Assembly: GCA_017530105.1 (NCBI GenBank) | Contig: JAFXMW010000101.1 | Location: forward strand, 1-32,722 | Reading direction: 5' to 3' | Length of the DNA: 32,722 nt | Source: Bacteroidales bacterium | GTDB lineage: Bacteria > Bacteroidota > Bacteroidia > Bacteroidales > P3 | Shown here: positions 1 through 32,722 of the stretch, piece after piece | How positions within the stretch are numbered: position 1 is the stretch's first letter | Layout: every line of letters starts with the position of its first letter | The notes under the pieces: model-generated | Told to the model about the DNA's origin: nothing | Database searches by the model: none | What the model saw: the letters and a program-made list of their open reading frames with translations, nothing else | Made by a program: the position numbers and the translations under genes

Positions 1-298
1 AGGGGTCGCTGTTGGTGATAACCACGCCGTCGGGGGCGAGGAAAGGCAGATAGCGCAGAGCCTCCATAGGCTCGGAGCTGAGGATGATATCGGCCTTGCC
101 TTCGGGAATCACGTCGGCGAAGATGGGTTCGCTGCTGATGCGGAGGTGGCTGAACACACTGCCGCCACGCTGCGACATACCGTGGATTTCGCTCTGCTTG
201 ACATTCATGCCCAGGTTAAGGGCTGCGTCGCTGATGATTTTGGCTACGGAGACAATACCGTCACCGCCTACGCCACAAAGTATGATGTCTTTCTTCAT
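1..298 (-). CDS. iorB: Indolepyruvate:ferredoxin oxidoreductase beta subunit, N-terminal part
   Basis: The reading frame starts at ATG 298-296 and runs off the left edge of the window, leaving the first 99 residues. It begins MKKDIILCGVGGDGIVSVAK, the glycine-rich opening of the pyruvate/ketoisovalerate oxidoreductase gamma-type domain, followed by QSEIHGMSQRGGSVFSHLRI, a signature of IorB proteins. With IorA it oxidises aryl-2-oxo acids such as indolepyruvate to aryl-acetyl-CoA, passing electrons to ferredoxin in the cytoplasm. It lies 71 bases downstream of iorA on the same strand and is presumably in the same transcript. The gap holds a palindromic 9-base repeat array. The C-terminal half cannot be judged. 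The identity is secure from these motifs and from the neighbour. Confidence 0.93.
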   Translation of the reverse strand, partial: MKKDIILCGVGGDGIVSVAKIISDAALNLGMNVKQSEIHGMSQRGGSVFSHLRISSEPIFADVIPEGKADIILSSEPMEALRYLPFLAPDGVVITNSDP

Positions 299-314
299 TG
301 TTGTTCTTTTTTGT

Positions 315-363
315 GTCCGACTTGTCTGACTAGTCTGACTGGTCGGACAAGTCGGACTATTCT
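315..363. repeat. Five tandem 9-base units forming a long hairpin between iorA and iorB
   Basis: Positions 319-363 consist of five 9-base units: GACTTGTCT, GACTAGTCT, GACTGGTCG, GACAAGTCG and GACTATTCT. The array also folds on itself: 315-330 pairs with 342-357 over 16 positions, with one G-U pair and an 11-base loop. It fills most of the iorA-iorB gap and ends 16 bases before the iorB start. No T-tract follows on the coding strand, so it is more likely a stability or processing element, or an extragenic palindromic repeat, than a terminator. Confidence 0.75.
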
Positions 364-369
364 AACTAT

Positions 370-1956
370 TTATTTCTTGGCGGCAATGCGCTTTTTGTTC
401 TCAACGATGCAGACGCGCTGCGGGATGATGACGCTGACGCCGTCGTAGGCAATCTCCTCTTCAAGAATCTTGACGAACTCGTCGTGGTTCTTGGGCAGAG
501 GTACGATATGGCGGATGTGGTCGGGGTCGACACCGAGGCCCTTGCAGATGTTGAAGAGCTTCATGTTGGCGCTCGAGGGCTGGCCGCCGGTCATAGCGGT
601 GATGTCGTTGTCGAGAATCATCACGATGACGTTAGCCTTCTCGTTCACGCAGTCGAGCAGACCGGTCATGCCGCTGTGACCGAACGTACCATCGCCGATG
701 ACTGCCACAGAGGGGAAGATGCCCATCTCGGCGGCACCCTTGGCCATGGTGATGGAGGCACCCATGCAGACGGTGGTGTTCAAAGCACCCATGTTGAAGC
801 CGAGGGTGTAGCAACCGATGTCGCCAAACACACGGCCGTGCTCGTATTTCTTCATCACTTCGACGAGGGCTTCGTAGCTGTCGATATGGGGGCAGCCGAC
901 GCACAGGGCGGGAGGACGGTTGGTGACCACCTCGGGCACTGCGGGACCGTTTGCAACAGCCATGCCGAGGGCCTTGGCAACCTTCTCAGCGTTCAGCTCG
1001 CCGTCGCGGCGGATAACCTCGTCCAGGCGGCCGTGCACGGGTTTGCCTTTGCCCAGGCATCCCTTAATCAGCTCCTCGACGAAGGGCTGGCCGTCTTCGA
1101 GCACCAGAATCTCGTCGCACTCGTCATACAGCTTGCTCAGCATGGCGGTGGGCAGGGGATACTGGGTAATCTTCACCACGGGATAGGGGCATTTGCCGCC
1201 GGGGAAATTCTCCAGCAGGTAGTTGTAGGCGATGCCGGTGGTGACGATACCGCGGCTCTTGTCAGTGCCGGGGATATACTGGTTGAAACCGCTATTCTCG
1301 GAAGATTCCTCAAACTTGGGCTGCTTGTCAATCAGGTCGCGATAGAGCACCTTGGCGTTGGCGGGCAGCAACACGAAGGTCTTGGGGTCGGTGGGGTAGT
1401 TGATGGGGTTCTGGGGCAGCGGCTCGCGACGCTCGACACCGGCGCGGCTGTGGGCCAGACGGGTGGGGATGCGCATGAGGATGGGGGTACCCATCTTCTC
1501 GCTCAGCTCATAGCCGAAGAAGACCATGTCGTAGGCCTCCTGCTGGTTGCTGGGCTCCAGCATGGGGATCATGGCCCAGTGGCCATAGAAGCGGCTGTCC
1601 TGCTCGTCCTGCGAGGAGAACATCGAGGGGTCGTCGGCCACTACGATGATGACGCCCTTGGTGCCGATGATGGAGGCATTCATGAAGGGGTCGCCGCAAA
1701 CATTCAGACCCACATGCTTCATGCAAGTCATGGCACGTTTGCCAGCGTATGCCACACCAATAGAAGCCTCGAGGGCAGTCTTTTCGTTGGCACACCAATT
1801 AGCACGGATGCCCTTCTGGGCAGCCTCTTTCGATTTGATAACATATTCAGTGATTTGCGTGGAGGGGGTGCCGGGATAACTGTTGATGGCACTGCCGCCC
1901 GCGTCGATAAAGGCTTGAGCAATTGCTTCATCGCCTAAAAGGAGTAACTTCGACAT
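370..1956 (-). CDS. iorA: Indolepyruvate:ferredoxin oxidoreductase alpha subunit
   Basis: The product is a 528-residue thiamine-diphosphate enzyme subunit that decarboxylates aryl-2-oxo acids and works with IorB. The N-terminal half is the pyruvate-oxidoreductase pyrimidine-binding domain (near the start: GDEAIAQAF, INSYPGTPSTQITEYV). The C-terminal half is the ThDP-binding domain, with CVGCPH, GDIGCYTLG and the GDGTFGHSG...LDNDITAMTGGQP cofactor motif. The archaeal type of IorA ends in a 2[4Fe-4S] ferredoxin domain. Here the chain ends at VENKKRIAAKK with no Cys-rich cluster, so that domain is absent. The start is placed at MSKLLLLGDEAIAQ because a longer frame beginning at 2001 would start inside the promoter (-7 element at 1999-2006). 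It is the first gene of an iorA-iorB transcript. Confidence 0.95.
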   Translation of the reverse strand: MSKLLLLGDEAIAQAFIDAGGSAINSYPGTPSTQITEYVIKSKEAAQKGIRANWCANEKTALEASIGVAYAGKRAMTCMKHVGLNVCGDPFMNASIIGTKGVIIVVADDPSMFSSQDEQDSRFYGHWAMIPMLEPSNQQEAYDMVFFGYELSEKMGTPILMRIPTRLAHSRAGVERREPLPQNPINYPTDPKTFVLLPANAKVLYRDLIDKQPKFEESSENSGFNQYIPGTDKSRGIVTTGIAYNYLLENFPGGKCPYPVVKITQYPLPTAMLSKLYDECDEILVLEDGQPFVEELIKGCLGKGKPVHGRLDEVIRRDGELNAEKVAKALGMAVANGPAVPEVVTNRPPALCVGCPHIDSYEALVEVMKKYEHGRVFGDIGCYTLGFNMGALNTTVCMGASITMAKGAAEMGIFPSVAVIGDGTFGHSGMTGLLDCVNEKANVIVMILDNDITAMTGGQPSSANMKLFNICKGLGVDPDHIRHIVPLPKNHDEFVKILEEEIAYDGVSVIIPQRVCIVENKKRIAAKK

Positions 1957-1998
1957 ATCCAGTATTTTAATTATTAATATATTACTTTCTTGAATTTG

Positions 1999-2030
1999 CA
2001 AAGATAAGGAAAATAATTGACATGGGCAAA
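1999..2030 (-). promoter_or_regulatory. Promoter of iorAB (Bacteroidetes -33/-7 type)
   Basis: On the minus strand TTTG (2030-2027), a 20-base spacer and TATCTTTG (2006-1999) match the Bacteroidetes TTTG-N19-21-TAnnTTTG consensus. Transcription would begin a few bases further on, giving a leader of roughly 35-40 bases to the iorA ATG at 1956. Confidence 0.75.
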
Positions 2031-2145
2031 TATTTTTTCAAGCCCCTATAACTTTAACAAATCCAACAGCAAAGACACCCCTTCAGAAAACAACCTTTTC
2101 CCATCAAAAAAAATAGGGGAAAAAATTAAAAAGCCTCTTCCCTAA

Positions 2146-2535
2146 TCACTCTTCCACCTGCAAAAATGTAGCCGATGAAAAAGCCTTTTTCATATTCTTG
2201 CCTGGACGGAAGTTCAACTTTATTCTCTTTATCTTGTCGGAATCTACCTCATCGACACTATCGCAGCCTATGCTATTTACAGTGAGCGAGAACGTCCCCA
2301 ATTCCCCAAACTTAACTTTTTTTCCGTCAAGAAGTTCCCTAACTACAATCTTTTGCAACAATTCTATTACAGTTTCCGCCTCCCTCACGCTTAACTCCGT
2401 ATCGCTGGCAACATATTTCGCCAGCCCACGTTCATTCACACATCCCACACTCCTCAATACTGCATAATATTTACGTTTCCCACTATGTAGAGGATGCAAG
2501 CCTTCCTTTTCTGCAACATTATAATACAAAGCCAT
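2146..2535 (-). CDS. HU-like DNA-binding protein (Bacteroidetes histone-like family)
   Basis: The product has 129 residues and resembles the HU-related, 'histone-like' family common in Bacteroidales. It starts MALYYNVAEKEGL, with a family-typical stretch around LRSVGCVNERGLAKYVAS, and has an HU-type core: helices near residues 35-65 (the second including SVREAETVIELLQKIV), then GKKVKFGELGTFSLTV. FRPGKNMKKAF corresponds to the conserved end of the DNA-binding arm. It probably binds DNA as a dimer in the nucleoid. Such genes are often multicopy in Bacteroidales and found in accessory regions. It stands alone here, at the end of an AT-rich island and downstream of a lipoprotein gene. Its specific role is unknown. 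Confidence 0.85.
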   Translation of the reverse strand: MALYYNVAEKEGLHPLHSGKRKYYAVLRSVGCVNERGLAKYVASDTELSVREAETVIELLQKIVVRELLDGKKVKFGELGTFSLTVNSIGCDSVDEVDSDKIKRIKLNFRPGKNMKKAFSSATFLQVEE

Positions 2536-2606
2536 TATTCTGACAGTTTTTCAATTGACAATATGGTTTTTCAACTTTTTGCCTTCTTCATTTGACTTTA
2601 GAAGCG

Positions 2607-3134
2607 TCACCGCTGTGTGAACAAATACGCACAGTAATTATCAATATTAATCAATCTGACTTGATGGGTTTTAGGGAAATGTTTGACATAAAACCAGAAT
2701 CTATATTCACTCCCAATATCGACAGTATCACTTCCAGGGTTCCAACACTGGGTAAACGCGATTACAGTATCACCATAAGGCTGAAACTCCTCTATCCCGC
2801 ATTCCTCCCGCGTCATTCCCCTGTAACGGTGGTAATACCCGTTTTGAAAAAAACAAACATGATTATTGTCAGAAAACATCCTACAATAAATCACATTGTC
2901 CTGCATCTGATAGAATGTCATCATTTTTTTACCCCTTTGTTCATAATCCCATATTGCAATAACATCTCCTTCCGGCAATGTGTCCACATCTGTTCCCGGT
3001 ATGGTGTCAACAGGTATAGTGTCGCTGCCCATGAGGGGCCTAACCTCCTCTTTATTGCATGAATAGAACAACATGCCGACCACCATTGCCGTCGCCAGAA
3101 AAATCAATTTAAGTGTAACAAAACTTTGTTTCAT
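2607..3134 (-). CDS. Small surface-type lipoprotein, copy A (175 residues)
   Basis: The family is not one I can name. The N-terminus is a lipoprotein signal peptide ending GMLFYSC, with Cys26 as the likely lipidation site. The next residues, NKEE, give a Lys followed by two acidic residues, which resembles the lipoprotein export signal described for surface-exposed lipoproteins of Bacteroidetes. A linker with repeated DTIP motifs (residues 38-55) leads into a mostly beta, aromatic-rich domain containing FFQNGYYHRYR and FTQCWNPGSD. It is clearly paralogous to the lipoprotein at 6353-6880, which has exactly the same length. Both share VGMLFYSCNKEE, the DTIP linker, NGY-YR and FT-CW-GSD. It lies downstream of the broken subtilase on the same strand, with a -7 element at 3163-3170 of its own. 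Confidence 0.85.
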   Translation of the reverse strand: MKQSFVTLKLIFLATAMVVGMLFYSCNKEEVRPLMGSDTIPVDTIPGTDVDTLPEGDVIAIWDYEQRGKKMMTFYQMQDNVIYCRMFSDNNHVCFFQNGYYHRYRGMTREECGIEEFQPYGDTVIAFTQCWNPGSDTVDIGSEYRFWFYVKHFPKTHQVRLINIDNYCAYLFTQR

Positions 3135-3162
3135 ATATTTTTATTTTATAATTTTTTCAATG

Positions 3163-3170
3163 CAAAGATA
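3163..3170 (-). promoter_or_regulatory. -7 promoter element for lipoprotein copy A
   Basis: On the minus strand TATCTTTG lies 28 bases upstream of the ATG at 3134. I see no TTTG at the right distance for a -33 element. Confidence 0.5.
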
Positions 3171-3278
3171 CAAAAAAAAATACATTCAGAAAAAAAGCAT
3201 AAATCCAAATGATTGATTACAAGATTTTCATCAACATAAACATAAAAAACAAAATATTAAACATTTTTTTAATAATCG

Positions 3279-6200
3279 TCAATTTACAATCAATGTCTTT
3301 ACATCTATGGGTTCTCCTTGGGATTCTATTCGGACAAAATACTGCCCAGCAGGAATGTTCGATAATTCAATTAAATGTGATGTTTGCGACATGTTTATAT
3401 TTGCCGAATATACGACCTGTCCCATAGAGTTGCTAACACTTAAGTAAGCAGAACCCACATCTCCTGACAAACGATACGAGACTAATGTTTGAATCGTAGC
3501 AGGATTGGGAGAAATAGAAGTTATCGCTCCACGACGAACCGATATCGTTATCGAATCATAACCAATAGCATTTTGAGTCTCTGAACGACCCACAAGATAA
3601 TACTGTTGCGTTATGGTTGGTGCTACTCTCAATTCATCTCCTATTCCGACTTTACTTCCTCTTCTGTTATACCATGCATATTCCACATCCGATTCACTGC
3701 TGGAAGCTGTTATTATCACGCTATCTCCTAACAAAACCGACCTGCAACCATGTGCAAAAACATCAATATACGCATTATTGTCATATACTGCTGTATAGTT
3801 TATTCTTCCACCAAATTGGTAACCATTATCATAATAATATACATTAATATCGAATGGCAACACACTTGCCTCTTCTTGTAATGGTATAGAGAATTGAACA
3901 TAAGCAGAAATAAAGTACATCCTATTGGTATCTACCTGAAAATTATCAAAGCTTACTATATGCGATGTTATTAAAAATAATCCATTGCCTAAATACACAT
4001 AGTCATGCGAGATATCCCTTGTTTGTTCCCACAGCCTTGTCAATTCCTCATCAAATTGCAAATACACACGTGCGACATCCGTCAAATGCTGCCCCGAAAT
4101 ATTCGGGTGAGATTGATATTGAATCCTAACAGGACAAGGGACTACTGAATGATAATTGTACTCAATGGCTGCCAGTACAGGGGGATATGCCTCCTGCAAT
4201 ACTGTAAAATCTCTTCTAGCAACATTGTTATTTTTGTAAACAAAATCATAAATAGGGTATGTGGAATAATCCTCTCCCCCAATCAAATATCCATCTTCTA
4301 CCCGCGCCAATAAAGCACAACTCCAACTATTTATATTAAAAGGCTGAACAAAAGCATAACCCATGTTGTAAAAATCGGGGGCTGTCCAGCTAATAGAAGC
4401 CACACACAAACCTCCTGCAGCAATACCGGGCAATACATACTCACCTATATACCCACCATGCACTAAATCATATTGATTCAACCACTGATATGGAGAACTA
4501 ACCCATGCCTTATTCCATGGCATGTAATTGGTAACACGCGACCAATTCAGACGGACTTTTTTTCCAGCTGGTGTGCTGATATTACTGCAATTGCGAACAA
4601 TTATTTGCACCTCATATTGTTCCCCTGCATTAATTGTATTAACATCCCGCCCATCTTTTATTATACGTATTTCAGGAGCGTTATACCCAACAACCATAAG
4701 ATTCTGTTCATTTCCAATATCTGTATTTTCGTCTTTAATATACAAATCCCCAACATTTCTCAAATCATATGCCATCTGCACTGCTGCTCCTGCATCCACG
4801 AGTCCATATCCCATATAACGGCACCATGTTCCATAAGGATGACTATTGTCTATATGATAATTATACCTATTTCCAATCTTTTTTGCCGTTTTCTCAATAA
4901 TGGCTTTAACCTGAGTATACTTCAAATTCGGATTTACCGAAAGCATCAAAGCTGCTACACCTGCCACATGGGGACATGCAGCAGATGTACCATGAAAACC
5001 ATTTCCCTCCGAAGGAAGCATGTAACCTCCGTTAAGATATGTTGTTGGGATATCTTCTCCTGGTGCTACAACACATAAGTTATCCCCATAATTACTACCC
5101 CAACTATGATTATACTGGCAACTATCTGGAGTTACTCTCTCTCCACATTTTGATATTGCCCCAACAGAAATCACATTGTATAAATTTGAAGGAAACGACA
5201 CTCCATCTTGGTTCCCATTCCCCGCCGAAAAAACGACCACACACCCCTTTCCATTTCTTCCACAATCCGTTGCATAAAAAATCTCAGACACTATTCCACT
5301 ATTAAAACCACCTGACCAAGAACAACTTAACACATCTGCTCCGAGATTACTCCAAGCCTGATTTATGCCATCTATAATCCATGAAGAAAAAGTCGTCATC
5401 ATAGCTGTTTGTCCACTATTATATCCGATACGTATCGGTATTATTTTTGATTTATTCGCTATCCCCTTCACACCAATAGAATTGTCCATGGCACCAATAA
5501 TACCGGCACACGATGTTCCATGATAATTACCAGTCATATTACTTCCATTAGTACCCCAACATTTGCATCCACTGCATCATATCCCAAAATAAGGTTTCCG
5601 ACTAAATCAGGATGCGTCAATTCAACACCCACGTCCAAAACAGCAACCTTGACATTATCCCCAGACGAAAGACTCCGTGCATCTGTAACATTAATATCAT
5701 AACCATTTACTTCATCAAATAGATTCCACTGTTGATCAAAATACGGATTATTACACTGCTTTATTAGCATCCCCCAGTCGGGCTGGGAATACTCCACATA
5801 CCCACTCTCAAAAAGCAGATTGGACAATTCAATTGTATTGCGATTGTCATTAAGATGAATAACTGACACATGCTTATCTTTTCCAATATAAGAAACTTTT
5901 CTATATGAAATATTTAGCGAATCTAAAATATCTATCGAACATCTATTTTTCCATTTTGCCAATATTCGATTGGTTGGCCACATCAACCCATCTTCATCAC
6001 CACAAAAAACATCTGTAACCACCACATCAATTTTATTTAAATCAATAATATCCGAAAGCCTCACTTTCGACAATTCCGTCACCCACAATGAATCTGTCAA
6101 CTGATACAAACTTTTGTCAATTGATTTAACTTGCCAAAAATGCCTCTGAGCAGTACAGTATCACTTATACCTTTCACCTGAAGAATATTCTTCGGTGAAA

Positions 6201-6312
6201 CCTTGAGATATTCTTTTTCCCCACGCAGTCCATATATATACTTTGTTTGTGCATTAATTCCAAACATTACGCCATAAGCGAATATTAAGGAAAACAAAAC
6301 CACTTTTTTCAT
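3279..6312 (-). pseudogene. Secreted subtilisin-family (S8) protease with T9SS sorting domain, broken by two frameshifts
   Basis: Three consecutive frames together make one subtilase. Frame one (from ATG 6312) encodes the signal peptide MKKVVLFSLIFAYGVMFGINAQ and about 45 more residues, then reads into a stop. Frame two (to 5534) holds the rest of the prodomain and the catalytic Asp in VKVAVLDVGVELTHPDL. Frame three (to 3279) holds the His in NYHGTSCAG, the Asn-loop SAGNGN, the Ser in HGTSAACPHVAG, and a C-terminal T9SS type A sorting domain (SPNPAT ... KTLIV). Adding one base in the A4 run at 6112-6115 and one in the C4 run (coding strand G4) at 5554-5557 restores a single 1,011-codon frame with the triad at about D227, H265 and S444. 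There is no other lesion. It is either a recently inactivated gene or a sequence error. The gene lies between two paralogous lipoproteins. Confidence 0.88.
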
Positions 6313-6352
6313 ACCCTTACTTCTAAATATCAATAAATTATTTGTTGTTTTA

Positions 6353-6880
6353 CTATCTTGTCGTTTTAAAAAACAAGTATTCTCCTACAAGATCAGGGTC
6401 ATCAAGAACCCACATTTGACACAACCTAACACTGCTATCTGTAATGTCACTTGCAACAAAACTTGCATCCAAACGATTCACCTTGTCACTCCCCAACGGC
6501 CAACATTCAGTGAAGGTAACCACCCTGTCTTCATCATAAAGAACCATTTCGGGGAAATCCTCAGGTGTTTGAACCCTATACTTATAGAAATAACCGTTTT
6601 CAAAACACAATCTTAATCTTGAATCGTCTTTGGTTACTCTTGTGAATATTACACTATCATCCAACTGGTAACATGTAATCCTGTACTTTTTATCCCAAGG
6701 CTCTTCGCATACCCATGCTGCAAAATAACTCTCAGGTATTGTATCGACAATCACCTCTGGAATCGTGTCCGTGCTTGAGATGGGTCTTAACTCTTCTTTA
6801 TTGCACGAATAGAACAACATTCCCACTGCTACAAAAGCAGCCATATGCATCATCCCTCTAGTAAACATAGTCTTTTTCAT
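6353..6880 (-). CDS. Small surface-type lipoprotein, copy B (175 residues)
   Basis: This is the paralogue of the lipoprotein at 2607-3134, also exactly 175 residues. The signal peptide ends VAVGMLFYSC and is followed by NKEE, again a Lys-acidic-acidic pattern resembling the Bacteroidetes surface lipoprotein export signal. Then come a DTIP-containing linker, YQLDDSVIFTRV, CFENGYFYKYR and VTFTECWPLGSDKV. The start MKKTMFTRG was preferred over an upstream in-frame GTG/ATG extension because the -7 element at 6940-6947 lies inside that extension. It is 40 bases upstream of the subtilase pseudogene on the same strand, so the two are probably co-transcribed. The function is unknown. The pairing with a secreted protease suggests an associated surface, anchoring or inhibitory role, but that is only inference. 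Confidence 0.85.
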   Translation of the reverse strand: MKKTMFTRGMMHMAAFVAVGMLFYSCNKEELRPISSTDTIPEVIVDTIPESYFAAWVCEEPWDKKYRITCYQLDDSVIFTRVTKDDSRLRLCFENGYFYKYRVQTPEDFPEMVLYDEDRVVTFTECWPLGSDKVNRLDASFVASDITDSSVRLCQMWVLDDPDLVGEYLFFKTTR

Positions 6881-7286
6881 ACATTGATAAATTAAATGGT
6901 TTTCCTTTAATAAATAGTGATTTTTTTTTTTTGACAATGCAAAGATAATAAAAAAAAAACATTTGGTATATATTATTTTCCTGAAAACTAATTCCACACT
7001 CATCTTTCACAGAATTATTAACATTTCTTTTACTATTATGCTTCCCATTTACCAGCTTTTCCACAAGATTGGAACAGATTTTGGAACAAAAAATATGGGT
7101 TCTATTCATTGCGAGCGCGTGTCGTCGACACACTGATACGTATTCTATTGATGTTCCCCACACTGCGAGTGCGGGGTTATTGAGAGTTTGCCTCTACGAG
7201 GCAATTTATAGAAGTCCTCAAAATAGAATATTCACCTTTTTATGGGCTTGAAGACTGGGAACTGACAGGATTAATTTCCGTAATAA
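6881..7286. other. Gene-free stretch with several hairpins
   Basis: About 400 bases carry no convincing gene; the short frames present have no family features. The left part (6890-7060) is AT-rich leader with the copy B promoter. The right part (about 7100-7235) is more GC-rich and holds several hairpins. One is a 9+9 stem with one mismatch and a 3-base loop at 7156-7176. Another is a perfect 7-base stem with a 3-base loop at 7188-7204 (TTGCCTC/GAGGCAA). A short GTGTC/GACAC stem lies near 7120. This could be the 3' end of the hydrolase transcript or a small structured RNA. Confidence 0.5.
6940..6947 (-). promoter_or_regulatory. -7 promoter element for lipoprotein copy B and the subtilase
   Basis: On the minus strand TATCTTTG precedes the ATG at 6880 by 59 bases, within a very AT-rich leader. 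No clear -33 TTTG is seen. Confidence 0.5.
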
Positions 7287-8396
7287 TTATTTCCTCTCTT
7301 TGAGAGAGTCAAGCCACTGAACCAAAGCATTCAAGACACTTTTGTCGGGAGCCTGCCCAAGGGTGGCGTACTCATCCACAGCTCCTGTCTGGCACACCTG
7401 TCCCAGATGGTTGATGTCCTTCAACTGCACGATGCTGCATTTCACCCTGTTTTTCTTACACACACGCTTTATTGCTGACAGGTTAGTCTCCGCCAGCACC
7501 TGGCAGTCCTTCTCGCCGCCTATTGCCAAGAGTGGACATCGCATTTTGGCGATATAGTCTGCAGGATTTAATGTCAGGAAGGTCGTCAGCCACGGTGTTG
7601 CCATCGATACTGCCCAGCCATAGCATTCCGTATTCGTCAGACCACACTGCTGCTTCTGCTCCTTGGTGAGCCCGGCGGAATGCTGTTTGAACAGCGGACG
7701 GAACGCCATGTTCAACATCTTGACAGTGTCCATCCCTTCCCCCAGAAACAGCGTGTCGTCTACTGCAAACAAATCTCTCATACACGCCAGCCGCCTTTCG
7801 ATAAGGCTGTCTGCAACACCCCGCAGGCGGAATAGTGCCTCGTTTTGTTGAAGCAGTATTGTCTTGCCGTCGGCACCTGCGCCGCCCAGCATCGCCACCC
7901 CGGCCACCTCGGCACGTCGCGCCGCCACAATGGCAGCCACCGTGGCACCCTCGCTGTGTCCGAAGAGGAAGATACGCTGAGGGTCGAAAAGCTCTGGTTT
8001 CTTCAATAGGTAATCCAACTGGAACTCCACATCCTTTGCAAAGTCGAGCGTTGTGGCATGGACCATATCGCCTGTCGATTCCCCAACTCCCCTGTCGTCG
8101 CACCGCATCACAGCGTAGCCACGTGCCGACAGGTATTCGGCAATCACCTTGAAGGGCTTGTGTCCCATCAGTTCCTCGTCGCGGTTTTGGGCACCCGACC
8201 CAGTGATGAGAATCACGGCAGGCACCTGGCCCTCCACTCCGTAGGGCAAGGTTAATGTTCCTGCAATCCGCATCGTGTCGTGTGTTGTCACATCCACGAT
8301 ATTGAACGAAAAGTCCTGTTCGGTGAAGGACTGCGCCTGCAGCCCTCCTACAGCCAGCAGCCATGCCAGCACCATGAACCAACGCTTTATCTCCAT
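7287..8396 (-). CDS. Secreted alpha/beta hydrolase (dienelactone hydrolase/peptidase-like)
   Basis: The product has 369 residues with a signal peptide (MEIKRWFMVLAWLLAVGGLQAQ), so it probably acts in the periplasm or is exported. After a beta-rich lead-in (DTMRIAGTLTLP) comes the alpha/beta hydrolase fold. It shows ILITGSGAQNRDE near the oxyanion hole, RCDDRGVGES, the nucleophile elbow GHSEGA (Ser at about 147), the acid in GGEKDCQV and the His in DINHLGQ. These are the catalytic Ser-Asp-His triad of esterase/peptidase-like members. The substrate cannot be told. No T9SS domain is seen at the C-terminus. The start overlaps the last 10 bases of gldD, so translation is probably coupled. It is the last gene of the 9480-to-7287 operon. 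Confidence 0.88.
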   Translation of the reverse strand: MEIKRWFMVLAWLLAVGGLQAQSFTEQDFSFNIVDVTTHDTMRIAGTLTLPYGVEGQVPAVILITGSGAQNRDEELMGHKPFKVIAEYLSARGYAVMRCDDRGVGESTGDMVHATTLDFAKDVEFQLDYLLKKPELFDPQRIFLFGHSEGATVAAIVAARRAEVAGVAMLGGAGADGKTILLQQNEALFRLRGVADSLIERRLACMRDLFAVDDTLFLGEGMDTVKMLNMAFRPLFKQHSAGLTKEQKQQCGLTNTECYGWAVSMATPWLTTFLTLNPADYIAKMRCPLLAIGGEKDCQVLAETNLSAIKRVCKKNRVKCSIVQLKDINHLGQVCQTGAVDEYATLGQAPDKSVLNALVQWLDSLKERK

Positions 8397-8977
8397 CGGA
8401 TAGACTCTATCAAGTGGTCGATATCATCCTGTATGTACTCCAGCACCGGAGCCAGCGAATCGTTGTTGGGTGTGCAGTCAATATAGAGCGCACCGCGGAG
8501 GAAATGCCGGTTGCTGTCCGTCACCCAGAACTGGTAAGTGCTGGCAACATTCTGCCCTTTGAGGTGGTAGGTGGTACCCGACAATTGATGCTCCCGGTCC
8601 ATAAACCTGTTCTCTTCTATCCCCGACGAGTAGGAGAAATGCCCCTCCACAAACTTATAAGAGGTGTCCACCTGCGCCCGCAGGTCTTTGACTCCGTTCA
8701 TGGCTTTGTATGTCATGAAGACATAGCCCTTGTACTTCGGGTAGGCGATGGTGAACCACTTGTCGCGCGGCAGATTTTTCTTCCATTGCACCTCGGCCAA
8801 ATTGCTCATTTCAAAGGTAAAGGGCAGAGCCGCCGTGTCGCACACCGAATAGGCATGAGGCGGCAAATCAATACGCAGGTAAGCCTGGGGCTTAGGGGTC
8901 TCGTTGCCATTGCTGCAGGCAGACACCGCTGCCACCCCGGCTAACAAAATCATGCAATACAAAACTCTTTTTGTCAT
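8387..8977 (-). CDS. gldD: Gliding motility/T9SS lipoprotein GldD
   Basis: The product is a 196-residue lipoprotein (signal peptide ending AVSAC) of the GldD family. Recognised features are PKPQAYLRIDLPPHAY soon after the Cys, W-x-IAYPKYKGYVFMTYKA in the middle, the STYQFWVTDSNRHFLRGALY block, and the ending NDSLAPVLEYIQDDIDHLIESI. GldD is one of the Gld proteins required in flavobacteria for gliding and for secretion through the type IX system. Its presence agrees with the T9SS cargo genes in this window. An in-frame TTG 24 bases upstream (9001) exists, but the ATG at 8977 gives a standard signal peptide. It lies 35 bases after the methyltransferase-like gene and overlaps the hydrolase gene. 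Confidence 0.92.
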   Translation of the reverse strand: MTKRVLYCMILLAGVAAVSACSNGNETPKPQAYLRIDLPPHAYSVCDTAALPFTFEMSNLAEVQWKKNLPRDKWFTIAYPKYKGYVFMTYKAMNGVKDLRAQVDTSYKFVEGHFSYSSGIEENRFMDREHQLSGTTYHLKGQNVASTYQFWVTDSNRHFLRGALYIDCTPNNDSLAPVLEYIQDDIDHLIESIRWR

Positions 8978-9012
8978 ATCTGAGCGAATGTGTTGTTTCA
9001 ATAAAAGTTGAT

Positions 9013-9480
9013 TTATTTTAAAACAAAATGCTGTTTCCTCATTTGGGGGCAGAACATCAGCAGCCCCACATCGTACATGTCGATACTCACATTATATTTC
9101 TCATTCCCCTGCTGGGCTTGCCAACGCAACTCGCGGGCGTGATGGCGATGGGGACGGCACACCACTTTCACGGTTTCCATCACCCTACGTCCCGACACAG
9201 GGTCCGTGCCGCCTCGCAGCACCGCCTCGTCCTCGTCGTAACTCACCACGGTCATCCCGTAATGGTCGCGCAGCTTATACACCATGTCGTGATAGGGTCT
9301 GTCCCTCCTTGCTGCACAGCGCACCATCCCCTCCGCCTCGGCGGGCAGCCCATCGGCCATTCTGCGGCGCAGCGAACCGTCCACCTCGGCAAAAAGCACT
9401 TTCCTGTACATCTCAAACACCAATGGGGAGTGTACACGGTATTGCGTATCAGCCCTTATCCAATACTCCAATCTTGTCAT
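9013..9480 (-). CDS. Short protein resembling the ends of Bacteroidetes SAM-methyltransferases
   Basis: The product has 155 residues from ATG 9480 (an in-frame TTG lies 12 bases upstream). The N-terminus RLEYWIRADTQYRVHSPLVFEMYRKVL matches, from family memory, the opening of a Bacteroidetes class I methyltransferase family (HSPFVF motif). The C-terminus VSIDMYDVGLLMFCPQMRKQHFVLK matches the end of the same family. The roughly 100 residues that would form the SAM-binding core, with its glycine-rich loop, are missing. Instead there is a short charged middle with no GxGxG. It may be a degenerate relative or a distinct small family that kept the substrate-binding cap. It is the first gene of an operon with gldD and the hydrolase. 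The role is unknown. Confidence 0.7.
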   Translation of the reverse strand: MTRLEYWIRADTQYRVHSPLVFEMYRKVLFAEVDGSLRRRMADGLPAEAEGMVRCAARRDRPYHDMVYKLRDHYGMTVVSYDEDEAVLRGGTDPVSGRRVMETVKVVCRPHRHHARELRWQAQQGNEKYNVSIDMYDVGLLMFCPQMRKQHFVLK

Positions 9481-9489
9481 ATCCGTTTG

Positions 9490-9497
9490 CAAAGATA
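9490..9497 (-). promoter_or_regulatory. -7 element immediately upstream of the gene at 9480
   Basis: On the minus strand TATCTTTG ends 9 bases before the ATG at 9480, which would give a leader of only a few bases. A second, divergent -7 element lies 21 bases away at 9519-9526. No matching -33 TTTG was found. Confidence 0.5.
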
Positions 9498-9518
9498 CGA
9501 TTTTTTAAAAAAAGTTTG

Positions 9519-9526
9519 TATCTTTG
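9519..9526 (+). promoter_or_regulatory. -7 element of the small protein-lptE-DUF2723 operon
   Basis: TATCTTTG is followed by 23 bases to the ATG at 9550. It faces away from the minus-strand element at 9490-9497. The -33 region lacks a clear TTTG. Confidence 0.55.
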
Positions 9527-9549
9527 CATTGGAAAAAAACACATCGCTT

Positions 9550-9720
9550 ATGGATAACAACTTGAAAAAGAAGATTGACGACATTGTTGCCGAAATCTCT
9601 GCCATCACCGACCTCACCCACAAAGTCTCCATCCTCGAGTATATGGAGCAGCAATCCTCCTATATGCTCTGGCAGCTGGAGGACGAAATTCACATCGACT
9701 ACGACTCGCAGAACGTCTAA
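9550..9720 (+). CDS. Small conserved-looking acidic protein (56 residues)
   Basis: The frame starts at ATG 9550, 23 bases after a TATCTTTG -7 element. It encodes a largely helical, acidic protein without signal peptide or membrane segment (starts MDNNLKKKIDDIVAEISAIT, ends LEDEIHIDYDSQNV). A short amphipathic/coiled-coil helix around ITDLTHKVSILEYMEQQ is likely. It is followed after 13 bases by lptE, so it is the first gene of the operon. I do not recognise the family. The promoter, the spacing and the way the frame fits the gap support a real gene. Confidence 0.7.
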   Translation: MDNNLKKKIDDIVAEISAITDLTHKVSILEYMEQQSSYMLWQLEDEIHIDYDSQNV

Positions 9721-9733
9721 CCCCCTTCGCCCA

Positions 9734-10243
9734 GTGAAACAACATCTGCTATACCTCCTCCTCGCGGTCTCCCTGCTGGCTTGCAACGGATGCTCCGGCG
9801 GCTACTCCTTCACGGGTGCCTCCATCCCCGCCGAGGCGAAGACTATTTCCATCAAGCAGTTCCCCAACTACGCCACCACCGTCAACCCCCAGCTGAGCCA
9901 AAACCTCTACGACGAACTGCAACGCATGTTCTCCTCGCAGACCAGCCTGAACGTCATCTCCGACGACGGCGACCTGCAGATTTCGGGCGAGATCACCGAC
10001 TACAGCACCCGTGCCTCCTCCATAGGCAGCGACGACAACGTGGCCACCAACCGTTTCACCATCACCATCAAAGTCTCCTTCACCAACCGCTTCGACCCCA
10101 AGGCCGACTTTGAGCAGAGCTTCTCGCGTTTCAAGGACTATGCCGCCTCGCGCGATTTCTCCTCGGTCGAACAGGCCTTGGTGGGCGAAATAGTCACCGA
10201 ACTATGCGAAGACATCTTCAACAAGTCCGTGGTGAACTGGTAA
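9734..10243 (+). CDS. lptE: LptE-family outer-membrane lipoprotein for LPS assembly
   Basis: The product has 169 residues from GTG 9734, which gives a lipoprotein signal peptide (KQHLLYLLLAVSLLACNGCSGG); either of two Cys residues could be lipidated. The following YSFTGASIPAEAKTISIKQFPNYA, VNPQLSQNLYDELQ, SQTSLNVISDDGDLQISGEITDY and RFTITIKVSFTNRFDP are typical of Bacteroidetes LptE. The protein plugs the LptD barrel and helps insert lipopolysaccharide into the outer leaflet. No ATG fits, since upstream in-frame codons would run through the 56-residue gene. The 3' end overlaps the next gene by 40 bases. Confidence 0.88.
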   Translation: MKQHLLYLLLAVSLLACNGCSGGYSFTGASIPAEAKTISIKQFPNYATTVNPQLSQNLYDELQRMFSSQTSLNVISDDGDLQISGEITDYSTRASSIGSDDNVATNRFTITIKVSFTNRFDPKADFEQSFSRFKDYAASRDFSSVEQALVGEIVTELCEDIFNKSVVNW

Positions 10244-12396
10244 CGGGATGGCTCCTTGCCATAGGGGCCACGGTGGTTTACCTGCTCTCCCTCGAACCCT
10301 CTGTCAGTTTCTGGGACAGCGGCGAGTTTATCTCCGTTGCCTACCTGCTGCAGGTGGGTCACCCTCCCGGAGCCCCCTTCTATCAGTTGCTGGCACATGC
10401 CTTCTCGTGGTTCGCCTTCGGCAACCCCCTGCTCGTAGCCCCCTGCATCAATGCCCTCTCGGCCTTGGCGGGAGGATTCACCGTCATGTTCCTCTTCTGG
10501 ACCATCCTGCTGCTCAACCCCGAGGGAAGGATGAACAAAGCCGCCGCCCTCACCGGTGCGCTCTGCTATCTTTTTTGCGACACAGCCTGGTTCTCGGCCG
10601 TGGAAAGTGAGGTCTACAGCCTTGCCATGCTCATCGCCTCCGTCATCCTGTGGGCCATGCTGCGCTGGTACCGCTGCCCCTCTCCCCGGCTCGCGCCCCG
10701 TTGGCTCTGCCTTATAGCCCTCCTGCTGGGCTTGGGGGTATGCACACACCTTCTCACCCTGCTCACCGCCCCCACCCTCCTGCTGCTTTTTGCCTTTAAA
10801 AAAAGCAAGGAGCGGAAAGCCGGTCTTGCACCGCAAAATGTCAAATCCTATTTTCCCATCGGCCTACTCCTTATATTGTTTTTTGCAATAGGGTTGTCGC
10901 CCTACCTGATCATCCCCATCCGCTCCTCGGCCAATCCCCCCATCAACGAGGGGCATCCCTCCACCTTTGCCGACTTCAAGACCTACGTCACCCGCGAACA
11001 ATATGAAAACGCCCCCCTCTATCCTCGCATGTGGCGGCACCACAAGAACGACGCCCTCTACGCTGCCGACTGGAGCGGTGGCGACACCACCTTGGCTGGC
11101 AACCTGCGCTACTACGCCTCCTACCAGCTCACCTACATGTACCTCCGCTACCTGATGTGGAACTTCTCAGGCCGCTACAACGACCGCCAAGGCTACGGCT
11201 CACCCCAGAACGGACAGTTCATCACGGGCATCCCGCCCCTCGACCGTATGCTGGTGGGCACCGCAGCCCCGCTGCCCGACAGCCTGCCCACACGGGGCCA
11301 CAACGTCTATTTCCTCCTCCCCCTGCTGTTGGGCATCCTCGGCTTCACGGCACTCATGGACCACCGCAAAACCTTCTGGCTCGTCACCTCCCTCTTCCTC
11401 ATGGGCGGATTCATCCTCTCGCTCTATCTCAACCACCCCGCCTACGAACCCCGCGAGCGCGACTACGCCTACATCCTCAGCTTCTACGCCTTCTGCATTT
11501 ACATTGCCTACGGTGCCGAATGGCTTGTCTCTAAAATCAAACATCTGGGGTCAAAGGCCAAGAAAGGCAGCCGCATCATCGTCCGCGTCTCCTCTCTCCT
11601 GCTGCTGGCGGTCCCCCTGCTCATGGCCTGCCAGAACTGGGACGACCACGACCGCAGCCACCGCTACATCGCCCACGACTCCGGCGCCAACATCCTCCAC
11701 TCCTGCGACCCAAACTCCATACTCTTCACCTATGGCGACAACGACACCTTCCCCCTCTGGTACCTGCAGACCGTTGAAGCGATGCGACTCGACATCCGTG
11801 TTGAAAACATCGGACTCATCGGCCACCAGCGTTTCTTCCAACTCTTGGACGAAAGCATGACCCTCGACCGGCCCGTTTATTTCACCCACTACGCCTACGA
11901 CCACTACCACCACTATTTCGAGTCGCCCTTTCAACTCGAGGGCAACACCTACCGCCTCATGTACCAGCCCTGCGACAGTGTGGCCGTAGAGCCTTTTCTA
12001 CGCCACCTCGACCAGATGGGATGGCACCCCCTGCAAAACGTCTACATCGACGAGACAGGATGCAAATTCCTTGAGCAATACTGGAAAGACATCCTGCTCC
12101 TGGCCGAAAACCTCTCCACCCAAAACCGTGGCCGCGAGGCCTGCGTCGTCCTCGACACCACCCTGGCACAGATACCCCTCGCCGCCCTGCAGGACGTAAG
12201 GCTCATCCACAGCATCGGGCAAGCCTACCTCCATGCCGGCGACACCGCAGCCCACAACCGCGCGGACAGCCACCTCGCCGACATCCTCCGCCAGCAACTG
12301 CAATACTACCACACCCTACACCCCGCGCTCCAAGCCGCCATGCCCTACACCCTCGCGCCCCGCGAAGAACTCTACTCCGCCCTTCAACAAAATTGA
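10204..12396 (+). CDS. DUF2723 multi-spanning membrane protein (TMEM260-like glycosyltransferase family)
   Basis: The product has 730 residues. The N-terminal half is strongly hydrophobic, with many membrane segments up to about residue 460. It carries the DUF2723 signature YLLSLEPSVSFWDSGEFI and GHPPGAPFYQLLAHAFS, followed by WFSAVESEVYSLAML. The C-terminal third is soluble and contains HDSGANILHSCDPNSILFTYGDNDTFPLWYLQ. The family is related to protein O-mannosyltransferase-type GT-C enzymes, and eukaryotic TMEM260 has been assigned such an activity. A role in protein O-glycosylation or cell-surface glycan transfer is therefore plausible here. The ATG at 10204 lies inside lptE (40-base overlap), and the family's usual short lead before the first helix supports it. 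It is the last gene of the operon. The stop codon lies in an AT-rich repeat. Confidence 0.9.
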   Translation: MRRHLQQVRGELVTGWLLAIGATVVYLLSLEPSVSFWDSGEFISVAYLLQVGHPPGAPFYQLLAHAFSWFAFGNPLLVAPCINALSALAGGFTVMFLFWTILLLNPEGRMNKAAALTGALCYLFCDTAWFSAVESEVYSLAMLIASVILWAMLRWYRCPSPRLAPRWLCLIALLLGLGVCTHLLTLLTAPTLLLLFAFKKSKERKAGLAPQNVKSYFPIGLLLILFFAIGLSPYLIIPIRSSANPPINEGHPSTFADFKTYVTREQYENAPLYPRMWRHHKNDALYAADWSGGDTTLAGNLRYYASYQLTYMYLRYLMWNFSGRYNDRQGYGSPQNGQFITGIPPLDRMLVGTAAPLPDSLPTRGHNVYFLLPLLLGILGFTALMDHRKTFWLVTSLFLMGGFILSLYLNHPAYEPRERDYAYILSFYAFCIYIAYGAEWLVSKIKHLGSKAKKGSRIIVRVSSLLLLAVPLLMACQNWDDHDRSHRYIAHDSGANILHSCDPNSILFTYGDNDTFPLWYLQTVEAMRLDIRVENIGLIGHQRFFQLLDESMTLDRPVYFTHYAYDHYHHYFESPFQLEGNTYRLMYQPCDSVAVEPFLRHLDQMGWHPLQNVYIDETGCKFLEQYWKDILLLAENLSTQNRGREACVVLDTTLAQIPLAALQDVRLIHSIGQAYLHAGDTAAHNRADSHLADILRQQLQYYHTLHPALQAAMPYTLAPREELYSALQQN

Positions 12397-12417
12397 GAAT
12401 TTTTCAATTTTCAATTT
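12390..12417. repeat. AT-rich AATTGA-type inverted repeat at the DUF2723 gene end
   Basis: AAATTGAGAATT (12390-12401) can pair with AATTTTCAATTT just downstream, with one G-T position and a very short loop. The TGA stop of the preceding gene is inside the left arm. Similar sequence occurs at 27421-27460 and 27835-27908. Confidence 0.55.
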
Positions 12418-12499
12418 ATAAAGGCACACAATAACGAAAGCACAAACGCGTTATAGACCTTAAACATAAAAGGAGAACCAACAAAAAACACACAACATC

Positions 12500-13018
12500 A
12501 TGAAAAAACTGTCATTAATCCTGCTGGCCTTCGCCGCCATGCTGACCTACAGTTGCGAGAAAGACCCTGTCGACACCCCCACGGAACCCACCATCGACAT
12601 CAAGCCCTATCTCGGCACCTATCTCATGACCCGTCACACCGACCTCATCTTCACCATCGCCACCTTCAACATCCCCATCGACCGCGACCTTGACGTGGAG
12701 ACGGTAACCATCAAGAAAGACCCCGCCTTAGACTACGGGGTAATCATGACCAGTTCCGACGGCATGTACCTGAAAGGCACCATCGACACCGTAGGCCTGC
12801 ACCTGCAGAACGACACCATCCGATTCTCCATCGACACCATGGGAATCAACGCCTCGTTGCAAGCCACCCTCGTGCATCCCGTCATCAAAGCACCCGTAAA
12901 CGGGGTGATGGACTGGACCAGCACCGCCAGCGGCACAGCCTCCGCCGTAGTCCCCATACTGGGGCGTGTCACAGGCACCATTACAGGCAACATGCACTAC
13001 CACACAGCCCTTCGGTAG
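12500..13018 (+). CDS. Lipoprotein of unknown function (172 residues)
   Basis: The signal peptide MKKLSLILLAFAAMLTYSC ends in a likely lipidation Cys (position 19), followed by EKDP and a Pro/Thr-rich linker. The remaining 140 residues are beta-rich with alternating polar and hydrophobic residues, for example KPYLGTYLMTRHTDLIF near the start and VVPILGRVTGTITGNMHYH at the end. The pattern is compatible with a lipocalin/calycin-like barrel, but I recognise no named family. It is probably anchored to the outer membrane. It is a single gene with a 103-base upstream gap. A strong hairpin terminator follows 14 bases after the stop. Confidence 0.82.
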   Translation: MKKLSLILLAFAAMLTYSCEKDPVDTPTEPTIDIKPYLGTYLMTRHTDLIFTIATFNIPIDRDLDVETVTIKKDPALDYGVIMTSSDGMYLKGTIDTVGLHLQNDTIRFSIDTMGINASLQATLVHPVIKAPVNGVMDWTSTASGTASAVVPILGRVTGTITGNMHYHTALR

Positions 13019-13032
13019 TCAACAACAAAAAA

Positions 13033-13059
13033 AGCAGACTTGAAAGTCTGCTTTTTTTT
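13033..13059. terminator. Bidirectional intrinsic terminator between the lipoprotein gene and tRNA-His
   Basis: AGCAGACT (13033-13040), a 4-base loop and AGTCTGCT (13045-13052) form a perfect stem, followed by eight T on the plus strand and preceded by a run of A. It can therefore serve both the plus-strand lipoprotein gene and the minus-strand tRNA. Confidence 0.9.
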
Positions 13060-13067
13060 CTCCTCCG

Positions 13068-13142
13068 GGTGGGAGGTGGGGCTCGAACCCACGACCTCCA
13101 GATCCACAATCTGGCGCTCTAACCAGCTGAACTACGCCCACC
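13068..13142 (-). tRNA. tRNA-His (anticodon GTG)
   Basis: The minus strand folds as a tRNA. The acceptor strand is GTGGGCG with an extra G at position -1 opposite discriminator C, the hallmark of tRNA-His. The anticodon arm is CCAGA-TTGTGGA-TCTGG (anticodon GTG), and the T-arm is GTGGG-TTCGAGC-CCCAC. The 3' CCA is not encoded. The acceptor stem has one mismatch at position 6-67 (C opposite U). Confidence 0.95.
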
Positions 13143-13164
13143 GTGTTGATTGTTAAATCGGCTG

Positions 13165-13195
13165 CAAAAGTACTAACTTTTTTCGACATAGCAAA
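13165..13195 (-). promoter_or_regulatory. Promoter of tRNA-His
   Basis: On the minus strand TTTG (13195-13192), a 19-base spacer and TACTTTTG (13172-13165) match the Bacteroidetes consensus. It lies 22 bases upstream of the tRNA 5' end. Confidence 0.75.
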
Positions 13196-13216
13196 ATTTT
13201 ATTTGAAAAAAAGTTG

Positions 13217-13224
13217 TATCTTTG
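13217..13224 (+). promoter_or_regulatory. -7 element directly before the methyltransferase start codon
   Basis: TATCTTTG ends 4 bases before the ATG at 13229, so the transcript would be leaderless or nearly so. TTTG at 13202-13205 is too close to serve as a normal -33 element. Confidence 0.55.
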
Positions 13225-13228
13225 CCTA

Positions 13229-13969
13229 ATGATATCCAAGAACAAACTAAAGGAACTCGCTGTATACAAGCAACAAAAGCATTGCGAAAGCGATGGTGTT
13301 TTTGTTGTAGAAGGAGTGAAGATGTGCCATGAAGCAATGGCCGCAAAAGCACCCGTCAGGGTGGTCTGTGCAACAAAATCGTGGCTTTCAGAACACGAAA
13401 ACCTGCCCAATAACGCGGAAGTGTATGAAATTGACCAAGATACGCTTTCAAGGCTGAGCCACATGACCACTCCCAACGAAGTATGGATGTTGGTAAACCG
13501 CTACATCCCACATATTTCCAACCCGAACCCCCTCATTCTCGCCCTCGACCACCTGCAAGACCCAGGCAACCTGGGCACCATCATCCGCACAGCCGACTGG
13601 TTCGGAGTGCGCCGCATTGTCTGCAGCGAGGGGACCGTCTCGTGCTACAACCCCAAAGTGGTGCAGTCCACCATGGGAGGCCTCTTCCGCACAGCAATCA
13701 CCTACACCGACCTGCCCGCCTGGCTGGCGGAATGTCGCCAACCCGTCTTCGGCGCCCTGTTGGACGGAACCAGCATCTGGAGTCCCGACAGCCCCCTGCA
13801 TCTGCCCCCCGAGGGAGCCGTGTTGGTGGTGGGCAACGAGTCGCGGGGCATCACCCCCGAAGTGCAGCAACACATCACCCATCGCGTAACCATCCCCAAC
13901 CTGGGCGGCACAGCCGAAAGCCTCAACGCCAGCGTAGCCTGCGCCATCCTCATGGCCGAACTAGTATGA
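13229..13969 (+). CDS. TrmH/SpoU-family RNA 2'-O-methyltransferase
   Basis: The product has 246 residues and belongs to the SPOUT superfamily. The N-terminal substrate-binding part (KQQKHCESDGVFVVEGVKMCHEAM) resembles the 'SpoU_sub_bind' domain. The catalytic domain contains the three TrmH motifs: LDHLQDPGNLGTIIRTADWFG (motif 1), VLVVGNESRGITPEV (motif 2) and VTIPNLGGTAESLNASVACAILMAEL (motif 3). Motif 3 includes the cofactor-knot Asn and Ser residues. It transfers a methyl group from SAM to a ribose 2'-OH in rRNA or tRNA; the target nucleotide cannot be told. The start at ATG 13229 is 4 bases after the -7 element. It is monocistronic, divergent from tRNA-His and convergent with the subtilase gene. 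Confidence 0.93.
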   Translation: MISKNKLKELAVYKQQKHCESDGVFVVEGVKMCHEAMAAKAPVRVVCATKSWLSEHENLPNNAEVYEIDQDTLSRLSHMTTPNEVWMLVNRYIPHISNPNPLILALDHLQDPGNLGTIIRTADWFGVRRIVCSEGTVSCYNPKVVQSTMGGLFRTAITYTDLPAWLAECRQPVFGALLDGTSIWSPDSPLHLPPEGAVLVVGNESRGITPEVQQHITHRVTIPNLGGTAESLNASVACAILMAELV

Positions 13970-13998
13970 AACTTCACCCCAATACCGACTCTTTCCCG

Positions 13999-14062
13999 CT
14001 TGTTTTACACTTTAAAAGTGTAAAACAAGTGTAATACAAGTGGCAATAAAGTGTAAAACAAA
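13999..14062. repeat. 14-base hairpin plus direct repeats between convergent genes
   Basis: 13999-14012 and 14016-14029 form a perfect 14-base stem with a 3-base loop (arm AAGTGTAAAACAAG). The arm sequence recurs as AAGTGTAATACAAG (14027-14040, overlapping) and AAGTGTAAAACAAA (14049-14062). There is no T-tract after the stem. It may act as a bidirectional terminator/RNA stabiliser for the two converging genes, or be an extragenic repeat. Confidence 0.7.
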
Positions 14063-14078
14063 CGAACCTTGAGCGACG

Positions 14079-15764
14079 TCACTCCCCGCCTATTATTAGT
14101 TTGAGAAGCCGACAAGACCCTTCTGCCGCAGCAACCCTCACCACATACACCCCCGACGGGAGAACCGGAAGCCTCACATGTGTTGTCTGCCCTTCCGTGC
14201 GGCTATGGAACAACTTCCGCCCCATCACATCGTAGACCTCCACCCAAGCGGGCGTAACATCACAACTCACCTCCACCTTGGCACCCTTTGGCGCGGGATT
14301 GGGGAAAAGACTCACACCGCCTTCATCCACTCCGGCCTGAGCAATACCCACAGGCTGAGAAAGCAAAGCGCGGCTGAAATCGGGGATGCCGTAGCCGCAC
14401 AACTGGCTGGGGATTGAAGAGAAACTGCCCCAGGCACGCACACTGTCGCACAGCTGACGGGGTGTAAGGTTTGGAAACATCTGCCACAGACAGGCCATCA
14501 TCCCCGCCATCACGGGGCAGGCCAGCGAGGTGCCGTTGCCCGTGCTATAATAGCCGTCGGGGGTGGCCGTCACCACCTGCTCCCCCAGAGCCATCACATC
14601 GGGTTTGATGCAGCCGGTTGCCGTGGGGCCGTGGGCACTGAAGGTAGCCCGCTCGCCGGTGCTGTCCACAGCACCCACCGAGAGCACGGCGGGAGCATCG
14701 GCAGGCACATTCAAATGCTGGGGGAAAGCTCGGCCGTCGTTCCCCGCCGAATTCAGCACCAACATCCCGCGCGACACCGCCACCCCCGCAGCACGCGACA
14801 TGGGAGCGGTAAATCCGTCGAGGTCGTCCAAAGTATAGCTTCGGGTCGTGTCGTCGTAGTTGAAATAACCCAGCGAGGTTGTCACAATGTCAGCCCCAAG
14901 GCTGTCGAGCCACTCGGCGGCGGCCACCCAGTTATATTCCTCCAGCACATTCTCGTCCATCACATTCTCGGTGCGGCACAGCACATACGACGCCTTGGGA
15001 GCCGTACCCACATATCGGCCTGGCGCATCGGCAGCCATCAAGGCGAAACAATGGGTGCCGTGGGCGTGGACGGAAAAGACATCGTCTTCCTCACTCCACA
15101 CAAAATCGCGGGTTGCCAGCAGCCTGCCCTCGCGGCGCATGGGTTCGACAAGGGGGATGGTGTTCACTCCGGGAAAGCCACAGTCGCACACTCCGATAAT
15201 CATACCCTGCCCTTCAAAGCCGGCACGGTGCAGCGACTGTCCCCTTAACTGTGCAATCTGCCTATAGCCCCACCCGTAGTAGGCTTGGCCAAAAAGGGTG
15301 TCGACCTCGAAATCGGGCAGCCACCCACCTATATTGGCAAAATCGGTATCGGGCTGGAATACCGACCCACTGTCGCACAGCACCACCGACCTCACGAAAG
15401 GCAATGCCCCCACCCTGTCGGCAAAAGGCAGGATGGACGGGTCGGCCATATCGCCGGAATCGACAAAGGCCACAGCCCCGTTGAGCCAGCGCGAACGGTT
15501 CTGCACCCTGCAACCCTCCTGCCGCAAAGCCTCTAAATAGCCGGGGTTTACGGGAAGGTCGAGATTGTCCACGGCAATACCCTGCCGTGCCCTGCGTTCC
15601 AAAGCCCGCGGACCGAGAAACTCGTCAGGTCTTTCCAAACGGTAGGGCGAACCCTCTTTGTCGGTAAACTCAACCCAATACTTGTACACCGTCTGTGCCT
15701 GAGCGGCAGACAAAACAAGTAGGGAAATGCCCAGAAACAACAGTCGGACGACAGTCTTATTCAT
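14079..15764 (-). CDS. Secreted subtilisin-family (S8) protease with T9SS sorting domain
   Basis: The product has 561 residues, starting at ATG 15764 (a GTG lies one codon upstream). The signal peptide NKTVVRLLFLGISLLVLSAAQAQ is followed by a short prodomain-like region (about residues 25-180). The S8 catalytic domain comes next, with Asp in IIGVCDCGF (about 194), His in HAHGTHCFALMA (about 235), the oxyanion Asn in LNSAGNDG and Ser in GNGTSLACPVMAG (about 413). The last 80 residues form a T9SS type A sorting domain (LFPNPAPKGAKVEV ... LPSGVYVVRVAAAEGSCRLLKLII). It should be exported across the outer membrane and perhaps surface-attached. The gene begins 3 bases after the GH97 stop and so is co-translated with it. 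It is intact, unlike the S8 gene at 3279-6312. Confidence 0.93.
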   Translation of the reverse strand: MNKTVVRLLFLGISLLVLSAAQAQTVYKYWVEFTDKEGSPYRLERPDEFLGPRALERRARQGIAVDNLDLPVNPGYLEALRQEGCRVQNRSRWLNGAVAFVDSGDMADPSILPFADRVGALPFVRSVVLCDSGSVFQPDTDFANIGGWLPDFEVDTLFGQAYYGWGYRQIAQLRGQSLHRAGFEGQGMIIGVCDCGFPGVNTIPLVEPMRREGRLLATRDFVWSEEDDVFSVHAHGTHCFALMAADAPGRYVGTAPKASYVLCRTENVMDENVLEEYNWVAAAEWLDSLGADIVTTSLGYFNYDDTTRSYTLDDLDGFTAPMSRAAGVAVSRGMLVLNSAGNDGRAFPQHLNVPADAPAVLSVGAVDSTGERATFSAHGPTATGCIKPDVMALGEQVVTATPDGYYSTGNGTSLACPVMAGMMACLWQMFPNLTPRQLCDSVRAWGSFSSIPSQLCGYGIPDFSRALLSQPVGIAQAGVDEGGVSLFPNPAPKGAKVEVSCDVTPAWVEVYDVMGRKLFHSRTEGQTTHVRLPVLPSGVYVVRVAAAEGSCRLLKLIIGGE

Positions 15765-15767
15765 CAC

Positions 15768-17777
15768 TTACAATGTTTTTGCCACAAAGCCCCCGCCGGG
15801 AGCCAGATGCACTTTGAACGACGTAGTGCCTTCCAGCACTTTCACACTATAGTCGCTGCCCTTTCGGTGGGCGTTGGCACCGTCGGCATACAATTGAACG
15901 CGCGAGTTTTGGAGTCCAAGAACCGACAAATCCACAACCACATCGCGCTCGGTCCAGTTGGTGATGCCGCCGATATACCAGGTGTTGCCTTTGCGACGTG
16001 CGGTGACGATGTATTCACCCACCTCGGCCTGAAGCACGCGGGTTTCGTCCCACACCGTGGGCATCTGAGCCACGAAGCGTGTGTAGTCGGGTTCGCGGTC
16101 GTAGTTGGTGGGTGAATCGCATAGCATGTTCAGCGGAGATTCCAACACCACATAGAGCGCCAACTGGTGGCAACGGGTGCCCTGGCTCATGGGTTCGTTC
16201 CACGACGGGTGGTAACAGTTCTTGGCACCGTTGACCATAGCGCCTTGGGTATAGTCCATTGGCCCCGCAGCCTGGCGGATGAAGGGGATTTCGGTGTCGT
16301 ACTGCACTTGGTTCCACGAGGCCGGAGCCCATTTCAACTGTTCCAGCCCCGCCACACCCTCGAAATTGAGCACGTTGGGATAGGTGCGGTTCAGACCTGC
16401 GGGCTTGTAGGCTCCGTGGAAATCTGCCAGCAAATGGTATTTGGCACACATGGCTGCAGCCCGCTGGTAGAACTGGACGACAATCTGGTCGTCCCTGTCC
16501 ATAAAGTCGATTTTGAATCCCTTGATGCCCATGTCGCTGTAGTGCTGGCAAACATGCTCCATATCGCGGTCGAAGGCGTAATAGCCCGCCCAGAGAATCA
16601 GGCCCACGTTGCGCTCTTTGGCATACTGCACCAGCATGGGCAGGTCTATTTCAGGCACCACTTGGAAGAGGTCGGCCTGTTTGTTCACCGCCCAGCCCTC
16701 GTCGAGGATGACGTATTCAATCCCGTAGCGAGAAGCGAAGTCGATATAGTGTTTGTAGGTGTCGTTGTTCACGCCCGCAACAAAAGGCACCCCACTGATG
16801 TTCCAAAAGTTCCACCATTCCCACGCCACCTTGCCGGGCTTCACCCAGCCAAGGTCGTCCACCCTTGCCGGTTCGCCAAGAAGGTAACTCATGTTGTTCA
16901 TGGCCAGTTCGGCACTGTTCTTCGCCACCATGGCGATGCGCCAGGGCATCACCGTCGCCTTGTCCACCTTGGCGATATAGTCCTCACGCTCCTTCACGAG
17001 CATCTGCAGGTTGTTGTGGCCGCCCTGCTCGAGGGTTTTGGGATAGGGTGCATGCTCGCCCTCCAGCCTGAAACCGGGGCAGGTGCCGGGTTTGGAATCG
17101 CCCACGCCCTTAAGATACAACCCCGGGTAGTCCAACAAGGCCGACTCGGTGATGCACACCTTCACGCCGTGAGGGGCGTGAACCAGCAGGGGGAGGAAAC
17201 AGAGCCTCCGGGTGTCCAGCTGCGAGAGGGGCTTGGTGATATAAAGATTTTCGAACGAAGAGGAATACTGAGCGTAGTGGTTGTTCTCATCGAAATTGGT
17301 AACATAAGGTACCGTGGCCTCATAGTCGCCGGCAAAGTTATACTCCACCTTCTCAAACCTCACCGTGCAGGGCTGGTCGACCTGGTAGCGATAGGCTATG
17401 CCTTCGTTGTAGGCCCTGAAAACCACTCGAAGGCCGCCCTTAATCTGCAAGGTAAGCTCGTTGCAGAAGTTACGCATGGAGGCCTGTCGTGTGAAGGGCG
17501 AAGGCACCGCCTCGTCGACCACACGTGTCGACGATTTGGTAACCTGCATGGCACCCGTGACGGTCTTGCCACAAACACGGTTTAACCCCAAATGGGAAGG
17601 CAGCATCACTGTCACCCCTTTGTAGACAATATCATAAGTGATTTCCTCCTCGGCGGAGGCAACAATATGGCTCACCAGCTTCCCGTCGGGAGATTTGAGG
17701 GTAAACCTCTGTTCTTTGGCGAAGAGCGAGCCTGCCGCCAGCAGCAAGCCCACGAAACATAATATCAACTTCTTCAT
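15768..17777 (-). CDS. Glycoside hydrolase family 97, probable alpha-galactosidase
   Basis: The product has 669 residues with a signal peptide (MKKLILCFVGLLLAAGSLFA), so it is periplasmic or exported. It shows the GH97 layout: an N-terminal beta-sandwich (FTLKSPDGKLVSHI ... LPSHLGLN), a TIM barrel starting near WVKPGKVAWEWWNFWNISGV, and a C-terminal beta domain. GH97 includes inverting alpha-glucosidases (SusB type, catalytic Glu) and retaining alpha-galactosidases with an Asp nucleophile. Here GIKGFKIDFMDRDDQ (Asp about 424) fits the retaining type. Galactokinase just upstream supports galactose release. It is followed after 3 bases by a T9SS subtilase, and a 220-base gap separates it from galK. 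Confidence 0.92.
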   Translation of the reverse strand: MKKLILCFVGLLLAAGSLFAKEQRFTLKSPDGKLVSHIVASAEEEITYDIVYKGVTVMLPSHLGLNRVCGKTVTGAMQVTKSSTRVVDEAVPSPFTRQASMRNFCNELTLQIKGGLRVVFRAYNEGIAYRYQVDQPCTVRFEKVEYNFAGDYEATVPYVTNFDENNHYAQYSSSFENLYITKPLSQLDTRRLCFLPLLVHAPHGVKVCITESALLDYPGLYLKGVGDSKPGTCPGFRLEGEHAPYPKTLEQGGHNNLQMLVKEREDYIAKVDKATVMPWRIAMVAKNSAELAMNNMSYLLGEPARVDDLGWVKPGKVAWEWWNFWNISGVPFVAGVNNDTYKHYIDFASRYGIEYVILDEGWAVNKQADLFQVVPEIDLPMLVQYAKERNVGLILWAGYYAFDRDMEHVCQHYSDMGIKGFKIDFMDRDDQIVVQFYQRAAAMCAKYHLLADFHGAYKPAGLNRTYPNVLNFEGVAGLEQLKWAPASWNQVQYDTEIPFIRQAAGPMDYTQGAMVNGAKNCYHPSWNEPMSQGTRCHQLALYVVLESPLNMLCDSPTNYDREPDYTRFVAQMPTVWDETRVLQAEVGEYIVTARRKGNTWYIGGITNWTERDVVVDLSVLGLQNSRVQLYADGANAHRKGSDYSVKVLEGTTSFKVHLAPGGGFVAKTL

Positions 17778-17924
17778 AATTCGGAAAGACTTTAGGGGAC
17801 TTCTAATTATTCAATTTATAACATTGCTTTGCAATGAGAATTACACGGCATTTTTTTAAAACATGAATTATCATTAATTGTCATTAATTTATGGTCATTA
17901 CATGGCAATTCGTGTTAAATAATC

Positions 17925-17937
17925 GATAATGATTATC
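17925..17937. promoter_or_regulatory. Dyad sequence upstream of the GH97 gene (possible operator)
   Basis: GATAAT-G-ATTATC is an odd-length perfect dyad in the AT-rich 220-base gap between galK and the GH97 gene. It is flanked by partial outer symmetry (AATC/GATT). Direct TCATTAAT copies lie nearby at 17870-17890. No regulator gene is adjacent, so operator function is only a guess. Confidence 0.25.
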
Positions 17938-17997
17938 ACGATTTTCTCTTTTAGGGGAGCATTTTTTAGATGTTACCTTTATTATCAACTCTTGTCA

Positions 17998-19134
17998 TTA
18001 TTGCACACGTCTCGCCCCGTCGCCTATCACCACGGGGATCATCTTACATTCCACACCGAAACGCTCTCTATAGTTCTTCCGCACCTCCGACACGAAAGCG
18101 TCGCGGAGCTCATTGCGCACCAGATTGATGGTACACCCGCCGAAGCCTCCGCCCATGATGCGCGAACCTGCGACGCCACAACGGCGCGCCTCCTCCACCA
18201 GGAAGTCCAACTCCTCGCAGCTCACCTCGTAATCCTTGCTCAAACCCTCGTGGGTGAGGTACATCTGTCTGCCCACCTCCTCATAGTCGCCCCTCTTCAA
18301 AGCCTCGCACACGGCAAGCACCCGCTCCTCCTCGCCCAGCACATATCGAGCCCTCGAATAATCCTCGTCCGAGAGTTCCGTTTTCAACGTCTCCAGCTGT
18401 TCCCACGAGCAGTCGCGCAAAGTCTCCACCCCTGCCCGTGCCGCCACACGCTCGCAGCTGTTGCGGCGGTCGTTGTAGGGTGAGCCGACCAACTCGTGCC
18501 GCACACAGCTGTTCACCACCACCAGACTGTAGCCCTCCGGCTTCCAAGGAAAATATTCATACTCACCACTGCGGCAGTCGAGACGAACCAGACAGCCCGC
18601 GCGGCCATGCAGCGAGACGAACTGGTCCATAATGCCGCACATGGTGCCCACATACCTGTGTTCGGTCATCTGACCGACACGCGCAAGCTCCATGCCGTCG
18701 AGGTTCCCCCTAAACAAATCATTCAAGGCAAAGGCGAAACAACACTCCAACGCCGCCGAAGAACTCATGCCCGCACCTAAGGGGACATCCCCGCCGTACA
18801 CAGCATCGAACCCTCCCACCTTCACGCCTCGGGCCGTCATTTCGCGCACCACCCCGTAGACATAACGGAAATGCACCGACCGGGGCCCCTGAGGGTCGTC
18901 GATGGCGAAAACACACTCCATGCCCAAATCCGCGGCATACAGATTCACCTGGTCCGACCCGTTGGGGCGAATCCAAGCCGTCAAACACTGCCCGACGGCA
19001 CCGGGCAAGACAAAGCCGCCGTTGTAGTCGGTATGCTCACCAATGAGATTGATGCGACCGGGAGCCGCGTAACATGCGGCGCCCTCACAGCCGAAACGCT
19101 GTGCGAAAAGAGGTAACAAAACCTTGCTGTCCAT
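17998..19134 (-). CDS. galK: Galactokinase
   Basis: The product has 378 residues, a normal length for bacterial GalK. It is a GHMP kinase that phosphorylates alpha-D-galactose to galactose-1-phosphate with ATP, the first committed Leloir step, in the cytoplasm. Motifs in order are GRINLIGEHTDYNGGFVLP (galactokinase signature near residue 26), PLGAGMSSSAALE (ATP-binding motif 2), GIMDQFVSLHG with the catalytic Asp, and SRIMGGGFGGCTINLV (motif 3). It is monocistronic or leads a transcript with the GH97 gene 220 bases downstream. The divergent HAD phosphatase gene lies beyond the 107-base upstream gap. No galT or galactose permease is in the window. Confidence 0.96.
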   Translation of the reverse strand: MDSKVLLPLFAQRFGCEGAACYAAPGRINLIGEHTDYNGGFVLPGAVGQCLTAWIRPNGSDQVNLYAADLGMECVFAIDDPQGPRSVHFRYVYGVVREMTARGVKVGGFDAVYGGDVPLGAGMSSSAALECCFAFALNDLFRGNLDGMELARVGQMTEHRYVGTMCGIMDQFVSLHGRAGCLVRLDCRSGEYEYFPWKPEGYSLVVVNSCVRHELVGSPYNDRRNSCERVAARAGVETLRDCSWEQLETLKTELSDEDYSRARYVLGEEERVLAVCEALKRGDYEEVGRQMYLTHEGLSKDYEVSCEELDFLVEEARRCGVAGSRIMGGGFGGCTINLVRNELRDAFVSEVRKNYRERFGVECKMIPVVIGDGARRVQ

Positions 19135-19157
19135 AACAATTGAAATATTTCACTTTG

Positions 19158-19165
19158 CAAAAGTA
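19158..19165 (-). promoter_or_regulatory. -7 element of galK
   Basis: On the minus strand TACTTTTG ends 23 bases upstream of the galK ATG at 19134. No TTTG is seen at the -33 distance. Confidence 0.5.
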
Positions 19166-19241
19166 CGAAAAAAAAACCAGATAGTGCTTTTTCAGCATAC
19201 CGACTGGCACAAAACCGTATCATCTTCCCCCCCCGAACACA

Positions 19242-19916
19242 ATGAAACAGGCAAAACGCCGTTATGCGGATATGCACTATAAAAACATACTCTTCGATTT
19301 CGACGGCACCCTTGCCGACACCCGTGAGGGCATCATCCGCACTGTTCAGGCCACCTTGAGGCGGATGGGGTTGCCCGAGGCGGAGCCTGCCGCCATAGCC
19401 GCCACCATCGGGCTGCCCCTGACAGAATGTTTCCGCCTTGCCGCTTCCGTGCCCGAAAGCCGCGTGGATGAGGCCGCCGCCATCTACCGCGACATCTTCC
19501 CCTCTCTGGCTCTCGACCACATCACCCTCTTCCCCGGTGTGCTGGAGACTCTTGCCCATCTGCTTGCCCTGGGGACTGACATGGCCATCGTCTCCTCACG
19601 CCACCATACGTCGCTCGACCCCTTGATGACGAGTTTGGGGGTGGCGGACTATATCCCGCTGAGCCACGCCTTCGGCGAGGACGAGAACCTGCACCCCAAA
19701 CCTGCACCCGACCTCGCCGCGAAAGCCCTCTCCGCCCTTGGCATGGAGGCTGGCCAGACCCTCGTGGTGGGCGATACGGTCTACGACCTGCTGATGGGGA
19801 ACGCCGCAGGGTGCCACACTTGTGGGGTCACCTACGGCAACCAAAGCCGCGGGCAGCTCCTCTTGGCTCATCCCACCCACTTGATAGACCACTTTGCCGA
19901 CCTTCTCGGTCTCTAA
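19242..19916 (+). CDS. HAD-superfamily phosphatase (phosphoglycolate phosphatase-like)
   Basis: The product has 224 residues from ATG 19242; an internal ATG at 19272 (MHYKNILFDFDGT) is an equally plausible start and would give 214 residues. HAD motifs in order are FDFDGTLADT (nucleophile and acid Asp), AIVSSRH (motif II Ser), KPAPDLAAKAL (motif III Lys) and VVGDTVYDLLMGNAAG (motif IV Asp). A helical C1 cap lies between motifs I and II. The layout fits the Gph/PpaX/beta-phosphoglucomutase group. The substrate is uncertain: 2-phosphoglycolate, pyrophosphate or a sugar phosphate. It lies divergently from galK, so a sugar-phosphate role is possible but unproven. The 180-base gap to queC has its own promoter. 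Confidence 0.88.
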   Translation: MKQAKRRYADMHYKNILFDFDGTLADTREGIIRTVQATLRRMGLPEAEPAAIAATIGLPLTECFRLAASVPESRVDEAAAIYRDIFPSLALDHITLFPGVLETLAHLLALGTDMAIVSSRHHTSLDPLMTSLGVADYIPLSHAFGEDENLHPKPAPDLAAKALSALGMEAGQTLVVGDTVYDLLMGNAAGCHTCGVTYGNQSRGQLLLAHPTHLIDHFADLLGL

Positions 19917-19945
19917 TAAAAACGAAGATTAAGTTTTCTTTTTTC

Positions 19946-19975
19946 TTGACAGGTGAAATATTTTTCGTATTTTTG
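19946..19975 (+). promoter_or_regulatory. Promoter of the queCDE operon
   Basis: TATTTTTG (19968-19975) is preceded by CTTGACA (TTG at 19946-19948) with a 19-base spacer, a near match to the Bacteroidetes -33/-7 consensus. The predicted start near 19980 leaves a leader of about 115 bases before queC. Confidence 0.6.
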
Positions 19976-19980
19976 CAGTC

Positions 19981-20096
19981 GCTTTTGCGGGTGATTCCCG
20001 CAGGTAGATGTTTATAAATCAGGGGTATTCTTGAATTGCCTTGTGCAGTCCTCCGCCCAAAAACAGAGGTAACCCCCTTTAACAAAACAAGAGAAC
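19981..20096 (+). promoter_or_regulatory. Long, possibly structured leader of queCDE
   Basis: The leader of about 115 bases contains a perfect 6-base stem, TGCGGG/CCCGCA with a 5-base loop (19986-20002). A second region follows in which AGGGG near 20020 can pair with CCCCT near 20078, enclosing a CCTC/GAGG pair. An A-rich stretch precedes the start codon. Leaders of queuosine genes in other phyla often carry preQ1 riboswitches. I could not fit this one to the preQ1-I consensus, so it is only a candidate control element. Confidence 0.35.
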
Positions 20097-20771
20097 ATGC
20101 AACAAAACTCATCCTCGGTCAAGGACTCCGCCATCATCTATTCCGGCGGTCTCGACTCCACCACGTTGCTCTATGAGGAGCAGCAGCGTATTGCTTTGGC
20201 CATTACTTTCGACTATGGCAGCAATCACGCCCAGCGCGAGACGGCCTGCGCACGCCATCATTGCAGCCTGCTGGGTATCGAGCATCTTGTCGTCCCGCTG
20301 TCGTTCTTCAGCGGCAATATCCTCTCGTCCCTCACCGCCGGGGCCGACGCCATCCCCGACGGCGACTATGACGACGGGAATATGCACTCCACGGTGGTGC
20401 CTTTCCGCAACGGCATCATGCTCGCCGTGGCCTGCGGCATAGCCGAAAGCCGGGGGCTCACCCACGTGTTTATCGCCAACCACGGGGGCGACCACGCCAT
20501 CTATCCCGACTGCCGTCCCGCTTTCATCGAGGCCATGAACGCCGCCATGCAGGCGGGCACTTACGAGGGTGTGACGCTCGAAGCCCCTTACACCGACCGC
20601 ACGAAGGCCGACATCGTAAGGCGCGGCCACTCGCTGGGCATCGACTACGCCGCCACTTATTCGTGCTACAAGGGTGGCGAGAAACACTGCGGCACCTGCG
20701 GCACCTGTCGCGAACGCCGCGAAGCCTTCGCTCAGGCCGGCCTGCCCGACCCCACCGTTTATCAATCATGA
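20097..20771 (+). CDS. queC: 7-cyano-7-deazaguanine synthase QueC
   Basis: The product has 224 residues. It converts 7-carboxy-7-deazaguanine to preQ0 with ATP and ammonia, the third step after GTP cyclohydrolase in queuosine synthesis. The PP-loop motif is IIYSGGLDSTT (residues 14-24), followed by FDYGSNHAQRE, VPFRNGIMLAVACGIAES and a zinc-binding end CYKGGEKHCGTCGTCRERREAF with four Cys. All are typical of QueC. It is the first gene of queC-queD-queE; queD follows after 21 bases. Confidence 0.96.
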   Translation: MQQNSSSVKDSAIIYSGGLDSTTLLYEEQQRIALAITFDYGSNHAQRETACARHHCSLLGIEHLVVPLSFFSGNILSSLTAGADAIPDGDYDDGNMHSTVVPFRNGIMLAVACGIAESRGLTHVFIANHGGDHAIYPDCRPAFIEAMNAAMQAGTYEGVTLEAPYTDRTKADIVRRGHSLGIDYAATYSCYKGGEKHCGTCGTCRERREAFAQAGLPDPTVYQS

Positions 20772-20792
20772 ATCAAGAATCTTTTCGCATCA

Positions 20793-21131
20793 ATGTACTA
20801 TATCAAGAAAACCATCGAGATTTCGGGAGCGCACCGGCTTGAACTGGACTACCCCAGCAAATGCCGCTCCCTGCATGGTCACAACTGGACCATCACCGTC
20901 TACTGCAAGTCCGCCCAATTGGACCGCAACGGTATGATTATCGACTTCTCCGAAATCAAACGTCTTATTGCCGACCCCCTCGACCATCAGGTGCTCAACG
21001 ATGTGCTGCCTTTCAACCCCACCGCCGAGAACCTGGCACGCTGGTGCTGCGAACAGGTGCCTCACTGCTACCGTGTGGAGGTGCAGGAGAGCACGGGCAA
21101 CACCGCCATTTACGAAGCCGACCAGCCATGA
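20793..21131 (+). CDS. queD: 6-carboxy-5,6,7,8-tetrahydropterin synthase QueD
   Basis: The product has 112 residues, normal for QueD of the 6-pyruvoyl-tetrahydropterin synthase fold. It converts 7,8-dihydroneopterin triphosphate to 6-carboxytetrahydropterin, feeding QueE. Zinc ligands are His in ISGAHRLEL and the two His of SLHGHNWTI; the catalytic Cys is in SKCRSLHGHNW. DFSEIKRLIADPLDHQVLND carries the Asp-His relay and VEVQEST the pterin-binding Glu. The stop codon overlaps the queE start (ATGA), so translation is coupled. Confidence 0.96.
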   Translation: MYYIKKTIEISGAHRLELDYPSKCRSLHGHNWTITVYCKSAQLDRNGMIIDFSEIKRLIADPLDHQVLNDVLPFNPTAENLARWCCEQVPHCYRVEVQESTGNTAIYEADQP

Positions 21132-21709
21132 GGGTGAACGAGATATTCTATTCGCTCCAAGGCGAAGGACACCACACGGGCACTCCCGCCGTCTTTGTCC
21201 GCCTGTCGGGCTGCAACCTTCGCTGCCCCTTCTGCGACACGGAGTACCTCGCGGGCACGGAGATGAGCGAGGAGGAGATTGCCGCCCGAGTGGCTGAATG
21301 GCCGTCGCCGTGGGTGGTTGTAACGGGAGGCGAACCCTCACTGAGCCTCACCCCTTCGTTGGTGGATGCCCTGCACCACAGGGGCAAAAGCGTGGCCGTT
21401 GAGACCAACGGCACCCGCCCCTTGCCCCACAATGTCGACTGGGTGACCCTTTCGCCAAAAGAGCTCTACGTGGGGGAGGCGGGGCGTGTGGTGCTGGACC
21501 GCGCCGATGAAATCAAGGTGGTCTACGACGGCGAACACGAACCCGACACCTACAGCCACATCGAAGCACCCTGGCGATACCTGCAGCCTTGCGACACCGG
21601 GGACCCCGTGCGCAACCGCATTATCGTGCAGCAAACCATAGCGTATGTCAAAGCCCATCCCCTTTGGCGGCTCTCCCTCCAAACACACAAACTGCTCAAC
21701 ATACGCTGA
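21128..21709 (+). CDS. queE: 7-carboxy-7-deazaguanine synthase QueE
   Basis: The product has 193 residues. It is a radical-SAM enzyme that contracts 6-carboxytetrahydropterin to 7-carboxy-7-deazaguanine. The N-terminus VNEIFYSLQGEGHHTGTPAVFVRLSGCNLRCPFCDTEY carries the CxxxCxxC cluster motif. TGGEPSL is the SAM-binding GGE motif, and WVTLSPKE and PVRNRIIVQQTIAYVKAHPLWRLSLQTHKLLNIR match the family's C-terminal half. The start ATG 21128 overlaps the queD stop. It is the last gene of the operon and is followed by a long hairpin. Confidence 0.95.
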   Translation: MRVNEIFYSLQGEGHHTGTPAVFVRLSGCNLRCPFCDTEYLAGTEMSEEEIAARVAEWPSPWVVVTGGEPSLSLTPSLVDALHHRGKSVAVETNGTRPLPHNVDWVTLSPKELYVGEAGRVVLDRADEIKVVYDGEHEPDTYSHIEAPWRYLQPCDTGDPVRNRIIVQQTIAYVKAHPLWRLSLQTHKLLNIR

Positions 21710-21714
21710 TAAAC

Positions 21715-21755
21715 CACGGACCAGGAAAACACCCCGAGGTGCTTCTTGGTCCGTG
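21715..21755. terminator. Long hairpin between convergent queE and the flavoprotein gene
   Basis: CACGGACCA (21715-21723) pairs with TGGTCCGTG (21747-21755). Inside, G-U, GAA/TTC and CACC/GGTG continue the stem around a small bulge and a 4-base loop, giving about 17 pairs. The T-tract after it is poor. It lies 5 bases after the queE stop and 32 bases from the stop of the opposite gene, so it can serve both. Confidence 0.7.
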
Positions 21756-21787
21756 TGAGTTGTCGCTTTACCTTTCAGCAAAGAAGG

Positions 21788-24700
21788 TTACTTGAAGGCG
21801 TTTTCGGAAAGTCCCTTTCCGCCAATCTTGAGGTCGTCCATGTAGGAAGGAACGTCGCGACCGAGGTATTTGTCCACATAGAGTTTGGCAAGATACTGTC
21901 CCAGCATGAAGCCGTGTCCGCGCAGACCGGTGCAGAGACCCACTTCGGGGTCAATAATGTAGCGGGGTTCGGTGTAGCGTCCCGCCCACACGGCCAGGAA
22001 ACCCACCTCGCGCAGGTCGGGAATCCACTCGGCAAAGACCTCCGCGACAATCTCGAGGAACTCCTTGCTGTTGTATTTGATGTTCTGGCGCGACTCGTAG
22101 GCATCGGTGTCGGGGCTGGCACAGCCTATTATCTGGCCTGTATGTCCCCATTGCTGGCCGTAGACAGCTGAGAAACCCTTGTAGTGGCGACGGTCGATAA
22201 CCATGTCGAGCGGGCCTCCGTTGGGTCCCATCATGGGCAGACGGCGAGTGATGAAAGCCTGGTGTTTGACGGGATAGAGGCCGGTGTCGAGACCGAGTTG
22301 GTTGATGAATTTCTCGGCTCCCCAACCCATAGCGTTGACAAAATGCTGGCAGGTGTATTCGATATACTGCCCTTCGTGGTTGCGGACGAGAGCCACATAA
22401 TGCCCGCCTACACGCTGGACGTGGAGGAGTTCGCAATCCTCGAAATAGCTGCCGCCCTGCTGCACGCCTATCCAGCGGATATAGTCAATAACCCGTCCGG
22501 GAGTGGCCTGCCAGCAATCGCGGGTGATGAGGGCGTGGCTGTAGGTGGTCTTGGTGTCGTCCCACAGGGGCGAGATTTCCTTCTTGAAGTCCTTGCGGTC
22601 AATCATATAGGCGTCGCTCCAAGCGCGCGAGGCGTCGAGCGAACGGTAGGTGGCGTCGTCGTGGACAAGGTTGACGTAGTGTGTGGTGCGGTAATTGATG
22701 TTGTGGACCGCCTGCATCTGTTTGAAGATTTCGTGATTGTGGACAGCGATATCGGCGATGTCGGGATTGGAGAAAGCGGGACGGCCGCCCCCGATGCAGC
22801 GCCACGAGGCGCCACGGCTATAGTTAATCATGACGGGTTGCTTGCCTGCCTCGGCGAAATAGCGGAAGAGAGCGCTGCCCGCAATGCCGCCTCCGGCAAT
22901 CAGCACTTCGACCTGCTGGCGTTTCACCGCGTTGGTCTGGGGATAGACAAAGGTCTCGGTGGTGCCGGGGGTGTAAAGGTCAGAAAGGGTCACCTGGTTG
23001 GAGAGGGGGGCACGGGGAGTGGCGTCACCCACCAGCTCGATGCCATATGTGCGGAGAATCTGACGGGCACGGGGGATGCAGCGTTTGCCGCGGCAGGGAC
23101 CCATGCCGAGACGGGTGATGTGTTTCAGCTCGTCGACCGAGATGGTCTTGCGGTTGCCTATCACCCGCAGCACGCGGTCGAGCTTGATGTCCTCGCAATG
23201 GCACACATAGGTCTCGCTCTCCACGGGATGCAGCGGCTTGAACTCCAAGGGCTCGGGATAGCGGTCTTTGAGGATGAAACCCTTGACCTCGGTCAAAGCG
23301 CCGTCAACCCTGGCAACACGAACACGGGCCAGGTGGGTCTTGTTGGGTTTCTTGACAATCTTCTCAATCACACCTTCACCCACCTTCTGTCCGTTATTGT
23401 CCACCAAGAAGACTTCGGCACCCTCTTCCACCTCGTATTCGATGGGGAGGAAGCAGGTGCTCTTCTGCATGTCGTAGCCGAAGATGGCAAGGCCGGGGCA
23501 CGAAGTGACGCATTGCATACAGCCGATGCACTTGTCGTAGTCGACCGAAGGGGTCGAAGAGGTGGAAAGTTTGGTGATGGCCCCTTGTGGGCAGGAGAAA
23601 CTGCAGGGGTTGCAGGCAAAGCCATACAGGCAGTCCAACTGCACGAAAGGTTTGACAGCCATACGCTCGGCTGTGGGCAAAGAAGGTTTCTCGAGTATGC
23701 GGACGGGGTGCTGCTGCGAGTCGATATACTGGCGCGAGATGTCGAGGTAATCATCGTAATTGAAGCGGACACCGATGGCCTGAGCCACCTCGTAGGCCAC
23801 CTGCCTGCCGCGCAGCACAGCGCTGGTGCCTTCGCCGATGCGGATTGCGTCGCCCGCGCCATAGGTGTTGAAGCCGAACACCTCGCGGCCTTTCACCAGC
23901 AGCTGGTTGTCGGGAATCAAGCCGGTGCAGATATTGATGATGTCGATATCGTCGATGATTTGCTCAGTTCCGGGGATAGCCTTGAAATTCTCGCACTTGG
24001 CTATTACCGCACCCGTGATGCCCGTATAGTCGGCGTTGGGGATGGCCCGCACCAGGGTGTAGCCCGTCATGATGGGGATGCCCAGACGGCGCACCCTGTT
24101 GGCCTGCACCGGGAAACCGCCCTCGCGGGGCATGGCCTCGATGATGGCCTTGATGGTAGCCCCGGCCTGCATACCTTGATAGGACGTGAGGTAGCCGATA
24201 TTGCCCGCGCCCACGGTGAGCACCCGCTTGCCCAGCAGGGTGTGCTCCTGGTTCATCATCTTCTGGAAAACAGCGGCGGTGTACACGCCCGGCACATCGT
24301 CGTTCTCGAAGGTGGGCATGAAAGGCACAGCACCCGTTGCCACAACAAGGTGTTCGGCATCCACATACGACACCTCGCCCGAAACAATATTCTTCACGGC
24401 CACACGGCCCCCCTCGAGGAGGTCCCACACCGTGCTGTTGAGCAGGATACCCTCCTGGCTCTCGCCGGCAAGGGTCTTGGCTATGTCGAAACCGCGCATC
24501 CCGCCGAACTTCTTTTCCTTCTCGAAGAAGAAAAACTGGTGGGTCTGCATATTGAACTGGCCACCTATGCGGCTGTTGTTGTCTATCACGATATTGGTGA
24601 TGCCGAAAGCGTTCAGCTGCTCGCGGCAGGCAAGACCCGCAGGACCGGCACCGATAATGGCCACCTGGGTCTTGTAGATTTTCACCTCACGGGGTTGATG

Positions 24701-25015
24701 GTCGCGCATTTGGGGCAGCTCGTCCTCGTGAGCAGTCACCGAGCGCACCTCTTTCACCCCGTCGACGGGGGTGATGCAGATGCGGCGCACCTGCCCGTCC
24801 ACCAGCATCTCGCAGGCTCCGCATTTGCCTATGCCACAGTTCAGGCTGCGGTTGCGGCCGTCGATGCTGTGACTGTGTACAGGGAAACCAGCCTGATGCA
24901 AGGCGGCGGCGATGGTGTAGCCTTTGCGACCCTGCACTTTCTGTCCGTTATAAAGAAATTCCACTGTCCCGCCCTGCGGGATATCCAAGATAGGATGCTT
25001 TTCGATTTTGTACAT
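21788..25015 (-). CDS. Five-module iron-sulfur flavoprotein oxidoreductase (HcnA-HcnB-ferredoxin-BFD-HcnC-like fusion)
   Basis: One uninterrupted chain of 1,075 residues carries: (1) a 2Fe-2S ferredoxin domain, about 15-100, with Cys60, 65, 68 and 80; (2) an FAD/NAD-type pyridine nucleotide-disulfide oxidoreductase module, about 115-435, with IIGAGPAGLAC (FAD) and LTVGAGNIG (second nucleotide site); (3) a dicluster ferredoxin, about 460-510, with Cys462/468/471/475 and Cys496/499/502/506; (4) a BFD-like 2Fe-2S domain, about 600-660, with Cys605/607/641/646; (5) a DAO-type FAD domain, about 702-1050, with VLIAGGGIAGSALF. In relatives such as hydrogen cyanide synthase, opine oxidase, sarcosine oxidase and dye-linked (hydroxy)proline dehydrogenases these parts are separate or partly fused subunits. 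It likely oxidises an amine or imino acid and passes electrons onward. The substrate is unknown, no signal peptide is seen, and it stands alone between convergent and divergent neighbours. Confidence 0.88.
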   Translation of the reverse strand: MYKIEKHPILDIPQGGTVEFLYNGQKVQGRKGYTIAAALHQAGFPVHSHSIDGRNRSLNCGIGKCGACEMLVDGQVRRICITPVDGVKEVRSVTAHEDELPQMRDHQPREVKIYKTQVAIIGAGPAGLACREQLNAFGITNIVIDNNSRIGGQFNMQTHQFFFFEKEKKFGGMRGFDIAKTLAGESQEGILLNSTVWDLLEGGRVAVKNIVSGEVSYVDAEHLVVATGAVPFMPTFENDDVPGVYTAAVFQKMMNQEHTLLGKRVLTVGAGNIGYLTSYQGMQAGATIKAIIEAMPREGGFPVQANRVRRLGIPIMTGYTLVRAIPNADYTGITGAVIAKCENFKAIPGTEQIIDDIDIINICTGLIPDNQLLVKGREVFGFNTYGAGDAIRIGEGTSAVLRGRQVAYEVAQAIGVRFNYDDYLDISRQYIDSQQHPVRILEKPSLPTAERMAVKPFVQLDCLYGFACNPCSFSCPQGAITKLSTSSTPSVDYDKCIGCMQCVTSCPGLAIFGYDMQKSTCFLPIEYEVEEGAEVFLVDNNGQKVGEGVIEKIVKKPNKTHLARVRVARVDGALTEVKGFILKDRYPEPLEFKPLHPVESETYVCHCEDIKLDRVLRVIGNRKTISVDELKHITRLGMGPCRGKRCIPRARQILRTYGIELVGDATPRAPLSNQVTLSDLYTPGTTETFVYPQTNAVKRQQVEVLIAGGGIAGSALFRYFAEAGKQPVMINYSRGASWRCIGGGRPAFSNPDIADIAVHNHEIFKQMQAVHNINYRTTHYVNLVHDDATYRSLDASRAWSDAYMIDRKDFKKEISPLWDDTKTTYSHALITRDCWQATPGRVIDYIRWIGVQQGGSYFEDCELLHVQRVGGHYVALVRNHEGQYIEYTCQHFVNAMGWGAEKFINQLGLDTGLYPVKHQAFITRRLPMMGPNGGPLDMVIDRRHYKGFSAVYGQQWGHTGQIIGCASPDTDAYESRQNIKYNSKEFLEIVAEVFAEWIPDLREVGFLAVWAGRYTEPRYIIDPEVGLCTGLRGHGFMLGQYLAKLYVDKYLGRDVPSYMDDLKIGGKGLSENAFK

Positions 25016-25048
25016 AGCGTTCCGTTATTTTTAGGATTTTTGCGGATG

Positions 25049-25056
25049 CAAAATTA
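25049..25056 (-). promoter_or_regulatory. -7 element of the flavoprotein gene
   Basis: On the minus strand TAATTTTG lies 33 bases upstream of the ATG at 25015. A TTTG at 25082-25079 is at a 22-base spacing, slightly longer than usual. Confidence 0.5.
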
Positions 25057-25108
25057 CTCGTTTTTTTTCATTCACCGACAAAAAAAACGTTATTCGGGAA
25101 AAAATTAG

Positions 25109-25116
25109 TAAATTTG
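25109..25116 (+). promoter_or_regulatory. -7 element of the lipid kinase gene
   Basis: TAAATTTG ends 9 bases before the ATG at 25126, giving a leader of only about five bases. It is divergent from the flavoprotein promoter. Confidence 0.5.
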
Positions 25117-25125
25117 CAGGCCGAA

Positions 25126-26055
25126 ATGAAACATATCTTTATCATAAACCCATGCGCCGGACGCGAGGATTCCACCTCCTCCATCAGCCAACAAGTGGAG
25201 GCCTACGCCTCGGCACACCCCGCTTTCGACCATCAGATTTATGTCACCCAAAGCCCCGGCGACGCGACCCAATGGGTAAGCCAATGGTGCAGCCGGCACC
25301 CGGGCCGCGAGGCACGCTTCTACGCCTGCGGAGGCGACGGCACCCTGAACGAAGTGGTGAGCGGCCTGATAGGGCAGCCCGCCGTGCAGGTGACCTGCTA
25401 CGCCTCGGGCAGCGGGAACGACTATATCAAATACTACGGCACCCTTGAGGATTTCAACGACTTGGAGCGTCTTGTGAACGGACAACCCCACCCCGTGGAC
25501 GTAATGAAAGTGAACAACCGCTACAGCATCAACATCTGCAATTTCGGCTTCGACGCCATGGTGTGCAAAATAGGCAACGATGTAAGGCGCAAACCCATCA
25601 TCGGGGGCAAACACTCCTACACCACGGGCATCATCCGCAGCATCTTCACCTCGCGCAGCAACTACGTCCGCATGACCGTCGACGGCGAGCCCTTCTTCGA
25701 TGGCCACATGCTCCTCTGCACCCTTGGCAACGGCCGCTACAACGGCGGCAAATACATGTGCGCCCCGCTTTCCAAGAACGACGACGGGCTGCTCGAAGTC
25801 AACCTTTTCAAGCGTATGTCGCTTCTTAAATTCGCCTCGCTCATCGACGACTACAGCCACGGCACCCACATCAACCGCCCCGAAGTCAAACGGCTGATGC
25901 TCTACCGCCAGGCCACCACCGTCGAGATGGCCAGTCCCGACCCCTTCTGGCTGGTAATCGACGGCGAGATGCTCCACAGCAACCGCTACCGCGTAGTGAA
26001 CCTCCGCCACGCCGTCACCTTCGTCAGCCCGCACCCCTTATCACACCAAAATTAA
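25126..26055 (+). CDS. Diacylglycerol kinase-family lipid kinase (YegS/DgkB-like)
   Basis: The product has 309 residues from ATG 25126; an in-frame TTG at 25114 lies inside the -7 element and is rejected. The catalytic domain begins IFIINPCAG and carries ACGGDGTLNEVVSGL (nucleotide-binding GGDGT) and YASGSGNDY. FGFDAMVCKIGNDV and LLCTLGNGRYNGGKYMCAPLSKNDDGLLEVNLF are typical of the second lobe of this family. It probably phosphorylates diacylglycerol or a related lipid or sphingoid base at the membrane surface. No transmembrane segment is visible. It is monocistronic and divergent from the flavoprotein gene. The substrate is not decided by sequence. Confidence 0.92.
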   Translation: MKHIFIINPCAGREDSTSSISQQVEAYASAHPAFDHQIYVTQSPGDATQWVSQWCSRHPGREARFYACGGDGTLNEVVSGLIGQPAVQVTCYASGSGNDYIKYYGTLEDFNDLERLVNGQPHPVDVMKVNNRYSINICNFGFDAMVCKIGNDVRRKPIIGGKHSYTTGIIRSIFTSRSNYVRMTVDGEPFFDGHMLLCTLGNGRYNGGKYMCAPLSKNDDGLLEVNLFKRMSLLKFASLIDDYSHGTHINRPEVKRLMLYRQATTVEMASPDPFWLVIDGEMLHSNRYRVVNLRHAVTFVSPHPLSHQN

Positions 26056-26085
26056 ACCCGAATCCGAGACCGAATAACAACAAAG

Positions 26086-26177
26086 TCGCTCGTTCGCCCT
26101 CATTTCAACTTCAGTTCTCCCATATTTCTCCCATGCAGGATGGGAGAAATATGGGAGAAGTAGGGGATAACGAGCGA
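26086..26177. repeat. Nested palindrome with a 20-base perfect hairpin
   Basis: 26115-26134 is the exact reverse complement of 26140-26159 with a 5-base loop. Each arm contains two copies of a TTCTCCCAT-type unit. Outside it, 26086-26094 pairs with 26169-26177 (TCGCTCGTT/AACGAGCGA) and CCCT with AGGG between them. It sits between convergent genes. There is no T-tract, so it is a terminator/stabiliser or an extragenic palindromic repeat. Confidence 0.75.
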
Positions 26178-26189
26178 AGGTGGAACCAC

Positions 26190-27452
26190 TCAGACCCTCG
26201 ATTTACGGACGGCGAAGAGGACTGCAAGGGTGCTGAGCCCCATCACCAGGAGGAAAGTGAGCAGGAAATCAATCGGCCTCATGGCCACGGGAAAGGCAGA
26301 GACCACAAAATCGTTGCCCATCTTGACGATACCGAAGTGCTGCTGGAGGAAACAGACTATGAAACCAATCAAAAGGCCTGCCACAATGCCTATGGCGGCT
26401 ATCATGATTCCTTCGATGCGGAAAACACCGCGTATCTGGCGGCGGGTCATTCCCATGTTGCGCAGGGTGGCAATATCGTGGGTTTTGTCGAGGATAAGCA
26501 ATGAAAGTGAAGCAACAAGGTTAAGGGTGGAGATGAGGACAATGAGGGCAAGGATGAGGTAGATGCCGAGACGCTCGCTGCGGAACACTTTATAGTAGAT
26601 GGGCTGCTGTTCGAAACGGTCTTTCACGGTGAACGTGTCGCCGAGGAGAAGGGCGATGTTTTCTTTCACCTTGCCGACTTTGGCCGAAGGGCTGAGGGAG
26701 ACGGCCAAGGCGGTACACTCGTCGGGAGCGTAGTCCATCAACGAGCGAACAAACTGTATGTCGGCAACAACGTAGAGGTTGTCGATGTCCTGCTGGATGT
26801 AGAAGTTGCCCCCGGGGAGGGCATAGCCGGTGTTGAAGGCGTCCTCCATGGTGAGGCCGAGAGCCACGCCACGCTTGGGGATATGCACGGACACGGGGAG
26901 GTTCGAGGCCTCGCGGATGCCCAGATTGTAATAGACTTCGGCTCCGAAGAAAAGGTAGTTGACGATAGTGGAGTCGGGGTAGACCCCCTCGTCGAATGAG
27001 GCGATGGTGTCGGTGAGGCGGTAGGTGCCTTCGTAAAGGATGGTGTCGAGACCAGTGATGAGGTGGTAGCGGCTGTCGACTCCGCGCAGGGCGACGATGG
27101 CCTCGTTGTGGCGATAGGTAATCCAGGCGTTTTCTTCAACAATCTGCGACACGGTGGCAACTCCGGGGGTGGAGCAAAGCGCGTGGTAGTCGAAATCGGC
27201 CAGATGGAAGGTCTTGCCTTTGGCCGGTTGGACGAGCAAGGGTGGGTCGAAGGAGTTGAAGAGGGTCTGGGTGAGGTTGCCAATACCGTTGTAGACGCTG
27301 AGGACAATGATGAGAGCCGCCGTGCTGACGGCTATTCCCACGAGCGAAATCCAGGAGATGATGTTGATGACGGTTTTCTGCTTGCGCGAAAGGAAATAGC
27401 GCCGTGCAATGGTGAAATTGAGATTTTTCAATTTTAAAATATCAAATATCAA
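26190..27452 (-). CDS. LolC/E-type (FtsX-like) ABC transporter permease
   Basis: The product has about 420 residues. The N-terminal IARRYFLSRKQKTVINIISWISLVGIAVSTAALIIVLSVYNGIGNL is typical of lipoprotein-releasing LolC/E permeases: first helix, then a large periplasmic domain. Three further helices follow in the last 150 residues (LGIYLILALIVLISTLNLVASLSLLILDKTHDIATLRNMGM is the FtsX domain hallmark). It likely extracts lipoproteins from the inner membrane with a LolD ATPase encoded elsewhere. The start is odd: no ATG is available. TTG 27452 overlaps the rbfA stop as TTGA, and TTG 27431 (MKNLNFTIARRYF) is a good alternative that better matches the family's short N-terminus. The first codons lie in an AT-rich repeat. 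Confidence 0.88.
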   Translation of the reverse strand: MIFDILKLKNLNFTIARRYFLSRKQKTVINIISWISLVGIAVSTAALIIVLSVYNGIGNLTQTLFNSFDPPLLVQPAKGKTFHLADFDYHALCSTPGVATVSQIVEENAWITYRHNEAIVALRGVDSRYHLITGLDTILYEGTYRLTDTIASFDEGVYPDSTIVNYLFFGAEVYYNLGIREASNLPVSVHIPKRGVALGLTMEDAFNTGYALPGGNFYIQQDIDNLYVVADIQFVRSLMDYAPDECTALAVSLSPSAKVGKVKENIALLLGDTFTVKDRFEQQPIYYKVFRSERLGIYLILALIVLISTLNLVASLSLLILDKTHDIATLRNMGMTRRQIRGVFRIEGIMIAAIGIVAGLLIGFIVCFLQQHFGIVKMGNDFVVSAFPVAMRPIDFLLTFLLVMGLSTLAVLFAVRKSRV

Positions 27453-27460
27453 TTTTTCAA
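27421..27460. repeat. AT-rich AATTGA-type repeat at the rbfA/permease junction
   Basis: On the minus strand this reads as successive ATTGATATTTGATATTTTAAAATTGAAAAATC-like units (given here in outline only). It covers the rbfA stop and the first codons of the permease. It resembles the repeats at 12390-12417 and 27835-27908. Confidence 0.45.
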
Positions 27461-27826
27461 GAGGCTGTCGATACGCTCGGCCATGTCGAGGGAGTCGTCG
27501 AGAAACCAGTCGAGTTGGGGGATGATGCGCAGCTGTTTGCCCTCGCGCAGACCCAACCGGCGGCGGATATCGGCACTGTGCGTGAGGATAGCATCGACAA
27601 TACCCTGCTTGGTGGCGGGTTCGACGGGACGGTCGGCATAGGGTGGGATGGTGCCGATGGGCATGATGCTGACGTAGACCCGTGCAATGGAAAGGTCGGG
27701 AGTGATGCGCACACCCGTTACGGTAATAAGTGAATTGCCCAGCACAGGCTTCATCTCGCGGAGGAAGATGTCGCCCAAATCCTGCTGGATGAGTCGGGAG
27801 ATTTTATTCTGACGGGTTGTCTGCAT
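27449..27826 (-). CDS. rbfA: 30S ribosome-binding factor RbfA
   Basis: The product has 125 residues. It binds the 30S subunit during late maturation of 16S rRNA. The KH-like fold is visible: TTRQNKISRLIQQDLGDIFLREM, then ITVTGVRITPDLSIARVYVSIMP (the RbfA signature strand), ILTHSADIRRRLGLREGKQLRIIPQLDWFLDDSLDMAERIDSLL. The last part includes the family's typical L-R-I-P-L-F-D-D-S-x-D end. The length is normal. It overlaps the permease start. The rbfA-permease pairing is, from memory, common in Bacteroidetes. Confidence 0.95.
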   Translation of the reverse strand: MQTTRQNKISRLIQQDLGDIFLREMKPVLGNSLITVTGVRITPDLSIARVYVSIMPIGTIPPYADRPVEPATKQGIVDAILTHSADIRRRLGLREGKQLRIIPQLDWFLDDSLDMAERIDSLLKN

Positions 27827-27834
27827 GATTATTA

Positions 27835-27908
27835 AATTGAGAATTGGAAATTGAAAATCGAGAATGTGCTACCGCGTCTTGCCAATTTTCAATTAAGAAT
27901 TTTCAAAT
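27835..27908. repeat. Imperfect AT-rich inverted repeat between the OMP gene and rbfA
   Basis: 27835-27858 and 27885-27908 are 24-base arms of AATTGAGAATTGG-type sequence, complementary at 19 of 24 positions, around a GC-richer loop. Similar sequence lies at two other gene ends in the window. Confidence 0.55.
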
Positions 27909-27917
27909 ATTCCAGTA

Positions 27918-28526
27918 TTACCAGCGCCAGCCTACGCGAATGGGGATGAAGATGGATTGCTGAACCATCACAATGCCCACTTCGGCAAAGAGGCTGTGGT
28001 AGTTGCGGTCCATCTGCTTGAGGGCGTGGTCGTAGAACCAGTTAAGGCCGCCGTAGACCTCGAGGTAGGGGCTGATGGTGTTGCCGTAGTTGTTGGGATT
28101 CATGAGGAAACTGCCACCCACACGGGCACCCACCATGGGAGCCCAGATGTCGCCCACGGGACGGAAATCCATGTCGATGAAAGCGACAGCCATGTGGCTG
28201 CTCATATCAAAACGTGCAGGATTCATGGGAGCGCAGAAAGCATAACCCAAACCACCGCCAAGGAAGAAATCCTGGCTGATGTTGATGCCGTTGATGACAT
28301 TGAAACCCATGGCCTCTTCGTATGAGTTGAGGTTGAAGCCTGTGCCTTTGATGTCTGGGTTGGTAGCACTGACAGCGGGTTTGCCATAGTTGCCGATATA
28401 GTGGAGGTATCCAGCCTCGACTTTAAACATATACTCCACTTTGGGACGGTCCTGTGTGTACTGGGCCGAGGCTGCGCCTGCGGCCAACATCATAACTATC
28501 AGTAAAACTGTTTTAATATTTTTCAT
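27918..28526 (-). CDS. Outer-membrane beta-barrel protein (202 residues)
   Basis: The signal peptide is MKNIKTVLLIVMMLAAGAASAQ. The mature part is rich in alternating aromatic and polar residues (VEYMFKVEAGYLHYIGNYG, FFLGGGLGYAF, VGARVGGSFLMNPNN, SPYLEVYGGLNWFYDHALK) and ends in VGWRW, an aromatic C-terminus typical of outer-membrane barrels. About eight strands can be imagined. The specific function is unknown. The start ATG 28526 overlaps the stop of the M1 peptidase gene (ATGA). An in-frame upstream extension was rejected because it crosses the -7 element at 28547-28554. Confidence 0.82.
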   Translation of the reverse strand: MKNIKTVLLIVMMLAAGAASAQYTQDRPKVEYMFKVEAGYLHYIGNYGKPAVSATNPDIKGTGFNLNSYEEAMGFNVINGINISQDFFLGGGLGYAFCAPMNPARFDMSSHMAVAFIDMDFRPVGDIWAPMVGARVGGSFLMNPNNYGNTISPYLEVYGGLNWFYDHALKQMDRNYHSLFAEVGIVMVQQSIFIPIRVGWRW

Positions 28527-30871
28527 TGTACTATAATTTGCGACTGCAAAGATACACAATTATTTTTGATTAGCACGATATAACTTCCTGCAGGGAGGTT
28601 ATGGCGGACGGTGCAACGGTCAGACAAGTCTCTTTTTTCCAGCACCTTATTCCCCTTTATATCAAAGACAGAGAGGTCAAATTTTTTGTCATATCCTCCC
28701 ATTTCGATTTGAAATTCGGAGCGGTTGGGATTGGGGAAAACCTGCAATTGGGGAGTTTGTGAGCCGTCAGAGAGTGTGGGGACAGCGGGAATGTCGAGGA
28801 GAGCGGTATCGATGACGGCCAAAGCATACTGGCCATAGGGGAAGAAGGGAGCGACAAAGTAGCCCGACGATGCAGAGCTGGAGGCAGTGCGTTTGTGCGA
28901 AACCACTTGCCAGGGGTGCGAGGCATCGGGACGGTATACCACGGCGATCGAGTCGAGCGTGCTGGCTTTCTCATAAAAGTTTTCGTCGAGGAACGCGGCA
29001 CCTTCGGCGTCGTATGAACCTTGGTTGTAAAAAAGCCTGAGCGTGGTGTTTTCATCCCAGTATTGAGCATTCACCTCCCAGTAACGGTTCGCGAGGCGGA
29101 CAATTCCCGGAAGGGTGTCGCCCGTGGGACGGGCAAAATGGTGGCCAACATACACCCAGTTGGAGTTTTCTTCAAGCGGTTTGCTTACTGACAGCTTGCA
29201 GTAGGCAACGGGGAGGTTGACAACCTCCTTTTTCTTTAATGAGACACTGCCGCCGGTGCAGGCATCGGAGATAGCGTTGTGATAGTCGACAATAGCGAAG
29301 GCGGCGGCAAAGGGCAATGTGAAGGTGCAGGTGGCCACGCTGTCGTCGAAAATCATCCATTGGTCGGACTGTTGCAAGTCGTGGGAGAAGAAGGTGACAG
29401 GTACACGGTTGCCGCGGGCATAGCGGGTAGCCCCCCGCAACAGTTGACGGAGTGTGAGGGTGGCATTGTTGCCTTGCACATCAAAGCGGTCGACGGAATA
29501 GTCGACAAAGCCGGGATGGGAGACATGGAAGTCGAAGAAACCGGTAAGGTCTATCCCACTGTAAAGGCTAAGGCTGTCGCGGAGGGTGGCGGCATCGATG
29601 TTGCCAAAAGCACAGGAAGAGAAGAGCCGGCGCATAGAAGCATAGAAAAGAGAATCACCCATGACTCCGCGGAGGGAATGCCACACCAAGGCACCTTTGT
29701 CGTAGGTGGTGGAGCCGTAGGTGTTACGCTCGGGCATGTCGGCGAGCGCAAGGTAACCGCCGTCCTTCACATGAGCGGTACGCAACACTGTGCGCAGGTT
29801 AGACAGGTAATAGGATTCAGCCCAGTCGCTACCGTAGATGGCCTCTGCGGCCACCTCCTCGCAGAAAGAGGCACCACCCTCGTTAATCCACATGTCACCC
29901 GCAGTGGCGCAGGTGATGAGGTTGCCGAACCAGGCATGAGCCAGCTCGTGGCAGGTGGTCATGTTGCAAGGCGAATTGTCCAACATAGACATGCAATCGT
30001 AGGCCAGGGCAATGTTCTGGGCGTGCTCCATCGAACCCCTTGGGGTGGAGATATAGCCTATACGCTCCCAACGGTAAGGTCCGAAGCAGCGTTCGAACAT
30101 GGGGACAACCTGGTTGATCATATCGAAGTGAGCTACGACATCAATACTATCTTGGTCGATGAAACCCAGGAGGGCGGGATAGGACTGATGCTCGCCAGCA
30201 AAAGAGGTTTCAATAACATGCCATTGAGCCGAGGAGACCGAAGCGAGGTAGGTGGGAATGGGCTGGTTGAGCTGCCACTCCTCGGTGAGGCTGCCGTCGC
30301 TGTTGCGGAAGCTGGACTGCAACAAGCCGCTGCACATCGAGCGCCAACCGGGCTGGGAAGTGACGACAAAGGTGTAAGTGGCCTTGTCGTAAAAGTTGTC
30401 GCGGCAAGGAAAGAGACAACGCCCGAAACTGTGGGGGTACTCCTTGAACGCCACACCGAGATTATAGTATATGGAATAATCCATGTGCATGCCACCGAAG
30501 CCGTAACTCTCCACATACCCATTGGTGACATAGGGAACTGAGAGGACATGGGTGTCGCCTACTTGGCCGCCTACATAGACCTGCAGCAACCTATCGTCGG
30601 GGTTGTAGCTGAATCCTCGAGTGACCGTTCCATCAATACTGACGGGGTGAACACTGTCGGCAATGAGGTCGAAGGCTACCTGGCTGCAATTCTGGGTTTT
30701 CACAAAGGTGATTTCAGCCACACCACGCAATTGCCTTACCCTTGTGTGTCCCAAATCAAGGGTCAGTCTATAGTGCAAAACATCCACAGAATCATGTGCT
30801 GCATCCTGAGCGTACACCTCTGGAGTAAGGAGCGGAAGCATCAGCAAGAAAAAAAATACGCTACGTTTCAT
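28523..30871 (-). CDS. Secreted M1-family metallopeptidase with T9SS sorting domain
   Basis: The product has 782 residues. The signal peptide MKRSVFFFLLMLPLLTPEVYA is followed by an N-terminal beta-saddle domain. The catalytic domain has the zinc motif CHELAHAWFGN (His308-His312) with Glu331 in WINEGGASFCEE. The exopeptidase motif GxMEN is present as GSMEH (279-283), with His instead of Asn. A C-terminal region ends in a T9SS type A sorting domain (LQVFPNPNRSEFQIEM ... LPAGSYIVLIKNNCV...QSQIIVQ). It probably removes N-terminal residues from peptides outside the cell. The last codons contain a promoter for the downstream outer-membrane protein gene. The upstream -7 element is at 30903-30910. 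Confidence 0.93.
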   Translation of the reverse strand: MKRSVFFFLLMLPLLTPEVYAQDAAHDSVDVLHYRLTLDLGHTRVRQLRGVAEITFVKTQNCSQVAFDLIADSVHPVSIDGTVTRGFSYNPDDRLLQVYVGGQVGDTHVLSVPYVTNGYVESYGFGGMHMDYSIYYNLGVAFKEYPHSFGRCLFPCRDNFYDKATYTFVVTSQPGWRSMCSGLLQSSFRNSDGSLTEEWQLNQPIPTYLASVSSAQWHVIETSFAGEHQSYPALLGFIDQDSIDVVAHFDMINQVVPMFERCFGPYRWERIGYISTPRGSMEHAQNIALAYDCMSMLDNSPCNMTTCHELAHAWFGNLITCATAGDMWINEGGASFCEEVAAEAIYGSDWAESYYLSNLRTVLRTAHVKDGGYLALADMPERNTYGSTTYDKGALVWHSLRGVMGDSLFYASMRRLFSSCAFGNIDAATLRDSLSLYSGIDLTGFFDFHVSHPGFVDYSVDRFDVQGNNATLTLRQLLRGATRYARGNRVPVTFFSHDLQQSDQWMIFDDSVATCTFTLPFAAAFAIVDYHNAISDACTGGSVSLKKKEVVNLPVAYCKLSVSKPLEENSNWVYVGHHFARPTGDTLPGIVRLANRYWEVNAQYWDENTTLRLFYNQGSYDAEGAAFLDENFYEKASTLDSIAVVYRPDASHPWQVVSHKRTASSSASSGYFVAPFFPYGQYALAVIDTALLDIPAVPTLSDGSQTPQLQVFPNPNRSEFQIEMGGYDKKFDLSVFDIKGNKVLEKRDLSDRCTVRHNLPAGSYIVLIKNNCVSLQSQIIVQ
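28547..28554 (-). promoter_or_regulatory. -7 element for the outer-membrane protein inside the M1 coding sequence
   Basis: On the minus strand TATCTTTG occurs within the last ten codons of the M1 peptidase gene, 20 bases before the outer-membrane protein ATG at 28526. The downstream gene can thus be transcribed on its own. Confidence 0.5.
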
Positions 30872-30902
30872 CTTTATAATCTGACAATTGGTAAATAATT
30901 TG

Positions 30903-30910
30903 CAAAGATA
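30903..30910 (-). promoter_or_regulatory. -7 element of the M1 peptidase gene
   Basis: On the minus strand TATCTTTG lies 31 bases upstream of the ATG at 30871. It is divergent from the SPFH promoter. Confidence 0.55.
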
Positions 30911-30922
30911 CGAAAAAAAAAT

Positions 30923-30954
30923 TTTGTGTGAATGAAAAAATGTTTGTACTTTTG
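30923..30954 (+). promoter_or_regulatory. Promoter of the SPFH operon
   Basis: TTTG (30923-30926), a 20-base spacer and TACTTTTG (30947-30954) match the Bacteroidetes -33/-7 consensus exactly. The leader to the ATG at 31057 is about 100 bases and AT-rich. Confidence 0.75.
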
Positions 30955-31056
30955 CAAAATGATATCAAAATAATATCACTTCAATAGTAAAAACAGGATA
31001 GTGAGAAATTGGAAAAGAACACATATTCATTGTTAAACATTAAATAATATAGACCT

Positions 31057-32001
31057 ATGGAAACAAAAGAATTTATTCGTCCGATGAAAGCCTGGAACAA
31101 TGGTTTTCTGCACTTATGCATTAATATTGCCTTGCTCGCGGCAACCATTTTTATTACCGTGTTGCTTGTGGGAAAAGGGCACGACGGACTTGGTGCAGCT
31201 GTTTGCAGTGTTGGCTGCATACTGTGGGTGCTGCATCTTATCGGGTTCATGATTATCCAGCCGAACATTGCCCGTGTGTTGATATTCTTCGGAAAGTACC
31301 GTGGCACGGTGACGGACAACGGTTTCTTCTGGGTGAACCCATTCTATAGCACCCGTAAACTGTCGCTGAGGGCACGTAACATGGATGTGGCTCCCATCAA
31401 GGTGAACGACAAGAACGGCAACCCGATTATGATTGGCCTGGTGTTGGTGTGGAAAATAAAGAACACTTACAAGGCTTGCTTCGACATTGAGGTTGGCACC
31501 ACCACGACGGTGGACAAGAACGGCAACAAGACCACCCACGACAACGGCTACGACAACTTCGTGAACGTGCAGAGCGATGCCGCTTTGCGCAAGGTGGCCG
31601 GCATGTATGCCTACGACAACATCGACCACCACAGCGAGGAACTGACCCTGCGCAGCGGTGGCGAGGAAATCAACGACCGCTTGGAGAAAGAGCTCCGCAG
31701 CCGTCTGGACATCGCCGGTATCGAAGTGGTGGAAGCCCGCATCAACTATCTGGCCTACGCTGCCGAGATCGCCAGCGTGATGCTGCGCCGCCAACAGGCC
31801 GACGCCATCATCTCCGCCCGCGAAAAGATTGTGGAGGGCGCCGTGAGCATGGTGGACTTGGCACTGAAGAAACTCTCTGCCGACGGCATCGTGGAGCTGG
31901 ACGAGGAGCGCAAAGCCACCATGGTGAGCAACCTGCTGGTGGTGCTCTGCGCCGACGAGAGCGCAAGCCCAGTGATTAACACGGGTACACTATATAATTG
32001 A
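31057..32001 (+). CDS. SPFH/band-7 domain membrane protein
   Basis: The product has 314 residues. Two adjacent membrane helices (about 18-40 and 46-70) precede the SPFH domain. That domain begins IIQPNIARVLIFFGKYRGTVTDNGFFWVNPFYSTRKLSLRARNMDV and continues through PIMIGLVLVWKIKNTYKACFDIE. A Ser/His-rich insert (TTTVDKNGNKTTHDNGYDN) is followed by a helical part, EINDRLEKELRSRLDIAGIEVVEARINYLAYAAEIASVMLRRQQADAIISAREKIVEGAVSM, which resembles the stomatin/prohibitin oligomerisation helix. SPFH proteins form membrane rings or microdomains, often around proteases. It leads an operon with a two-helix protein, a ribbon-helix-helix protein and a secreted protein. Its partner is unknown. Confidence 0.92.
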   Translation: METKEFIRPMKAWNNGFLHLCINIALLAATIFITVLLVGKGHDGLGAAVCSVGCILWVLHLIGFMIIQPNIARVLIFFGKYRGTVTDNGFFWVNPFYSTRKLSLRARNMDVAPIKVNDKNGNPIMIGLVLVWKIKNTYKACFDIEVGTTTTVDKNGNKTTHDNGYDNFVNVQSDAALRKVAGMYAYDNIDHHSEELTLRSGGEEINDRLEKELRSRLDIAGIEVVEARINYLAYAAEIASVMLRRQQADAIISAREKIVEGAVSMVDLALKKLSADGIVELDEERKATMVSNLLVVLCADESASPVINTGTLYN

Positions 32002-32019
32002 TAAAGCGAGACTATCAAC

Positions 32020-32217
32020 ATGACTACGCAGACTCCTCTCACTTGGAAGTTTTATGCCATGTTAGCATTATGGGATTTCGTGTGCCTCTTCTTGCTTGAT
32101 ATGCTTATCGAAGGCGGTTACTCCCATCAGATACTTGTTCACGACCTTATTGTCGCTGTGCTATTTACTGTTATCTTCTGGCTTTTTTACCGGAAACCAT
32201 TTAAGAAGAAAAAATGA
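32020..32217 (+). CDS. Small two-helix membrane protein (65 residues)
   Basis: Two hydrophobic segments (about 12-30, FYAMLALWDFVCLFLLDML, and 40-58, LIVAVLFTVIFWLFYRKP) are joined by a short polar loop (IEGGYSHQI). The chain ends in a strongly basic tail KKKK, which should stay on the cytoplasmic side, giving an N-in/C-in hairpin. No family is recognised. It starts 18 bases after the SPFH stop and its own stop overlaps the next start (ATGA), so it belongs to the same operon. Confidence 0.8.
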   Translation: MTTQTPLTWKFYAMLALWDFVCLFLLDMLIEGGYSHQILVHDLIVAVLFTVIFWLFYRKPFKKKK

Positions 32218-32390
32218 AAAAGAGTTTTGCACTGAGGGTTGATGCCGAGGTTTACGAGGCTATCGAGAAGTGGGCTGCGGACGAGTTCCGCAGCACCAAC
32301 GGGCAGATAGAATGGATTCTGTCCGATGCCCTCAAACGTGCCAAACGCACCCCCAAGAAATCACCCCAAAAAACCAAAGAAGAACAATGA
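32214..32390 (+). CDS. Arc-like ribbon-helix-helix protein (58 residues)
   Basis: The sequence starts MKKSFALRVDAEVYEAIEKW and continues AADEFRSTNGQIEWILSDALKRAKR. The first part (SFALRVDAE) is the beta-strand that would contact DNA, followed by two helices, the layout of Arc/MetJ-type repressors. The last 14 residues are a Lys-rich tail. It overlaps both neighbours by four bases (ATGA at each end), which shows tight co-translation. From memory, very similar small proteins sit beside SPFH genes in other Bacteroidetes. It may regulate this operon or bind something other than DNA. It is too short for many gene finders. Confidence 0.85.
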   Translation: MKKSFALRVDAEVYEAIEKWAADEFRSTNGQIEWILSDALKRAKRTPKKSPQKTKEEQ

Positions 32391-32722
32391 AGAGACACCA
32401 CTCATTGAAAATCCTGGCCTTGGCCGCAATGCTGGCGACCATCCAAGGGCTGGCGGCACAGCATCTGTTTGAGGGCGTTGCCACCTTCAGCTCAGCGGCT
32501 ACTATGTCCAACGGTACAACCCCGTCGGCAACACTCAGCACCTACTACTACCGGGGGCAAGACCTCTACGTCGACATGCCCCAGAACAAGCTGCGCACCC
32601 TCTACCTTGCCAAGGAGAAGAAGCAATACACCATCAACGCCATGATGGGCAAGCCCATCCTGATGTCGCACGACATCGACCCCGACACGATGGGCGTACC
32701 CCTGTTCGACATTGCCGACGAG
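32387..32722 (+). CDS. Secreted protein, N-terminal part (cut by window edge)
   Basis: The first 112 residues are present. The signal peptide MKRHHSLKILALAAMLATIQGLAAQ is followed by a beta-rich region (YYYRGQDLYVDMPQNKLRTLYLAKEKKQYTI) that resembles DUF4412-like periplasmic proteins. That likeness is from pattern alone. The start overlaps the stop of the ribbon-helix-helix gene (ATGA), so it is the fourth gene of the SPFH operon. The frame is open to the right edge. Its function is unknown. Confidence 0.8.
   Translation, partial: MKRHHSLKILALAAMLATIQGLAAQHLFEGVATFSSAATMSNGTTPSATLSTYYYRGQDLYVDMPQNKLRTLYLAKEKKQYTINAMMGKPILMSHDIDPDTMGVPLFDIADE

What the first reader, a model, noticed from the sequence alone, without database searches (positions are those of the whole stretch)
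21788..25015. A whole multi-subunit amine/imino-acid dehydrogenase fused into one 1,075-residue chain
One open frame joins a 2Fe-2S ferredoxin, an FAD/NAD(P)-type oxidoreductase with two nucleotide motifs, an 8-Cys dicluster ferredoxin, a BFD-like 2Fe-2S domain and a DAO-type FAD domain. All cluster ligands and dinucleotide motifs are intact (C60/65/68/80; C462/468/471/475; C496/499/502/506; C605/607/641/646; GAGPAG, GAGNIG, GGGIAG). In HcnABC, opine oxidase, sarcosine oxidase and dye-linked (hydroxy)proline dehydrogenases these parts are two to five proteins. The fusion contains at least four iron-sulfur clusters and two flavins, enough for an internal electron wire from the DAO active site to a soluble or NAD acceptor. 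No transporter or pathway gene is beside it, so the substrate is open. Candidates by family are proline, hydroxyproline, glycine and opine-like imino acids.
Basis: partly seen in the sequence, partly recalled or inferred. Interest (0 to 1): 0.8.

Follow-up and report, generated by a model that had tools for sequence, protein, structure and literature searches.

The report
Single-chain amino-acid dehydrogenase in Bacteroidales
A gut bacterium carries, as one long protein, a set of redox domains that other microbes build as a complex of several proteins; it probably strips electrons from proline or a similar amino acid and looks like an uncharacterised enzyme shared by many Bacteroidales.

Summary
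The 1,075-aa frame at 21788-25015(-) is real and holds all five modules. It is not peculiar to this window: the same chain occurs in 113 of 295 genomes of the order, own included, in 109 as one unbroken frame, and in none of 394 others in a phylum sample. All 16 cluster cysteines are invariant in 39 of 39 homologues. The nearest solved relative by profile and Foldseek is the two-subunit L-proline dehydrogenase of Pyrococcus horikoshii (1y56), though VIA-align puts glycine oxidase first for the DAO part. The Arg of the Arg-X-Trp FMN motif is Ala in 39 of 39 homologues, while a split paralogue keeps it. No conserved operon was found. Proline is favoured by co-occurrence with P5C dehydrogenase (97/113 versus 81/182) and by proline-dehydrogenase genes beside it in 6 of 75 genomes. 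Both are indirect: HutH also associates (odds 4.1) and the own genome has ornithine aminotransferase. Verdict: a single-chain variant of the dye-linked proline/hydroxyproline/opine dehydrogenase kind; substrate and acceptor untested.

The parts
21788..25015 (-). The fused dehydrogenase gene, 1,075 aa, ATG start
   Evidence: one unbroken frame in 109 of 113 enzyme-bearing genomes of the order
24737..24967 (-). Fer2_4 [2Fe-2S] domain, residues 17-93, ligands C60-X4-C65-X2-C68-X11-C80
   Evidence: 2.3e-12; ligands invariant in the sets aligned
23891..24667 (-). Pyr_redox_2 FAD/NAD(P) domain, residues 117-375, GAGPAG and GAGNIG motifs
   Evidence: 6.1e-22; profile positions 14-268, which span this and the Fer2 domain, align to 1y56_A 12-257
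23483..23632 (-). Dicluster ferredoxin-like segment, residues 462-511, C-X5-C-X2-C-X3-CP and C-X2-C-X2-C-X3-CP
   Evidence: Fer4 8.4e-7, Fer4_10 6.9e-6; 8 Cys invariant in the sets aligned
23051..23209 (-). BFD-like [2Fe-2S] domain, residues 603-655, C605-X-C607-X33-C641-X4-C646
   Evidence: 1.8e-8; weak second alignment to the C-terminal part of 1y56_A (i-Evalue 0.072)
21872..22906 (-). DAO-type FAD catalytic domain, residues 704-1048, GGGIAG motif, invariant R745
21986..21994 (-). A1008-V-W1010, the place of the Arg-X-Trp FMN motif; Arg replaced by Ala
   Evidence: alignment; Ala in 19/19, 44/44 and 39/39
25114..26055 (+). Divergent neighbour, YegS/diacylglycerol-kinase type; not part of the system
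20861..21709 (+). Convergent neighbour, radical SAM protein (next to QueC at 20097-20771); not part of the system

Best explanation
A single-chain, probably cytosolic relative of the multi-subunit dye-linked L-proline / D-hydroxyproline / opine dehydrogenases. Shown: module content, conserved ligands, kinship to both subunits of the P. horikoshii L-proline dehydrogenase, wide conservation in Bacteroidales as one chain, loss of the FMN-motif Arg. Inferred: the DAO FAD takes a hydride from a secondary amino acid, most likely L-proline, giving 1-pyrroline-5-carboxylate (P5C), which P5C dehydrogenase turns to glutamate. Electrons then leave through the built-in chain of BFD [2Fe-2S], two [4Fe-4S], the second FAD and the Fer2 [2Fe-2S] to a soluble carrier (ferredoxin, a quinone-linked protein or NAD(P)); order and exit are not shown. 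With no FMN-motif Arg, the relay that FMN gives in the known complexes is probably absent or altered here.
For: Modules. A profile search of the PDB puts 1y56_B (1.5e-16) and 1y56_A (9.7e-15), two subunits of one L-proline dehydrogenase, first and second; Foldseek ranks 1y56_A first and 1y56_B fourth. Co-occurrence over 295 order genomes: P5C dehydrogenase in 97 of 113 with the enzyme, 81 of 182 without, odds 7.6, p 4e-13; it holds in HutH+ (74/80 versus 45/68) and HutH- strata (23/33 versus 36/114), and among genomes without Pro_dh the enzyme is in 26 of 40 with P5C dehydrogenase and 12 of 78 without. Pro_dh genes of two types lie beside the enzyme in G139, G239, G166, G136, G321 and G267, 4 families, 6 of the 75 genomes that have both. 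The own genome has P5C dehydrogenase and no Pro_dh match. R745 is invariant in the three sets; R739 in 19/19 and 39/39 but 43/44 of A3; R745 as carboxylate contact is recalled from sarcosine oxidase. Pairwise distances of the two halves correlate (Pearson 0.84, 39 homologues), as one old fusion would give.
Confidence: 0.45

Rival explanations
1. Same machine, another substrate: an amine or amino acid such as glycine, sarcosine/dimethylglycine, L-hydroxyproline or an opine-like imino acid is oxidised; the proline signal only reflects amino-acid-fermenting lineages.
For: VIA-align puts glycine oxidase ahead of 1y56_B for the DAO part, and dimethylglycine dehydrogenase and sarcosine oxidase near it; HutH and the looser HAL family also associate with the enzyme; no conserved pathway neighbour was found; unlike catalytic subunits of the heteromeric family can serve one substrate by subunit exchange (PMC4575208, passages and section 22).
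Against: The P5C dehydrogenase association remains within HutH strata; two types of Pro_dh lie beside the gene in 4 families; the two subunits of a proline dehydrogenase are the best joint sequence match; proline racemase PF05544 is not enriched.
Confidence: 0.35
2. It runs the other way: NAD(P)H or ferredoxin feeds the chain and the DAO site reduces an imino acid (for example P5C), an electron sink in fermentation.
For: The chain carries an NAD(P)-type motif, GAGNIG, and four predicted clusters; the proline/P5C couple is recalled to lie well above NAD+/NADH, so proline-to-NAD flow would be uphill.
Against: The members of the family described in PMC4575208 are oxidising, dye-linked enzymes; no test here bears on direction.
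Confidence: 0.1
3. A glycerol-3-phosphate dehydrogenase of GlpA type with added modules.
Against: 61.5 bits against a cut-off of 552.8; the profile finds the amino-acid enzymes 1y56_B and dimethylglycine dehydrogenase, and no glycerol-3-phosphate dehydrogenase, at 1e-6.
Confidence: 0.05

Closest known systems
L-proline dehydrogenase complex of Pyrococcus horikoshii (PH1363/PH1364, PDB 1y56)
   Same: Fer2-like N-terminus + FAD/NAD domain in the alpha subunit, a weakly matched BFD-like segment behind it, and a DAO beta subunit, in the order of this chain
   Different: Two proteins; the alignments show no counterpart of the dicluster segment; the alpha N-terminus lacks the [2Fe-2S] cysteines in that alignment; R-T-W where this chain has A-V-W; 19-20% identity
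Four-subunit L-proline dehydrogenase of Thermococcus (pdhA, pdhF, pdhX, pdhB)
   Same: Several redox subunits plus a beta subunit, genes clustered in T. litoralis (PMC4364671, passages read)
   Different: Four proteins; sequences not compared here, so the match of its modules to this chain is recalled, not tested
Flavin-containing opine dehydrogenase / D-hydroxyproline dehydrogenase / HCN synthase (alpha4 beta4 gamma4)
   Same: Two ADP-binding motifs and [2Fe-2S] motifs of two kinds (PMC4575208)
   Different: Three proteins; the authors assign 2 FAD, 1 FMN and 1 [2Fe-2S] per alpha-beta-gamma unit of the P. putida enzyme and name no 4Fe-4S cluster in the passages seen; R-X-W present there, A-X-W here
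Split paralogue in G177 and G196 (L058, L059)
   Same: Fer2 - Pyr_redox - C-X5-C dicluster - BFD order, 30% identity to residues 2-680
   Different: DAO is a separate gene; in L058 it keeps R-I-W. The core carries a NuoG/FlpD-like extension and in L058 a NuoF-type partner gene

Membership tests
Heteromeric dye-linked L-ProDH / D-HypDH / OpnDH family (features from PMC4575208) | Two ADP-binding motifs GxGxxG, one per flavoprotein part | tested here: met
   GAGPAG 122-127 and GGGIAG 708-713, Gly invariant 19/19 and 44/44
Heteromeric dye-linked L-ProDH / D-HypDH / OpnDH family (features from PMC4575208) | [2Fe-2S] motif C-X4-C-X2-C-X11/12-C | tested here: met
   C60-X4-C65-X2-C68-X11-C80
Heteromeric dye-linked L-ProDH / D-HypDH / OpnDH family (features from PMC4575208) | Second [2Fe-2S] motif C-X-C-X15-20-C-X4-C | tested here: inconclusive
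   C605-X-C607-X33-C641-X4-C646: the pairs fit, the spacer is longer than printed; the Fer2_BFD model is matched above its cut-off
Heteromeric dye-linked L-ProDH / D-HypDH / OpnDH family (features from PMC4575208) | Arg-X-Trp FMN motif in the DAO part | tested here: not met
   A1008-V-W1010 at the aligned place; Ala in 19/19, 44/44 and 39/39. The chain has one R-X-W elsewhere in the DAO part, R797-A-W799, whose Arg is not conserved across A1
Heteromeric dye-linked L-ProDH / D-HypDH / OpnDH family (features from PMC4575208) | Separate subunits | tested here: not met
   One frame, unbroken in 109 of 113 order genomes
Heteromeric dye-linked L-ProDH / D-HypDH / OpnDH family (features from PMC4575208) | Dye-linked oxidation of proline, hydroxyproline or opine; FAD and FMN content | not testable with these tools
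   needs the purified protein
Sarcosine oxidase alpha family (TIGR01372) | Score above the NCBIfam cut-off | tested here: not met
   66.6 bits against 1164
Anaerobic glycerol-3-phosphate dehydrogenase GlpA (TIGR03377) | Score above the NCBIfam cut-off | tested here: not met
   61.5 bits against 552.8
DAO superfamily (PF01266) | Pfam gathering score and nearly full profile length | tested here: met
   102.9 bits against 27.9, profile 2-352 of 353

The most novel reading that the evidence does not exclude
A self-contained one-gene electron wire: a soluble proline (imino acid) dehydrogenase in which the FMN relay of the archaeal and proteobacterial complexes has been lost, its task moved to built-in iron-sulfur clusters, letting anaerobic gut Bacteroidales move proline electrons straight to ferredoxin or an NAD pool, or run the reaction backwards as an electron sink, without any partner gene.
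Probability: 0.2. Interest if true: 0.75.

Novelty: new variant of a known kind. Interest (0 to 1): 0.5.

Why it matters
About two in five of the sampled genomes of the order carry this chain (113 of 295), yet the one annotated full-length hit found, in Parabacteroides distasonis, is called only 'FAD-dependent oxidoreductase'. If it is a proline dehydrogenase it would give gut Bacteroidales in which no Pro_dh was found, such as this genome, a way to use proline. One gene instead of several would also make it a convenient system for asking how versions with and without FMN pass electrons.

Tried and rejected
Operon clues: mechanical ORFs around the enzyme in the window and 21 other loci, then in the window and 99 other loci, some of them the same genomes, showed no conserved partner; the widest neighbour cluster spans 11 loci. 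Same-strand neighbours within 150 bp were diverse. Ten of them, scanned, gave AA kinase, an RlmL-type methyltransferase, MatE (twice), M64 peptidase, a CHU_C protein, an S1/CvfB protein, TonB_C/MORN, DUF5686 and one without a family. In one search three loci (L106, L119, L122) gave no target and were dropped. In the later set of 20 loci, picked partly for Pro_dh, a run of genes of about 172-196, 318-322 and 329-343 aa beside the enzyme looked at first like a hydroxyproline cluster. Those scanned proved to be YceD, FA_synthesis and ACP synthase III on one side and starch synthase and DUF4270 on the other: housekeeping synteny. Racemase route: PF05544 not enriched.

Pro_dh adjacency: for 70 of the 75 genomes with both genes I compared the listed coordinates by eye, not by script; the five whose Pro_dh rows were not listed (G060, G136, G234, G239, G321) were fetched and searched with two Pro_dh proteins. 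Further Pro_dh copies in unlisted rows could have been missed.

Structure: one AlphaFold2 job on 44 sequences gave pLDDT 64.7 and pTM 0.49, too weak for cofactor distances. The second job was not used: the search for related loci proteins at hand were all close relatives. Foldseek also listed NfnABC/StnABC chains at rmsd 26-42; not taken as evidence. A fold that VIA-align does not list is not excluded.

Plasmid search of the DAO part alone found only Parabacteroides at 1e-5. The first 680 residues matched 53 records, 52 of them under 60% identity, mostly of proteobacterial genera and several as two adjacent annotated genes; not analysed further. The enzyme count of 113 leaves out G177 and G196, which match only the first 680 residues at 32-33%.

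Papers: searches found none; some searches returned listings. Opened were PMC4575208 (passages, section 22), PMC8704557 (passages) and PMC4364671 (passages). The Sf. tokodaii lactate dehydrogenase of PMC8704557 does not bear on this enzyme. 'Uncharacterised' rests on these searches of an open-access library alone.
Full report
What is there. The minus-strand frame 21788-25015 encodes 1,075 residues from an ATG with an in-frame stop 12 nt upstream. Pfam finds Fer2_4, Pyr_redox_2, 4Fe-4S and Fer2_BFD domains and a nearly full-length DAO domain in that order, all above cut-off. The first 4Fe-4S motif has an unusual C-X5-C start; the split paralogue P0002 shares it.

Is it one gene? Yes. 35 of 61 relatives and 115 of 295 genomes of the order match, own genome included in both. 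Two of the 115 (G177, G196) match only the first 680 residues at 32-33% and are set apart, leaving 113. In 109 of these it is one frame without internal stops; four give pieces. Identity across the order is mostly 60-67%, with extremes of 54% and 87% among full-length hits other than the own. A phylum sample of 395 genomes had no match at 1e-60 but the own one; of the 20 other rows shown 15 are of other orders of the class, and 374 rows were not shown. The named scan kept 80 loci, labelled Bacteroidales, Bacteroidia, Bacteroidetes or families and genera within, many from ruminants. Distances of the N-terminal and DAO halves correlate (Pearson 0.84, 741 pairs of 39 homologues), as one old fusion would give.

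Surroundings. In the window the gene stands between a divergent YegS-type lipid kinase and a convergent radical SAM gene beside QueC. Over the window and 99 other loci no neighbour recurs in more than 11. Among 20 loci fetched later several share a housekeeping neighbourhood. The enzyme appears to be its own unit.

What differs. In the alignment to 1y56_B the Arg of R-T-W lies over A1008. PMC4575208 (section 22) names Arg-X-Trp as the putative FMN motif of D-HypDH, L-ProDH and opine dehydrogenases. Ala is found in 19/19, 44/44 and 39/39 of three overlapping sets, whereas the free DAO of the paralogue operon in L058 has R-I-W near its C-terminal end, in the like context by eye. One other R-X-W, R797-A-W799, exists in the chain but its Arg varies in A1. 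The paralogue has the dicluster too, so the dicluster alone does not explain the loss of Arg.

Substrate. P5C dehydrogenase TIGR01236 is in 97 of 113 genomes with the enzyme and 81 of 182 without (odds 7.6, p 4e-13). Controls: HutH over threshold, 80/113 versus 68/182 (odds 4.1, p 3e-8); loose HAL family, 108/113 versus 117/182 (odds 12, p 5e-11); proline racemase, 6/113 versus 17/182. The P5C dehydrogenase link stays within HutH+ (odds 6.3) and HutH- (5.0) genomes, but no test corrects for kinship, and the loose control exceeds the signal by odds. Pro_dh PF01619 by itself is only weakly linked (75/113 versus 102/182, p 0.09). Among the 75 genomes with both, Pro_dh lies beside the enzyme in six: three read by eye from listed coordinates (G139, G166, G267) and three found on fetching five whose rows were not listed (G136, G239, G321 yes; G060, G234 no). 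They fall in 4 families and involve a short Pro_dh (best NCBIfam match the Thermus type, below its cut-off) and a long one. A rough chance figure, 75 x 2/3500 with 3,500 genes assumed, is 0.04 genomes; shared synteny reduces the six to perhaps two or three events. The own genome has P5C dehydrogenase and no Pro_dh match but also ornithine aminotransferase, so the enzyme is not its only possible P5C source; the genome is 83% complete.

Mechanism. Shown: cofactor sites by sequence. Inferred: substrate oxidation at the DAO FAD, electron passage over the BFD and ferredoxin-like clusters to the second FAD and Fer2 cluster, and release to a soluble carrier. Direction, order and acceptor are open, and the predicted model is too poor to measure distances.

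Verdict. It is a new single-chain variant of a known kind of enzyme complex, found here only in one bacterial order, uncharacterised as far as the searches named in Tried and rejected go; proline is the best-supported but unproven substrate.

Noticed in passing
L058:3873-11337 (G177) and L059:4809-9850 (G196): A paralogue operon, read in full in G177: a NuoE/NuoF-type 798-aa protein (best PDB match 9mqx_B, 3.8e-225; also HydB, NfnB and the B chain of StnABC), a 1,290-aa protein with NuoG-like, Fer4 and FlpD parts fused to the Fer2-Pyr_redox-dicluster-BFD core, and a separate SoxB/ThiO-like DAO. It looks like an amine dehydrogenase wired to an electron-bifurcating-type NADH module. In G196 only the last two genes were read.
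   Followed up: partly
L179:1455-4695 (G021:C16): In one same-genus genome the enzyme breaks into two frames near residues 590-599, between the dicluster half and the BFD-DAO half; natural fission or a frameshift.
   Followed up: partly
NZ_OY725834.1 (L057:12001-15237): The Parabacteroides distasonis homologue (64.5% identity) lies on a 219-kb circular record filed as a plasmid, next to an integrase-like gene and a run of fimbrillin genes.
   Followed up: no
window 3279-5537, 14079-15767, 28523-30871: Two subtilases and an M1 peptidase with type IX secretion tails, with GldD at 8387-9001: a gliding/T9SS-type, protein-degrading Bacteroidales by the look of it.
   Followed up: no
window 25105-26034 (-) versus 25114-26055 (+): Two long overlapping frames on opposite strands; only the + strand one matches a family (YegS/DAGK; none for the - strand one), so the - strand frame is probably a shadow.
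   Followed up: yes
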